NCBI GenBank assembly: GCA_025055255.1 | Contig: JANWYI010000015.1 | Span: 4,996 to 68,995 of the forward strand | DNA from: Anaerolineae bacterium | GTDB lineage: Bacteria > Chloroflexota > Anaerolineae > Aggregatilineales > UBA2796 | Direction of reading: 5' to 3' | Length of the DNA stretch: 64,000 bases | Shown here: positions 1 through 64,000 of the stretch, piece after piece | Layout: each line of letters starts with the position of its first letter | How positions within the stretch are numbered: position 1 is the stretch's first letter | Made by a program: the position numbers and the translations under genes | The notes under the pieces: model-generated | What the model was told of the DNA's origin: nothing | Databases searched by the model: none | What the model saw: the letters and a program-made list of their open reading frames with translations, nothing else

Positions 1-62
1 ACCTCAACTGCTGCTAAAAGATCGGCATGGTTCGTGATACCGCAAATTTTCACAAGCGTCAT
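1..62 (-). CDS. trpF: Phosphoribosylanthranilate isomerase, N-terminal fragment cut by window edge
   Basis: Reverse translation from ATG at 62..60 reads MTLVKICGITNHADLLAAVE; KICGIT is the hallmark TrpF N-terminus; AAAGG-like SD upstream. Not in the ORF track. Confidence 0.85.
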   Translation of the reverse strand, partial: MTLVKICGITNHADLLAAVE

Positions 63-247
63 GGAATCTGCCTTTCACACAGACTGATTCTATATGTATG
101 GCGCTCAGATCGGCTAAAACCTACAAAATTAGGTCTTGACAAAAAAGAGATAGACTGTAGCACAGGCTATCCCTAACTGCGCATTTTCAAGTCAGGTATG
201 AAAATAAACTGCGTCACAGAACATCTGTTAAAGAATTCGGAAATTTG

Positions 248-256
248 TGTTATACT
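248..256 (+). promoter_or_regulatory. Candidate extended -10 promoter element TGTTATACT
   Basis: TGn + TATACT about 90 nt upstream of the 347..595 ORF. Confidence 0.45.
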
Positions 257-346
257 TGGGGTACTACGTAATAGACGGTCGTGCCTCCGATTTTTTTGAA
301 GGTCTTAAGCGCCATACAGAAGTGATCTTAGGAAAGGCAGCCGCTC

Positions 347-595
347 TTGACCAAACATGTCATTGCCACTTGCCCATCTTGCGGGCAGCAAGGACGTTTT
401 GTCTGGCTCGGCGAGCAGCGCGTGCCTGAGGCTGTAGCGTCCAGACTGGGCTTGCCAAGCGCGATAGGACTATGGAGTTGCCCACACTGTTCCACAACAG
501 TTAGCGAGAGCGCTCTGATCAAGGTAAACAATCAAGGCAAGGAGCTGCCGAACGAATCACTCAGTTTCAGCGAGAGTAGCCAATCAAGCTCTTAG
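347..595 (+). CDS. Small putative zinc-ribbon protein
   Basis: 82 aa ORF with CPSCGQQG and CPHC pairs. Confidence 0.6.
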   Translation: MTKHVIATCPSCGQQGRFVWLGEQRVPEAVASRLGLPSAIGLWSCPHCSTTVSESALIKVNNQGKELPNESLSFSESSQSSS

Positions 596-1206
596 CGCAC
601 CTGTTGAGGGATGATCACCTGAGTTAGGTCACCAGCCCGCTGGGCAAATGCTTGTACTTCAAGGTAAGTGCTGCCATCGTGCGAGCTGCCCCAGTGGCTG
701 GGAATCACATAGCGCGGACGCAATAGGCGCACTGCCTCTAGCGCCGCGCTCAGCGTCATCGTATGATTGCCGCCGATAGGTAGAATCACGATATCTGGTC
801 GTAGCTTCGCCATCTCAGGGATGACGCCGCTATCGCCGACGTAGTACAAGTCGTAGCGCTCCACACTGATTATGAAGCCGAGATTCTCAAGAGGCTGCGG
901 ATGTGCAGCGTTGTATGCAGGCACAGTGCGGATCGAGGCGCGCCCGATGTTGAAAACTTGCCAAGGACGCGCGCAGACAGCGTCTTCAAAGTGTGCAGCA
1001 GCAGTGCGGCTTGCGATGATTTGGCTGCGCTCGCCGCAGACTTTGGCTACATCGGCTGGTGAGCAGTGATCGAAGTGATCGTGTGAGATCAGAATGACAT
1101 CGGCGACGTGATCAGGGCGCGTGATGCGCCATGGGTCAATGTAGATGATCGGATCGCCCATCAGACGAAAACTAGCGTAGCCGAGCCACTCGATTCGATC
1201 TAACAC
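592..1206 (-). CDS. MBL-fold metal-dependent hydrolase (UlaG-like)
   Basis: SHDHFDH motif, YVGDSG, IPIGGNHTM. Confidence 0.85.
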   Translation of the reverse strand: MLDRIEWLGYASFRLMGDPIIYIDPWRITRPDHVADVILISHDHFDHCSPADVAKVCGERSQIIASRTAAAHFEDAVCARPWQVFNIGRASIRTVPAYNAAHPQPLENLGFIISVERYDLYYVGDSGVIPEMAKLRPDIVILPIGGNHTMTLSAALEAVRLLRPRYVIPSHWGSSHDGSTYLEVQAFAQRAGDLTQVIIPQQVR

Positions 1207-1215
1207 AGCATATAG

Positions 1216-1587
1216 CTATCTTTGTGCGCTGAGAACTAACTTCTCGCCAATCTGGACGCGCTCTAGCAAAGTAGGATGCGCTTCAATCACGTACTGAGCG
1301 GCGCGACGTGGCGCATAAGCGAGGCGCCACGGCTTGGCTAATGCTTTATCCACTACGCGCTGCTCAGCGTCGAGCCAAATCACTGCAATCGGAAACGCCA
1401 TGAACAGCATGTGAATGGTTGTCTCCAAGACGCTCTCGCGCTCGTAGACAAAGATCAGCCCGTCAGATTCAGGCAAGCTGCGACGGAACATCAAGCCGCG
1501 CAGCTTGCACCAAAAGCCGCTGCACCACTTAGCACGCGCTAGGATCACCTCATCTTTTTCGTTGCGCAAGGCGTAGAAGACGCTCAT
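1216..1587 (-). CDS. DUF192 family protein
   Basis: KLRGLMFR...LPESDGLIFVYERE...IHMLFMAFPIAVIWLD pattern. Confidence 0.85.
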   Translation of the reverse strand: MSVFYALRNEKDEVILARAKWCSGFWCKLRGLMFRRSLPESDGLIFVYERESVLETTIHMLFMAFPIAVIWLDAEQRVVDKALAKPWRLAYAPRRAAQYVIEAHPTLLERVQIGEKLVLSAQR

Positions 1588-3068
1588 GGCAAGCGCAGCA
1601 CCTGACCTGCGAAGATGCGGTTCGGATTGGTAATCCCGTTCAGTGCCATCAAGACGTTTATCGTCGTGCCGTAGCGCAGCGAAATGCGGAATAGATTCTC
1701 GCCCGGTTGCACCACATGCGTCCGTGCGCCGATTGGCACATTCGGAATGATTGTCGGCGCGACTGTGCCGCCTGGCGGATTGTTGCCCGGTCCAGGCACA
1801 GCTAACACTTGACCAATTACTAAGGCATTCGGATTGACAATGCCGTTCAGCCGAATCAGAAATTGCACGGTCGTGTTGTAGCGGCGCGCAATTGCCTCAA
1901 GCGTATCGCCGCGCTGCATGATGTACGTGCCAATGCCGTTAACGGTCGGTCCGTTCAGGATCGCTACGTCCACAGGTGCAGTCGGCGTGCCAAAAAGCGG
2001 CGCCTGTGTTGGCGTAGGCTGCACAGCTGGCACAGGGATGACCAGACGCTGTCCGATGCGCAGAAAAGCATTAATATTCAAGTTGTTCAGCAGCACGATA
2101 GCGTCCACACGGCTGTTAAAGCGTGCAGCAATGCCGATCAGCGTGTCGCCTGCCACAACCGTGTAGTTGACTCTGCCCGGCAAGTTGCTGAGGATGTCTG
2201 AGGTCGGTGTTGGCACAAAGGGCGTATTCGTGACCAAAATGCCGCCGGGCGTGCTTGTGAACGGCAACGTGCGCTCAGGCGTCGGCGAAGCGATGAAGCC
2301 AATAGGCGTCGGCGTGGGCGTGGCTACCACAACGGTCGGGAGCACGCCTTCAGGCGTGGCAGTTGGCAAAATCGCCACAGGCGTTGAGGTCGGCAATGTG
2401 CCGCTAGTCACCACAAGCGAGGCGTCATCAATATAAACGTGGTTATGGCGCACAGGTTCAAGGGCAATAGCACGCACAAAGACCGTGACCGTGTTTGCAG
2501 CGGCTGTGGCGGTCACTGAGAGTTGACGGTATTCGTCATAGAAACGCTCAGGCGCTGACCAGACGATGTTCCGACTTGTGCCGTCAACGCCGCCTGTAGG
2601 ATCAATGCCGACTTGCAAGCTGATAGCCGCAGGCTCTAGGCTCTGATCAGGGTTATCGCGCGTGGTAGACCAGACGTTGAGGAAAGCGCTGAAGCGCAAT
2701 GGTGCACCAGTTGCCACGTTCACACGCTGATAAACGCCACCTGTGAACGTTGCGAAGAGCTCAAAGAACTCTTGAGCAGCGCTACCGCTACGAATACGCT
2801 TTGGATTGCTCGCGTTGCGATATTGTGGCGTGATATTCGCCCAAGTTGGGTCGCCTGCGCCGCGTGGCACATTCCAAGGCGTCCAGCTGGGCGCGACGCG
2901 CCGCGTGACATCGCCGTTGAACGGCTGATACTCGCCTTCAAAGCCGGGATTTTGCAGCAGGTTGCCCTGCGCCGCTGCGCGCTGATCCGCTGGCACGGCT
3001 GCGCTGAAAACGGCAAGCGCCAAGAGGATCACGACCAGTAGTTGTCTAAATAAGTGCCTGTGGTGCAA
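1584..3068 (-). CDS. Secreted protein with N-terminal beta-sandwich-like region, Thr/Pro linker and three LysM domains
   Basis: Signal peptide; three YxVxxGDTLxxIAxRF...LxxLNxI...IxxGQxLxIP repeats. Confidence 0.85.
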   Translation of the reverse strand: MHHRHLFRQLLVVILLALAVFSAAVPADQRAAAQGNLLQNPGFEGEYQPFNGDVTRRVAPSWTPWNVPRGAGDPTWANITPQYRNASNPKRIRSGSAAQEFFELFATFTGGVYQRVNVATGAPLRFSAFLNVWSTTRDNPDQSLEPAAISLQVGIDPTGGVDGTSRNIVWSAPERFYDEYRQLSVTATAAANTVTVFVRAIALEPVRHNHVYIDDASLVVTSGTLPTSTPVAILPTATPEGVLPTVVVATPTPTPIGFIASPTPERTLPFTSTPGGILVTNTPFVPTPTSDILSNLPGRVNYTVVAGDTLIGIAARFNSRVDAIVLLNNLNINAFLRIGQRLVIPVPAVQPTPTQAPLFGTPTAPVDVAILNGPTVNGIGTYIMQRGDTLEAIARRYNTTVQFLIRLNGIVNPNALVIGQVLAVPGPGNNPPGGTVAPTIIPNVPIGARTHVVQPGENLFRISLRYGTTINVLMALNGITNPNRIFAGQVLRLP

Positions 3069-3171
3069 AGCAGCTCACCCTTTCCTACTGACCAAAAAGT
3101 CTCTTCCGCGCTTTTAGTCTAGCAGCTATCAGCAAATCAGGCGAGTTGAGTTCTGAGGCGCAGGCTGAGCG

Positions 3172-3206
3172 AACAAAAAGCGCCTGCTCTCGACCAGAGC
3201 AGGCGC
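3172..3206 (-). terminator. Rho-independent terminator after nuoN
   Basis: 11-bp perfect stem GCGCCTGCTCT/AGAGCAGGCGC followed on the minus strand by TTTTTGTT. Confidence 0.85.
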
Positions 3207-3215
3207 CGCAGTGCG

Positions 3216-4742
3216 TTAGAAGAGCTGTCGTGCTGCGCTTGCTGCCCAGTCGAAGATTGGCGTGGCGAAGAATGTGCCGAGCAGGATCACGCCGAGCGTA
3301 GTCAAACCAAGTGCCCATGCCATTGGCTGACCGACTGGCACAGGCTGATCGTCTGCCTCGCTGCGGTCTACGAAGATGACTTTAATCACCACGAGATAGT
3401 AGTAGAGCGCGACCATTGAGTTGACAACGCCTGCAATTGCCAGCCAGACCAAGCCTGCGTCCACAGCGGCGCGGAACAGGAAGAATTTGCCGAAGAAGCC
3501 TGCTGCTGGCGGCACGCCTGCCAAGGAGAGCAGTGCGACCGTCATGACGAGCGCCAAGCCGAGATTGCGCCGTGCCAAGCCTGCCATATCTGAGATTTTC
3601 TCGCTCCCTCTTGCACTGGCGAACACGATCACCACGCCGAAGGCTGCTAGGTTAGTCAGAATGTACATCGCCATGTAGAACGTGACCGCTGCAATGCCCA
3701 AGCCCGGTGGGACGCCCGGCTGCGCCGCAATGGCTGCCACGCCGATCAGCGCATAGCCTGCCTGTGCAATCGAGGAGTACGCCAAAAAGCGCTTGATATT
3801 GCTCTGAACGAGCGCGAACAGGTTACCAACGGTCATGGTCACCACAGCAATCATAGCGACGCTCTGAACCCAAAAACGCGTTGGATCGTCGCCTTGAAAG
3901 ACCACAATCAAAAAGCGCGCGAACAGCGCGAAGCTAGCTGCTTTGCTCGCCACGCTGATGTAAGCGGTCACAGGCGTCGGCGCACCTTCGTAAACGTCAG
4001 GCGTCCAAAAGTGGAACGGCACAGCGCTGATCTTGAAACCAAAGCCGACCAAAATCATGACGAGCGCGATCAAGATCGGCACGAGCGTCTCAGGCGCAGG
4101 CGAGCCAGCTGAGAGCGCCGTCATGCGCTCGCCAATAGCATAGAAGTTTGTAGCGCCTGTGAAGCCGTAGAGCAGACTGAAGCCGTAGAGCATGATCGCC
4201 GATGTGAAGGCGCCGAACAGGAAGTACTTAATGCCTGCCTCAGCCGAGCGTGGACTCTTGACCAGAAAGCCTGAGAGGATGTACAGGCTGATTGAGAGCG
4301 TCTCAAGGGCGATGAACGCCATGATCAGGTCAGCTGAGCCTGCCATGAGGATGCCGCCGAGCGTCGCCACGACCAAGACGGCGTAGAACTCGCCCATGCG
4401 TCCGATCTGCGGCGCGTCTAGCGTGATCAGGCAGACAATGCCGCCAGCGAGCAGCGTGATGACCGTGAAAATCTGCGTCACGCCGTCAAAGCGGAACATA
4501 CCGCCTAAGACGAGTTGCTGGTTAGCTTGACTCGGCGGCGGCACAATCAGCGCAACGAGCGCAATACCGAACAGGCTTAGTCCAACGATTAAGCCAATTT
4601 GTCGGCGGCGACTGGCAGGGAAAAAAGCATCCATCAAGCCGCTCGCCACTGCCAGCACGGTCATCAGGAGCGCAGGCAGCGCCGCTAACAAGTTAGTGGT
4701 CGGATCGCTGTTGAGAACAATGCTTGTCGTCACAGTTTCCAT
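3216..4742 (-). CDS. nuoN: NADH-quinone oxidoreductase subunit N
   Basis: FKISAVPFHFWTPDVYEGAPTPVTAY signature, multi-TM. Confidence 0.95.
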   Translation of the reverse strand: METVTTSIVLNSDPTTNLLAALPALLMTVLAVASGLMDAFFPASRRRQIGLIVGLSLFGIALVALIVPPPSQANQQLVLGGMFRFDGVTQIFTVITLLAGGIVCLITLDAPQIGRMGEFYAVLVVATLGGILMAGSADLIMAFIALETLSISLYILSGFLVKSPRSAEAGIKYFLFGAFTSAIMLYGFSLLYGFTGATNFYAIGERMTALSAGSPAPETLVPILIALVMILVGFGFKISAVPFHFWTPDVYEGAPTPVTAYISVASKAASFALFARFLIVVFQGDDPTRFWVQSVAMIAVVTMTVGNLFALVQSNIKRFLAYSSIAQAGYALIGVAAIAAQPGVPPGLGIAAVTFYMAMYILTNLAAFGVVIVFASARGSEKISDMAGLARRNLGLALVMTVALLSLAGVPPAAGFFGKFFLFRAAVDAGLVWLAIAGVVNSMVALYYYLVVIKVIFVDRSEADDQPVPVGQPMAWALGLTTLGVILLGTFFATPIFDWAASAARQLF

Positions 4743-4745
4743 AGC

Positions 4746-6434
4746 TTATCTCCCTGCCAGCGCAGTCAGGATAGGCTGCATGCCGCCTTCGAGCATTCCT
4801 GTCATGAAGCGCGGGAAGACGCCCAGCAGGATCAGGAAGAAGACCAGTAGCGCCAATGCCGTCTTGTCAAGAATTGTCACGTCGCGCACCTCTGGGAAGC
4901 GCTGAGCGTTGAACTCGCCAAAGAAGACCAACTGAGTCACTTTGAGCACGTACCCTGCTGTCAGGATAATGCCCAAGACCGTGATCATCGCCAAGATCGG
5001 GAAGTAGTCGAAAGTTGGGAAGTAAGCGAGACGCAGCGGCGATGTCGCACCATCAGCGAAGACTGGTCCTGCCCAGAGACCTTGCATGATCGGGAACTCT
5101 GCCACAAAGCCGCTCAAGCCTGGCATTCCCATTGAGACCAAGCCGCCTATGATGAAGGCGAGCGCTACGAACGGCATCCGCTTGCCGAAGCCGCCTAGTG
5201 ACGGTATGTCGCGCGTGTGCGCTTGGTCATAGACCATACCGACGCACGAGAAGAACAGCGCCGTCATCACGCCGTGACTGAACATCTGTAGTCCGGCGCC
5301 GGTCAGACCTTGCACGCTCATTGTGCTGATGCCCATCATCACCAAGCCCATGTGGCTGACTGATGAAAAGCCGATCACGTATTTGAAGTCGCGCTGTCGG
5401 TAGGCGATGAAAGCGCCGTAGACCACGTTGATAGCTGTCAGCAAGATGATCCACGGCAAGTGGACTTTTGCACCTTCAGGCAAGAGCTGCACGCCGACTC
5501 GCAACGCCGCGTACGCGCCGAGTTTCATCAGCACGCCTGCATGGATCATTGAGACAGCCGTCGGCGCCGCTACGTGACCATCAGGTGACCAATTGTGGAA
5601 TGGAAAGACACCCGCCAACACGCCGAAGCCGAGAAAGATCAATGGGAACCACAGCTTAGCGACGCTGAGTCCGCCTGCAGGCGTGAGGTCGAACGGACCG
5701 ATTGCGCCTGTCAGCTGCCGCCAACGCGACGCCGCTTCAAAGTGATAGAAGTCAAAACTGTAGGCAGGCGCTTGAGGATTGTTCAACACTTCTCGCAGCC
5801 GCTCTAGGCGCTGAGCATTTTCGGCGAAGAACGAGCCTGCTGAGAAATACATCACAAGCAAGCCGACTAGTGCCACGAACGAGCCGACTAGGATGTAGAG
5901 TGTCAGCTTCATCGCGGCATATTCGCGCGTCGGCTTCCAGCCCCAGCCGGCAATCAAAAAGTACATCGGGAAAATGGCGAATTCGTACCAGAAGAATAGC
6001 AGGAACATGTCCAGTGAGACGAACACGCCATATACGCCTGCCACCAAGAGCAGGAAGAATGCCATGAATTCGCGCACGCGCTCTTCGATCTTCCACGAGA
6101 TCAGCACGCCTGTGAACGCCGCCAAGCCTGTCAGCAAGACCATCGGCGCTGTTGTGCCGTCTACGCCGACATGATAGTAAATGCCCAGTGCCGGCACCCA
6201 TGGCAGGTTGATCTCCTGCACGAAGTATGAGAGACCGCGCGCGCCGCGCTCAGCAGCGGCTGCAAGCGCTGCTGGTGTGCTCGCCTCGATGTAGACGAGG
6301 AAGGATAGCACTAGACAAACGCCTGTGGAAAAAGCAGCCAGCAGGCGCACCTCTGTTTTTTGTTCATCTTTGAGCGCCAGCAGCATGAAAAGCGCTGCTG
6401 CAATCGGGACGACGAGAACTGCTGTCAGTAACAT
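4746..6434 (-). CDS. nuoM: NADH-quinone oxidoreductase subunit M, paralogue 1 (TM7 Lys replaced)
   Basis: Antiporter-like family; FWYEFAIFPMYFLIAGWG, GVFPFHNWSPDGHVAAPTAVSMIHAGVLMKLGAY. Confidence 0.9.
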   Translation of the reverse strand: MLLTAVLVVPIAAALFMLLALKDEQKTEVRLLAAFSTGVCLVLSFLVYIEASTPAALAAAAERGARGLSYFVQEINLPWVPALGIYYHVGVDGTTAPMVLLTGLAAFTGVLISWKIEERVREFMAFFLLLVAGVYGVFVSLDMFLLFFWYEFAIFPMYFLIAGWGWKPTREYAAMKLTLYILVGSFVALVGLLVMYFSAGSFFAENAQRLERLREVLNNPQAPAYSFDFYHFEAASRWRQLTGAIGPFDLTPAGGLSVAKLWFPLIFLGFGVLAGVFPFHNWSPDGHVAAPTAVSMIHAGVLMKLGAYAALRVGVQLLPEGAKVHLPWIILLTAINVVYGAFIAYRQRDFKYVIGFSSVSHMGLVMMGISTMSVQGLTGAGLQMFSHGVMTALFFSCVGMVYDQAHTRDIPSLGGFGKRMPFVALAFIIGGLVSMGMPGLSGFVAEFPIMQGLWAGPVFADGATSPLRLAYFPTFDYFPILAMITVLGIILTAGYVLKVTQLVFFGEFNAQRFPEVRDVTILDKTALALLVFFLILLGVFPRFMTGMLEGGMQPILTALAGR

Positions 6435-6450
6435 GCTTTCCCTACCTGAG

Positions 6451-8073
6451 TCAACTGCCTAGAAGCCGCGTCACGGTTTGGTTGATAATTTCGACGATCC
6501 AGTTCGGATACAAACCTGTGATCAGCATCAGCACGACTAGTGGCGAGAGCGCCACAACCTCGCGGAACTCAATCTCTAGAGCATGTCCGCGCCAATGCTC
6601 GTTAGTTGGACCGTACAGCACAGCGCGAATGCCTTTCAGGATGTAGGCGCCTGTTAGGAACAAGCCGATCATGGCGACGGCAACCCAGAATGGGAAAATC
6701 CACCAGCTGCCGGCAATGACCTGAAACTCGCTCACAAAGCCTGCCAAGCCCGGCAAGCCGAGGCTCGCCATGCTTGTGAAGATCAGCAAGCCGCCATAGA
6801 CTGGCGCTAAGGCATACAGACCGCCGAACTCGCGCAGATCGCGTGTATGCGCCTTGTGATACAGTGCGCCGACCAGCAAGAACATGCCCGCTGAGCTGAG
6901 TCCATGTGTGAACATTTGCAGAATTGCGCCGTTAGTCGCCATTGTGACCGAACGCTGCACAATCTCAGCGTTCTCAAACTGCGCACCTGTCAGTAGTCCG
7001 TTGTAGACCGCGCTGAAGGCTGCAATGCCCAGCACAACAAAGCCCATGTGGTTGACTGAGCTATAGGCGACCAAGCGTTTGAAGTCGTTCATGCCCCATG
7101 CAGCCAATGCGCCGAAGATGACGCCGCCAACGGCAAGCGCTGCGAGAAACGGCGCGAAGGCTTGCGCCTCAGCTGGAAACATTGGCACGACCAAGCGCAG
7201 GAAGCCATAAGCGCCAAGTTTGAGCAAAATGCCTGCCAGCAACATCGAGCCAGCTGTTGGCGCCTCAGTGTGCGCATCAGGCAGCCATGTGTGGAACGGA
7301 AAGATCGGCACTTTGATAGCGAAGGCAATGAAGAACGCGACGAAGATCAAGGCTTTGACCAAGCCGAGGTCAGCGCCAAACGGGAAGGTCAAGGGCTGAC
7401 CTTGTGCGTTTAAGCCGCGCGGGAAGGTCGCCAGCAGAGTTGGGATGTCCATTGTGCCTGCCATGATGCCGATCAGCTGGAGCGAGAGCAGCAAGCCGAG
7501 CGAGCCTGCCATAGTGTACAGGAAGAACTTGAAAGAGGCGTACTGCCGATCCTTGCCGCCCCAGTAATTGATCAAGAAATACATCGGCACCAAGCCGATT
7601 TCCCAGAAGATGAAGAAAATGATCAGGTCAAGCGCCACGAACAGCCCGATCACGCCCATCTCAAGGAACAGGAAGAGCGCCATGTGCTCATGGACGTGGT
7701 CGGTCACCTCAAAGCTGATCAGGATTGCCAGAGGCGTCAAAATTGCCGCTAACAGGATCAGCGACACGCTCAGTCCGTCCACGCCAACGTGCCACTTCGA
7801 GTTGAGCAGTGGGAAAAATTCTGCCACATGTTGGCAGACAAACGTGAACGGCGCGTTCGCAGCCGCAGTGCGCATCTCTTGCGGCACGTTGCCCTCTGGA
7901 CAAGTGCCGTTTGCATACGCTGCGAACAGCGCAATCGCCATGCCTAGCACAACGACGCTGAAGGCGAGTGCCACAAGCCGCGCCAAGTTCTTCTGGCTGC
8001 GCGGCAGCAGCATGACTACACCTGCGCCGATCATCGGCAAGAATGTGAGCAAGGTCAGAAAGTCTAGCGTCAT
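6451..8073 (-). CDS. nuoM: NADH-quinone oxidoreductase subunit M, paralogue 2 (canonical)
   Basis: FWEIGLVPMYFLI, FAIKVPIFPFHTWLPDAHTEAPTAGSMLLAGILLKLGAYG. Confidence 0.95.
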   Translation of the reverse strand: MTLDFLTLLTFLPMIGAGVVMLLPRSQKNLARLVALAFSVVVLGMAIALFAAYANGTCPEGNVPQEMRTAAANAPFTFVCQHVAEFFPLLNSKWHVGVDGLSVSLILLAAILTPLAILISFEVTDHVHEHMALFLFLEMGVIGLFVALDLIIFFIFWEIGLVPMYFLINYWGGKDRQYASFKFFLYTMAGSLGLLLSLQLIGIMAGTMDIPTLLATFPRGLNAQGQPLTFPFGADLGLVKALIFVAFFIAFAIKVPIFPFHTWLPDAHTEAPTAGSMLLAGILLKLGAYGFLRLVVPMFPAEAQAFAPFLAALAVGGVIFGALAAWGMNDFKRLVAYSSVNHMGFVVLGIAAFSAVYNGLLTGAQFENAEIVQRSVTMATNGAILQMFTHGLSSAGMFLLVGALYHKAHTRDLREFGGLYALAPVYGGLLIFTSMASLGLPGLAGFVSEFQVIAGSWWIFPFWVAVAMIGLFLTGAYILKGIRAVLYGPTNEHWRGHALEIEFREVVALSPLVVLMLITGLYPNWIVEIINQTVTRLLGS

Positions 8074-8084
8074 TGGTTTCGCTC

Positions 8085-10541
8085 CTAGTCACCACTGCCA
8101 GTGGCTTGTGCGCCACCTGTGCTGAAGAATAGCACCAGTACAACAGCGACGCCGCCTTGCACAATCAACGCTGGCACCACCAGATTCGGCGCGACTGCCA
8201 ACACGATCAAGTTGGCGCCAACTATGAGCGCTGCAAGCAGCGTGAAGAGCAAGTATTGCTGCACGCGCCCCGTCTGAACAGGACGCAGGCTGCGCGCTGC
8301 GTCGCCAATTGCCTCTGGAATGCCGTCGCCGACGCCATCAATGACCACACGGTTGAATTCCTTGAACACATCGCCGATGTAGCCTGCAGCTGTGGCGATC
8401 AAGTGCAAGATTCCGTCAATAATCCCGCGATCTACCACGCGGCTGTAGCCTTCAGCGATGCGCTGCATCGGCTTGACGAAAGCGCGCTCGTAGAACTCGT
8501 CAATGTAGTACTTGTTGACCAGCACACGGTAAGCGTCCGCGCCGATCAGCCCTTCAACAGGATCGGGCTGTCCAAGCGCGTATGGACGCCGCGCGTATAG
8601 CACATAGCCTGCATACACGCCAAAGCCGAAGATCGCAAACGAGAGCAAGACGGGCAGGATGTTGAAGTCAGGCAGTGGCGGCGGCTCCAGCAGCGCATTT
8701 TTGATGTAGAGGATCAGCGGCTTCTCAACGCCAAAGCTCTTGAGCAACGGACCGATGATCGGGAAAGACGGATTGACACCGACAAAGCCTGCAAAAATGG
8801 CGAAGAACGCTAGTACGATCAACGGAATGGTCATTGTGGCGGAGTTAAATGCCTCATGGCGACCGTCGCCGCGCGCAGGATTGTAATGCTGCGCATTGCG
8901 CGCTGCTTCTGTGCGTGGCTCGCCGAAGAAGGTCAGCCAGATTTGGCGGAAGGTGTAGAGCGTCGTTAGCACAGCGGCAAGTGAGAGCAGCACTAGCACG
9001 AGCAAGCCAATTGGATTCTTGCCCATCAAGTGCCATGCCTCTAACAGGATTTCATCCTTTGACCAGAAGCCTGCTGTGATCAGCGGCGCGCCTGCCAACG
9101 CCAAGCCGCCAATGATGAACGTGACCGCTGTGACAGGCATGGTGCGGATCAAGCCGCCCATGTTGCGCATGTCCTGCGGATCGAACATCTCGCCATGTGC
9201 TTGACTATGCGTTTCATGACCGTGTTCAGCATGTGTCTCATGACCATGCTCAGTGTGCGCCTCGTGACTGTGTTTGGCGTGCGCAGCGTCATGACCGTGC
9301 GCCTCATGATGTCCGTGCGCCACATGGTGACCGTGCTCCATGCCGTGAATGACCGAGCCGCTGCCCAGAAACAAGAGCGCTTTGAAGAAAGCGTGTGTGA
9401 TCAAGTGGAAAAACGCAGGCGCGAATCCGCCAACGCCTAGCACGGCAACCATGAAGCCGAGCTGGCTGACCGTTGAATAGGCGAGGACTTTCTTAATGTC
9501 GTTCTGTGCTACGGCAATGCTGGCAGAGAAAATCGCTGTGAAGCCGCCAACAACTGCCATGAAGACCATCGGCGCGCTCAGCAGACCTTCCTCGATGTTG
9601 GCGCCTGCTGAAAGCACTGGGAACATGCGGATGATCAGGTACACGCCTGCTGAGACCATAGCTGCAGCATGGATCATCGCGCTGACAGGCGTCGGACCTT
9701 TCATTGCATCGGGCAGCCAGACGTGCAGCGGAAATTGCGCTGACTTGCCGACCGTGCCGATCACGATGCAAATGCCGATCAGTCCTGCCGCGCTCAAGCC
9801 GAGAAAGCCGCCGAGCGCTGGAGTCGTGGCAAGGCTCTGCAGCGTCGCCTCATTGAAGAAAATCTCGCGGAAGTTGAGCGTGCCAGTGGTTGCCCACAGG
9901 TAGGCAATGCCGATCAGCATGATTACGTCGGCAATGCGCGTGGTCATGAATGCCTTCATCGCCGCTTGATACGGCGCCACACGGTCAACCTCTTGCTCAG
10001 GCGAGCGGTCGTACCAGAAGCCGATCAGCAGATACGAACACAAGCCCATCACTTCCCAGCCGATGAAGAGCAACAGCAGGTTGTCGGCGACCACAAGCGT
10101 GAGCATGGCGCCGGCGAACAGGCTCAAGTAGGCGAAGAAGCGCGTATGACGCTCTGCATTCGCCATGTAGCCGAGCGTGTAGATGAAGATCATCATCATC
10201 ACAAGCGGCACCATGAACAGCATGACAGCTGTCAACGGATCAACGGCTACGCCAATGTTCAGCGCGCCGTTGCCTGTGCCATTGACCAGCCAGCCGTTGC
10301 TGCCCAGAATGTCGCTCAGGCTGCTGCCGAAAATGCCGCGCGAGTACTTACCCAAATCACTAATGGCGAAGGCGCGCAGCACAAGCGCGAAGCTGAGAAA
10401 CCACGTGATCGCCATTGCGCCGAGCGCAATAATCTGTGTTGCCACACGGCTGCGCCCTGCCAGCAGGATAATCACTGCAAAGGCGATGAATGGCGGCAGT
10501 GGAATCAGCCAAGGCAGAAAATTTGCGTTTAGCCAGTCCAT
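8085..10541 (-). CDS. nuoL: NADH-quinone oxidoreductase subunit L with His-rich insertion and long C-terminal helical region
   Basis: GWEVMGLCSYLLIGFWY, KSAQFPLHVWLPDAMKGPTPVSAMIHAAAMVSAG; 818 aa. Confidence 0.95.
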   Translation of the reverse strand: MDWLNANFLPWLIPLPPFIAFAVIILLAGRSRVATQIIALGAMAITWFLSFALVLRAFAISDLGKYSRGIFGSSLSDILGSNGWLVNGTGNGALNIGVAVDPLTAVMLFMVPLVMMMIFIYTLGYMANAERHTRFFAYLSLFAGAMLTLVVADNLLLLFIGWEVMGLCSYLLIGFWYDRSPEQEVDRVAPYQAAMKAFMTTRIADVIMLIGIAYLWATTGTLNFREIFFNEATLQSLATTPALGGFLGLSAAGLIGICIVIGTVGKSAQFPLHVWLPDAMKGPTPVSAMIHAAAMVSAGVYLIIRMFPVLSAGANIEEGLLSAPMVFMAVVGGFTAIFSASIAVAQNDIKKVLAYSTVSQLGFMVAVLGVGGFAPAFFHLITHAFFKALLFLGSGSVIHGMEHGHHVAHGHHEAHGHDAAHAKHSHEAHTEHGHETHAEHGHETHSQAHGEMFDPQDMRNMGGLIRTMPVTAVTFIIGGLALAGAPLITAGFWSKDEILLEAWHLMGKNPIGLLVLVLLSLAAVLTTLYTFRQIWLTFFGEPRTEAARNAQHYNPARGDGRHEAFNSATMTIPLIVLAFFAIFAGFVGVNPSFPIIGPLLKSFGVEKPLILYIKNALLEPPPLPDFNILPVLLSFAIFGFGVYAGYVLYARRPYALGQPDPVEGLIGADAYRVLVNKYYIDEFYERAFVKPMQRIAEGYSRVVDRGIIDGILHLIATAAGYIGDVFKEFNRVVIDGVGDGIPEAIGDAARSLRPVQTGRVQQYLLFTLLAALIVGANLIVLAVAPNLVVPALIVQGGVAVVLVLFFSTGGAQATGSGD

Positions 10542-10562
10542 AAGCCTATGAATCCTTAACGG

Positions 10563-10856
10563 TTAGCTCTGTGCCTTGAGTTCATAGATGTGACGCGCGA
10601 CGCCACTTGCAAGCAAGTGTTGCACCTTGCCGAGCTGCGCTTGGTAGAAGCCGTCGTGATCGCCTGCTGCAAGCGCCTCTTGGCTTTCCCAGACCGAGAT
10701 CACCATTGCCTGCTCAGCTGCCGCGTCCACTAGGAAGTATGTGCGCAGATGTCCTGAACGTGCGCGATTAGCAGGGATGATCGACTCGTTAAATAGCTTC
10801 ACCAGCTCATCGAGTGCACCGCGCTGATACTGAAAAGTTGAGACTCTTGCGAACAA
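10563..10856 (-). CDS. Antibiotic biosynthesis monooxygenase (ABM)-fold protein inside nuo operon
   Basis: 97 aa, RVSTFQYQRGALDELVKLFNES...SVWESQEALAA. Confidence 0.7.
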   Translation of the reverse strand: MFARVSTFQYQRGALDELVKLFNESIIPANRARSGHLRTYFLVDAAAEQAMVISVWESQEALAAGDHDGFYQAQLGKVQHLLASGVARHIYELKAQS

Positions 10857-10869
10857 CTGATCACTCCTT

Positions 10870-11208
10870 CTAGTAGCGCAGCGTATCCACGTCTTCCGCG
10901 ATCACAGTACGACGGTTGCGGTAGACCGAAATGACTAATGCTAAGCCAACAGCGACTTCAGCTGCTGCCACTACGAAGACGAACGCCGCAAAGCTTTGTC
11001 CTGCCATGCCGACTTGTAGTCCTTCAGCGGTCGCAGCTGTGCCAGGCGTCAGGTAGCGCCAAAAGGCGACAAGGTTGATGTTCACGGCGTTCAACATCAG
11101 CTCAATGCCCATCAAAATGGCGACTGCGTTGCGGCGCGCTAGGACAGCGTACATGCCGATGCAGAAGAGCAGTGCGCCAACGATTAGAAAAGCGTTTAGC
11201 GGTAACAT
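10870..11208 (-). CDS. nuoK: NADH-quinone oxidoreductase subunit K
   Basis: LLFCIGMYAVLARRNAVAILMGIELMLNAVNINLVAF; internal Met at 11208 is the likely start. Confidence 0.95.
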   Translation of the reverse strand: MLPLNAFLIVGALLFCIGMYAVLARRNAVAILMGIELMLNAVNINLVAFWRYLTPGTAATAEGLQVGMAGQSFAAFVFVVAAAEVAVGLALVISVYRNRRTVIAEDVDTLRY

Positions 11209-11218
11209 TCCGTCTTCC

Positions 11219-11746
11219 TCACTCGTCTTCGCGCGCAATCACAATCGCGCCAACCATTGCAGCCTCTAGCAAAAGCGACGCGACAATGAACGGCACAACG
11301 TACTGGTTCACATCTACCAGCGCGATGCCTAGATCGCGGAGACTCTCGCCTGTGATCTGGCTGATCGGCTGGCTTGGCAGGAGCGGCGCGCTGCCAGTGC
11401 TTGCCAGCACCAAGCCCAACACAATCACGCCAAACGTGACAATCGCGCCGAGCAAGCCATATATCCATTGGCTATTCGGCGCCTCGCGCAAGCCCATCAG
11501 CCGCCGCGTGAGCATGATAGCGAAGATGATCAGCACTACAATCGCGCCGATATAGACCAAGACCTGCACAGCGGCAAGGAACGGCGCCGCCAACAACACA
11601 AAGAAACCTGCCACGCCGAACAGACTGATGATCAGCCATAACGCGCAGTGAAACAAGTTGCGACTTGTAGCCGTTCCAATGCCGCCGCCAATGATGAAGA
11701 CCGTGAACAAGCCAAATATGAACCACTGTCCGAACTCAGCTTCCAT
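11219..11746 (-). CDS. nuoJ: NADH-quinone oxidoreductase subunit J
   Basis: NuoJ pattern: FVLLAAPFLAAVQVLVYIGAIVVLIIFAIMLT. Confidence 0.93.
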   Translation of the reverse strand: MEAEFGQWFIFGLFTVFIIGGGIGTATSRNLFHCALWLIISLFGVAGFFVLLAAPFLAAVQVLVYIGAIVVLIIFAIMLTRRLMGLREAPNSQWIYGLLGAIVTFGVIVLGLVLASTGSAPLLPSQPISQITGESLRDLGIALVDVNQYVVPFIVASLLLEAAMVGAIVIAREDE

Positions 11747-11777
11747 GAGTTTCTCCCGATGTCAGTTTTTACGCTGC

Positions 11778-13025
11778 TCAGTCCGATGCCATGGCTGCAG
11801 CGCGCACAGGTTGCACGGATCGCATGCCTAGTTTAGCGCGCTGTGCCTCGCCGTAGCGATGCAGCAACTGCGTCGCCACAATGAACATGATCACGTTCGC
11901 CACGAGTAGCACGACTGCGCGCGGCAACTCTGCGATGAAGCCTGCGCCGAAGATCGCGCCGATCAGACCTGCTAAGCCGCCCTGTGCCACAAGTGCCTCA
12001 GCTGCTGCGTAATCTGGCACGAACGGACGCGCCAAGAACATCACAACGAGCAAGTTGACGATGGAGAGTGGCACGAGGAACTTCCAGTTGAACGCCATCA
12101 TGTGATCAATGCGAATGCGCGGCAACGTGCTGCGCACCAACATCACCAAAGCGTAGACCGCTACAGACTTTGCCATGAGCATGAAGAAACCGAACAGCTC
12201 ATAGCCCGGCTCGCCTGCGCCCAAGCCGCGCCAGCCGCCCAAGAACAGTACAGCCGTCAAGATGCAGATGACGAAAGCGTGGATGAATTCCGCGGCGTAG
12301 AACATCGCAAACTTCATGCCAGAGTACTCAATGTTGAAACCGGCAATGATCTCCGACTCCGCCTCGATCAGGTCAAACGGCGAACGTCCGACTTCTGCCA
12401 GCTGCGAGATGAAGAAAATCAGCGCGCTGACTGGCACGACGAAAATGTAGGCGATGCTTTGCCCTTTGACAATGTCCTGCATGCTCATTGAGCCTGCCAG
12501 CATAACTGGCACTGCCAATGAGAGGATCATCGGCACCTCATAGCTGACTAACGCTGCAATGGCGCGGAAGGCGCCCAAGAGCGCGTACTTGTTATTGCTG
12601 CTCCAGCCTGCGAGCAAGATTGCGAGCGTCGCCAATGAGCCGACCGCTACAAAGTACAGCACGCCGACGTTCAAATCCGCGCCAATCCATGCATGGTTGA
12701 ACGGAATCACAGCGAAGATGGCGAGGATACCTGCCACTGCCAAGATCGGCGCAAAATTGTAGACGTGCTTGTCAGCGCCTACAGGCGTGATGTCTTCTTT
12801 GGTCAGCAACTTGCCTAGGTCAGCAAAGGTCTGGAACAAGCCGTACGGACCTGTCCGATTCGGACCGATACGATCCTGCACGCGCCCTGCAAATTTGCGC
12901 TCTAACCAGATCGAAAAGATGATCCAGACCAAGCCGAACGAAGAAAGCACAACTGCGCCAAGCGCTGAGGCAACGATCTGAGCGAGAGTAGCATTCCAGC
13001 CAGAGTTAATCAAGAATTCCGCCAT
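11778..13025 (-). CDS. nuoH: NADH-quinone oxidoreductase subunit H
   Basis: WLERKFAGRVQDRIGPNRTGPYGLFQTFADLGKLLTKEDITP, EVGRSPFDLIEAESEIIAGFNIEYSG. Confidence 0.96.
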   Translation of the reverse strand: MAEFLINSGWNATLAQIVASALGAVVLSSFGLVWIIFSIWLERKFAGRVQDRIGPNRTGPYGLFQTFADLGKLLTKEDITPVGADKHVYNFAPILAVAGILAIFAVIPFNHAWIGADLNVGVLYFVAVGSLATLAILLAGWSSNNKYALLGAFRAIAALVSYEVPMILSLAVPVMLAGSMSMQDIVKGQSIAYIFVVPVSALIFFISQLAEVGRSPFDLIEAESEIIAGFNIEYSGMKFAMFYAAEFIHAFVICILTAVLFLGGWRGLGAGEPGYELFGFFMLMAKSVAVYALVMLVRSTLPRIRIDHMMAFNWKFLVPLSIVNLLVVMFLARPFVPDYAAAEALVAQGGLAGLIGAIFGAGFIAELPRAVVLLVANVIMFIVATQLLHRYGEAQRAKLGMRSVQPVRAAAMASD

Positions 13026-13038
13026 GGCTTGTCACCTC

Positions 13039-13398
13039 TCAGAGCCACTCTAGCGCACCTTTGCGCCATGCGTAGATCAGAGCAACGCCCAGAATACCTA
13101 CAAAGCCTGCCATTGCTACCAGTGCAAACAGACCAAGCTGATTGTAGGCAACTGCCCAAGGAAACAAGAAAAGCATTTCGATATCGAAGATCAGGAAGAC
13201 AAGCGCGTACAGGTAGTACTGCACCTTGAACTGCACCCAAGCATCGCCTACTGTCTCAATGCCGCACTCGTAGGCTTCCTGCTTCAGCCTGTTCGGACGC
13301 TTCGGATTCAGCAGCTGTGCCAAGAAAATTGGCACTGCAGGCAGAATCAGCGCTACGATGAAGAATATTCCGATGAACAACCACTCATTTGGCTGCAT
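13039..13398 (-). CDS. nuoA: NADH-quinone oxidoreductase subunit A
   Basis: [40 protein letters not shown]. Confidence 0.95.
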
Positions 13399-13496
13399 AA
13401 AGGACTCCTTGCTTAAGCACAGCGAACGCGCTCACAGGCGACCGTGTGCTTCCGCTTTACTTTCCCCACATTTCGTTCTTGTGACAAACTGCGCAT

Positions 13497-13505
13497 ATTG
13501 TAGCA
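13497..13505 (-). promoter_or_regulatory. Candidate extended -10 TGCTACAAT upstream of nuoA
   Basis: Exact TGC+TACAAT on minus strand, about 100 nt from nuoA ATG. Confidence 0.5.
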
Positions 13506-13626
13506 TCACTTGCCACGAATGCGAAAAATTGGCACCCGTTTTTGAACGGCGCACCTAGAAGCGATCCACTAACGACTCAGAGGCGATCCAAGGTGAGGCG
13601 TTCCAGCACAGCGCAATTCGCTTTGC

Positions 13627-13635
13627 ATTGTAGCA
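13627..13635 (-). promoter_or_regulatory. Second candidate extended -10 TGCTACAAT upstream of nuoA
   Basis: Identical 9-mer to that at 13497..13505. Confidence 0.45.
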
Positions 13636-13649
13636 CACTGGACATAGAT

Positions 13650-13684
13650 TGAAAAATGGACGCTCGCGCAGCAACGCGAGCGTC
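13650..13684 (-). terminator. Rho-independent terminator downstream of the DUF427 pseudogene
   Basis: 10-bp stem GACGCTCGCG/CGCGAGCGTC then U-rich tract on the minus strand (ATTTTTC). Confidence 0.75.
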
Positions 13685-13785
13685 AGAGACAGTCAGACAC
13701 AGACTTTTGGGTCATTGACAGCGTGAAGGCGAGATTGAGACAGTTTTGCCGAAGTTTTAGATGCAGTGAGAGCGCCGCTCGCTTA

Positions 13786-14065
13786 TCAGGCTTGCACCTG
13801 TACACCGCGCCAAAAGGCGATGTAGCCTTTGATGTTCGCAGCAGCAGGCTTTGGATCAGGGTAGTACCATGCCGCATCAGGATTGGTCCTACCGTTCACT
13901 TCCAGCGTGTAGTAGCTTGCAACGCCTTTCCACGAGCAGACTATGTGTGTGCTGCTCTCGTACAGATATTCGCGCTTGACTGAGTCGAGCGGGAGGTAGT
14001 GGTTATCCTCTACTACGATTTTGATCGCTCTCGGCGATCACAGCGCCATTCTAAATTGCTCTCAT
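13786..14065 (-). pseudogene. DUF427 domain protein, inactivated by nonsense and frameshift
   Basis: Frame a: MRAI*NGAVIAESDQ; frame b: IVVEDNHYLPLDSVKREYLYESSTHIVCSWKGVASYYTLEVNGRTNPDAAWYYPDPKPAAANIKGYIAFWRGVQVQA*. In-frame TAG at 14051..14053 in place of the usual Trp; frame change between the ESD and IVVE segments. Confidence 0.85.
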
Positions 14066-14237
14066 TGCGAGATTTCTACGGCGAGGCAAGGCACGGTACA
14101 CGGTGAACGTCAAGGTCAATCCGACGCCTTTTTTTTCGACATTTTTATAAGTATTTAATAAGTTTAGCATAAGCAGAAGTAGAAAAGTCATTTTATAATG
14201 TTTCATGGTTCATACATCCAACAAGGGAGCTAGGCTA

Positions 14238-14639
14238 ATGAGAGCGATAGTTATTTTAGTGTTGGCGCTGAGCTTAGCGGCGTGTGGCGGCGGAGCAGGT
14301 GGCGGCATGAGCATGACCGATGCTGCCAAGCAATTCGTAGAAAGCACATTCAAGGGCGATAAGCAAGCGTGGTCTGCTGTTGCCTGCGAGGCGATCAAAG
14401 GACAGGCTGCCTCGCTCGATACCATACCGCGCCCTGAGGGCTTTAGTGTGGACTTCTCTGCGCTTAAATATGAGGTGAAAGAAGAGCGCGGCGATACAGG
14501 GAAGGTCGGTATTAGCGGCACGATCAAGATAAGCATATCTGGCATGTCGCAGGAGCAAAACATTCAAGACATAGGTCTGGGTGAGTTGCTGATGAAGCGC
14601 GAGGGCGGCAGCTGGAAAGCCTGCCCGGAGAAACTCTAA
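14238..14639 (+). CDS. Small lipoprotein
   Basis: MRAIVILVLALSLAACGGG lipobox; SD AAGGGAG before ATG at 14238; TATAAT at 14194 makes the longer ORF start unlikely. Confidence 0.75.
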   Translation: MRAIVILVLALSLAACGGGAGGGMSMTDAAKQFVESTFKGDKQAWSAVACEAIKGQAASLDTIPRPEGFSVDFSALKYEVKEERGDTGKVGISGTIKISISGMSQEQNIQDIGLGELLMKREGGSWKACPEKL

Positions 14640-14647
14640 GCTCGCAC

Positions 14648-14682
14648 AGCTGGCTCATCTAATTGGATGAGCCAGCTTTTTC
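14648..14682 (+). terminator. Rho-independent terminator
   Basis: 12-bp perfect stem AGCTGGCTCATC/GATGAGCCAGCT followed by TTTT. Confidence 0.9.
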
Positions 14683-14683
14683 A

Positions 14684-15004
14684 TCAATAGCGCGGCACAG
14701 TGCTATCCACCTCAACTGACCAGCGATGAATGCCGCCTGCCATGTTGTAGACGTTCGTGAAACCCTGCATGGTCAACCAGAGCGCCACTTGTGCGCTGCG
14801 TCCGCCGCTGTGACACATGATGACGACGTCGCCTTCGCGCGGAATGCGCTCTAGCGCGTCTGGAATGTCATTCATCGGAATGTGCAGCGCGCTCTCTAGA
14901 CGGCAAATCTGCAGTTCCCACGGCTCGCGCACGTCAATGATGGTCAGCGGCATGCCATCTTTCAGGCGCTGCTGGACTTGCTTCGGCGTGAGTTCTTTCA
15001 GCAT
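14684..15004 (-). CDS. Rhodanese-like domain protein
   Basis: IDVREPWE, VIMCHSGGRSAQVALWL. Confidence 0.92.
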   Translation of the reverse strand: MLKELTPKQVQQRLKDGMPLTIIDVREPWELQICRLESALHIPMNDIPDALERIPREGDVVIMCHSGGRSAQVALWLTMQGFTNVYNMAGGIHRWSVEVDSTVPRY

Positions 15005-15028
15005 AGTGTCCCTTTCAAACTCGGTCAT

Positions 15029-16333
15029 CTAACGACGTTTGACGCGCATGAAAACGCCCGGTCGCGGCTCCAGCGTGACCGCCATATGCATGTGTACGTC
15101 GCGCTTAAGCAGCGTGAACGTGAAACGCTGCGCAAGGCGTGCGAGGATCACCTTTGCCTCGACTTGTGCGAAGGCGGCGCCGATGCAATTGCGCGCGCCG
15201 CCGCCGAACGGCAAGAAGCTGTACGGCACGGGCTTTTTCAAGAAGCGGTCAGGATAGAACTCAGCGGGATTTTCCCAGTATTCCGCCATGCGATGCGTGA
15301 CGTAAATTGAGTAAGTGACGCGCTCACCTTTGCGGATCAGGTAGCCGTCATGCGTCAAGTCCTGTGCGGCAATACGCGAGCCGAGATGTGCTGGCGGATA
15401 CAGACGCAACGTCTCATCAATGAAGCGGTCAAGGTATTTCAGCTGTGCCAGCTGCTCCATTGTCGGCGGCGAATCGCCAAGCACGGCGTCCACTTCATCG
15501 CGGATGCGCGTTGCCGCCTCAGGATGCGCGCCGAGCAGGTACATCGCCCATGCCAGCAAGCCTGTGCTGGTGTCATGACCAGCGATGATCATGGTCAGCA
15601 TTTGGTCGCGCACCATGTCATCGTCCACACCTTCCGCGCTCACCAAAATGCCGAGCAAGTCCTTTGGTTGTGTGCCTGTTTGCGCTAAGTGCTGACGCCG
15701 CAGATGGATGACTTGATGCAAGTAGTCGTCAATGCGCCGCAGCGCGCGCCGATAGTTTGGACGCGGCACATCTGCCCAGAAAATCCAGATGCCGGGCGAA
15801 ATGTAGCGTAGCATGTGCAAAATTGCTGACCAATAGCGCTCAATATGCGGCATGAAGTCCACACTGAAGAGCGTTTCCATGACGATTAGCAGCGCGATCT
15901 TGCGCATTTCAGTCAGCATGTCATAGGTCTGCTCAGGTTGCCACTGCTCGGCGATGCGGTCTGTGGCGCGCCACATGGACTGGACGTAGCCGGTCAGTGC
16001 GTTGCGATGCAGAGCTGGATTCATCAGCCGACGCATCGAGTCGTGTACCTCGCCATCAGCGACCAGCAAGCCATCGCGCAGCAGCCGTGCAATTGGATCC
16101 TTCGGCGCTTTCCATAGAAATGACTCGCGTGCCTCGACTAGCAGCCAGCGCGCCCACTCAGCGCCTGCAGTCATGATCGGCTTGAAACTGGGCAGATTGG
16201 CTCGAAAAACTTTGCCCAACTCGCCGTGAAAAACTTCCAGCGCTGGCAACGGACTGCGCGTTTGTACAATTGTCCGCAAGGCTTTAAGTGCCAGTTTGCC
16301 GCTCGGCGTTGGAATCTTGGCGTAAGCACTCAT
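15029..16333 (-). CDS. Cytochrome P450
   Basis: AGHDTST (I helix), ETLRLYPP (ExxR), FLPFGGGARNCIGAAFAQVEA (heme-binding Cys). Confidence 0.95.
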   Translation of the reverse strand: MSAYAKIPTPSGKLALKALRTIVQTRSPLPALEVFHGELGKVFRANLPSFKPIMTAGAEWARWLLVEARESFLWKAPKDPIARLLRDGLLVADGEVHDSMRRLMNPALHRNALTGYVQSMWRATDRIAEQWQPEQTYDMLTEMRKIALLIVMETLFSVDFMPHIERYWSAILHMLRYISPGIWIFWADVPRPNYRRALRRIDDYLHQVIHLRRQHLAQTGTQPKDLLGILVSAEGVDDDMVRDQMLTMIIAGHDTSTGLLAWAMYLLGAHPEAATRIRDEVDAVLGDSPPTMEQLAQLKYLDRFIDETLRLYPPAHLGSRIAAQDLTHDGYLIRKGERVTYSIYVTHRMAEYWENPAEFYPDRFLKKPVPYSFLPFGGGARNCIGAAFAQVEAKVILARLAQRFTFTLLKRDVHMHMAVTLEPRPGVFMRVKRR

Positions 16334-16337
16334 TGTG

Positions 16338-17048
16338 CTATTCTTCATCAACCCATGTTGCGGCATCTTCATTTGCCTTATGATAATCCTCGAAGCGACC
16401 AATGTCCATCCAATACTCTTTGATTGGGTAGCTGCAGACGCGCATACCTGCGTCCATTGCCGCTTGGATCAGCTGTGTGGCGTCGTAGCGTCCGCTTTGT
16501 GGCATAAGCGCAAGTGCTTCAGGACTGATTGCGTAAATGCCGGCGTTGATATTCACGCTGAGCGTCGGCTTTTCGCGCAGCGCGACCACGACGTCCGACT
16601 CGCTCTCAACGACGCCGTACGGAATTGGCACGTCATACGTCTTGACGCCGACCGTGATTGCAGCGCGCTGTGCCACATGAAAGGCGTAAAAGGCGCGAAA
16701 GTCTAGCCGTGTGACCAAGTCGCCGTTCATCATCAAGAATGGCGCGTGCAGCTGACTGCGCAGCAAATTCAGCGCGCCAGCTGTGCCAAGCGGCTCGGAT
16801 TCGCGCACATAGTGCAGCCGAACGCCTAGATGTGCGCCGTCTTTGAAATACGTCTCGATCAGCTCTGCTTTGTAGCCAAGCGCAAGGTAGATTTCGTCTA
16901 TGGCATACTTGTGCAAGCGTGCCAAGAGCAGCTCAAGGATTGGACGTTCACCAATTGGAAACATTGGCTTGGGAATCACATAGCTCCACGGTCGTAGCCG
17001 CGTGCCAAGTCCGCCGCACATTAGGACTGCTTGCACTGAGCTGCTCAT
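16338..17048 (-). CDS. Sugar nucleotidyltransferase (NDP-sugar pyrophosphorylase family)
   Basis: MCGGLGTRLRPWSYVIPKPMFPIGERPILE. Confidence 0.93.
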   Translation of the reverse strand: MSSSVQAVLMCGGLGTRLRPWSYVIPKPMFPIGERPILELLLARLHKYAIDEIYLALGYKAELIETYFKDGAHLGVRLHYVRESEPLGTAGALNLLRSQLHAPFLMMNGDLVTRLDFRAFYAFHVAQRAAITVGVKTYDVPIPYGVVESESDVVVALREKPTLSVNINAGIYAISPEALALMPQSGRYDATQLIQAAMDAGMRVCSYPIKEYWMDIGRFEDYHKANEDAATWVDEE

Positions 17049-18043
17049 ACTTGGTACTGATCAGGCTGGAAACGCTCTAGGTGCGCCTGAATCCAAGCGA
17101 TAGTTCGCGTTAAGCCGTCTTCCAGCGAGATTTCAGGCTGCCAATTTAAAACGTTGCGCGCTTGGCTGTTGTTGGACTGCAAGCGCAGCACTTCGCTTTT
17201 CTCTGGGCGCAGGCGTTCACTGGTGTTCGCTTGCACGGTTACAGGACGACCGATCAAGCTGATGATCATCTCGGCGATCTCGCCAATCGTGTGCGACTCG
17301 CCTGTGCCGAGGTTGAAAACCTGCCCGATTGCCGCCTCCGTTCCGAAAGCAGCGCGCATTAAGCCACGTGCCGTGTCAACCGCATGCGTATAGTCGCGGT
17401 AAGTGTGGATTGCGCCTAGTTGCACCACGTCGCGCGTCAGTGCCTGCGCGATGATCGTTGGAATCACGGCGCGCGCGCTTTGCCTTTCGCCGTAGGTGTT
17501 AAACGGACGCACGACAACAATTGGCGTGCCATAGGTGCGCTGAAAGCTCAGACTAATCGCCTCAGCGGCAATCTTGCTGGCTGCATACGGCGACTGCGCC
17601 TGTAGCGGGTGGCGCTCGTCAATCGGCACGTATTGCGCCGTGCCGTAGACCTCGCTCGTGCTGACGATCACGCCGCGCTGCGTGCCATGTTGACGCATGG
17701 CTTGTAGCACGTTCAGCGTGCCATTGATGTTTACAGCGAGCGTCTCTTCAGGATGCTGATAGGAATACGGAATCGAGATGATAGCGCCTAGGTGAAAAAT
17801 GACGGCACAGCCAGCAGCAGCCTTGCTGACAGCTTCAGCGTCGCGCAGGTCAGCAGAATACAGCTCGACATGATCGAGTACATCAGCAGGCAGGTCGGCA
17901 AGATTGCCGCGTTTGTCAGCCGCAGACGTATAGCGCGTCATAGCGCGCACAGCGTAACCAGCACGCACAAGTTGCTCGGTCAGATGACTGCCAATGAAGC
18001 CTGCAGCGCCTGTGACAAGGACTTTGGTGTTGAAAGTGTTCAT
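17045..18043 (-). CDS. NAD-dependent epimerase/dehydratase (extended SDR)
   Basis: VLVTGAAGFIGSHLTEQLV, STSEVYGT, SPYAASKIAAE. Confidence 0.93.
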   Translation of the reverse strand: MNTFNTKVLVTGAAGFIGSHLTEQLVRAGYAVRAMTRYTSAADKRGNLADLPADVLDHVELYSADLRDAEAVSKAAAGCAVIFHLGAIISIPYSYQHPEETLAVNINGTLNVLQAMRQHGTQRGVIVSTSEVYGTAQYVPIDERHPLQAQSPYAASKIAAEAISLSFQRTYGTPIVVVRPFNTYGERQSARAVIPTIIAQALTRDVVQLGAIHTYRDYTHAVDTARGLMRAAFGTEAAIGQVFNLGTGESHTIGEIAEMIISLIGRPVTVQANTSERLRPEKSEVLRLQSNNSQARNVLNWQPEISLEDGLTRTIAWIQAHLERFQPDQYQV

Positions 18044-18099
18044 GTCGGCAAATTGTAGCGCCATGTGCCAGAGCGTGCTAGGCACAGGCGCTCAAGTGC

Positions 18100-19155
18100 C
18101 TAGCCGATGATGTCTAGTGGGATGAAGTCGCTGCTCTGCAGCTGGATCACGCTGACACGCGCAGCGACGTCGCGCGCGAGACGGCGGAAAGCCTGTGCGG
18201 TCGCTGACTCAGGCGCGCCAATCACAATCGGACGCCCAAGATCGCCGCCTTTGCGCACTTCAGCGTCCAGCGGAATGCGCCCTAGGAACGGCACGTTGCG
18301 CTGTTGAGCGAGCTGTTCGCCGCCGCCTTCGCCGAAGAGATCGCCCGTCATGTTCTCCACGATACCAATGATCGGCACATTCAGCTGCTCAAACATACTG
18401 ATTGAGCGCAGCGCGTCGCCAACTGCCACTGGCTGCGGCTGTGAGACGATCACAGCGCCTGTCAATGGCACGGCTTGGGCAAGGCTCAGCGGCGCGTCAC
18501 CAGTGCCGGGCGGCAAGTCTACGATCATGTAGTCAATGTTGTTTCCCCAGTCCACGTCGTTAAAAAATTGGCGGATAGCGCTGTTGAGCATTGGTCCGCG
18601 CCAGACCATTGCCTTGTCAGGATCGATCAGGAAGCCCATGCTGATCGTTTTGACGCCAAAGACCTCGAACGGCACGATTTTGCCGTTCTGCACAAGCGGA
18701 CGCCCTGCGGTCAAGCCGAGCATGATTGGCACGTTCGGTGTCAAGATGTCAGCGTCCATCAAGCCGACGCGCGCGCCTTCCTTTGCTAGTGAAACGGCTA
18801 GGTTGACTGCAATTGTTGTCTTGCCAACGCCGCCTTTGCCGCTACCGACGGCGACCACGTTGCGAATCGGCATGCTGATGCGTCCGTGAACGCGCTTGTC
18901 AGATGGCACCTCAGCGTCCCACTTGACCTGAATGGCGCGGATGCCCTCTACTTTTAACACGGCTGCCTCAGCCGCTTTGTAGATTACGTCTTTCAGCGGA
19001 CAGGCAGGTGTGGTCAACATGATAGTGAAGTGTGCTACGCCATCTTCAATGCGCAGGTCGCGCACCATATTCAGTGTCACAATGTCTTTGTGTAGCTCAG
19101 GCTCAATCACGGTACTCAGCGCTCTCATTACAGCGCTGTGCAACTGTTGGCTCAT
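18100..19155 (-). CDS. Mrp/NBP35 family Fe-S carrier ATPase
   Basis: N-terminal MIP18/DUF59-like region plus [17 protein letters not shown] Walker A and DLPPGTGD. Confidence 0.95.
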
Positions 19156-19218
19156 GGGAAGCTCCTTTTTAGAGATACCAATTGTAGAAATTATAGCGCA
19201 AAGGGAACTTAAGCAGCA

Positions 19219-19740
19219 TTAATCCCTTTCGGCAAACAGCCTATCAGGCAGATCAGGCACAAAAGGCGGTTGAGGCGCAAAAGTAGCGATCTTAGGCAGT
19301 CTACCGTCTACTGGTGGCGGCGCTGTGTGAAGACGCGGCAATCCTAGCTGCCGAACGCGCCGTGCCAAGCGCTCGCGCAGCATGGCGCGCCGTAAGGCAT
19401 TGCGCGTCTCAGGCGAGGGCGCGCTCTGGAAATCGGCTTCAGCGGCAAGGCGCGCCAGATGGCAGGCTTCAAGGTCAAGGTCGTGGGCAAACTCAGCTGA
19501 GTCAGCGAGAAGTATGACCTGATCGCGGCAAATGTGGACAACGCCGCCGTAGACAGCAATGCTCTCTTCCGCCTCAGCCTTGCGCACGCGCAGCTCACCT
19601 ATGCCGATGAGCGCGATGAGCGCTGCGTGCCCAGTGAACACGCCAATTTGCCCTTGCACAGTCGGCACAAGGGCGCTCTCAGCAGCAGGTTCGTGGAAAA
19701 GATGGCGTTCAGGCGTGACTAGGTCGACTCGAATTGGCAT
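19219..19740 (-). CDS. atpC: F0F1 ATP synthase subunit epsilon with C-terminal Pro-rich tail
   Basis: VDLVTPERHLFHEPAAESALVPTVQGQIGVFTGHAALIALIGIGELRV. Confidence 0.88.
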   Translation of the reverse strand: MPIRVDLVTPERHLFHEPAAESALVPTVQGQIGVFTGHAALIALIGIGELRVRKAEAEESIAVYGGVVHICRDQVILLADSAEFAHDLDLEACHLARLAAEADFQSAPSPETRNALRRAMLRERLARRVRQLGLPRLHTAPPPVDGRLPKIATFAPQPPFVPDLPDRLFAERD

Positions 19741-19949
19741 GATTAGCGGCTCTCATGCGCAGCGGTAGCCTGCCTCGCTGATTGGATATCAAGTTGAGTG
19801 CTCTGTCAAGCCAATCTTCAGACTGAGGATCTCTAGATGTACAGCGCTGCATGTGCAAGCAAGCGAGCTACAGGCGCAATGGCTCGAACAGCGTAGGCAA
19901 TTCGTGTCGTAATCGTAGTGGCGCATCAGCGCCCTGCTCATGCAAAGCG

Positions 19950-19958
19950 TGGTACAAT
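19950..19958 (+). promoter_or_regulatory. Candidate extended -10 TGGTACAAT
   Basis: 48 nt upstream of the lipoprotein ATG at 20007. Confidence 0.5.
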
Positions 19959-20006
19959 CCGCTGCGCTTGACGATACCTCATCTTAGCGCTGAGCGGAGA
20001 CCTGTT

Positions 20007-20723
20007 ATGAAGAAAAACTATCCCAGCAGATTGCTGATCTTGACGCTTGTCTTGCTCACCCTTATCGGCTGCGGCTTGCCGCCAATGCAGCTGGTCGTGA
20101 TCATCTCGCCGACGCCCGATCCAAATACCATCATCATCACGGTCACGCCGCCGCTACCGATTGCTAATGTCACCGAAACACCAACACCTGTTCCAACGGA
20201 GCCGACAGCGGTCGCACAGCCAGTTGAGTCACCTCTGCCAAGCCTGACACCAACACTTAGTGCCTTTCCGACTGAGACTCGTGCGCAGCTGTTCATCGCG
20301 CAGCAAGACTTTCAGAATGGTTACATGTTCTGGATCAGCACGCGCCGAGTGATCTGGGTGCTGATCAATACGCCCGGCAATCCAAACACAGGTGAATGGC
20401 GCATCTACCCTGATACATTCGTAGACGGCGAGCCTGAGTTCGATCCTAACTTGATGCCGCCTAGCGAGAATCTGTTTCAGCCGCGTCGCGGCTTCGGCAA
20501 GCTATGGCGGACAACGCCCGGCTTACGTGAGGCGCTTGGCTGGGCAACCACGCCTGAGTTTGCCCTAAACACGCCCTACGTTTACCAGCCAGGCGGCTTC
20601 ATTGACGCGAATGGCAACTGGGTGCCCGGTCCAGGCAAACATTTTATCACCACGCTAGGACGCCAAACCTTCGCCTTAATTGAGAGCGCTGAAGGCTTCG
20701 GGCGCTGGGAACGCGTTGGCTAG
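20007..20723 (+). CDS. Secreted lipoprotein with Pro/Thr-rich linker
   Basis: MKKNYPSRLLILTLVLLTLIGCG lipobox; ATG at 20007 preferred over the upstream ORF start. Confidence 0.75.
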   Translation: MKKNYPSRLLILTLVLLTLIGCGLPPMQLVVIISPTPDPNTIIITVTPPLPIANVTETPTPVPTEPTAVAQPVESPLPSLTPTLSAFPTETRAQLFIAQQDFQNGYMFWISTRRVIWVLINTPGNPNTGEWRIYPDTFVDGEPEFDPNLMPPSENLFQPRRGFGKLWRTTPGLREALGWATTPEFALNTPYVYQPGGFIDANGNWVPGPGKHFITTLGRQTFALIESAEGFGRWERVG

Positions 20724-21901
20724 TTGGACGCTACAGCAGGCTGCGGACGTGGAAAGACAGCGTAGCGCAGTCCTGCTTTGCCTTGCGCACTCTGAACGAG
20801 CCATGCCAAGTGCAGCGCATTGTTTGCGCTGAGCGCTGCAGCCACATCGCTGCTCAATATCTCGTTCTCAGATGTTGCCGCCACTTGCTGTAGGCGGAAA
20901 ATGCCCTGCACAGCCAACGCACCAAAGACAATATGCTGCGCCTCTCGGCTGCCAACTAATGTCGGCGCTCCACTCAGGACGCCGTCAGCCAAAGGCAAGC
21001 TGACATGGCGCAGATTTGTTGGCAAAGCGCTCAGATTTAGCGAACGGCTGCGCAGCGGCGTGTTCAGCGGGAAAAAGAGTCCTTCTAAGCGCGCTGACTC
21101 GCTCTCGCGGCTGACGCTGACTACGTTCCACACAACGTAAACATGCTCGGCATCGGCAACAGCGCTGAACGATTCGAAGTATTCGCTATCAGCAAGGCGC
21201 AAGACGGCTAGCAGCGTTGGCGCAGGCAAGCGCGGCGCGCTTTGATCGAGCAAACCGAGATCAAAGCTCACATAGAGTAACTGCCACAGCTGACCATCGC
21301 TTGGTGCCAACCAGAGTAGATGTAGCTGGTTGCGCTGATCTAACGTCGCTGCAACTGTATGTGCTGACTCAGCTACGCGGAACTTTCCATAAGGTCGTCC
21401 AAGCCGATCTAGCTGCGCTACTGAGAGCGACTCGTCGCTGATGGTGAAAGCTAAAATGCCGCCTGAAGGTGTAGGCAAAGCTGTGTAGCGCTGTGCTGCG
21501 CCAATCTCGAACGGCGCGCGACGTAAAGTGCCGTCGGCTTCTACAGTGGCAACTTGTAAGCGCGGCACTGTGCCTGCTGAGCTCTCTAACCAGAGCAAGG
21601 CAAGACGGCGCTCTGCTAGTGGTAGTAAACGTAGCTGATTCGGCGCGCCGCTGATCGGAAAGCGCCACACTTGCGCCGTGCCGATTGGCTGCACATACAG
21701 ATCGGGCGCGCTTAGTCCACCTGACCAAGCAATCCATACGCCGTGCCGCACAGCCAGCAATCCTAGCGCACTTTGCGAGGTCACATCGTACTCAAAGCGC
21801 CGTATACCTATGTAACGATCAGTTGTTGTGCAGCTTGCCGAGAGGACGATCCACGACAAGACCAGAAAACAAGCAAAAGCTGTAAAAATGCCGTTGTTCA
21901 T
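20720..21901 (-). CDS. Putative lipoprotein, possible beta-propeller
   Basis: N-terminal hydrophobic segment and LSASCTTT; repeated beta-rich stretches. Confidence 0.65.
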   Translation of the reverse strand: MNNGIFTAFACFLVLSWIVLSASCTTTDRYIGIRRFEYDVTSQSALGLLAVRHGVWIAWSGGLSAPDLYVQPIGTAQVWRFPISGAPNQLRLLPLAERRLALLWLESSAGTVPRLQVATVEADGTLRRAPFEIGAAQRYTALPTPSGGILAFTISDESLSVAQLDRLGRPYGKFRVAESAHTVAATLDQRNQLHLLWLAPSDGQLWQLLYVSFDLGLLDQSAPRLPAPTLLAVLRLADSEYFESFSAVADAEHVYVVWNVVSVSRESESARLEGLFFPLNTPLRSRSLNLSALPTNLRHVSLPLADGVLSGAPTLVGSREAQHIVFGALAVQGIFRLQQVAATSENEILSSDVAAALSANNALHLAWLVQSAQGKAGLRYAVFPRPQPAVASN

Positions 21902-21990
21902 TCGTTACTTTTGAGTATGATTATTGGCGTCATCAAGTGTGCCGCGCCGTGCATAGCAAATTCCTTGCTGTCTTCGAGAGACCGTCATCT

Positions 21991-22431
21991 ATGGCTGAAT
22001 TGTCCAATATAGCATCTGAACGTCGCACAATGCGCCTCAGCGAGAGTTCAGTGCCGTCACAAGCTGCTGTTCCGCCATTCCACACCAGTCGAGCTGGCTC
22101 AGGCTGGCAAGTAACCTTGCTCGTGCATGATGAACGCAGCGTGCCATTACAGTTAACTGTGAGTGAGCGCGCCATTCTTGGTCGTCCCGATGAGGTAGAC
22201 GGCTTCATGCCTGAAATTGACACGACGCCGTTTCATGGGCGCGACAAAGGTGTGTCGCGGCGGCACGCTGAATTTACGATTATAGATGAGCAGTTGCACG
22301 TACGCGATCTAGGCAGTACCAATGGCACGCGCCTGAATGGTCAGCTGCTGCAGCCGAATCGTTTCTATCGCGTGCGTGAAGGCGACTTGTTACAGTTCGG
22401 CAATTTGTACATGCTTGTCAAGCTGAGCTAG
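21991..22431 (+). CDS. FHA domain protein
   Basis: ILGRPDE...[30 protein letters not shown]. Confidence 0.92.
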
Positions 22432-23518
22432 GTTTCTCGATAATGCCGCCACCTAAGCAAACTTCACCTTGGTAAAAGACGGCGCCTTGACCAGGTGTGA
22501 TGTCACGCAGTGGCACAACGAAGTCCACTTGAGCGCGCTGATCAGGCAACGGCGTGATCACTGCAGGCACGGGCTGCGCCTTATAGCGAATTTTGACCTC
22601 AGCCTGAATGGGCGAGTCAGGCGGCACGCCGCTGATCCAGTTCACGCGCGCTGCTGTCAGCTGTGTTTTGCCTAGCTCATCTTTTGTGCCGACAATTAGC
22701 GCATTGTTTGCTGTGTCCAGCTCAATAACGTAAAGCGGCTCTGTGCTGGCAATGCCGAGCCCTTTGCGCTGACCAATGGTGTAGTTTGGCAAGCCCGTGT
22801 GCTTGCCCAAAACGCGACCGTCACGCGTCCTAATCTCGCCTTCGTGGCTGATCTGCACACCTAGCATCGTTGGACTGTGTTCGCGCAGAAAGCGGCGATA
22901 GTCGCCGTCGGCAAGGAAGCACAAATCCTGACTATCGCCTTTGGACGCCACGTCTAGACCTAGCTCAGCAGCGATTTGGCGTACGCGCGTCTTATGCAGC
23001 TCGCCGACTGGAAATAGCACTCGTGAGAGCTGCGCTTGACCGAGCACGCTCAGCACATAGCTCTGATCTTTGCTCTCATCCACGCCTTTGAGCAGCTGGA
23101 AAGTGCCGTCAGACACTTGGCGCACGCGCGCGTAGTGTCCAGTGGCAAGGTAGTCAGCATCAAGCGAGAGCGCATGGTTGAGCAGCCACTCGAAGCGGAT
23201 ATGCCGATTGCACTCTAGGCACGGATTCGGCGTTACGCCGCGCGCATACTGTTCGACAAAAAATTGTACAATCTGGCGCTTGAAGACAGCCTGCGTATCC
23301 AGCACGTAGAACGGAATGCCCAGCTTGCGCGCCACTCTGCCGGCATCGGTCATTTGGTCAGGCGTGCAGCAGCGATTGTAGCCGTGAGCGCCTTCGCCGT
23401 CTTCTGCCCACAGCCGCATCATGATCCCAATTACCTCGTAGCCCGCTTCCACCATCAGCGCTGCTGCCACTGAGCTGTCCACGCCGCCGCTCATGGCGAC
23501 CACCACGCGCTTTGTCAT
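22418..23518 (-). CDS. mnmA: tRNA-specific 2-thiouridylase MnmA
   Basis: [41 protein letters not shown]. Confidence 0.97.
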
Positions 23519-23553
23519 GCTCGCTTACGCGCTCCACTCAAGATTTTTTCTAA

Positions 23554-23562
23554 ATTTTACCA
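23554..23562 (-). promoter_or_regulatory. Candidate extended -10 TGGTAAAAT upstream of mnmA
   Basis: 36 nt upstream of the mnmA start. Confidence 0.45.
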
Positions 23563-23626
23563 TAAAAATAACTGGATGTTTAGACTGACCCGAACTTAGC
23601 GCCGACGCAGTGCCAATCTCTGCGCT

Positions 23627-23668
23627 AATAAAAACAGTGAGCGAATGATCGCTCAAGATCACTCGCTC
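23627..23668 (-). terminator. Rho-independent terminator of the glycoside-utilisation operon
   Basis: Minus strand GAGCGAGTGATC-TTGAGC-GATCATTCGCTC (one G.U) followed by ACTGTTTTTATT. Confidence 0.8.
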
Positions 23669-23696
23669 TGCTCTCTGCGAAAGAGTATATGCAGAG

Positions 23697-25046
23697 TCAA
23701 CCTACCGCACTATCTTGGATGACTTGCTTGAGGTAGAGCGCGCTGCGCTTCAGCGTCCGTTTTTGAGTGGTGAAGTCCACATGGACAATGCCGAAACGCT
23801 TAGTGTAGCCTTCTGCCCACTCAAAATTATCCAGCAGCGACCAGACGAAGTAGCCTTTGAGCGGTACGCCTTGCGCCAATGCCTCAGCAGCAGCGGCGAA
23901 GTGGCTCTGCAAGTAGGCAACGCGCTGCGGATCGTCCAACAAGTCGCCCTCAACATGCTCAGGCTCTGGGAAAGCCGCGCCATTCTCTGTGACGTAGATA
24001 GCAGGTGGAGCATATTCACGGTGGACGCGCAGCAGCAGGTCGCGCAGTCCTTGCGGATAGATTTCCCAGTTCATGTCGGTCACAGGCACGTTCTCAGGCA
24101 GGACAACCGTAAAGCCATGCGGACTGTTCGGGTCGTGGCGCACAATTTGGCGCGTATAGTAGTTGATACCGAGAAAATCGAGTGGCTGCGCAGCAAGGCG
24201 GACAGCCTCAGGGTCAATTCCTTCAAGTGTGCCGCGCTCACGCAACAGAGCGAGCAGGTCGGCGGGATACTGTCCCTTGAAGACTGGGTCGAGGAACCAA
24301 CGATTCTGGAAGCCGTCGGCAATTTGTGCCGCCTGTTGATCGCGCGGATCGTCTGTGAGTGGCTGCTCGACTGCCAAGTTCAAGGTGATGCCGAGCTGAG
24401 CTTGTGGCAACATCTCGCGCAGGACTTGAATGGCGCGTCCGTGCGCAAGGTGTGTATGGTGCGCAGCGCGGAAGGCAGCGCGCTCATCACGGATACCGGG
24501 CGCGTGAATGCCAAAATAGTAGCCCAGAAAGGCAGTACACCACGGCTCATTGAGCGTGATCCAGTGCTTGAGGCGGTCGCCGTAGTGCTTGGCAGCTAAC
24601 GCCGTATACTCAGCGAACCACTCAGGCATGTCGGCGCTTGTCCAGCCGCCACGATCTTCAAGGCGCTGCGGCAAGTCCCAGTGGTAGAGCGTGCCAAACG
24701 GCGTAATGCCTACCTCTAGCAGCTTATCAAGCAAGCGGTTATAGAAATCAATGCCTGCCTGATTGGGCGCGCCTGTGCCTTCAGGCAGCAGCCGCGGCCA
24801 TGAGATCGAGAATCGGTAGGCGCGCAGTCCAAGTTGCTGCATGAGTGCTACATCTTCAGCGTAGCGATGATAGTGATCGCAGGCGACGTCACCTGTGTGA
24901 CCGTGCTTCACTTTGCCGTCTGTGTGTGAGAAACGCGTCCAGATGCACTCACCACGCCCATCTTCTAGTGCTGCACCTTCGATTTGATAGCTGGCAGTGG
25001 CAGCGCCCCAGAGAAAGTCCGTTGGAAAGTTCATAGAATGTGTCAT
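23697..25046 (-). CDS. GH1 beta-glucosidase
   Basis: DFLWGAATASYQIEGA, TLNEPWC (acid/base), YVTENGAAF (nucleophile). Confidence 0.97.
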   Translation of the reverse strand: MTHSMNFPTDFLWGAATASYQIEGAALEDGRGECIWTRFSHTDGKVKHGHTGDVACDHYHRYAEDVALMQQLGLRAYRFSISWPRLLPEGTGAPNQAGIDFYNRLLDKLLEVGITPFGTLYHWDLPQRLEDRGGWTSADMPEWFAEYTALAAKHYGDRLKHWITLNEPWCTAFLGYYFGIHAPGIRDERAAFRAAHHTHLAHGRAIQVLREMLPQAQLGITLNLAVEQPLTDDPRDQQAAQIADGFQNRWFLDPVFKGQYPADLLALLRERGTLEGIDPEAVRLAAQPLDFLGINYYTRQIVRHDPNSPHGFTVVLPENVPVTDMNWEIYPQGLRDLLLRVHREYAPPAIYVTENGAAFPEPEHVEGDLLDDPQRVAYLQSHFAAAAEALAQGVPLKGYFVWSLLDNFEWAEGYTKRFGIVHVDFTTQKRTLKRSALYLKQVIQDSAVG

Positions 25047-25062
25047 CCTGTGTAAAATTCGG

Positions 25063-26340
25063 TCACTGACATTTAGCGTCCAGCACGTAGAGCGTGGCAG
25101 AGTAGCGCGGCACGACTAGGCGCGGCTCGTTCGTCTCTAACGTCACAGGCTCTGCCTTGTGCTGCTCATCAAGGCGCCATGCGCCCTTGATTGGACAGGC
25201 AGTCTTACCGTCCACTCTAAGTCTCACCTTGCGCTCTGTCTTGTATGGATTAACTACCATCAGTGTCAACTGACCTGCTTCATCGAGCGCAGCAGCTACG
25301 GTCAAGTGTCCATCGCCGCTTTGGGCGCGCAGCAAAGTTTTGCCAAAGCGCTTGTAGAGCGGGTAGACATAAAAAGTCGGATAGGCTCCGCGCGTGTTAA
25401 ACAGACCGTAATCGGGACCGTCACCGCCCGCTAAGATGAAGTAAGCCACGATGTCCACGCGATGATTAATCAGACGCGTCAGCACGTCTGCCCACCAGAT
25501 GGCGTGGAAAAACGAGTCGGGCGTTGCCTCACCACCAATTGTCCTCGTCCAGTGTGAGTTTACCTCCAAAATGCCGATTGGATAGTCTCGCCCTGTCACC
25601 TCGCGGATGACGCGGCGCAGATCGTTGATGAGATAGTCCCACTGTTTAGCAGTCTCGCGCAGCTGGCTGATGGTGGCGAGCGGCGCGTCGAGCGTGCGCG
25701 GCAACGGATAGCGATGGACTGAGACGATGTTCACTAAGTCAGCATTTTCGCGCAGGAAGGCGCGAATCCACCTGCGCAGCGGTGCATGATAGTCATCAGG
25801 GCTGACGGGATACTGACTGATGTCTGGTCCAACAAGGAGGATGTTTGGATCAACCGCGCGCATAGCAAGCGCGAAGGCACGCCACTGCTTGGCGAATTGC
25901 TCAGGCGAGTAGCTTTTGTATAGGTCAGGTTCGTTCCCGATGCTCCAGAAGCGCACGCCGTAGCCGCGCTCAACGTTGACGTGACGGACGAGCCTTGCAG
26001 CGCGCTCAGGCGTGCTGTTGAGAAAGCGTACGTGAATGAGCGGCTCGGCGTTCAGGCGGCGCGCGAGCTTGATGAACGGGTCAATGTGGTAAGGCTGTAA
26101 GTCGTTCTCGTCGCCCCAAGCGCCGCCCGGAAAGCGCAAGAGAGAGATACCGCTCTCTGCTGCTTGGTCCCAGAGACGCGCAGGCAATGCTGCCCATGGT
26201 CCGTAGTTTGCACCAAAGACGTATGGGCTGATCTTGCCGAGCGGCTCTGTCCTGATGCTGATAGTTGCTTCGTCGGCATAGCTGACGCCGAATGCCCACA
26301 AAGATGCTATTAAGCACAGCAACAGCAACCAACGACGCAT
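25063..26340 (-). CDS. Secreted clan-A glycoside hydrolase-like protein (paralogue B)
   Basis: Signal peptide; RFPGGAWGDENDLQ, FWSIGNEPDLY (candidate acid/base), IGILEVNSHW (candidate nucleophile). Confidence 0.75.
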   Translation of the reverse strand: MRRWLLLLCLIASLWAFGVSYADEATISIRTEPLGKISPYVFGANYGPWAALPARLWDQAAESGISLLRFPGGAWGDENDLQPYHIDPFIKLARRLNAEPLIHVRFLNSTPERAARLVRHVNVERGYGVRFWSIGNEPDLYKSYSPEQFAKQWRAFALAMRAVDPNILLVGPDISQYPVSPDDYHAPLRRWIRAFLRENADLVNIVSVHRYPLPRTLDAPLATISQLRETAKQWDYLINDLRRVIREVTGRDYPIGILEVNSHWTRTIGGEATPDSFFHAIWWADVLTRLINHRVDIVAYFILAGGDGPDYGLFNTRGAYPTFYVYPLYKRFGKTLLRAQSGDGHLTVAAALDEAGQLTLMVVNPYKTERKVRLRVDGKTACPIKGAWRLDEQHKAEPVTLETNEPRLVVPRYSATLYVLDAKCQ

Positions 26341-26355
26341 GTTCCCTCGCCTTTT

Positions 26356-27639
26356 TTAGCGGCAACCTGTCTCCAGCAGGTACAGCGTGGCAGAGTAGGC
26401 AGGCAGAACCAGACGCGGCGCCTCTGTCTCCAGCTTCACAGGCTCTGCTTTGTGCTGAGCGTCAAGTCGCCATGCACCTTTGACAGAACAAGCAGCTTTG
26501 CCGTTCACTTCGACCTTTGCCGTTCGCTCTTCTTCAAACGGATTGACCACCATCACAGTCAGCTGACCTGACTCGTTGAGCGCAGCCGCCACGGTTAGCT
26601 TCGGATCGCTGCTCTGCGAAGGCAGTAAAGTCTTGCCGAAGCGCTTGTAGAGCGGATAGACATAGAATGTTGGACGTGCTTGGTAACGGTCGAACAGTCC
26701 GAAGTCTGTGCCGCCGTAGCTTGCCAGCATGAAGTACGCCACGATGTCCACACGATAGTTGATCAGGCGCGTTAGCACATCTGCCCACCAGATGGCGTGG
26801 AAGAACGAGTCTGGCGTCGCCTCGCCGCCTAACGTCTTGCTCCAGTGCGAGCTGACTTCGAGAATGCCGATTGGATAGTCACGCCCTGTTGCCTCTCGGA
26901 TGACCTTGCGCAGGTCATTGACGATGAAATCCCATTCTTTCGCTGTCTCACGCAGCTGCGCAATAGTGGTAGGTGGCGCGTTAAAGACGCGCGGCAACGG
27001 ATAGCGATGAATCGAGACGATGTTCACCAAGTCGCCGTTCTCTCGCATGAAAATGCGAATCCACTCGCGCAGCGGCGCGTGATAGTCAGTCGGACTCGGT
27101 GGATACTGGCTGATATCTGGACCGACAAGGATGATGTTCGGATCAACCTCGCGCATGGCGAGCGCGAAAGCGCGCCAATCTTTGGCGAATTGGCTAGCAG
27201 GATAATCCTTGTACAGATTTGGCTCGTTACCGATGCTCCAGAAGCGCACGCCGTATTTCTGCTCAACATTGACATAACGCACAGTCGCTGCGGCGCGCTC
27301 AGGCGTGCTGCCAGAGAGCCGAACGTGGATCAGTGGCTCAGCGTTCAGGCGGCGCGCAAACTTGATGAACGGGTCAATGTGATAGGACTGCAAGTCGTTT
27401 TGATCGCCCCAGGCGCCGCCCGGAAAGCGCAGGAAGGTAATGCCGCTCTCAGCGGCTTGATCCCACAAGCCTACAGGCAAGACTGCCCATGGTCCGTAGT
27501 TTGCGCCAAAGACGTATGGACTAATTTCGCCTAGCGGCTCTGTCTTAATGCTGATAGTCGCCTCAGTAGCATGGCTTATGCTGACTGTCCATGCAAGTGC
27601 TAGCAAGCAGATCAAAGATATCCAACGACGCATGCTCAT
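26356..27639 (-). CDS. Secreted clan-A glycoside hydrolase-like protein (paralogue A)
   Basis: Near-colinear with 25063..26340; FWSIGNEPNLY, IGILEVSSHW. Confidence 0.75.
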   Translation of the reverse strand: MSMRRWISLICLLALAWTVSISHATEATISIKTEPLGEISPYVFGANYGPWAVLPVGLWDQAAESGITFLRFPGGAWGDQNDLQSYHIDPFIKFARRLNAEPLIHVRLSGSTPERAAATVRYVNVEQKYGVRFWSIGNEPNLYKDYPASQFAKDWRAFALAMREVDPNIILVGPDISQYPPSPTDYHAPLREWIRIFMRENGDLVNIVSIHRYPLPRVFNAPPTTIAQLRETAKEWDFIVNDLRKVIREATGRDYPIGILEVSSHWSKTLGGEATPDSFFHAIWWADVLTRLINYRVDIVAYFMLASYGGTDFGLFDRYQARPTFYVYPLYKRFGKTLLPSQSSDPKLTVAAALNESGQLTVMVVNPFEEERTAKVEVNGKAACSVKGAWRLDAQHKAEPVKLETEAPRLVLPAYSATLYLLETGCR

Positions 27640-28730
27640 TTCTCCACACCTGTGATGACAACGCCGCGCATGAAGAAGCGCTGTGCTAAGATGAATAGGA
27701 CGATTGGCAGTAACATTGCCATTAGCGAAGTCGCTTGCACCAGCTCTGGACGCGGTGCATAGCGGAAGTTAAACAGCTGCACGCCAACTGAGATCGGCTG
27801 CAGTTCAGGCTTGCCGAGCAAGTAGATCAGCGGACCGAAATAGTCGTTCCATGCCCAGACAAAGTGGAACAAGCCGACTGTGATGATCGCTGCCCATGAC
27901 TGCGGCACGATCACGTGAGTCAGAATACGGAACGGACCGGCGCCGTCAATCATAGCCGCTTCATCTAGCTCGCGTGGCAAGGTCATGAAGAATTGCCGCA
28001 ACAAGAAGACGTTGTAAGCATTAGCGAAGAAGTGTGGCACGATCAGCGGCAACCACGTGCCTGTCCAGCCAATGGATGAGAAGAAGGCATAGGTTGGGAT
28101 GAGCGTGACTTGACCAGGCAGGATAATTGTGCCGATCAGCACGATGAACAGCCAGTTTTTGCCTGGAATTGGGAAGCGCGCAAAGGCATAAGCGACTGAG
28201 ATTGACGAGAGCAGCGTGCCGATCATGCCGACAAAGGCAATGATGAACGTATTGCGGAAAAGCAGCGGGAAATCAATCATCTGCCATGCCTCTGGGAAAT
28301 TTTCCCAGCGCGCGTAGAACGCATAGGCAGGTTGCAGTGAACGCCAATTGCCTTGCCATGTGATTGGCTCAGCAGTTGGATTATTTGGGTCAATGAACAC
28401 GACGCTGGTGCGCCGTTTCTGGAGCGCTGCGAGCTGTCGCACTTCTCCGTCAATCGGCACGTTAAAGACTTCCAAGCGCTGTGTGCGCTGACCGTCGTTG
28501 TAATCGTAAAAGACTTGCTTCATTGGCAGAATCGGCGAGTCCGGTCCGCCTGCCAATGACTCTTGGTCGCGCAAAGCGACGACCATCATGTTGCCGAACG
28601 GTGCCAGAAAGATGAGCGCAGCCAGCGAGGTGAAGAGCGTTACAAGCGAGATCGCTGTGAACTTTCTGAGCTGCTTAACAAAGTGCGGCGAAAGAACGAC
28701 CGACGGTCGCGGATGTGAGATCGCAGCCAT
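27636..28730 (-). CDS. Carbohydrate ABC transporter permease (MalG-like)
   Basis: LPRELDEAAMIDGAGPFRILTHVIVPQSWAAI (EAA motif). Confidence 0.95.
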   Translation of the reverse strand: MAAISHPRPSVVLSPHFVKQLRKFTAISLVTLFTSLAALIFLAPFGNMMVVALRDQESLAGGPDSPILPMKQVFYDYNDGQRTQRLEVFNVPIDGEVRQLAALQKRRTSVVFIDPNNPTAEPITWQGNWRSLQPAYAFYARWENFPEAWQMIDFPLLFRNTFIIAFVGMIGTLLSSISVAYAFARFPIPGKNWLFIVLIGTIILPGQVTLIPTYAFFSSIGWTGTWLPLIVPHFFANAYNVFLLRQFFMTLPRELDEAAMIDGAGPFRILTHVIVPQSWAAIITVGLFHFVWAWNDYFGPLIYLLGKPELQPISVGVQLFNFRYAPRPELVQATSLMAMLLPIVLFILAQRFFMRGVVITGVEK

Positions 28731-28731
28731 G

Positions 28732-29715
28732 TTACTCGCCTCCCGCGTAATAGACCCAGCGCCGCGATGTAGCGAACAGGATGATGGTCAGGACGATGGC
28801 GATTATGAAGATGAACCACGCCATTGTAGCGCCGTAGCCCATGTCTTGGAACAGAAATGCCGTGCGATATAGGTGCATGTTGAAGAAATACGCGGCGCCG
28901 TTCGGATTGCCTGTGCCGCGTGTCAGCACGTAAGGCACTACGAAGTACTGCAGCAAGCCAATTACAGTCAGAATCAAGTTGTAGAAGATCACAGGCGAGA
29001 TCATCGGCAAGGTGATCTTGAAAAAGGCAGCTACGGCGCCAGCGCCGTCTACTTTAGCCGCATCGTAAAGCTCTTGAGGCACACCTTGCAGCGTTGCTAA
29101 TGTGATCAGCATCGCATTGCCCACGCCCCAGACGCCTATCAAGACCATAGCTGGACCAATCCAGAACTCGTGACCTAGCCAGTTTGGTGGCTCGGCAATG
29201 CCGATCAGGCGCAGCAAGCGATTGAGCCAGCCTGTCTGTCCATTCAGGAATGCCTGCCAGATGAAAATGCTTGAAATAGCCGGCACCATATACGGCAAAT
29301 AGAACAGCAGGCGGAAAAACGGCTTGCCAATTAAGTATTTTGAATTGAGGAGTGAGGCTAGCAAAACCGGCAAAGCAATCGCTATCGGTAGCGAGATAAG
29401 GGCAAAGCCGAAGGTCACGCGCAGCGCGTTGAGCGCTAGTGGATCGTTAAAAAGCTTTATCCAGTTATTCAGCCCAACAAAATTAATTTGGTCAGGGCGT
29501 GTCAGCGTGAAATCTGTGAAGCTGAAGATCAGCGAGGCGACAATCGGCACGAAAGTGAAGACGAAAAAGCCAATCAGCCAAGGCGAAAGGAAAAGCCAGC
29601 CCCAGAGCCTCTGCTGCGCGTAAATGCTCATCTGTCGGCGCGGGCGCAGTGTAGTTACCTGTTCGACGCGAAGTGGTGTCGGCACGCTTGTCATAAATAC
29701 ACCCCTGTTCATCAC
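28732..29715 (-). CDS. Sugar ABC transporter permease (MalF-like)
   Basis: VPQELYDAAKVDGAGAVAAFFKITLPMISP (EAA motif). Confidence 0.95.
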   Translation of the reverse strand: MMNRGVFMTSVPTPLRVEQVTTLRPRRQMSIYAQQRLWGWLFLSPWLIGFFVFTFVPIVASLIFSFTDFTLTRPDQINFVGLNNWIKLFNDPLALNALRVTFGFALISLPIAIALPVLLASLLNSKYLIGKPFFRLLFYLPYMVPAISSIFIWQAFLNGQTGWLNRLLRLIGIAEPPNWLGHEFWIGPAMVLIGVWGVGNAMLITLATLQGVPQELYDAAKVDGAGAVAAFFKITLPMISPVIFYNLILTVIGLLQYFVVPYVLTRGTGNPNGAAYFFNMHLYRTAFLFQDMGYGATMAWFIFIIAIVLTIILFATSRRWVYYAGGE

Positions 29716-29730
29716 TCAAGTTGCGAGAAA

Positions 29731-29762
29731 CGAAGGCGGGTAGTAAGATTGACCCGCCTTCG
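29731..29762 (-). promoter_or_regulatory. Intercistronic hairpin between solute-binding protein and permease genes
   Basis: 11-bp perfect stem CGAAGGCGGGT/ACCCGCCTTCG, 10-nt loop, weak U tract (TTTCTC). Confidence 0.7.
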
Positions 29763-29819
29763 GGCAGTGCCCCCTCGTCACGCGCCTACCAAGCTAGCAG
29801 ACGAGTGGGCATCTCTACT

Positions 29820-31190
29820 TTAACGGAGCGCCTCTGCAACAATCGCTTGCAAGTCGGCTTCCAGCTTGTTGATCTCTGCCTCTAAGTCCATTGTCTTGCC
29901 CGTGTCACCGTAGAGTTGGCTACGGAAATCGGCAAAGCGCTGGATGCCCTTTGAGAAGTTCGGGAAGAACGACTCATGGTGTGGCGAGGCTGCGTACGCC
30001 AGGCTGGCTGGCACGATGCTCCAGTTAGTAACTGATGGGAAAGCCTCTTGACGCAGCTTGGTCGCCGCCTCTTGCAAGTCAGGGCGTGCTGGGTAGCCGC
30101 CGTAGGTTAGGAGCAGCTCTGGTGCCGCCTCGCCCAACAAGTACATCAGCACCTTGAACGCCGCATCGGGATTCTTGCTAGCTTTGGTCAGGCGGAAAGT
30201 GTCGGCGTCGGTCGGCACATGATATTGACCCTTGTAGCTCGGTACGACCGCCAAATCCCAGTTGGATTTCAGATCGCCAATGCAGCAGGTGTACCACAGC
30301 GGCACGCGCGCCATAGCCACATTGCCAGAGGCAAAGGCACTCGGCTGGAGCAGCTCACTGCCTTCGTAGGTGGCGTTCGGGATGAAATGACGCTTCCACA
30401 AGCCGTCGTGCAGCCATCTGAACTTCTCACGCCAGTAGTCTGGGATTACTACCTTGCCCTGCTCAGGATCGTAGACAGGATGACCGCCAAAAGTGGTCAG
30501 CTCAGCGCGCATAAGCGCCCACTGATGGATGAAGCCGAACTGCCGAATTTGATTCGGGTCAAAGCCGGGATCATTTGGCGTCAAGCCATTAACGTCCACA
30601 GTCAGCTCAGTTGCAAGATCAGCCAGAGTATCCCAGTTCCACTCGCGCTCCTCGCCGTTCAAGACGTAGGGCTTGCCGAATTCGGCAGGTGGATAGGGCA
30701 GCTCTGCTTCATCGAACAGGTCTTTGTTGTAGAAGATCAGCGACGGGAAAACTGCGAACGGAATACCAACTAAGCCTTCTTCAGTCCGATACAGGTTGAC
30801 AAGACTCTCTGGGAACTGCTTCAGGTCATAGTTGTACTTCTCGACATACGGCGTCAAGTCAAGCCAAGCGTCAGCAAAGCTGTTCGCGCCGAGAAAGCCG
30901 ACTGGTCCGACAATGTCAGGCGCGTCGCCAGAGGCGATCAACGTGGCAAGAACGTCATAGGCTGTCTCAAAGCTGGCAGCAATGTTGATCTTGAGCTCAA
31001 TCTCATTCTGACTAGCGTTGAATTTCTCGACAACACGATTCTGTACCTCAATCTGAGCGGGCTGCGAGCCCGTGCCAATGCCGACGAACCACGTGACCAC
31101 TGTGCGGCTCTGTGCCTTCACGTTTGAGAGCGCCGGCACCAAGGCGATTGCCGCCACGAGGAAAAGAACCAACATCACTTTGCGAGACAT
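29820..31190 (-). CDS. Extracellular sugar-binding protein of ABC transporter
   Basis: Signal peptide MSRKVMLVLFLVAAIALVPALSNVKAQ; SBP family 1 pattern; Met at 31190 preferred. Confidence 0.92.
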   Translation of the reverse strand: MSRKVMLVLFLVAAIALVPALSNVKAQSRTVVTWFVGIGTGSQPAQIEVQNRVVEKFNASQNEIELKINIAASFETAYDVLATLIASGDAPDIVGPVGFLGANSFADAWLDLTPYVEKYNYDLKQFPESLVNLYRTEEGLVGIPFAVFPSLIFYNKDLFDEAELPYPPAEFGKPYVLNGEEREWNWDTLADLATELTVDVNGLTPNDPGFDPNQIRQFGFIHQWALMRAELTTFGGHPVYDPEQGKVVIPDYWREKFRWLHDGLWKRHFIPNATYEGSELLQPSAFASGNVAMARVPLWYTCCIGDLKSNWDLAVVPSYKGQYHVPTDADTFRLTKASKNPDAAFKVLMYLLGEAAPELLLTYGGYPARPDLQEAATKLRQEAFPSVTNWSIVPASLAYAASPHHESFFPNFSKGIQRFADFRSQLYGDTGKTMDLEAEINKLEADLQAIVAEALR

Positions 31191-31270
31191 CGTAAACCTC
31201 CTAAGGAATTTGTTCGCTAGAAATGCCAAAAAACTACAAGCCTCAAAAGCTGACTGAACCGTTGTTGTTT

Positions 31271-32326
31271 CTATTGAGCGGACATCACCTCCCTTGAAGT
31301 AGTTGCTGTAGCGCCGCATGACCGCCTGATGACCAGCTCCGTTGGCAAAATAACATGCTGTGGCGCACTGACTCTGTGGTTGACTAGGTCAACCAACAGA
31401 CGCGCTGCTGCTTCGCCTTTGGCGCGGATTGGCTGCCGAACCGTTGTCAACGGCGGCGTCACTTGCGTTGCAACGTCCACGTCATCAAAACCCACGATGC
31501 TGAGGTCGTCTGGCACGCGCAGTCCTGCCTCTAAAACGGCTTGCAGTGCGCCTGCAGCTACCGTATCGCTAGCCGCAAAGAGAGCATCTGGCTTGTGTGG
31601 CAGGAGCCGCTGCATAGCATAATAGCCCGTTTCACGATTGAAGGTACTCTCAATGATTAGAGAGTCGTCTACAGGCAAGCCGGCAGCGCGCAAGGCATTT
31701 TTGTAGCCTGTCAAGCGGTCGTAAGCATCTGTGATGGTCATGTCGCCAGTGATGTGTGCGATGCGCCGTCTGCCAAGCCGAATCAGATGCTCAGTGGCGA
31801 TCTCAGCAGCGCGTACGTTATCCACGCTAACGTAGTTCGTGCTTTCTACGTCGGTAAATGGACGGTCAATCATCACGAAGGGTTGGCGCAGGCGACCGAG
31901 CTTAGCATAGAGCGGATGATCGCTCGGCAATGAGACAAAGATCAGCCCGTCGGTCAGATGCGGATTGGAGAGCTTACGCATGAGGTGCTGATCGTCTTGC
32001 GTTACCTCGCCAAGCCACATCAGCATGGCATAGTCCAGCTGACGGATAGCGTCATTCAAGCCTGCCAGAATCAGCGGATAGTAGTTGTTATCGCTGAGGA
32101 AGACATTCGATGATGTCGGAATGACGACGCCAAGAATGTCCGTGCGGCGCTTGACTAGAGCACGTGCGGCTGCATTCGGATGAAAGTTCTCTTGCTCGAT
32201 GATGGCAAGCACGCGCTGGCGCGTCTGCTCACTGACATTGGGCGAGTCGTTGATGACGCGCGAGACCGTCGAGCGTGAGACGCCTGCTTTGCGTGCAATG
32301 CTTTCTAAGTCCAACGATTCTTTCAT
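31271..32326 (-). CDS. LacI family transcriptional regulator
   Basis: LESIARKAGVSRSTVSRVINDSPNVSEQTRQRVLAIIEQ HTH. Confidence 0.96.
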   Translation of the reverse strand: MKESLDLESIARKAGVSRSTVSRVINDSPNVSEQTRQRVLAIIEQENFHPNAAARALVKRRTDILGVVIPTSSNVFLSDNNYYPLILAGLNDAIRQLDYAMLMWLGEVTQDDQHLMRKLSNPHLTDGLIFVSLPSDHPLYAKLGRLRQPFVMIDRPFTDVESTNYVSVDNVRAAEIATEHLIRLGRRRIAHITGDMTITDAYDRLTGYKNALRAAGLPVDDSLIIESTFNRETGYYAMQRLLPHKPDALFAASDTVAAGALQAVLEAGLRVPDDLSIVGFDDVDVATQVTPPLTTVRQPIRAKGEAAARLLVDLVNHRVSAPQHVILPTELVIRRSCGATATTSREVMSAQ

Positions 32327-32357
32327 CGTAAATCAGCCTAAAATGAACTTGTCTATT

Positions 32358-32371
32358 TGAGAGCGCTCTCA
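32358..32371. promoter_or_regulatory. LacI-type operator O1 TGAGAGCGCTCTCA (perfect palindrome)
   Basis: 14-bp perfect palindrome upstream of lacI. Confidence 0.8.
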
Positions 32372-32379
32372 CTATACCA
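32371..32379 (-). promoter_or_regulatory. Candidate extended -10 TGGTATAGT for lacI operon
   Basis: Flanked by operators O1 and O2. Confidence 0.5.
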
Positions 32380-32385
32380 TTCTTT

Positions 32386-32399
32386 TGAGAGCGTTCCCA
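32386..32399. promoter_or_regulatory. LacI-type operator O2 TGAGAGCGTTCCCA
   Basis: Imperfect copy of O1. Confidence 0.7.
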
Positions 32400-32426
32400 G
32401 AGCCTTTACTAAAGTCTAGAGAACTC

Positions 32427-32440
32427 TGAGAACGCTGTCA
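32427..32440. promoter_or_regulatory. LacI-type operator O3 TGAGAACGCTGTCA
   Basis: Imperfect copy of O1. Confidence 0.65.
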
Positions 32441-32489
32441 AGCAAATCGGGAGAATGTGAAGAGAAATTCACATTTGTGCAAAGCTGGT

Positions 32490-34964
32490 TCAATGGATAG
32501 ACAAAGTGCCACCATACCAGCGGACCTGCCGCACGCCACCTATGCCTGCCACAAGGCAGACTGTCTGCGGATCGTCAGGTAGCACGTCTAACATGTTGTC
32601 GTCCCAGCGCCCTTCGGCATCTTCTGCCTCAAGCCAGACGCCGCGCACAGGGCGATCTGTGCTGACTTGATAGCGTCCATCGCCGAGCGCCAAAACTTTG
32701 ACTCGTGCCGCGCTGTAGTCAACGCTGCGCGGCGGCTCTGGAAAGCGCGCTGCACGCGCTATGAGCTGCTCGCCTTGCCACAGGCGCGCCGACCAAATGC
32801 ATGAACTGTCACTAGGAGACTCTTGATCGAGCAGTGCAACTGCCTGATTAGCACCGATCTGCACAGCGCGCCGCACCTGATGCAGCAAAGTGCCGTCTAG
32901 CGACCAACAGTCAAGCGTCAAGTCAGCCTCTATCGGCTCCAGACGCGCGTTGACTGCCCAGCAGGTCACTTTTTGCCCTTCTGACCGCAAAATGAGCATC
33001 AACGGCGCTAAAGCGCGCTTAGCACGGTAGTAAGCAGGCTTGGGACGTAGGAAATAGTCTACTAGTGACCAGCTGATCACAGGATAGCAGTCGTTCAGTT
33101 GCCAGACCAGGGCGCCGCCGATGTAGCGCCTGCTTTCGCCGCGCCAGCCGAGCCGAAAGCCTTCGAAGGCTGCGGCAACAGCTTCAGCTTGGACAAATTG
33201 AGTCAGGTAGATGTAGTCAGGTAGCGACTCGGCATGACCGACGTTGCGCTCAAGGTAGTGAGCCAAGCGCATTTGCCCTTGCCCTGCCTTGTTGTGATAG
33301 CTCAACACAGCGCTCTCAAGCGTCCGCTCTTCAGGCACCGTGAATGCCTCGATAGTCGGCAAGATTGGCAGTCCTTGCATCCCGAATTCACTGACAAAGC
33401 GTCCGCTGTAGTGCGGATAATCTTGGTAGTCTGCCATGTTGCCATGCCAGATTTCCCATGTGTGCCTATCGCCAATCGTCTGATCGAACACGCTCTTGCC
33501 GCCATATGGACTGCCTTGCCAGTAAGGGCGAGTCGGATCGAGCGCGGCGCATAACTGCGGCAATAGACGCTCATAAATTTCGCGGGCAGGGAAAGCGGTC
33601 TGTGTGAAGTCGCCGTTGAAGTCGGGATCGTAGAGACCGAACGACTCAGCGATCTGATAGTCCTCGTTATTGCCGCACCAAAGCACAATGCAGGCATAGT
33701 GCCGCAACCGCTTGAGCTGTGCCGTTGCCTCAGCGCGCACATTCTCCAGAAACTCTGGATGAGCAGGATACAAGCCGCAGGCGAACATGAAATCTTGCCA
33801 GACAAGCAAGCCTAGCTCGTCACACAGCTCGTAAAACGCCTCATCCTCATAGATTCCGCCGCCCCAGACGCGCAGCATCAGCATGTTTGCCTCAACTGCC
33901 AAGCGCAGCCACTCATGATAGCGTGTCACTGTTAAGCGCGGCGTGAAGCTATCAGCTGGAATCCAGTTGGCACCGCCACAGAAAATCGGCACGTTGTTGA
34001 CCTCAAAGTAGAACGACGTCCCGTCTTGGTCGGCAAGCTGCTCTTGGACAAGGCGCACACGCCGTATGCCCAAGCGCAAATCACGCCGATCTAGTGTTCC
34101 TGCTTCTCCAATCAGCTCTGCCACAACGTGGTAGCGCGCCTGCTGACCGTAACCGTGTGGATACCAAAGGCGTGGCTGCCTGAGCGCGAAAACATGCCGC
34201 GCTTGTGACTTATCAGGCGCAATTTGCACAGATTCGATCAGCATGCCCAGTGGATCGTAAAGTGCCAAGCGGACTGCCTCTGCCTCGCCTTCGATGTGGA
34301 CAGTCGCAGTTAGCTCAGCGTAGGTCAGATCATCACTCAGCGTTGGTTGAACGTACAGTTCAGCAAGGCGCGCTTCATAGATTTCCAGGTAGGCAGGTCG
34401 CCATATGCCTGCTGTGAGCAACGTCGGTCCCCAGTCCCAGCCGTAGTGATACTGCGCCTTGCGCACGTATACACGGCTTGGATCGCCATTCCACACGCTG
34501 CGAACGCCATACTGCGCCTCAAGCGCCTTGCCGCGCCGCAAGGCTGACTCAAACCGTATAACCACGCGATTCTCGCCTTCGCGCAAGTGCGTTTTGGCTG
34601 CTATGCGCTGCGGCACGAACATATTCTGGCTGCTCAGCACATGCGTGCCGTTCAGATAGACCTCAGCGAATGTGTCCAAGCCGTCAAAGCACAAGTCAAT
34701 GTGCGGCTGAGCCAGCTGCTCGGCGCTCAGTCTGAAAGTGCATTCGTAGAGCCAGCCGCTCTCGCCAATCCATTGCACAGCTTCTTCATTCAAGCTGAAG
34801 AAAGGATCAGGAATCTGTCCGTTGCGCAGCAAGTCGAGGTGCACGCAGCCGGGCAGCTGCGCAGGCAACCAGCCTTCGGCTGACTCAAGAGCGCTGTGTA
34901 ACTCAGTCTCAGGCGCGAGCGCTTTGAAACGCGCTTGGTCAATTAAAATGCGTTGTAATGGCAT
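32490..34964 (-). CDS. GH2 beta-mannosidase
   Basis: DWGPTLLTAGIWRP, WGGGIYEDEAFYELCDELGLLVWQDFMFACGLYP, CGNNEDYQ, FVSEFGMQGLP. Confidence 0.93.
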   Translation of the reverse strand: MPLQRILIDQARFKALAPETELHSALESAEGWLPAQLPGCVHLDLLRNGQIPDPFFSLNEEAVQWIGESGWLYECTFRLSAEQLAQPHIDLCFDGLDTFAEVYLNGTHVLSSQNMFVPQRIAAKTHLREGENRVVIRFESALRRGKALEAQYGVRSVWNGDPSRVYVRKAQYHYGWDWGPTLLTAGIWRPAYLEIYEARLAELYVQPTLSDDLTYAELTATVHIEGEAEAVRLALYDPLGMLIESVQIAPDKSQARHVFALRQPRLWYPHGYGQQARYHVVAELIGEAGTLDRRDLRLGIRRVRLVQEQLADQDGTSFYFEVNNVPIFCGGANWIPADSFTPRLTVTRYHEWLRLAVEANMLMLRVWGGGIYEDEAFYELCDELGLLVWQDFMFACGLYPAHPEFLENVRAEATAQLKRLRHYACIVLWCGNNEDYQIAESFGLYDPDFNGDFTQTAFPAREIYERLLPQLCAALDPTRPYWQGSPYGGKSVFDQTIGDRHTWEIWHGNMADYQDYPHYSGRFVSEFGMQGLPILPTIEAFTVPEERTLESAVLSYHNKAGQGQMRLAHYLERNVGHAESLPDYIYLTQFVQAEAVAAAFEGFRLGWRGESRRYIGGALVWQLNDCYPVISWSLVDYFLRPKPAYYRAKRALAPLMLILRSEGQKVTCWAVNARLEPIEADLTLDCWSLDGTLLHQVRRAVQIGANQAVALLDQESPSDSSCIWSARLWQGEQLIARAARFPEPPRSVDYSAARVKVLALGDGRYQVSTDRPVRGVWLEAEDAEGRWDDNMLDVLPDDPQTVCLVAGIGGVRQVRWYGGTLSIH

Positions 34965-34973
34965 GATTCATAC

Positions 34974-36797
34974 TCACGAGATTTGTACAACCAATGTTTC
35001 AAGGTCACTGACCATGTCATCAATGATCCGCAAGCCTTGTTGCCAAAAACTTGGATCGGTCAAGTCAACGCCTACTTTAGCAAGGATGCGCTCAGGCGAA
35101 TCCGAGCCGCCGCTCTCCAGCACCTCTAGGTAACGCGGCACGAAAGGTGCACCTTCCTGCTTATATTTGCTGAAAAGCGCCAAGACCAACAGCTCGCCGA
35201 AGGCGTAGGCGTAGACATAGCCCGGCACTCGTACAAAATGCGGTACGTAGCTCCACCAGATGCCGTAATCTTCGCGCAATGTCAAGCTCTCGCCGAACAT
35301 GGCGCGCTGAGTCTGCAGCCACAGCGCATTGAAGCGCTCGACTGAGAGTTCGCCTTCCTCGCGGCGCGCTGTATGAATGGCGTGTTCGAAACGGTTCATG
35401 CTGATCTGGCGGAAGACTGTGGCAAAGGTGTCTTCGATCTTGTTAGCGAGCATCGCTAAGCGTACAGCAGGGTCGCTCTCACGCACCATCAAGTCATTGA
35501 AAACCAACATCTCGCCGAAGACAGACGCCATCTCAGCTGTGGTCAGCGGCGTGTGCGCGCCAAAAACGCCGTGTGGACGTGAGAGATACTGATGGACGCC
35601 ATGACCAAGCTCATGAGCGAGTGTCATGACGTCGCGCACACTACCTGTGTAGTTGAGCAAGATGAATGGATGTGCGCTCGGTATGCTGGAATGTGCGAAG
35701 GCGCCACCGCTTTTATTCGGCATGACAGGCGCGTGAATCCAGCGCTTGTCGAAAAATTCGCGTGCAATGTCTGCCATGCGCGGCGAGAATGCGCTGAAAG
35801 CGTCCAGTACGATTTGACGCGCCGAGTCCCATGCATAGTATGACTCGGCGCTAGGCAACATAGCGTAGCGATCATAATCAAAGAGTTCGTCTAGACCGAG
35901 CAAGCGTCGCTTGATCTGGTAGTAGCGCTGCACGATGTCGTAGCGACTCGTCACAGCGTCCACGAGAGCTTGAACTGCCTCATCAGTCGTCTCGTTAGCA
36001 AGGTTACGCGCGCTGATCCACGTCGGGTACTTGCGCAGGCGATCTTCACTGGCTTTGTCCGCTAGGAGTGTGTTGAAAATGTAGCTGAGTGTGCGTAAAT
36101 GTGGACGCAAGCCTGCAGTAACTGAGTCAGCGGCGCGCTTGCGCACGTCGCGCTCAGGCGAGTAGAGTTGGCGCAAGACAACCGCTTGTGGCACTTGCTG
36201 ACCATCCCATTCATAGCGAATGCTGTTGACAGTCTCCTCGAAGAAGCGCGTCCAGGCTTGCCAACCGGTGACAGATTTCTCGTTTAGGATTCTTTCTTCA
36301 GGTTCGCTCAGCAGGTGCGGACGGTAGCGCAGCTGCTTGCGCAGATGATGACGGTATCGGTTAAGCGCAGGATCATCGCTAACCTTAGCACCTTCCTCGC
36401 TGACCTGTGTCCATTCCAGCATGAAGAAGAGCAGAGTCTGGTCGAGTTTTGAGTCTGCCTCGCGCACGCGCTGTAGCAATGCGCCGCGCTTCGGATCGGC
36501 TGTATCAGTTGTCCAGTGTAAGGTTACAAAAGAGCTGACTTTACCGATTGTCTCGTAGATTGCCTCTAATTCATGCAGCGCCTCAGCCAATTCTGAAGCG
36601 CTCAGACTCGTCACGCGCCCGCGATAGCGCTCGGCAAAGCGCTCAGCTTGTGCCTGTACTTCGATAAGATCGCGCTCTAAAGCAGGATCATCAGGACTGG
36701 CATAAAAGATGCTCAAGTCCCAGATCACGTTTTCAGCACCAGTTTGCTTGCTCACTGAAAGCCTCAATCTTTCTGAATAGTCGTTTGATTGGCTCAA
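34974..36797 (-). CDS. pepF: Oligoendopeptidase F family M3 peptidase
   Basis: LAHELGHGVHQYL zinc motif; YDRYAMLP. Confidence 0.93.
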   Translation of the reverse strand: MSQSNDYSERLRLSVSKQTGAENVIWDLSIFYASPDDPALERDLIEVQAQAERFAERYRGRVTSLSASELAEALHELEAIYETIGKVSSFVTLHWTTDTADPKRGALLQRVREADSKLDQTLLFFMLEWTQVSEEGAKVSDDPALNRYRHHLRKQLRYRPHLLSEPEERILNEKSVTGWQAWTRFFEETVNSIRYEWDGQQVPQAVVLRQLYSPERDVRKRAADSVTAGLRPHLRTLSYIFNTLLADKASEDRLRKYPTWISARNLANETTDEAVQALVDAVTSRYDIVQRYYQIKRRLLGLDELFDYDRYAMLPSAESYYAWDSARQIVLDAFSAFSPRMADIAREFFDKRWIHAPVMPNKSGGAFAHSSIPSAHPFILLNYTGSVRDVMTLAHELGHGVHQYLSRPHGVFGAHTPLTTAEMASVFGEMLVFNDLMVRESDPAVRLAMLANKIEDTFATVFRQISMNRFEHAIHTARREEGELSVERFNALWLQTQRAMFGESLTLREDYGIWWSYVPHFVRVPGYVYAYAFGELLVLALFSKYKQEGAPFVPRYLEVLESGGSDSPERILAKVGVDLTDPSFWQQGLRIIDDMVSDLETLVVQIS

Positions 36798-36964
36798 GTA
36801 TACGCCTTAACAGTTGAAGGTGTCTAGACGCAGGCAGAATTGGGCAAGCGTGCTGCCATCTAGCTCGTCAAAATGTGATCAGCCGAGCATCACTGGCTTG
36901 ACAAGCCTCTCAATATGATATCCAATGGTGAGCGCGTAGCGCAGACATCCTCAGGAGAGAGTCT

Positions 36965-37474
36965 ATGAGCAGCTCAGTACGCGGACCGCAGCAAGTAGAC
37001 GTGAACGTCGCCATTTTAACCGCTGCTTTCCAGATTCGCGGCAAAATGCCGACCTTCGGCACGTTCCTGACGTTCATCAACGATGACCAGAAGCCGACAC
37101 TCACAGTCACTAATGCTGTTGTGCTAGGTGTACATGCCAGCAATCCAGCTGCACAAATGGTGCAGCCAGAGATGATCGTTATGAAGCGCGCTATCCAGGT
37201 CTTGGCACTAGAGAGCGCGCCGCCTTCGGGAGTCGTGCTCTCGCCGCGTAGCGAGTCGCTCATGCTCTACACGGAGCAGTACGCCATTATGGGACGTTGG
37301 CATATGTCGCCAGATATGCGCGTCCAAGACTTTGTGGACGCCACGACTTCACAGTTCCTGCCTGTGAGCAACGCGCGCATTTACACGCTCTTTCAAGCGC
37401 GGCAGGGTATTATTCCTGCTACACAGCTTGCCTTTGTGCACCGCAGTGCCGTACAGAGCTATCACAAGGCTTGA
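36965..37474 (+). CDS. Conserved-looking hypothetical protein
   Basis: 169 aa intact ORF, isolated start and stop; no family recognised. Confidence 0.6.
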   Translation: MSSSVRGPQQVDVNVAILTAAFQIRGKMPTFGTFLTFINDDQKPTLTVTNAVVLGVHASNPAAQMVQPEMIVMKRAIQVLALESAPPSGVVLSPRSESLMLYTEQYAIMGRWHMSPDMRVQDFVDATTSQFLPVSNARIYTLFQARQGIIPATQLAFVHRSAVQSYHKA

Positions 37475-37608
37475 GTGTGCCGCTTGGTCAACAGCGTAGA
37501 GGCGACACTTGTTAAATTTACTGAAAGTATTGTTCAAGGAGCGCTTGCAGGACAAGTTTTTTTCAGTCAAAATGAGTGTGCAAGTATGGATTAAAAACTG
37601 CGCAAGTT

Positions 37609-38919
37609 ATGCTTCGGAAAACGTCGCAACCGACGGATGATTACGGACGTGCAGAAGTCATGCTTGGGCGCGCCACAGCTGCCTACCGCGCTGCGCACTA
37701 CCTCGACGCTTTGACACACACACAAGAGGCGCTACAGCTGATTCGTCAAAATCTAGAGCGCGAGCCACGTTGGGCGCTGCTGCTTGACCAAGCGCACAAG
37801 CGCATTGTTGAATGCTATGATCGGCTCACAGACTTTGCTCAGATGCAGCAAGCGCTTGAGGCATGGGCGAGCGAGACGAAACGCCCTGAGGGAAAAGTAG
37901 AAAATTTGGCGCTCTGGGCGCGGATGTACTATCGGCGTGGCGAGTATGAGCAGGCATTTCGCACACTTGATGAAGCTACAAGCCTGACACAGAGTTGTGG
38001 CTATGCAGCAGGTCTGGCAACTGTGCTGCGCTTCCGCGCCGATGTGCTGTGGCTATCAGGCGAAGTTGAGCGCGCCATCTCAACGGCGCAGCAAGCCTTA
38101 GCGCTCTTCGAGCGTATTGACAATCCTGAAGGACGTGCGCGCACACTCAACACGCTTGGCATTGGCTACACTTATCTGGGCGACTACTATCAAGCAATCG
38201 TGCATTGGCTGCGCTCTATTCAGCTCTACGACGCTCTTGATGAGCGGCACGGCTTGAGCATCGTCTGCAGCAACATTGGCGAAGCCTATCAGCAGCTGTA
38301 CGCCATGCGTACAGCGCTTTTCTATCATCAACGCGCTCTTGACCTGCTGGAAGGCAAAGCAAATAGCGACATTCTGCGCAATCTAGGCGTAGATTTAGTC
38401 GCCACTGGTCGCGTTGAGGAAGGCTTGGCGCATCTTGAGCGCGCTGTGCAGATTGCCAGAAGCAATGGTGAAATGGATAACTTGCTGCAAGCGCTTGCCA
38501 GCCTTGCCGAAGCCTATTGGCAACTCGAAAACTACGAACGAGCTAAGCCCGTTGCCCTTGAGCTGCTCACCCTGGCGCGAGAGCGTCACGCTAGGCGCCA
38601 CTTGTTGCGCGCTGAGCTGGTGCTTGGCTACTGCGCGCTCGCGGCGAGCGACTACGCAAAGGCGCATGATTATTTCCATGAAGCCTTCGTTGAGTCACAG
38701 GCGACGTCGGATCGCGCGCTGATTTGGCGCGCACATGCTGCTCTGGCTGATGTCTTCAGCCACACACAGCCTGAGGCAGCTACCATGCACTACAGCATTG
38801 CTGCTGATATCCTTGAGCAGATCGCTAAGAGCATCGGCGATATGCAGCTGCGCGAGACTTTTTACAGCGCGCCGCTCGTCGCTAGAGTGTTAAAGGCGGC
38901 TGCGCAGCGTCACTTGTAA
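37609..38919 (+). CDS. TPR repeat protein
   Basis: Multiple TPR-like repeats (ARTLNTLGIGYTYLGDYYQAIVHWLRSIQLYDAL etc.); Met at 37609 or 37576. Confidence 0.8.
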   Translation: MLRKTSQPTDDYGRAEVMLGRATAAYRAAHYLDALTHTQEALQLIRQNLEREPRWALLLDQAHKRIVECYDRLTDFAQMQQALEAWASETKRPEGKVENLALWARMYYRRGEYEQAFRTLDEATSLTQSCGYAAGLATVLRFRADVLWLSGEVERAISTAQQALALFERIDNPEGRARTLNTLGIGYTYLGDYYQAIVHWLRSIQLYDALDERHGLSIVCSNIGEAYQQLYAMRTALFYHQRALDLLEGKANSDILRNLGVDLVATGRVEEGLAHLERAVQIARSNGEMDNLLQALASLAEAYWQLENYERAKPVALELLTLARERHARRHLLRAELVLGYCALAASDYAKAHDYFHEAFVESQATSDRALIWRAHAALADVFSHTQPEAATMHYSIAADILEQIAKSIGDMQLRETFYSAPLVARVLKAAAQRHL

Positions 38920-38921
38920 CC

Positions 38922-39638
38922 ATGTCTGAGCGCTTAGCAGCGTATGCGCAGCAACTGTTCAACTTGACGCTTTCAGAGGCGCAACAGGCTCAGTTTGCGC
39001 GGTATGCGGCTGAGCTGGAGACTTGGAACAAGTCGCGCGCTAACTTGACCGCGATCACAGGCGCCGAGGCGATTGAAGTACGCCACTTTCTCGACTCGCT
39101 CTCACTTTTGAGCGCCCTAGACATTCCGCATGGCGCGCGCCTAGTTGACGTTGGCACAGGCGGCGGCTTTCCCGGCGTGCCGCTCAAAATTGTGCGCTCT
39201 GACCTGCGTCTAGCCTTGTTAGAGGCAACGGGCAAAAAGATCGCCTTTTTGCAGCATTTGGCGAACGTTCTGCAGCTCTCTGACATACAATTCTTGAACG
39301 CGCGTGCTGAAGAGGCAGGTCACATGCCTGAGCAGCGCGAAAGCTACGATGTTGTTGTGGCGCGCGCTGTGGCGCTGATGCCAATTTTGATGGAATACCT
39401 GCTGCCTTTGGCGCGCGTCGGCGGCGTGTGTGTAGCGATGAAAGGCGAGAGCGCCCAGCGCGAGACAAATGAGGCAGCTAATGCGCTGCGCATTCTCGGC
39501 GGCAAGGTTTCACGGATCGTGCCGATTCAGCTGCCCAAAGTCGCCGAGACGCACCATTTGGTCATCGTTGAGAAAGTTGCGCCGACGCCGCCTGCTTATC
39601 CGCGCAAGCCCGGCATACCTGCCAAAAAACCGCTCTAA
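38922..39638 (+). CDS. rsmG: 16S rRNA (guanine527-N7)-methyltransferase
   Basis: [36 protein letters not shown]. Confidence 0.95.
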
Positions 39639-42133
39639 GCTGTTGGCTCATTAGCGCCGTTTGAACCTTGTGACGGCAATGGCTCTGGACGCGGCACGAT
39701 TTGCGTAACAGCGCAGACCTTGTCGCCACGGCTCAAGCGGACGCCGACCAAGTCTCCGTTGAGGTCGCGCCTGCCGTGTGGTGCGTCGCGGAATTTGACC
39801 ACGCGGAAGCGCCCTTGCGCTGTCAGCACAATCACAAGGTCGTTCAAAGTGCCGATAGTTGCCGCAGCAACGCGGTCGCCCGGCCTGAGACGCATAGTCA
39901 GTGCGCCCGCGCCGCCGCGCCCTTGCACAGGATATTCTGCCATTGGTGAGCTTTTCGCAGTGCCGCTCTCGGTCACTGTCCAAAGCGCACCATCAGGACG
40001 TACAATCTGCGCGCTCACTACTCTATCGCTCTCACTCAGCCGAATGCCGCGCACGCCGCCTGCCGCTAAGCCTGTCGGACGCACCTCTGAGAGCCTGAAG
40101 CGAATGGCTTGCGCCTCAGCCGTGACCAAGACTGCCTCGTCCTCCTCGCGCGAAAAATGCGCTGCGATCAGCCGATCTTCGCCTAGGTTGATGATGGTGA
40201 CAGCGCGCGCCGAGAGCGCAGGCAGATCGGCAAGGCGCAGCCGCTTGACCGCGCCGCCTTCGGTCGCCAAGAACAGGTAGCTTTCCCTGTAGCTGGGTAA
40301 CAAGCTGAGCGCGCCGATCACCTGCCCGCTCTCGCGCAAGTCGCACATTGAGACAACGTCGCCGCCTTCGCTTGGCTCATCAGTCAGCGGCAAGGTCTGG
40401 ACAGGGACAGTTGCAGCGCGTCCGTCAGAAGTGAACAGGTACAGGATGTCAGCTGTGTTGCTACGCAGCAGGAAGCGCGGCGGATCCTGAGTCTGTGACG
40501 TGATCTTCGGCGGCGCGTCTTGATAGGTGCGGCTGATCTTGCCGCTGTGCGTCAAGGCGACCCAAGTGCTTTCAGAGTGCGCCAGCAGGTCTTCAGGACG
40601 CACGTCTGATGCAGTGCCGCTTAAGATCGTGGTTCGGCGCGGATCGGCGTAGCGCTTTTTAATGTCTAGCAGTTCCTCAGCAATTGCTTTGCGCATCAGC
40701 TTTGGATTCGCAAGGAGCTGCTCAAGGTGAGCGATCTGTGTCTGCTTTTCACGATACTCAGCCTGAATTTTCTCTTGCTCCAGTGCCGCGAGACGGCGCA
40801 ATTGCAAGTCCAAGATTGCGCTCGCCTGCACCTCTGAGAGCCCGAATTGGTACATCAGCGCGCCGCGTGCCTCGTCGCTGCTCTCACTCTCACGGATAAC
40901 GCTGATGACTCGATCCAGAAAACGCAAGGCGATCAGCAAGCCTTCGAGGACGTGCGCGCGTGCGCGTGCGTGCGCTAGGTCGTGCAGTGAGCGCCGACGC
41001 ACAACTTCTAGGCGATGGTCAAGGTAGACGCGCAGTACCTGCTTGAGCGTGAGCATGCGCGGCTCACCATCTACCAGTGCCAGCATGATCACGCCGAAAG
41101 TGCTCTGCAGCGGCGTGTGTTTGAACAGGTCTTTAAGGACATCAGCAGGATCGGCATTGCTCTTGCACTCGATTACGACGCGCAAGCCTTGCCGATCCGA
41201 CTCATCGCGCAAATCGCTGATGCCGTCAATTTTTCCGTCACGCACGAGGTCAGCGATGCGCTCTAGCAAGCTGTTCTTGTTGATCTGATATGGAATCTCA
41301 CTGACAACGATGCGCGTCTTGCCGCGCTCCAGACTTTCTATGTGGACTTTAGCGCGCACAGTCAGCTTGCCGCGTCCAGTGGCATAGGCTGCGACCAGCA
41401 TATCTTCGTACTCAGTGGCACTTTTGCCGTCGCCGCCGCGAAAGAGCAAGCCGCCTGTGGGAAAATCCGGACCTTTGATGAAGCGCAGCAGGTCATGGAC
41501 ATCTATCTCATCGAGACGTTCCCAGTTGCTGAGCATATAGACCAGTGCATCGCATACTTCGCCAAGGTTATGTGGCGGCACGTTCGTACTCATGCCGACG
41601 GCAATGCCGCTTGAGCCATTGACCAACAAATTAGGTATCGCAGCAGGCAAAACAGCTGGCTCTTTCAGTGAGCCGTCAAAGTTATCCACGAAGTCAACCG
41701 TGTCGCGCTCAATATCGGTCAATAGCTCCATGCCAATCGGCGTCAGGCGCGCCTCTGTGTAGCGCATGGCGGCAGGCGAGTCGCCGTCAATGCTGCCGAA
41801 ATTGCCTTGTCCATCTACCAGCTCGTAGCGCACAGAGAAATCTTGGGCAAGGCGCGCCATTGCCTCGTAGATGGCTTGGTCGCCGTGCGGATGAAACTTG
41901 CCCAGCACTTCGCCGACGATACGTGCGCTCTTCTTGTAGGGCGCCTCTGGACGTAAGCCCATGTCATGCATGACGTAGAGAATGCGCCGCTGAACAGGCT
42001 TCAAGCCGTCGCGCGCATCGGGCAAGGCGCGGGCGACGATCACGCTCATGGCGTAGTCGAGGTATGCCTCGCGCATTTGCTCATCAATGTTCACAGGTCT
42101 GATCGAGCCAATAGTTGGTGTCGTCACGGGCAT
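39635..42133 (-). CDS. gyrA: DNA gyrase/topoisomerase IV subunit A
   Basis: [52 protein letters not shown]; catalytic [10 protein letters not shown]. Confidence 0.92.
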
Positions 42134-42213
42134 TTTTCTCGCATGCTTCTGATCCCAAACGGACTGAATGATAAGATAGCAGCGCTCTCTCTGCCAAAAG
42201 AACGTTTGTTCTG

Positions 42214-42222
42214 AATATAGCA
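42214..42222 (-). promoter_or_regulatory. Candidate extended -10 TGCTATATT upstream of gyrA
   Basis: About 80 nt upstream of the likely gyrA ATG at 42133. Confidence 0.45.
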
Positions 42223-42251
42223 CAGGTCAGTGTGCAGAGCAAGTGGCACTT

Positions 42252-43379
42252 TTAGGGCAGTTGTTCGTCAAGAGCGAGGTAAATGAGCTGCTCGGCGTAG
42301 GCGCAGTTGGCAGATGGTGTCATGTGAAAGTCGGTATCCGTGAACTGATCAGGCGGCACAGCGTCCCACAAGTCAAAGTAGCGCCAACCTTCGCGCTCAG
42401 CGACCTGCTGAAAGGCAACGCGGTAGCCATCATATGCCCAGCGTGGATAGTAAGTGTTATAGCGCAGTGGATGCGACTCGTTACGGTAGATCGGCTCATT
42501 GACCAAGACGGTTGGGACGCCCTGTGCAGCAGCAAGCTCAACGCCTGCCTTTAGCACGTCAAAATTCAGGTCTTCAGGCGCGATCTTGCCTGCCTCGCGC
42601 AGGCGCAGCACGTTGACCGAAAGCACGTTGTCGTCGGGCAGTAAATTGACAGGATGCGGCGCGACAAAGCGCGGCAAGACGTGATCAATGCGCGTGCTCG
42701 CCCATGCAGGCGCGTAGAGCTGGTGGCGTAGCCAATCAGCAATGTCACGACGCTGTCCAAAGAACGTGCGTTCCTGCCACGCGCGAGACGGCAACGGATA
42801 TTGGTCAAGTTTGAAGGCGTACTGCGCCTGCAGCGCTGAGACTTCCTCACGGTGTGCCAGAATCAGCGGAAAGTCGAGCTGATCAGACGGATAGAGCGAA
42901 GCAAGCGACGTTGACCAGATGATCAGGTCAGACTGATAGACTAGAGCACGGCGCAAAATCAAGAAATCCTTGATAACGGTCAACGTTGGATAGCCGAGGT
43001 TATAAGCGCGCACGCGACGTCCGTCTTCAGTGCGTAGCTCAAGCGCGTTGATACAAGCAGCCTGCGTCTGATCGGCGCGCAGCAGGTAGCCCCAGATCGC
43101 CGAGTCGCCCAGCATGACCACGCGGAACTCGTCCGCTGCTTTTGGACGCGCAATCGCATGTGACGCAAACAGCTGCTCAAGGCTGTTGACAGTCACGGCG
43201 TAAGACACTTCAGGGAACTCGGCAAATGGGAAGCGCTCGCGCGGCGGAAACAATACGCCGTAGACGCTCAGCCGATTGAGCCAGTCCAGCGGCTGTGCCG
43301 CGTACCAAAGGACGTTGAACAAGACAAACAGTGTTGCTGCCTTGACTAGGACGCGCCACAGCCGAACAGAGTCGCTCAT
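42252..43379 (-). CDS. SGNH/AlgJ-like protein paired with MBOAT acyltransferase
   Basis: N-terminal TM, VVMLGDSAIWGYLL GDS-type block, coupled to the MBOAT gene. Confidence 0.65.
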   Translation of the reverse strand: MSDSVRLWRVLVKAATLFVLFNVLWYAAQPLDWLNRLSVYGVLFPPRERFPFAEFPEVSYAVTVNSLEQLFASHAIARPKAADEFRVVMLGDSAIWGYLLRADQTQAACINALELRTEDGRRVRAYNLGYPTLTVIKDFLILRRALVYQSDLIIWSTSLASLYPSDQLDFPLILAHREEVSALQAQYAFKLDQYPLPSRAWQERTFFGQRRDIADWLRHQLYAPAWASTRIDHVLPRFVAPHPVNLLPDDNVLSVNVLRLREAGKIAPEDLNFDVLKAGVELAAAQGVPTVLVNEPIYRNESHPLRYNTYYPRWAYDGYRVAFQQVAEREGWRYFDLWDAVPPDQFTDTDFHMTPSANCAYAEQLIYLALDEQLP

Positions 43380-44578
43380 CTGCCGATCAGACCTCCAAAC
43401 GCTTTGCCGATCAACTCAGGCTCTGGTAGAGCGAAGAAAATCCAGCCGAGCGCTACGTAGTGGAACGTCGCTAAGACGCTCAGGACGCTGATCAGACGCG
43501 CCAAGAGCGGACGCGCCTTCACGAAGGCGTCCCAACTGGCTGCACGCACTGACCATTGCCTGAACAGCCATAGACCGACGCCGTGCCAAATGCCCCACAG
43601 CACAAAGTTGAGCGTCGCACCGTGCCACAAGCCGATCAAGACCATTGTGCCGAGTTGTGCGGTCAAAACCACGCCCTCGCGCCATGCTTTGAGCGGCGTG
43701 CGCAACAGTTCGCGGCTGGCAGGGGTGAAAAAGTACAGGCGGAACCATGTTGAGAGCGTGATGTGCCAGCTGTTCCAAAATGCCTGCAAATTGCGCTTGA
43801 GGTACGGCGCTTCAAAGTTCTCAGGCAGTTTGATGCCTGCCCAGATGCCGATGCCAATGGCGATGTCAGTGTAACCACTGAAATCTAGGAACAGTCGAAA
43901 GGCGTAGGCGTAGAGCATCAGCCAGAACATCGCTGCACTGACGAGCGTGCCTGTCTGCGCGTCGTTGACCAGCTGTGGCGAGAGCGCCGCGAGCGCTAGT
44001 GAGTCGGCTAAGACGAACTTCTTGAACAAGCCGCGCATCAAGCGCAAGGCGCCGTGCTTGAAGCGCTCTGGAGCAAGCGGCACTTCAAGCGCCTGTGCAA
44101 ACTGCTCTACGCGCGCAATCGGACCTGCGGCGATAGCGGGGAAAAAGAGCGCATATAGCGCAAACTGCATCAGTGGCAGTTGTTTCAGTCTACCGCTGCG
44201 GAAGTCCAGCAGGACGTGCAACAGCCGAAAGGCGAGGTAAGAGAAGCCGATCCAAGCAAACGTTTGTCCGATGTTCAGCGCGTCGCCACTTGCCATTTGC
44301 AAAGCGGGTAACTTCAAAAGGGCAAAAATGCCGATGATGCAGAACATCGCCATCAGCGCCATGCGCCGACGCGCAGGCGTATCGCGCTGAGTCAGCCACC
44401 AGACACCAGCAGTCAACGCAACGGACGCTAATGGCAGCCAGAGCGTTGGCGAGACATCCCATTGCAGCAAAATTAGGAAGATGACGCTGGCAAACAAGAG
44501 CAGCGGCAAGCGTAGCGCGCTGAACAGAGGTATGAGCAGCGCACAGAGCGCCATGCCGCCGATCAGGATCAGTGTCAT
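43376..44578 (-). CDS. MBOAT family O-acyltransferase (AlgI-like)
   Basis: FLDFSGYTDIAIGIGIWAGIKLPENFEAPYLKRNLQAFWNSWHITLSTWFR, LIGLWHGATLNFVLWGIWHG. Confidence 0.95.
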   Translation of the reverse strand: MTLILIGGMALCALLIPLFSALRLPLLLFASVIFLILLQWDVSPTLWLPLASVALTAGVWWLTQRDTPARRRMALMAMFCIIGIFALLKLPALQMASGDALNIGQTFAWIGFSYLAFRLLHVLLDFRSGRLKQLPLMQFALYALFFPAIAAGPIARVEQFAQALEVPLAPERFKHGALRLMRGLFKKFVLADSLALAALSPQLVNDAQTGTLVSAAMFWLMLYAYAFRLFLDFSGYTDIAIGIGIWAGIKLPENFEAPYLKRNLQAFWNSWHITLSTWFRLYFFTPASRELLRTPLKAWREGVVLTAQLGTMVLIGLWHGATLNFVLWGIWHGVGLWLFRQWSVRAASWDAFVKARPLLARLISVLSVLATFHYVALGWIFFALPEPELIGKAFGGLIGR

Positions 44579-44660
44579 GCGTTAAAAAGACCTTGCCGCC
44601 ACTTGATTTTCACAGGATCGCGGCGCAACTTTGCCTGAAAGCGACCGCTTGAGAAGCAAC

Positions 44661-45137
44661 TCAGCCGTTTGAGTCAGCGCGTGCTTTAACAGAGCCGCTG
44701 CCGTGCCAGAAAAGCGCGTATTTCTCATCTAGCGCTGTGCCAAAGCCGAGCGCCTCGAAAAACTCAGGCGTTGAGGTCACTACCAGCACTTGGCGGATGT
44801 TGAGCGCTTCGGCTGTCTGTGTGGCGACCTTGACCAGTGCAGCGCCGTAACCTTTGCCGCGTGCCTTCTCAGAGACGACCAGCGAGCGCAGCTCGGCAAT
44901 CTTGCGGCTGTAAATTTCCAGACAGCACGTGCCGACTATCTCGTCACCCTCAACGGCGACCCACCACGTCGGCAACAGCTCACGGATTTCATCATCAGTG
45001 CGTGGCAAGAGTTTGTCGAGGTTAGCATTAATCAGGCGCTGAATGGCAGGGATGTCTTCCTCAGTAGCAAGACGTACCGCGTTCAGCGCAACTTGGTCTG
45101 TCTGTGAAGAATGTTGTACAGGTTGCATTACCGCCAA
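44661..45137 (-). CDS. GNAT N-acetyltransferase
   Basis: LRSLVVSEKARGKGYGAALVKV acetyl-CoA site. Confidence 0.92.
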   Translation of the reverse strand: MAVMQPVQHSSQTDQVALNAVRLATEEDIPAIQRLINANLDKLLPRTDDEIRELLPTWWVAVEGDEIVGTCCLEIYSRKIAELRSLVVSEKARGKGYGAALVKVATQTAEALNIRQVLVVTSTPEFFEALGFGTALDEKYALFWHGSGSVKARADSNG

Positions 45138-46594
45138 CTAGCTCTGTAAGTGCGCACGTCTGCCTTGCCGCCTTCAAGGTAGCGCCGAACTGACTCGGCA
45201 GTCGCTGTGGCGCGATAAAGGATGACATTCGCGTCTGCGCAATCTACCACAGTCAACTGGACTGCTTTGATCGGCTCGCCAGCAGCCACCACGTGATCGG
45301 CTACCAGCTCCATTGCCTCATAAACACGGCTTTGTAGCGCCCTGCCTGAGCTGCCACAAATGGTCAAACGGAAAGTATCGCCCTCGCGGCTGGTGGCAGG
45401 CTGTGCAAAGCCGCGCTGGGCAAGGCTTTGTTGTGCATTGCGCAGCGCTTGCGTCACAGGATCAGGCGCAAGGAGAGGTACGATCAGCGCCACGAGCGCT
45501 AGAATAGCTATCACAATCACTAACAAGCTGAGCAGCGCCCAGATAGGCGAACGTCGGTTAGCACGGCGCTCTGTGGCGAACGGATCATAGGCAGGCGCCT
45601 CAGCCACAAGGCGACCTGATTTGGGACGGCGCTCACGCTCGCGCTCAGGCACAGTTGGCTGAGTCGGCGCTGCAGGCTCAGGCTCGCCATATTCAAAGGT
45701 CGTTGGCTGTTGCTCTTTTTTGCGGCGTCCGCGTCTACCGCGTTGTTTCTCCTCTTGCTGAGCAATTTGACCGACAAAAGCAGGCTCGCTACTGAAAATT
45801 GCGTCAAGTTCTGCATCAAGCTCTGCCTCTGAGCGCGTTTGCTCAGCAGGCGCGCTTTGCGGCTCGGCTCTTGCCTCAAGGAGCGCCTCAAGTCCAGCCA
45901 CTGTCTCAGCATGGTCAGAGCGTGGCTCACTTGGCGCGCTTTGTGAGCGCTCACTAGGCAAATCAGGCGCGCCTTGGCGGCGTATCTGTTGTGCTTCAGC
46001 GGTCATGCCAAAAACGGTTCTCAGATCATCCTCTTCAGTAGGCGTACTCGGCACATCCACGCTGGCTTTGCCGCCGAAGAGCTCATCAAGGTCGAGGTTG
46101 CTCTGCGCAGCGCTAGTCTCAGGCATTGACCATGCCGTGACGCTGAAGTCGTCTGTGGCAGGCGTCCAAGTCACGCTTTGTGCCTCAGGAGCAGGCGACC
46201 GTGCCAGCAGGTCGTCAATGTTGAAATCGCCAACATCGAAAGCAGGCTCAGCAGGCGGCTTGGACGTGAACTCAGGATAGTCTGTGAAGCTGAAGGAGCT
46301 TGGATCAAAGGCAGGCGCAATTGGTTGGCTCGGCGCAAGATCAGGATATTCCGCGATAAGCTGCTGATAGGCTTCGCGCGCTTCGGCATGATCAGGGCGC
46401 AGGCGCAGCACATTTGTGAGTGCCTCAGCTGCTTCTGCTGGCTCACTGACAGCGTTTGCCATCAGCCACCATGCATCTGCGTTGTCAGGATCGTTGTTGA
46501 GGACGCGCCGCAAAATCGTGATTGCCTCATCAAGCCGTTCCTGCTGAATGTATGTGTATGCCTGCTTTAATTGATTGCGCGTTTCGTTTGCCAT
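45128..46594 (-). CDS. TPR protein with single TM helix and extracytoplasmic C-terminal domain
   Basis: MANETRNQLKQAYTYIQQERLDEAITILRRVLNNDPDNADAWW TPR; TM IWALLSLLVIVIAILALVALIVPLLA; start at 46594. Confidence 0.8.
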   Translation of the reverse strand: MANETRNQLKQAYTYIQQERLDEAITILRRVLNNDPDNADAWWLMANAVSEPAEAAEALTNVLRLRPDHAEAREAYQQLIAEYPDLAPSQPIAPAFDPSSFSFTDYPEFTSKPPAEPAFDVGDFNIDDLLARSPAPEAQSVTWTPATDDFSVTAWSMPETSAAQSNLDLDELFGGKASVDVPSTPTEEDDLRTVFGMTAEAQQIRRQGAPDLPSERSQSAPSEPRSDHAETVAGLEALLEARAEPQSAPAEQTRSEAELDAELDAIFSSEPAFVGQIAQQEEKQRGRRGRRKKEQQPTTFEYGEPEPAAPTQPTVPERERERRPKSGRLVAEAPAYDPFATERRANRRSPIWALLSLLVIVIAILALVALIVPLLAPDPVTQALRNAQQSLAQRGFAQPATSREGDTFRLTICGSSGRALQSRVYEAMELVADHVVAAGEPIKAVQLTVVDCADANVILYRATATAESVRRYLEGGKADVRTYRASWR

Positions 46595-46676
46595 GCGCCA
46601 CGCCCTTTCTCTGCATGCGCTTTTGAGCGCCACACTTGGCGTCATTATAGTGAAGCAAGGCGCTTTGTGCAAACGC

Positions 46677-48146
46677 TCAATCCTGCAGGGCGCGCTGTGC
46701 TGCGCTCGCCAAAAGCCGACCGCCAATGCGCGCTGCTATGTGCACATCCTCAACAGACTCGACCACTGTAGCAAGTGCCAGAGCGCGTCCGTCGGGGAGC
46801 GCTACAAAGCCGATGAGCCAGCCGTGCTGAGTGTTGCCTGAGAAAGCGAGGCTGGCATGTGCGTAGAGCGTCGCCTCAGGCGGCAAGTCAGATGTTAGAG
46901 CGGCTTGAGCGCTGCCGCTCAAGACAGATTCGCGTAGCGCAGCGCGCATGCGCTCAGCTGCTTCACGAGTCATCGCTGCACGCTCTATCGAAAGGCGCGA
47001 CACTGGTTGCCACGTCTCAGAGTCAGGTGCGCGCAGTGCGTCTGCGATGTACGGCGTCACTAGGTTGCCGTAGTTGGCGATTCCGCTCGCTACAAGCGCC
47101 ATTTGCAACGGCGTAACAGTCAAGTCACCTTGTCCGACGCCTGCGCGCAGACGATCTGTTGGTGCGGTCAACTCGTTAAGTGGCGTAACGCGCCGCTCAG
47201 CAGCGACTGGATAGCCGTCCAAAGGCGAGACGCTCAGCAGTCCGAAGGCGGCGATTTTCTCCTGCACCTGAGCAGGGTATTCAAGGGCAAACTCAGCGAA
47301 AAGGCGCGGACAGCCGTACGCAAGCGCGTCTTCTAAGCCTTTGATTGGCGCAGATGGCTCAACAGCGCAGCGTACGGTCAGCGCGTCGAGGCTAAGAGGC
47401 AAGGCAGCCGACGCGAATGTGTGTGGTTGCCCAGCAGGATTGGCTAACATCGCCGCGTAAATGATGAGTTGTAGTGCACCGCCTAACTGGTAAGTGCCTT
47501 GCAGAGCGCGATTGAGCAGCGGCGCGCTCGGATCGTTGCGCAGCCGTTCCCAATCCGCATCAAGGGTATTCGGATCGTAGATCGGCGTGCTGTAGAGCAG
47601 CCGCACAGCGCCGCTCGGCACCTCCAGCAACACAGCGGCGCCGCGGTGCTCACCAAAGGCTTGTGCCGCAACGACTTGCAGCTGTACGTCTACTGTCAGG
47701 CGCAAATCGTCACCACGTAGTGGACGATTGAGCAACTCATCGAGCGCAGCCGACCAAGCATCCGAACGCGCCGTGCCACGCAAAGCGTCCTCAAAGGCGA
47801 ACTCTGCGCCGCTGCTCCCATAAACCAGACTGTAATAACCTGTGACGCTGAAAGCAGACTCATGCGGATAGACACGGCGCTGCGCAACTGCGCCAGAGAG
47901 CATGCGTCCGCTCGGCTCAGAGCGTGCCAAAACGACGCTATTGCGGTCAAGAATGCGTCCGCGCACAGTAGCGCGCTCAGCTTCTATGCGGCGCGGATTA
48001 TCGGCGCGTGTGCGCAGCCTATCGCGTTCAATCACGCTCCAGTAGGTCAAATTTAGCGCGACAATCAAAAAGGCTATCAGACTGCCAATCGCAACATTTT
48101 GCAGGCGCCTGCCCACAGACACCTCAACCGCACTTGACAGCTTCAA
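46677..48146 (-). CDS. Penicillin-binding transpeptidase-like protein lacking SxxK, SxN and KTG motifs
   Basis: PbpA/FtsI-like architecture (GRILDRNSVVLARS, TGYYSLVYG, VTPLQMALVASGIANYG, HGWLIGFVALPDG) with degenerate catalytic motifs. Confidence 0.82.
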   Translation of the reverse strand: MKLSSAVEVSVGRRLQNVAIGSLIAFLIVALNLTYWSVIERDRLRTRADNPRRIEAERATVRGRILDRNSVVLARSEPSGRMLSGAVAQRRVYPHESAFSVTGYYSLVYGSSGAEFAFEDALRGTARSDAWSAALDELLNRPLRGDDLRLTVDVQLQVVAAQAFGEHRGAAVLLEVPSGAVRLLYSTPIYDPNTLDADWERLRNDPSAPLLNRALQGTYQLGGALQLIIYAAMLANPAGQPHTFASAALPLSLDALTVRCAVEPSAPIKGLEDALAYGCPRLFAEFALEYPAQVQEKIAAFGLLSVSPLDGYPVAAERRVTPLNELTAPTDRLRAGVGQGDLTVTPLQMALVASGIANYGNLVTPYIADALRAPDSETWQPVSRLSIERAAMTREAAERMRAALRESVLSGSAQAALTSDLPPEATLYAHASLAFSGNTQHGWLIGFVALPDGRALALATVVESVEDVHIAARIGGRLLASAAQRALQD

Positions 48147-49032
48147 TCAGCGACAGGCTGCCATTTTCTGTCAAAAGCACTATGTAACCTGCCTCAACGT
48201 GCCAGATCAGTGCCTCTGCTGGCACAGTGAGCTTGAGCTCACTGTGCGGCATGGTCTCTGAAAAACACAGCAAGCGATTGCCGAGCAATACAAGGGCACG
48301 CGCCGCGTCAGGACTCCACGTCACTTGGTGGACAAACTCACCTTCGCCTAGCGGCAAATAGAGCGGTCTGTAGTGGCGCGAAGTTACTTGCCAGATGAAG
48401 ACATCAAACAGCGTGCCGACTCCGAGCAGATCGTCGCCCAGACTTTGTAGGCTGAGCGGCGGACGTAGCTCAGCTGTGTAGCGATCTTGTAAATTGCCGA
48501 TGCTGTCATAGCGCACTAGGAAACCTTGCTCGTACGTGCCGCGCAAGGCGCCGCCAACGGCTAGCCTATCGCCTTGCCATGCCAGAGCTGTCACAATACC
48601 TTCGGCTGACCATTCAGCTATGAGCGCAAGCGGTCTAGTTTGCCATATCTGCACACGATCACTACCTGCAGCGGCAAGCCGTGCGCCATTAGCTTGCCAT
48701 GCAAGAGCGCGAATGTCAGAAGACTCTGCTGTGCTGCATTCCTGTCTAAAATCTGGCACAGACCACAAACATAGGCGTCCGTTGGCGTCGCCTGTGGCAA
48801 GCAGGACGCCTTCAGGTTGCCATGCCAGAGCTGTCAGCGCTGCACCTCTGCCACCTAGCACTGCCAGAAGCTGTTGAGTGTGTGCATCGTACAGACGCAC
48901 TTGATCCTCAACGCCAAGCGCGATCATGTTATTTGTCGCGCTCCACGTCATCAGCAAGCGACCTTTGGCGTGGCTGGTCATGCTGCTGCTCAACAAGATA
49001 CTGAGCAGAATCAGCGCGCTAATCCATCTCAT
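48124..49032 (-). CDS. Secreted WD40-like beta-propeller protein
   Basis: Signal peptide, then ALAWQPEGVLLATGDANGRLCLWSVPD, ALAWQANGARLAAAGSDRVQIWQ repeats. Confidence 0.8.
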   Translation of the reverse strand: MRWISALILLSILLSSSMTSHAKGRLLMTWSATNNMIALGVEDQVRLYDAHTQQLLAVLGGRGAALTALAWQPEGVLLATGDANGRLCLWSVPDFRQECSTAESSDIRALAWQANGARLAAAGSDRVQIWQTRPLALIAEWSAEGIVTALAWQGDRLAVGGALRGTYEQGFLVRYDSIGNLQDRYTAELRPPLSLQSLGDDLLGVGTLFDVFIWQVTSRHYRPLYLPLGEGEFVHQVTWSPDAARALVLLGNRLLCFSETMPHSELKLTVPAEALIWHVEAGYIVLLTENGSLSLIEAVKCG

Positions 49033-49846
49033 AGCCGCCGTCAATGTTCAAGGCTTGCCCTGTGATGTAATCTGACTCAGGGGCGCACAAAAAGGCGACC
49101 ACCTGTGCCACATCTTGGCAGGTCGCTGGACGGCGCAATGGTACTTTCTCATCAACGCGCTGCTGTAGCCAAGCGCCTTTAGGCAGACCACGCCGCTGTT
49201 GCCCCTCGACCAGGTCTATGTAATCCCACATTGGTGTCTGCACTAGACCAGGGCATACTGCATTGACGTTAATGTTATAAGGCGCGAGGCGCAAAGCGGC
49301 GCTCTGTGTAATGCTGATAACCGCTGCTTTTGAGGCGGCGTATTGCGGCGCATTGGCTCTGCCACGCCTGCCCGTCACTGAGGACAGATTGACGATCTTG
49401 CCAAAGCTGCGCGGCGCGCGTCCTGCCGCCTTGATTGCCTCTGGCACTTGAGCGATCATTTGCCGCGCCACGCTCTGCAAGGTGAAAAACAGACCTTCCA
49501 CATTGGTGTGCATCAGCCAACGCCATTGCTCAGGCGTGATTTCCATCAAATCCACGCGCTCGTTGACGCCTGCATTGTTGATCAAAATGTCAATGCGCCC
49601 GAAATGCTCAGCTACCGCAGCAACCATGCTGCGCACTGCTGCATGATCGCCAACATCTAGCACATGTACCTGTGCCTGCACTCCGAGAGCGCGCACTTTC
49701 TCGCCTGTGCGATGCGCCGTCTCAGGATTGATCTCAGCGATCACGATGTGCGCGCCTTGCTCAGCGAAATGCAGCGCTATTGCCTCGCCAATGCCCTGTC
49801 CTGCACCTGTGACTATTGCAACCTTGTCCTGAAAGCGTTTGTCCAT
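49019..49846 (-). CDS. SDR family oxidoreductase
   Basis: VTGAGQGIGEAIALHFAEQGA, NNAGVNE, YAASKAA. Confidence 0.95.
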   Translation of the reverse strand: MDKRFQDKVAIVTGAGQGIGEAIALHFAEQGAHIVIAEINPETAHRTGEKVRALGVQAQVHVLDVGDHAAVRSMVAAVAEHFGRIDILINNAGVNERVDLMEITPEQWRWLMHTNVEGLFFTLQSVARQMIAQVPEAIKAAGRAPRSFGKIVNLSSVTGRRGRANAPQYAASKAAVISITQSAALRLAPYNINVNAVCPGLVQTPMWDYIDLVEGQQRRGLPKGAWLQQRVDEKVPLRRPATCQDVAQVVAFLCAPESDYITGQALNIDGGYEMD

Positions 49847-49879
49847 TGATAGCCTGATTGTGCGCTGTGCTGGAGATTC

Positions 49880-50260
49880 TCATGCGCCGTCTTCGTCCAG
49901 TGCCTCAAGGTTTGAACCACTCTGAATACCATCAAAGCGTAGCCATGTGCGCCCAACGCGAAAGAGCGTGTTCGGCGCGATCTCATGAGGCTGCTCAGCA
50001 GCGACTTTGTCGTTGCGAAAGCCGATGAAAGTGCCATTGCGGCTGTTCTTGTCAACAAGAACACAGCGCCCTGAGCTCAGCTCACAGATTAAGTGCGCAT
50101 GCGTGCGCGAGACTTGCTGGTCATACTCAATGTTGATGTGCGCGCCTTGACTGCGCCCGATCACGATAGTCATCGCCTTGCTGTCACTCGGCACTTCCCA
50201 TGAGAGCGTCTTGCCGTCGAGCGGACCGCTCATGTACGTGATTGAGACTGTTTGACGCAT
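49880..50260 (-). CDS. FHA domain protein
   Basis: IGRSQGAHINIEYDQQVSRTHAHLICE...LVDKNSRNGTFIG. Confidence 0.92.
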   Translation of the reverse strand: MRQTVSITYMSGPLDGKTLSWEVPSDSKAMTIVIGRSQGAHINIEYDQQVSRTHAHLICELSSGRCVLVDKNSRNGTFIGFRNDKVAAEQPHEIAPNTLFRVGRTWLRFDGIQSGSNLEALDEDGA

Positions 50261-50271
50261 AGTTCGATTGA

Positions 50272-53200
50272 CTACTGTTGCCTATTTTTGAGTTTCTGGC
50301 GTGCTTCACGACGCTTCAACTCGGCTCTGGAGTAGTCAGGCTTCAAGGCGAGCGCTTGATTGAGCGCCCTGATTGCTTCAGGATAGTTGCCGTCTTCAAT
50401 CAGCACCTCGCCGAGATTGTACCAGAACCGTGCATTTCGGCTGTGTAGCTCGGTAGCGCGCTTGAGCGACTGCAAGGCTTCAGCGCGCCTGCCGAGCGCC
50501 GCATATGCCAAGCCTTCACCTTCCCAAGCCAGTGGCAATTGCGGCGCTAACTCGCGCGCTTTGGCATACGAGTCTAGCGCTTCCGCGTGGCGATGCAAGC
50601 GGCGCAGGCTCTCGCCATGCTGTGTCCAGAGCTGTGCAGCACGTTGTGAGTTGGCAGGCAAGGCGGCTAAGCTTTCAACACATACCCGCAGTGCTTCTTC
50701 ATGTTTGCCTAGCCGATGCAAAAGGTTCAGCACATTCAGGCGATACCGCGTGACATGCGGCGCATAGTGTAGCGCTTGTTCAAAGGCTTCAAGCGCTTGA
50801 GAGGCCTGTCCCAAGCGCTCCAAGAGAATGCCACGCTCATTATGCGCTTTTGCGTATTCAGGCGCTAAACTAAGAGCGCGATCACAGGCTTCAAGTGCCT
50901 CAGGGTAACGCTTGAGGCGGCGCAAGACGGTAGCGCGCAGCGCGTGCGCCTCAGCCGTGTTGACAGGCTCTAAAAGCGAGAGCGCTTCAGCCAGCTGACC
51001 GCGTCGTGCCTGTAGTGCCGCCAGCTGGACTTGATACCAAGTCTGCGCAGGTTTCAAGGTCAGGGCGCGTTGCCACGCCGAGACAGCCTCATCATAGCGC
51101 GTGAGGCGCTCTAGCGCAAAGGCGCGTCTTGTCCACAGCCACGCTTGGTCGCTGCGCTGCTGTAGAGCGCGGTCAAAGGCGTCAAGCGCGTTTGCCGCCT
51201 CACCATTTCGCAAGTAAGCAGTGCCTAGACGCACTAGCGTTATGAAATCGTCAGGGCGCTGTTTTAGTACAGCTTGCAGAGCATCAACGGCTTCGTTGTA
51301 TTGCCTCAAAGCGAGCAAAGCTAGGCTTTTGCCTGTCAGTGCTGTTATGTGCTGCGCATGACGCTGCAAAACCTGTTCGTAGGCGTTCAATGCCTCAGCT
51401 GGACGGTTGTGATGCAGATGAATGCGTCCAAGCCTCAGCCAGACGCTCGCGCTTTCAGGGTGCAGACGTTTGGCTTGCTCCAGCGCTGTGAGCGCCTGAG
51501 GCAGGTTGCCGCTGATCAGGTAGATATCGGCAAGGCTCAACCACACAGAGAAGTCCTTTGGCAACAGGCGCGAAGCCTTCAAAAAGGTGCTGATTGCCTC
51601 AGAGTGCCGTCTGAGCGCCTTGAGTGCCTTGCCACGCCCGACAAATGCCTCGCCTAGCTCGCGGTCGAGCTGCAGAGCGCGCTCAAAAGCCGCCAGTGCC
51701 TCGTGAACTTGCGCCAAGCGCATGAGAATGTGTCCACGCAGGACATGGCTCAAAGCATGTTCAGGATCAATGGCTAGGGCAGACTGAATCTGCTCAAGGG
51801 CTGCCTCAGGCTGACCGAGCTGCAGCAGCAAGCGCGCATGATTGTAAGTCGCCCAGATATCACGCGGATTGAGCGCTGCTGCACGTTTGTAAGCGGCTTG
51901 AGCTTGGTCATATTGCTTCAGCCGCTCATAGACAATGCCTTTGTTGTACCATGCCCAAGCAAAGTCAGGCCTCAATGCTAGCGCACGCTCAAAAGTTGCC
52001 AGCGCCTCGTCATAGCGTTTGACTTGGCGCAACACACGCCCTTTGCGCGCCCATATCCAAGCCGAGTTAGGATCGAGCGCCAAGGCTTGGTCATAAACGC
52101 TCAAAGCCTCTTGATGGCGCTTGAGTTCGCTCAGGCTGTAGGCTTTGTCCATCAGCTCGTCACGCTCAAGGGCGACTGGGCTATCTTCTAGAGGCGGCGG
52201 ATTACCAGTGAGCGCTTGGTAGCACTGCGCTAACTCTGTCCGCAGCTCTAGCCAAGTCTGTGGACGTGCCTCACGGCGCGGTTTCAGGCAGCGTAGTATG
52301 AGATCGCATAAATCAGCGGGCAACTGCTCGGCAAGCTCAGGCGGAAAGCGCACAGGACGGCTGTGAAGCTCTCGCAGAGCCTGTATACTTCTTGCGCCGC
52401 TAAACGGCTGAATGCCTGTCAGCATCTCATAAAGGATGATACCAAAGGCAAAAATGTCGGCGCGCGCGTCGAGCGGCTGCAAGCTCGGCGTGTACTGCTC
52501 AGGCGCCATGTATGCAAGCGTACCAGCGACTTTGCCCGGCTGCGTGAAGCGTCTGTCATCCAATCGCTGAGACTCAGTCGAGAGAGACGGCACACCTTGC
52601 ACCTCTGTGAAGCTATCTCGTGCGCGTCCGAGTCCGAAGTCAGTCACTTTAGCGACGCCGTCATGGCGCACGAGGATGTTGCCGGGCTTCAAATCTCGGT
52701 GGACAAAACCTTCCTTTTTGGTGACAGCGTGTAACATGCCGTTGCAGACGCCTAGCGCAATTTCAAGGCTCAGTTGTGGCGTCAGGCGCTTGTGTTTGAT
52801 CCAGCCGCGCAGATCACTACCTAAATCTGCGGCGCCGCGCACATACTCAAGGATAATGTGTGGACGTTCGCTCGCATGGCTCTTGCCGAATGAGGCAACT
52901 TTGTAGGCACGCACAATGTTAGGATGCTTGTCCATCTCAACCCAGAGCCATGCCTCGTGCTCAAAGCGCTGCTTACTTGTTTCATCGTTCAGAAAGCGCG
53001 CCTGAAAAGTCTTGAGCGCTACAAATGTATCAGAGTGCTCATCAAGGCAAATATAAACGATACCCATGCCGCCTTCGAGGATATCCCGAACGCGGTAGCG
53101 CTCGCCGATCAAATCGCCGCGCTGAAAATCGCTGCTCGCCAAGTCGAACTCAGAGACTAGCTCGCTCCTAGTTATTTCTGGAGCACCTGTTCGACCTAGC

Positions 53201-53826
53201 TGCCATGCAGTGTTTAACTCTATCTTCGTCTCTGTTGTCTCATCGTCTTCTAGCAGTTCCTCGTCTCTCTCTAGCCAGTCAGACGGCACTGTTTCTGCAT
53301 ACGCTGTTTGAGGTGGCGCCACGGCGCGCAACGCTGCTGCATACCATTGCGCCAATTCCAGCGCAGCAGCGCGCGACTCAGCGTCTAAGCGTTCTAGAGA
53401 GACTTCAGCTACTGCCCAGAGTGCCACGCCGATGTTATTGGGACTTGGCGTGCTGTGCGCCACATTCACAATCCAAGCAGCTAAATTTGCCTGTGCTACG
53501 CCTGCTAACGCCTGATCAGTAGGCTGTGAGGCAAGCCGACCAGCACGCTTATAGGCTTGCAGTGCTTTTGCCACGTAGAGAATGTTGAGCCGTTCGCCTT
53601 CATAGGCGCGTTGAGCGCACAGGTCGCCCAGAGCGAAGTAGTCAGCAGCTTGTGATGGCACACGCCGCAGCGCGAGCCGCCCTAGACGCCGAATGTCAGG
53701 ATCAGGATCAGCAGCGAAGAGATCAACATCATCCTCGAGATGCGGCGCAGCCAGCAGCAGTTGTTCGTCACCCGCCGAGAGAAGCGCAGGTTGTAGTCCG
53801 ACTTGTGGCGCGCGCCAAAGGCTCAT
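50272..53826 (-). CDS. Ser/Thr protein kinase with long C-terminal TPR array
   Basis: GERYRVRDILEGGMGIVY, VALKTF, HRDLKPGNILV, VTDFGLGRA, YMAPEQY; many TPRs after residue ~550; 1184 aa. Confidence 0.93.
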   Translation of the reverse strand: MSLWRAPQVGLQPALLSAGDEQLLLAAPHLEDDVDLFAADPDPDIRRLGRLALRRVPSQAADYFALGDLCAQRAYEGERLNILYVAKALQAYKRAGRLASQPTDQALAGVAQANLAAWIVNVAHSTPSPNNIGVALWAVAEVSLERLDAESRAAALELAQWYAAALRAVAPPQTAYAETVPSDWLERDEELLEDDETTETKIELNTAWQLGRTGAPEITRSELVSEFDLASSDFQRGDLIGERYRVRDILEGGMGIVYICLDEHSDTFVALKTFQARFLNDETSKQRFEHEAWLWVEMDKHPNIVRAYKVASFGKSHASERPHIILEYVRGAADLGSDLRGWIKHKRLTPQLSLEIALGVCNGMLHAVTKKEGFVHRDLKPGNILVRHDGVAKVTDFGLGRARDSFTEVQGVPSLSTESQRLDDRRFTQPGKVAGTLAYMAPEQYTPSLQPLDARADIFAFGIILYEMLTGIQPFSGARSIQALRELHSRPVRFPPELAEQLPADLCDLILRCLKPRREARPQTWLELRTELAQCYQALTGNPPPLEDSPVALERDELMDKAYSLSELKRHQEALSVYDQALALDPNSAWIWARKGRVLRQVKRYDEALATFERALALRPDFAWAWYNKGIVYERLKQYDQAQAAYKRAAALNPRDIWATYNHARLLLQLGQPEAALEQIQSALAIDPEHALSHVLRGHILMRLAQVHEALAAFERALQLDRELGEAFVGRGKALKALRRHSEAISTFLKASRLLPKDFSVWLSLADIYLISGNLPQALTALEQAKRLHPESASVWLRLGRIHLHHNRPAEALNAYEQVLQRHAQHITALTGKSLALLALRQYNEAVDALQAVLKQRPDDFITLVRLGTAYLRNGEAANALDAFDRALQQRSDQAWLWTRRAFALERLTRYDEAVSAWQRALTLKPAQTWYQVQLAALQARRGQLAEALSLLEPVNTAEAHALRATVLRRLKRYPEALEACDRALSLAPEYAKAHNERGILLERLGQASQALEAFEQALHYAPHVTRYRLNVLNLLHRLGKHEEALRVCVESLAALPANSQRAAQLWTQHGESLRRLHRHAEALDSYAKARELAPQLPLAWEGEGLAYAALGRRAEALQSLKRATELHSRNARFWYNLGEVLIEDGNYPEAIRALNQALALKPDYSRAELKRREARQKLKNRQQ

Positions 53827-53836
53827 AACTCAGTCA

Positions 53837-56182
53837 CTATGCCTCATGGCTGGCTAAGTGCGACTGTAAGGTAAAGGTCAAGCGCGTTTGATCGGCTGAG
53901 ACACTGACGTAGACTGTACCATCTTGCCAGTCTGGCTGCTCAAGGAGTTGTGCGCTCAACGGTCGTGTGAGCAGACGCTCAATAGCTTGCCGCAACGGAC
54001 GCGCGCCTTTGGCAGGACTATAACCGCGCTGCAGTAGGAAAGCGCGTGCCTCAGGCGTCAAGTGCAGCTGTAAATGCTGGTCAAGCAGCCGCGTGCGCAG
54101 GTCACTCAGCTGCAGATCGAGAATGCGGGACAGCGTCTCTTCATCGAGCGGATTGAAAATGATGATTTCGTCGAGGCGGTTGAGGAACTCCGCGCGGAAG
54201 AAACGTTGCAAGGCTGCTTGGTAATCTGCTGAGACAGCTGCTGTGCCTGTGAAGCCCATACTGCCGCGCTGTAGTTCCGCTGTGCCGATGTTGCTGGTCA
54301 TGATCCAGACAGCATGGCGCGCATCTACTGTACCGCCGCGCGCATCGGTCAGCCGTCCTTCATCAAAAACTTGTAGGAATAGGTCAAAGACTTGTGGCGC
54401 AGCCTTTTCTACTTCATCCAGCAAGACAACGCAGTAGGGACGGCGGCGCAGCGCCTCGGTCAGCTGACCGCCGCGCTGTGAGTCGCGGTAGCCGGGCGGC
54501 GCGCCAATCAGCCGCGCTACAGTGTGCTCGTCATGAAATTCAGACATATCAAAGCGCAAGAGCGCGTTCTCGTTACCGAATAGGAATGCAGCTAATGCCT
54601 TCGCCAGCTCAGTTTTGCCTACGCCGCTCGGACCCAGAAAGAGAAAAGCGCCGATAGGACGATTCGGATTGGATAAGCCTGCACGGCTGGCACGAACTGC
54701 GCCTGCCACAGCGCTCACAGCGTGATCTTGCCCGATCACGCGCGCACGCAGCACTTCTTCCATGCGTGCATACTTACGCCGATCATCAGCAGTGAGCTGT
54801 GCGACTGGAATGCCTGTCCATTCGGAAAGCACTTCGGCAACTGCCTCTGCCGTGACAATGCGCGGCACGTCGGCGATCAATCCTGTCTGCGTCACGACGC
54901 GCGCGCAGGCTTCATCAAGTAGGTCAAGTGCCTTATCAGGCTGACGGCGGTTGTGTAGATATTTGGTTGAGAGCGTCACAGCTGCTTGCAATGCGTCGCT
55001 CTGAATTTGCACGCCATGATGCTTAGCGTAGCGATCTTGCACATGTGTCAAGATCAGCAAGGTGTCAGCAGGCGAAGGCTCGCCAATTTCAATGGTGCGG
55101 AAACGTCGCTCTAGAGCGGGGTCTTGAGCAATGGCAGTGCGGTACTCCTCATGAGTAGTGGCACCAATACAGGTCACCTCGCCGCGCGAGAGCGCAGGCT
55201 TGAGGATGTTAGCAGCGTCAAGATTGCTATCTACAGTGTCGCCTGCGCCGACAATCGTGTGAATCTCGTCAATGAAGAGGATGATCTCAGGATTCTGGCG
55301 CACCTCGCCTAGAATGCTGACCAAGCGCTCTTCAAACTCGCCGCGTAGACTAGTGCCTGCCAAAAGCGTCCCAATTTCAATTTGCACAATGCGCCGATTG
55401 CGCAGTGGCTGAGGGACGCTACCTTGCACAATGTTATAGGCGAGTCCTTCAACCACAGCTGTTTTGCCAACGCCTGCGTCGCCAATAAGGAGCGGATTGT
55501 TCTTTTTGGTGCGCATGAGCGTGCGCGCAACCATGCGGATTTCGCGCTCACGTCCGATCACTGGACTGAGCTTGCCTTGGCGGGCCAGCTGAGTAAGGTC
55601 GCGTCCATACTTATCGAGCATTGGCGTCGCGCTTTCAGTGTCGCTGCTGAGGTATTCAACCTCTGCTTCACAGACTGGGACATCGTAATCATGGCTGAGT
55701 GAGTCTTCAGCAATAACATGCGTCGGCTTTGCCAGCTCTTCCTCTACAAGGCTGAGCCAAACTGACAAATCTACGCCAAGCACTGATAGGCGGCGCATGG
55801 GAACGCCTTGTCCTTCACGAAGCAAGGCACACAGGACGTGACGTTCATCAATTAGTTCGTGCTGATGTCTTTCGGCAACTTGAATTGCCTCGCTCAGGAC
55901 TCGATAAGCACGCGGTGTAAGCGGTAACTTGGTTGGCATGTCTTGTTCAGCCTCATACATACCTGCATCACGCCGAATGTCGTTGCGGACACTGCGTGGA
56001 TCAAGTCCTGCTGTCAGGAGCAGGCGCTGCGAAAGGCTACCTTCCACTTGGGTAAGCGCAATGTATAGGTGCTCCGTGCCGATGAAGGTATGGTGTAGCC
56101 GTGTTGCCTCATCGCTGGCAGCTTGCAGCAACTGACTGCATCGTTCTCTGATCTCTTGCTCACTAATTTCCGCAGAAGACAC
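53837..56182 (-). CDS. clpC: ClpC/ClpA-type AAA+ ATPase
   Basis: Clp_N repeats, [15 protein letters not shown] and [15 protein letters not shown] Walker A motifs. Confidence 0.92.
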
Positions 56183-56309
56183 GCCTGCACCTCACTACGG
56201 ATCGTTACGTTTTCAAGCATCGGACAAAGCAGGTACTATGAACCAGCTCACGACTTGCATCAGCACTTTACAGCGCGTGATAGTCAACTCAAAGAGCCTT
56301 CAGAAGGCG

Positions 56310-56318
56310 ATTATAGCA
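56310..56318 (-). promoter_or_regulatory. Candidate extended -10 TGCTATAAT upstream of clpC
   Basis: Exact TGC+TATAAT on the minus strand. Confidence 0.55.
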
Positions 56319-56401
56319 TAGGCTCAGTAGATTTGAGTTTTTTCAAGGTTTGCCGCGCAATTGACCACCTGAAGCGTCCATTGCGCGGCGTGTAAGTGCT
56401 G

Positions 56402-57967
56402 CTAGAGCTTTTCGCTGATGGATTTTGCTTGTGTGAAGAGCAATAGATAGTCCGGTCCGCCTGCTTTGCTGTCAGTGCCAGACATATTGAAGCCGCCGAA
56501 CGGATGTACGCCAACCAGTGCGCCTGTGCATTTGCGGTTGAAGTACAGGTTGCCAACATGGAAGACTCGCCGCGCCAGCTCAAGGCGCTCGCGGCTCTGG
56601 CTGTAGACAGAGCCTGTCAAGCCATATTCAGTGCCATTGGCAATCTCAAGCGCATGCGTAAAGTCACGCGCACGGATCAACGCTAGGACTGGACCGAAAA
56701 TCTCTTCCTGAGCAATGCGCGCAGTTGGCGATACGTCGCCAAAGATAGTTGGCTCGATAAAGTAGCCACCTTCAGGTGTCACTTTTGCCTTGCCACCACA
56801 CAGCAACTTGCCTTCCTGCGTGCCAATCTCAATGTACTCAAGGATTTTCTGCATCGCCTTAGCGTCTGAGACAGGACCTTGGTCAATTTCTGGACCGAGA
56901 TCAGGTGCACCAATGGTCAGTTGGCGCGTTTTTTCTACGACGCGCGTTGCCACTTGCTCATAGACCGAATCGACAATGATCGCACGCGAACCTGCTGAGC
57001 ATTTCTGTCCCTGAAAGCCAAATGCGCTGACTACGATGCCGTTTGCAGCTGCTTCAAGGTCGGCTGTTTCATCCACCACGACCGCGTCTTTGCCGCCCAT
57101 TTCAAGGATAGTGCGTTTGAGCCAAATTTGACCTGGATGGACTTTTGCAGCGCGCTCAAAGATGCGCATGCCGACTTCCTTGCTGCCTGTGAAAGCGATG
57201 AACCGAGTTTTCGGATGGTCCACTAGCGTATCGCCGATAGCGCCGCCTGGACCGGGTAGATAGTTCAACACTCCACTTGGCAAGCCTAGATTCCACAAAA
57301 TCTCGCAGAATTTATAGGCAATTACAGGTGTAATACTGGCAGGTTTCAGCACGACCGTATTGCCTGCCACAATTGCTGCACTGGTCATACCGACCATGAT
57401 CGCAGCGGGAAAGTTCCAAGGCGGAATTACAGCGCCGACGCCAAGTGGAATGTACTGTAGCTCAGATTGTTCGCCTGGGATAGTGTAGAGCTGTTCGCTG
57501 GCATGCTTGAGCCGAATCGCTTGCCGCGCATAATACTCCAAAAAGTCTATTGCCTCAGCAGTGTCAGCATCCGCTTCTGCCCAGTTCTTGCCGATCTCAA
57601 AGACCATCCAAGCGCTGAATTCATGCTTACGGCGGCGCATTTCAGCAGCAGCGCGCAGCAAGTAGCGTGCGCGCTCTTCCAAGTCCACATATTGCCAGTG
57701 CTTGAATGCCTCAGCAGCGACTTCAATGGCGCGCTCAGCGTCTTCTCTACGCCCGGCAGAAACCGTGCCGACAATCTCAGCGGGACGCGCAGGATTGATA
57801 GACTGGATGGTCTCAGGTGTGTTCAGCGTGTTCGCGCCAATGCGCAGCGGATAGTGCTTGCCAAGCTGGCTGCGCACATACTCCAATGCCTGTTGGAAAG
57901 CGGCGCGATTGCTGGGCTGGCTAAAGTCAGTCAGCGGCTCATTTTTGAAATCTGGCAGCTTTGCCAT
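56402..57967 (-). CDS. pruA: L-glutamate gamma-semialdehyde (P5C) dehydrogenase
   Basis: LEMGGKDAVVVDETADLEAAANGIVVSAFGFQGQKCSAGSRAI. Confidence 0.95.
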   Translation of the reverse strand: MAKLPDFKNEPLTDFSQPSNRAAFQQALEYVRSQLGKHYPLRIGANTLNTPETIQSINPARPAEIVGTVSAGRREDAERAIEVAAEAFKHWQYVDLEERARYLLRAAAEMRRRKHEFSAWMVFEIGKNWAEADADTAEAIDFLEYYARQAIRLKHASEQLYTIPGEQSELQYIPLGVGAVIPPWNFPAAIMVGMTSAAIVAGNTVVLKPASITPVIAYKFCEILWNLGLPSGVLNYLPGPGGAIGDTLVDHPKTRFIAFTGSKEVGMRIFERAAKVHPGQIWLKRTILEMGGKDAVVVDETADLEAAANGIVVSAFGFQGQKCSAGSRAIIVDSVYEQVATRVVEKTRQLTIGAPDLGPEIDQGPVSDAKAMQKILEYIEIGTQEGKLLCGGKAKVTPEGGYFIEPTIFGDVSPTARIAQEEIFGPVLALIRARDFTHALEIANGTEYGLTGSVYSQSRERLELARRVFHVGNLYFNRKCTGALVGVHPFGGFNMSGTDSKAGGPDYLLLFTQAKSISEKL

Positions 57968-58080
57968 GATTAAAACCTTTCTTAGCTTTGAACGGCTCTT
58001 ATGTGACCAGATTATATATAATCATTGCTTAGAGGGAAAGGCACAGCACACTGCCACTGACTGCTTTTTTTAGCACGTGG

Positions 58081-58089
58081 TGCTATACT
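58081..58089 (+). promoter_or_regulatory. Candidate extended -10 TGCTATACT
   Basis: Upstream of the MBL gene; favours the start at 58123. Confidence 0.5.
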
Positions 58090-58122
58090 CAGTGACTGCT
58101 CAGTCAGTTGGACACACGGCTC

Positions 58123-58824
58123 ATGCACAAAATTCTAGACGGCATATACACAATTCAAGGGCTGCGCGTCGGTCGCGTGTATGTGATCCAAAGCACAGAT
58201 GGCTTGACACTGATTGACACGAGCGTCGAAGGCGCTGAACATGGCATTGCCCGCGACCTTGCTCACAAAGGCTACACTTTGAAAGATATCCGCCGCATTC
58301 TCATCACGCATGCACATCCTGATCACGTCGGCGCGTTAGCCGCGCTCGTGCGAGCAAGCAGTGCGCAAGTCTATGCACATGCTCTTGAGACGCCTATCAT
58401 TCGCGGCGAAAAGTCGGTAACTTATGCGCCCAACTACAGGGACACAGCTTTTACTCGTCTTTTCTCCGCCTTGCTTGGCATTCGCGGTATGCCTTCGGCT
58501 CAGGTTGACCGTATCATCGCCGAAGGCGATAGCTTGCCTGAAGTCTTGCCCGATTTGCAAGTGATCGAGGTGCCTGGTCACACCTACGGACAAGTAGCCT
58601 TCTATTCACCTGCGCGTAAACTGCTCTTCTGCGGCGATGCTGTAGTACGCTTTGGCGGTCGGCTTAGCTTGCCGCTAGCGGCATTCACGTCTGACATGGC
58701 ACAAGCAAAGCGCAGCATCAAGAAATTAGCGGCGCTTGACGTTGAGACACTGTGCTTCGGTCATGGCGCGCCGATTACGCATGGTGCGAGCGCGCCTCTA
58801 CGAGCCTTTGCCAACGATCTCTAG
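58123..58824 (+). CDS. MBL-fold metallohydrolase
   Basis: ILITHAHPDHVGALAALV; GDAVVRFGG. Confidence 0.92.
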   Translation: MHKILDGIYTIQGLRVGRVYVIQSTDGLTLIDTSVEGAEHGIARDLAHKGYTLKDIRRILITHAHPDHVGALAALVRASSAQVYAHALETPIIRGEKSVTYAPNYRDTAFTRLFSALLGIRGMPSAQVDRIIAEGDSLPEVLPDLQVIEVPGHTYGQVAFYSPARKLLFCGDAVVRFGGRLSLPLAAFTSDMAQAKRSIKKLAALDVETLCFGHGAPITHGASAPLRAFANDL

Positions 58825-58849
58825 CGGATACACAAGGTGACGAGGAAGT

Positions 58850-60301
58850 ATGGGCATCATAATTCTCGGACTCGGTCCAGGCGACCCTGAGCTGCTAACA
58901 CGGCGCGCCTGGCGCATCCTGAGCGAAGCTGAGGAAGTCTACTTGCGCACGGCACGCCATCCAAACGTGGCAGAGCTACCTATTCGGACGCTGCACAGTT
59001 TCGACGCTTGGTACGACGCTGCTGAGGATTTTGACACGCTCTATCAGCGCATTGCTGAGAAAATCTTGCAGCTCGGAGAGCGTCCGCAAGGTGTGGTGTA
59101 TGCAGTGCCGGGACATCCGCTAGTTGGTGAGCAAACTGTGACGCTGATCATGCAACTCGCGCGCGCGCGTAACGTGCCTGTTGAGGTCGTAGACGGTTTG
59201 AGCTTCATCGAGCCGCTGCTCAGCGCACTCAGTGTGGATGCGCTAGATGGCATTCAAATCCATGATGCAGAAAACATCGCGCACATGCATCATCCGCCGC
59301 TCAATCCTGATGTACCAGCCCTCCTCGCGCAACTCTACAGCAGCGCTATTGCCAGTGATGTAAAGTTGACGCTCGCCAATCAGTATCCTGAGACGCATGA
59401 AGTGATCTTAGTGCATAGCGCAGGCACAGCATCGCAGCGTCTTGAGCGCGTGCCGCTCTATGCGTTAGATCGGCAAGCTGTGGATCATCTGACGTCACTG
59501 TTCGTGCCACCGATTCAGCCGAAGGGCAGCTTTGAATACTTTCAAGAAATTATGGCACACTTGCGCTCGCCCGAAGGTTGCCCTTGGGATCGCAAGCAGA
59601 CGCATGAGTCGCTGCGTCCATACTTGCTTGAAGAGACTTACGAAGTGCTAGAGGCACTTGATAGCGGCGATCTTGAGCTGCTCAAGCGCGAGTTAGGCGA
59701 CTTGCTGCTACAAATCGTCTTCCATGCCCAAATCGCTGTTGAGAGCGGCGAGTTCAGCATGGCAGACGTGATCGCGCACGTCTGCCAGAAGCTGATCAGG
59801 CGGCATCCGCACGTCTGGGGCAACGTCAAAGCAGATGACCCAGAGCAAGTTCATGCCAACTGGGATCAAATCAAGCGCCAAGAGCGTGCCGCCGAAGGTC
59901 GAGCAGAGAGTCCGCCTTCAGCGCTAGACGGCGTGCCGAAGGCACTGCCTGCTCTGGCTGCTGCAGCTGCGATCCACGCGCGTGCAGCGCGCGTCGGCTT
60001 TGAGTGGGAACGCCTTGAGGATGTGATCGCCAAAGTGCGCGAAGAGCTTGACGAGTTGTTAGAAGCTACAGAGGCTGACAGTCGCCGTGAGGAGTTTGGC
60101 GATTTGCTGAGCAGCTTGGTCAACTTGGCGCGCTGGTATGAGGTCGATCCTGAGGCTGCACTGCGCGAGAACACGCTCAAGTTTGTACGCCGCTTTCAGT
60201 ACATTGAGCAGCAAGCCGCTCAGCAAGGCAAAGCTCTCCAGAGCATGACGCTTGCTGAGATGGACGCGCTCTGGAACGCTGCTAAGGCTGCAGGCTTGTA
60301 G
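58850..60301 (+). CDS. mazG: Tetrapyrrole methylase-like/MazG nucleotide pyrophosphohydrolase (YabN-like)
   Basis: GIIILGLGPGDPELLTRRAW N-domain; MAHLRSPEGCPWDRKQTHESLRPYLLEETYEVLEALD MazG. Confidence 0.94.
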   Translation: MGIIILGLGPGDPELLTRRAWRILSEAEEVYLRTARHPNVAELPIRTLHSFDAWYDAAEDFDTLYQRIAEKILQLGERPQGVVYAVPGHPLVGEQTVTLIMQLARARNVPVEVVDGLSFIEPLLSALSVDALDGIQIHDAENIAHMHHPPLNPDVPALLAQLYSSAIASDVKLTLANQYPETHEVILVHSAGTASQRLERVPLYALDRQAVDHLTSLFVPPIQPKGSFEYFQEIMAHLRSPEGCPWDRKQTHESLRPYLLEETYEVLEALDSGDLELLKRELGDLLLQIVFHAQIAVESGEFSMADVIAHVCQKLIRRHPHVWGNVKADDPEQVHANWDQIKRQERAAEGRAESPPSALDGVPKALPALAAAAAIHARAARVGFEWERLEDVIAKVREELDELLEATEADSRREEFGDLLSSLVNLARWYEVDPEAALRENTLKFVRRFQYIEQQAAQQGKALQSMTLAEMDALWNAAKAAGL

Positions 60302-60334
60302 CTTAGAACGCCAAGGTGCTAAAGCCAACTCGGC

Positions 60335-60760
60335 TTAGCGCCGACCCGGCGTCTCAATTGAGCCAAACCAGCCCATTTCTGTTACGCCGCGCAACAGTAC
60401 GTAGACCATGCCGATGCCGACTGCCAAAATGCCCCAAATGCGCGATTTCTCAGTCTTGGTGATTGCTACGGCGAGTAGTGGCAACGAAAAGACGCCTACA
60501 CGCAAGAAAAGTGTGATCAGCTCGTTGTTGCGGAAGAGTGCGCCTGGTACATTGCCTGTCGCTACTTTGTCAATCACTGCCAGCATCATAGCGCCCACCA
60601 AGAAAAATTGCACAGGCAGCTGCGGACGGCGCTGTCTGAAGAGCATGATCAGACACAGGAAGAAGACTGAGTACAGCGAAATACCCCAGAGCAAGGTAAA
60701 AGGATCGTTCGAAATTGGATTCAGGTTCTGCAAAAAGCGCTCAAGCGTCAGGTTACCCAT
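60335..60760 (-). CDS. Small multi-TM hypothetical protein
   Basis: Four or so hydrophobic helices; start MGNLTLERF at 60760 with SD. Confidence 0.65.
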   Translation of the reverse strand: MGNLTLERFLQNLNPISNDPFTLLWGISLYSVFFLCLIMLFRQRRPQLPVQFFLVGAMMLAVIDKVATGNVPGALFRNNELITLFLRVGVFSLPLLAVAITKTEKSRIWGILAVGIGMVYVLLRGVTEMGWFGSIETPGRR

Positions 60761-60804
60761 GATGAATAAGGACTCCTTGCTGAAATGATGACAGTGTCTT
60801 CCCA

Positions 60805-60813
60805 ATTGTACCA
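60805..60813 (-). promoter_or_regulatory. Candidate extended -10 TGGTACAAT
   Basis: 45 nt upstream of the ATG at 60760. Confidence 0.5.
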
Positions 60814-60876
60814 CAATGATGAATCGCTAGGCACCACTGCGTTGATCTGGGACGCTACAGCGTGAGCATCGCGGAG

Positions 60877-60911
60877 CTAAAAGGCGCGGTCGCTCAGCAG
60901 CTGACCGCGCC
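60877..60911 (-). terminator. Rho-independent terminator after the DUF2892-like gene
   Basis: 9-bp stem GGCGCGGTC/GACCGCGCC then TTTT on the minus strand. Confidence 0.7.
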
Positions 60912-60931
60912 ACACACCGAATGGCGAAAAG

Positions 60932-61168
60932 CTAGGCTTGGCTGCGCTCCTTAGCGCTGCAAGTGTTGATGCCGAACGGCACATATGCCATGCAACGCCC
61001 TGTCAATGCTGTGCCGATCAGCATGGCGCCGACGATGCCGCCAATGATCGGACCTGAGCCACCTGCAGCAACGCCCACGGCAATTGCCGCAATGCCTAGC
61101 ACTAGACGAATGACGCGATCCACATTTCCAACGTTGCGCTTCATAGCAGACACTCCCTCAGTCTTCAA
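60932..61168 (-). CDS. DUF2892 (YgaP-like TM) domain protein
   Basis: MKRNVGNVDRVIRLVLGIAAIAVG...LTGRCMAYVPFGINTC. Confidence 0.88.
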   Translation of the reverse strand: MKTEGVSAMKRNVGNVDRVIRLVLGIAAIAVGVAAGGSGPIIGGIVGAMLIGTALTGRCMAYVPFGINTCSAKERSQA

Positions 61169-61222
61169 GTCTTAACTTTCAATTGTAAGCAGAACGCTTG
61201 AGTGCGCCAAATCTTACAGCGC

Positions 61223-61921
61223 TCACGTATGCAAATGGCGCACAAAGTTGGCAGTGATGACCTGTGGGCGCGTGATAGCAGAGCCGACCACAACTGCCAA
61301 TGCGCCGCACTCTAGTGCGTAGCGCGCCTGTTGTGGCGTGTTGATGTGACCCTCTGCAATCACTGGCACGTATAGTTGCGTTGCCATTGCACGAATCAGC
61401 TCAAAATTGGGCGTGGCGCTATCAGCCGTCTCTTCTGTGTAGCCGTTCAACGTCGGCGCGACAAAATCGGCGCCGTCGGCTTGTGCCGCAAGCGCCTCAT
61501 CAAGCGTTGCAACGTCTGCTAGAGCAAGCCTACCTTGAGCATGAATTGCAGCGATCAAGTCTGCCACACGCTCACTGTTCGGGCGCGGACGGCGTGTAGC
61601 GTCAAAAGCGACCACTTGCGCGCCTGCTGAGATCACGGCTTGCGCATGCCGCACAGTCGGCGTGATGTAGACACCTTGTGTGCCGTCTTTGTACAGACCG
61701 ATGACTGGCAAGTTGACAGCGCGCCGAATAGCGCGAATATCCTCGACGCCGTTGGCGCGAATGCCTCTGGCGCCGCCCATTTGTGCCGCAATTGCCATGC
61801 GCGCCATGATCTCTGCGCCGTGCAGCGGCTCATTAGGCAAGGCTTGGCAAGAGACGATCAGCTGACCGCGCACTTGTGCAATGAAGGCTTCTTTGTCCAT
61901 AACCTCAGGGAATTGGCTCAT
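61223..61921 (-). CDS. nanE: Putative N-acetylmannosamine-6-phosphate 2-epimerase
   Basis: GQLIVSCQALPNEPLHG, GARGIRANGVEDIRAIRRAVNLPVIGLYK, VIAEGHINTPQQA; start at 61921. Confidence 0.9.
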   Translation of the reverse strand: MSQFPEVMDKEAFIAQVRGQLIVSCQALPNEPLHGAEIMARMAIAAQMGGARGIRANGVEDIRAIRRAVNLPVIGLYKDGTQGVYITPTVRHAQAVISAGAQVVAFDATRRPRPNSERVADLIAAIHAQGRLALADVATLDEALAAQADGADFVAPTLNGYTEETADSATPNFELIRAMATQLYVPVIAEGHINTPQQARYALECGALAVVVGSAITRPQVITANFVRHLHT

Positions 61922-61932
61922 AAAACTTCCTG

Positions 61933-63732
61933 TCAAGCCAGAACGTGCCACGCCGAGTCGAACAGGTTGCACAGCGCTGACCACGTCAAATTAGCTTTCA
62001 GAGCGCTTATATCTAGCGCTGCACCATGCGCGTTTAACTGCTCTGCTAAGGCGCACACATGCGGTAGAGAAATGCTCTCGCCAAGCGGCATATCAGGCGC
62101 AATGTGCAGTGAGTGCCAACGCAGGCTGTCAGGCGCGATCACGTCGTTCACAAGAAGCAATTGCGTGCTATGGAAGTGCGGATGCTCAAGCGGCACGTCA
62201 ACTGCCCAAGCAACTGGCACGCCGTAGCGCACCAGTTGATGTTGCAGCCGCAATACTTGCCACGAGTCGGCGTAAAGCATGTGTGGTGTCAGATGATTGC
62301 GAAGGCAGAAAGCAGCTGTGTGCAGCGCCGCCTCGCCGATTGCCCATTCAGTCGGATGCGTGCGATAGGCGCCGTTGGTCAGGTGCGTTGTGCCAATATT
62401 CTTGCAAGCAGCGAGTAGGTTAGTCGGCTGTTGTGGGATGAGCGCGCCGAGCGGCACTTGGAACGGTCGAGTAGGTGCATAAAGCGACGCCTTCGGATTG
62501 CCGACACATGGATGCAAGTCCATTGCATACCAGCCAATGCCGACGCTATCCCAAAAGTGCCGCGCGCGCGCGCCCTTGTTCGCCTCAGCTGCGATATCTT
62601 GTGCCAAGACGCGCCTCAGCGGCAGGATGCGCCGTGCCTCGCGCAGGTAAGGCAGTTCACTTAAGCCGTCAACTGTGCCCATCACGTCTGGACGCAATTT
62701 CAGTTCGGGGTAGCCTTTGCCGCCATCATCGCGCGGACATTCAGTCTGCAGCCAGTATAGGAAACCGAGCGAGAGCCGTTTTGCCTCATCAAGGTAGCAT
62801 CGGCGCGCCGCTGCATCTGCGTTGAGGATGTCGCCGCTATGATAGTCGTTGCTGACCCAGTTGATCAGCGCCAGGTCGTTGCCGCCAAGTAGTGCGCCGT
62901 CATGAATGCGCCGATACGTCCAGAATGGCAAGTTGTCGCCATTTGACGTGAACATACAGTAAACTGTGGGCTTACCGTCACGACCGAGCGGCGCAAGCGT
63001 ATATGGCTGATGGTCGCGGAAGTATTCGTAGCCTTCGGGCTTAGGAATGGTGTGATCTTCGCCTGCGCAAAACTCAACAACGAACGAATAGGTGAAGCCT
63101 TGAACTTCGTGTGGCTTTGCAACTTCAGGCGCGCCTGATTCGCTCGTCTCAGCACGCGACTCGGCGCCTGTGACGTGCGGCAACTCTGCCAGAGCAATCA
63201 GGTCGCCTGCATCGGTCGCGTCCAGATAGTAGCGCGCCTGAATGGTGCGCTGTTCGCCGTGCCCATTTTCCACGAGTACGCCTTGAATATGTCCGTTGCT
63301 GCGCTGTACACTCACGGGTCGCCAGCAGCGCATGACAGGCAGTGTGTACGGCGTCTCAGCGATCAGCTGGTCGAGCGCCATCACGCCGACCTCAGGCAAA
63401 AAGCACAGCCGACTCACCCAGCCGTTGCCCGGATTGAGCGGTACATCCTCGCCCAGCACGCTGTGCCGCATGAGAGCAGGCGCGCCGTACTCGCGCTGAT
63501 AGATGGCGCGGATGATCTGGCGCAGACGCCGATAGTTAGCTGTGCCGCCGAATGTCTCAATGTACTCATGCTCATCAAAGGCTGAGACGCCTTGCACTGT
63601 GAACTGACCGCCTAGTCGCTCCGTCTCGCTGACTAGGATAGCATCTACGCCAAGCGCGCATGCCGCTAGGTACGCTGCTGTGCCGCCTGTGCTGCCGCCA
63701 ATGATCGCCACATCATACGCACGCTCACTCAT
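61933..63732 (-). CDS. FAD-dependent oxidoreductase (PF12831-like)
   Basis: YDVAIIGGSTGGTAAYLAACALGVDAILVSETERLGGQFTVQGVSAFDEH. Confidence 0.9.
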   Translation of the reverse strand: MSERAYDVAIIGGSTGGTAAYLAACALGVDAILVSETERLGGQFTVQGVSAFDEHEYIETFGGTANYRRLRQIIRAIYQREYGAPALMRHSVLGEDVPLNPGNGWVSRLCFLPEVGVMALDQLIAETPYTLPVMRCWRPVSVQRSNGHIQGVLVENGHGEQRTIQARYYLDATDAGDLIALAELPHVTGAESRAETSESGAPEVAKPHEVQGFTYSFVVEFCAGEDHTIPKPEGYEYFRDHQPYTLAPLGRDGKPTVYCMFTSNGDNLPFWTYRRIHDGALLGGNDLALINWVSNDYHSGDILNADAAARRCYLDEAKRLSLGFLYWLQTECPRDDGGKGYPELKLRPDVMGTVDGLSELPYLREARRILPLRRVLAQDIAAEANKGARARHFWDSVGIGWYAMDLHPCVGNPKASLYAPTRPFQVPLGALIPQQPTNLLAACKNIGTTHLTNGAYRTHPTEWAIGEAALHTAAFCLRNHLTPHMLYADSWQVLRLQHQLVRYGVPVAWAVDVPLEHPHFHSTQLLLVNDVIAPDSLRWHSLHIAPDMPLGESISLPHVCALAEQLNAHGAALDISALKANLTWSALCNLFDSAWHVLA

Positions 63733-64000
63733 AGCGCCTCCAGATCGAAATCCACCTCAAAAGTGCGTTGCCAAGGCAGGCGGACGCTGCCCTTCGCCAC
63801 GCGCCACTGTGCGCCAAGCCATGGCAAGGCGGCAAGGCGCCGATTGAGCGCCCACTCAATGTAGGCGCATGTCTCTGCCTCAACTTGTGGCGTTGCCTCA
63901 GGCACACCAGTATACGTCTCAAGCCATGCGCGCACCTCAGCACGCACGCCTTGTTGATACAGGTAGTCTTCCACAAAACGATGGGCGAGGAAGTACTGCT
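63729..64000 (-). CDS. C-terminal fragment of a CDS extending past the window edge
   Basis: Open frame QYFLAHRFVEDYLYQQGVRAEVRAWLETYTG...DFDLEAL* continues to 64000. Confidence 0.6.
   Translation of the reverse strand, partial: QYFLAHRFVEDYLYQQGVRAEVRAWLETYTGVPEATPQVEAETCAYIEWALNRRLAALPWLGAQWRVAKGSVRLPWQRTFEVDFDLEAL

Follow-up and report, generated by a model that had tools for sequence, protein, structure and literature searches.

The gene studied here encodes a PbpA-derived class B penicillin-binding protein (PBP) whose transpeptidase chemistry was lost long ago and which has probably been kept as a non-catalytic activator or scaffold of SEDS3, a glycan polymerase. We refer to the protein as pseudo-PbpA; SEDS3 is the third gene of the FtsW/RodA (SEDS) family in a genome that carries two further SEDS genes. 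The pseudo-PbpA gene lies in a window (the whole stretch of DNA analyzed) of 64,000 nucleotides from an Anaerolineae bacterium of the phylum Chloroflexota. A retained non-enzymatic role had been suggested in the initial annotation of this DNA, and such a role is well supported, as the dead state spans the order, the replacing residues form a conserved signature and the gene is under purifying selection. One of the functions then proposed, that of a scaffold, comes near to our best reading but lacked the partner, a SEDS polymerase encoded next door or fused to the dead PBP in relatives; the link to SEDS3 is new in this analysis.

As described before, the open reading frame is full length: it is open throughout from 48146 to 46677 on the minus strand and specifies 489 amino acids from the listed TTG at 48146 (residue numbers of the motifs refer to this 489-residue frame). 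Since the orthologues in the genus begin with an ATG at the codon equivalent to the GTG at 48116, the true start is probably this GTG, which would yield a protein of 479 amino acids. The overlap of about 23 bp reported with a beta-propeller gene is probably an artefact of the start codon, as the GTG at 48116 lies 7 bases past the TGA of that gene and leaves a 7 bp gap. As a sign of coupling the overlap is likewise probably artefactual, the ATG starts of the orthologues placing the gene outside its neighbor. The gene and its domains are:

46677..48116, minus strand: pseudo-PbpA gene, catalytically dead class B PBP (PF00905 and PF21922; AlphaFold2 model; start from genus orthologues)
48033..48098, minus strand: N-terminal transmembrane helix, about residues 17-38 (AlphaFold2 helix 6-45 and the hydrophobic stretch VAIGSLIAFLIVALNLTYW)
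47709..47963, minus strand: pedestal, or PbpA dimerization domain, residues 62-146 (PF21922)
46716..47642, minus strand: transpeptidase fold, residues 169-477 (PF00905; fold match to PBPA structures)

The class B, PbpA-type scaffold recognized in the initial annotation was borne out by domain searches and by structure prediction. Pfam reports the transpeptidase domain PF00905 with 60.2 bits (cut-off 22.1) and, as expected of the PbpA subfamily, PF21922 (PBP_dimer_2, 'Penicillin binding protein A dimerisation domain') with 40.2 bits (cut-off 27). The AlphaFold2 model of pseudo-PbpA (mean pLDDT 87.8, pTM 0.84) found its best fold match in Mycobacterium tuberculosis PBPA (3upn_B, E 3.8e-30, TMt 0.80), and related PbpA structures matched as well. 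Taken with the PDB fold matches, these data reveal the architecture of class B PBPs, i.e., an N-terminal membrane helix, which presumably inserts into the membrane, followed by a pedestal and a transpeptidase fold. M. tuberculosis PBPA (3UN7/3UPN), which is also among the best PDB sequence matches, shares this domain order of pedestal and PbpA-type transpeptidase fold. While that protein is acylated by beta-lactams (3upn, 3upo, 3upp), pseudo-PbpA possesses neither the nucleophile nor the SxxK, SxN and KTG motifs. The corresponding sites are:

47469..47480, minus strand: SxxK site, reading G223-A-L-Q226 (alignment to orthologues and PbpA)
47307..47315, minus strand: SxN site, reading G278-C279-P280 (alignment; Cys 47/47, Pro 47/47)
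46851..46859, minus strand: KTG site, reading H430-A431-S432 (alignment; His 41/47, Lys 0/47)
47367..47369, minus strand: Cys260, invariant (47/47), 19 residues before Cys279 (order-level orthologues)

The reported losses of SxxK and SxN proved correct, with GALQ and GCP standing where these motifs had been placed. KTG is lost as well, but its site had been misassigned to FSGNTQ; the true KTG position reads HAS and lies five residues upstream of it. Intact Ser, Lys or KTG residues do not reside elsewhere in the fold either, because a scan of the whole protein found no further SxxK or K[ST]G and pseudo-PbpA contains just three lysines (residues 2, 269, and 297); a relocation of the catalytic residues is thereby ruled out. 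Orthologues with equal motif losses, whose search had been advised, were found throughout the order: the Lys of SxxK, the SxN motif and the KTG motif are absent in all 47 distinct order-level orthologues, a loss that, judged from the aligned sequences, is more than chance. The nucleophilic Ser is also missing in 43 of them, and none of the four that keep it has the Lys or KTG. In this set, the Ser position is occupied by G (35), S (4), T (4) or A (4), the Lys position of SxxK by Q (37), E (8) or Y (2), and the Lys position of KTG by H (41), Q (4), Y (1) or A (1), while SxN reads x-C-P in 47/47. The common replacement signature is Y-Q-P-G-(G)-x-x-Q / C-P-x-x-F / G-H-A together with an invariant Cys pair; the invariant positions are Y219, G222, C260, C279, P280, G338, Q339, W443, and G446.

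We searched 61 genomes, the window's own and 60 of its order, for orthologues. Sixty gave some match, many of them weak ones that represent other PBPs; by our reading of the match list, 53 possess an orthologue or a fragment of one. Within the genus, dN/dS of pseudo-PbpA is about 0.10-0.19, similar to the 0.11-0.14 of SEDS3, both being rough figures since synonymous sites are near saturation; the proposed dN/dS check thus points to purifying selection. That pseudo-PbpA is a recent pseudogene or a decaying allele might be suspected from the loss of all three motifs, but the reading frame is open in all listed full-length orthologues except one (G027, with a single in-frame TGA), and these dN/dS values and the dead state of the whole clade likewise render this reading extremely improbable. 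We reject recent decay on account of the order-wide dead state, the single dead clade and the purifying selection.

A comparison of gene positions showed that 50 of the 61 genomes contain both the dead PBP and SEDS3, and in 44 of these 50 the dead PBP is encoded directly downstream of SEDS3, at a distance of less than 100 bp. In the remaining six, the two genes are on different contigs (four members of the window's genus), both at contig ends (G007) or 1.9 kb apart (G016). Neither gene occurs in six genomes, and five further genomes are discordant (Fisher p 4e-5, kinship ignored); two genomes, G038 and G051, contain a SEDS3-like match without a strong PBP match, the former at a contig end and the latter weak. 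The window's genus has kept both genes, and since they are unlinked there, the partnership in this genus rests on co-occurrence and orthology. The catalytic Asp of the HxD motif, which corresponds to D262 of RodA (PMC10449877) and to D297 of FtsW (PMC8765783), is present in every SEDS3 sequence that covers the site, and nearly all contain SYGG. The genes at the locus follow, in several families, the order PpiC-type PPIase, FhaA, FhaB, PNP-superfamily phosphorylase, SEDS3 and pseudo-PbpA, with MurJ farther downstream. A SEDS/FHA cluster is thus found in relatives (L050 has FhaA_N and FHA genes upstream), whereas SEDS3 is located elsewhere in the window's genus. In many loci the phosphorylase gene (L050:3790-4683) separates the FHA genes from SEDS3, and in the window's genus it has remained with SEDS3. 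The surroundings of pseudo-PbpA in the window comprise:

48124..49044, minus strand: beta-propeller (WD40-like) gene, 7 bp from the pseudo-PbpA gene (Pfam; same order in G001, G003, G004)
49880..50260, minus strand: small FHA-domain protein (PF00498, 44.6 bits)
50272..53826, minus strand: Ser/Thr kinase domain with TPR array (PF00069, 123.8 bits, and TPRs)
45128..46726, minus strand: TPR protein, start of the reading frame uncertain (TPR Pfam matches; genus synteny)

The beta-propeller neighborhood was seen in the window's genus only. Between 48124 and 53826, the Ser/Thr kinase-TPR, small FHA, SDR-like and beta-propeller genes form a genus-conserved run beside pseudo-PbpA. At 42252-44578, a membrane O-acyltransferase-like frame precedes an SGNH-like one (a reading of the sequence; the latter has no Pfam match).

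To place the dead state in a wider context, we compared 60 loci sampled across Chloroflexota. PbpA is intact in most other members of the phylum, where it is part of the same SEDS-PbpA gene pair, as well as in two families from the window's own class (G188, with SEDS adjacent; G148, with no SEDS in the stretch examined). The dead form occurs in the window's order, in the class families f9, f10, f12, f15, f17, and f19, and in G071 outside the class. In the SEDS tree, 44 dead sequences form one branch (SH-aLRT 99) with G071 outside; a single dead clade including G071 (locus L094) is not rejected (p-AU 0.779), and on this basis two independent losses are not established. On a quick tree, the SEDS-PBP of L094 (G071:C456), which is both dead and fused, falls outside the main dead clade; this possibly reflects a second loss, or else transfer or misplacement. 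Fusions of SEDS and PBP into a single reading frame were found in 15 of 45 dead sequences vs. none of 31 intact ones, with 4-5 changes on the SEDS tree. The fused loci (L073, L076, L086, L094, L101, L111, L113, L116, L119, L120, L122-L125, and L127) come from several families and all carry a dead PBP; some fused forms are devoid of the SxN region. A shortened dead PBP (402 amino acids; L055:5974-7179) lies beside SEDS3 in an Anaerolineales MAG and is missing the SxN surroundings; its single-sequence AlphaFold2 model is unusable (pLDDT 35.5). In L126 and L135, paired PbpA-type genes stand side by side with no same-strand SEDS in the stretch examined, and the SxN region of one L135 copy is unusual.

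Loss of catalysis is accompanied by a shift in constraint. At matched SEDS identity (0.4-0.5; pairs non-independent), the pedestal is the better conserved domain in dead order-level pairs (0.375 vs. 0.311 for the transpeptidase domain), while the reverse holds for intact pairs (0.392 for the transpeptidase domain vs. 0.334 for the pedestal). In the other dead families, gaps occur in 30% of transpeptidase columns vs. 7% of pedestal columns. Since the window's order has kept most of the transpeptidase fold, this head may do more than a pedestal alone requires.

One function for the head would be that of a sensor, in which the dead cleft binds a stem peptide or muropeptide and signals to SEDS3 or to nearby FHA and kinase proteins. 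FHA and kinase genes do lie nearby, and the old active-site positions carry a conserved new set of residues (Y, Q, C, P, and H) instead of random ones. Nothing was found specifically in favor of the muropeptide sensor mentioned in the initial annotation, however, and related dead-PBP families have lost portions of the cleft, among them the SxN region, yet retain the fusion to SEDS; together with the lower conservation of the transpeptidase domain relative to the pedestal, this makes a sensor unlikely. We also think it rather improbable that SEDS3 produces a glycan that is not cross-linked, be it modified peptidoglycan or another polymer, and that transpeptidase loss followed this change of product. 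Its partner would then need no transpeptidase because the glycan is not cross-linked, in keeping with the stable, clade-wide loss of catalysis and with the two additional SEDS genes; yet the HxD Asp and SYGG motifs are preserved in SEDS3, the lipid II flippase MurJ is also encoded at the locus in several families, and other PBPs are able to cross-link.

New chemistry in the cleft, e.g., via the invariant Cys279 and the nearly invariant His430, is very improbable. Cys279 is the x of SxN, a position at which actinobacterial PbpA has a Cys as well; in M. tuberculosis PBPA this residue faces a beta-hairpin and forms a disulfide with it (PMC9974482). The presence of a second invariant Cys 19 residues upstream likewise speaks against new chemistry, and nothing suggests a substrate. 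By analogy, the Cys260-Cys279 pair fits such a disulfide; alternatively, it may have been retained for a Zn site of the kind described for SpoVD-like PBPs (PMC9334274).

We return to pseudo-PbpA as a putative non-catalytic activator or scaffold of SEDS3. Its membrane helix and pedestal would bind SEDS3 and hold or switch the polymerase into its active state, in parallel to the action of catalytic class B PBPs on RodA and FtsW; the activating role alone would be retained, and new strands would be cross-linked by the cell's other, intact PBPs, of which the window's genome encodes at least seven with SxxK and KTG. Nearby FHA proteins and the Ser/Thr kinase may regulate the complex, in the manner of actinobacterial fha-rodA-pbpA-pknB clusters. 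As with actinobacterial pbpA, the gene adjoins a SEDS gene in relatives and has FHA genes in its vicinity. Activation of SEDS3 is inferred by analogy: class B PBPs activate their SEDS partners allosterically (PMC12713402, PMC6207328, PMC10257715), and the pedestal of PBP2 activates RodA (PMC6207328). Non-catalytic class B PBPs can still serve the division machinery, since PBP2B S309A supports division of Bacillus subtilis (PMC5656894) and SpoVD S311A of Clostridioides difficile partly supports asymmetric division while depending on its SEDS partner SpoVE (PMC12713402). These are laboratory point mutants, whereas the loss in pseudo-PbpA is natural, clade-wide and long retained.

As in RodA-PBP2 and FtsW-FtsI, a SEDS protein with a conserved catalytic Asp is paired with one cognate class B PBP. 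Unlike in these systems, the catalytic motifs for the cross-linking part are absent from the pseudo-PbpA sequence, so that polymerization and cross-linking would be separated, and SEDS3 and the dead PBP are often one fused gene in related families; these natural fusions bear on the question of a physical complex. Rhodococcus RHA1 has a natural SEDS-PBP fusion (cited in PMC10449877), a single reading frame with both parts, which we compare by gene architecture only; all Chloroflexota fusions seen carry a dead PBP. Our searches of open-access PMC papers turned up no report of a class B PBP that is naturally dead and paired with a SEDS protein. Tentatively, and with considerable doubt, one might see here a natural class of wall synthases in which polymerization is uncoupled from cross-linking, an active SEDS protein is driven by a dead class B PBP, fusion has occurred several times, and the strand is possibly not cross-linked where it is made or is not ordinary peptidoglycan.

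In model systems, class B PBPs are believed to have two roles, cross-linking of the wall and activation of their SEDS partner, and point mutants have separated the two. One lineage appears to have separated cross-linking from SEDS activation by itself, and intact and dead versions of the gene pair exist in one phylum. What a SEDS protein requires from its class B PBP can hence be tested by comparison, as the helix and pedestal are kept while the cleft is eroding. The finding also bears on beta-lactam action on such cells, because the complex of SEDS3 and the dead PBP would offer no penicillin target.
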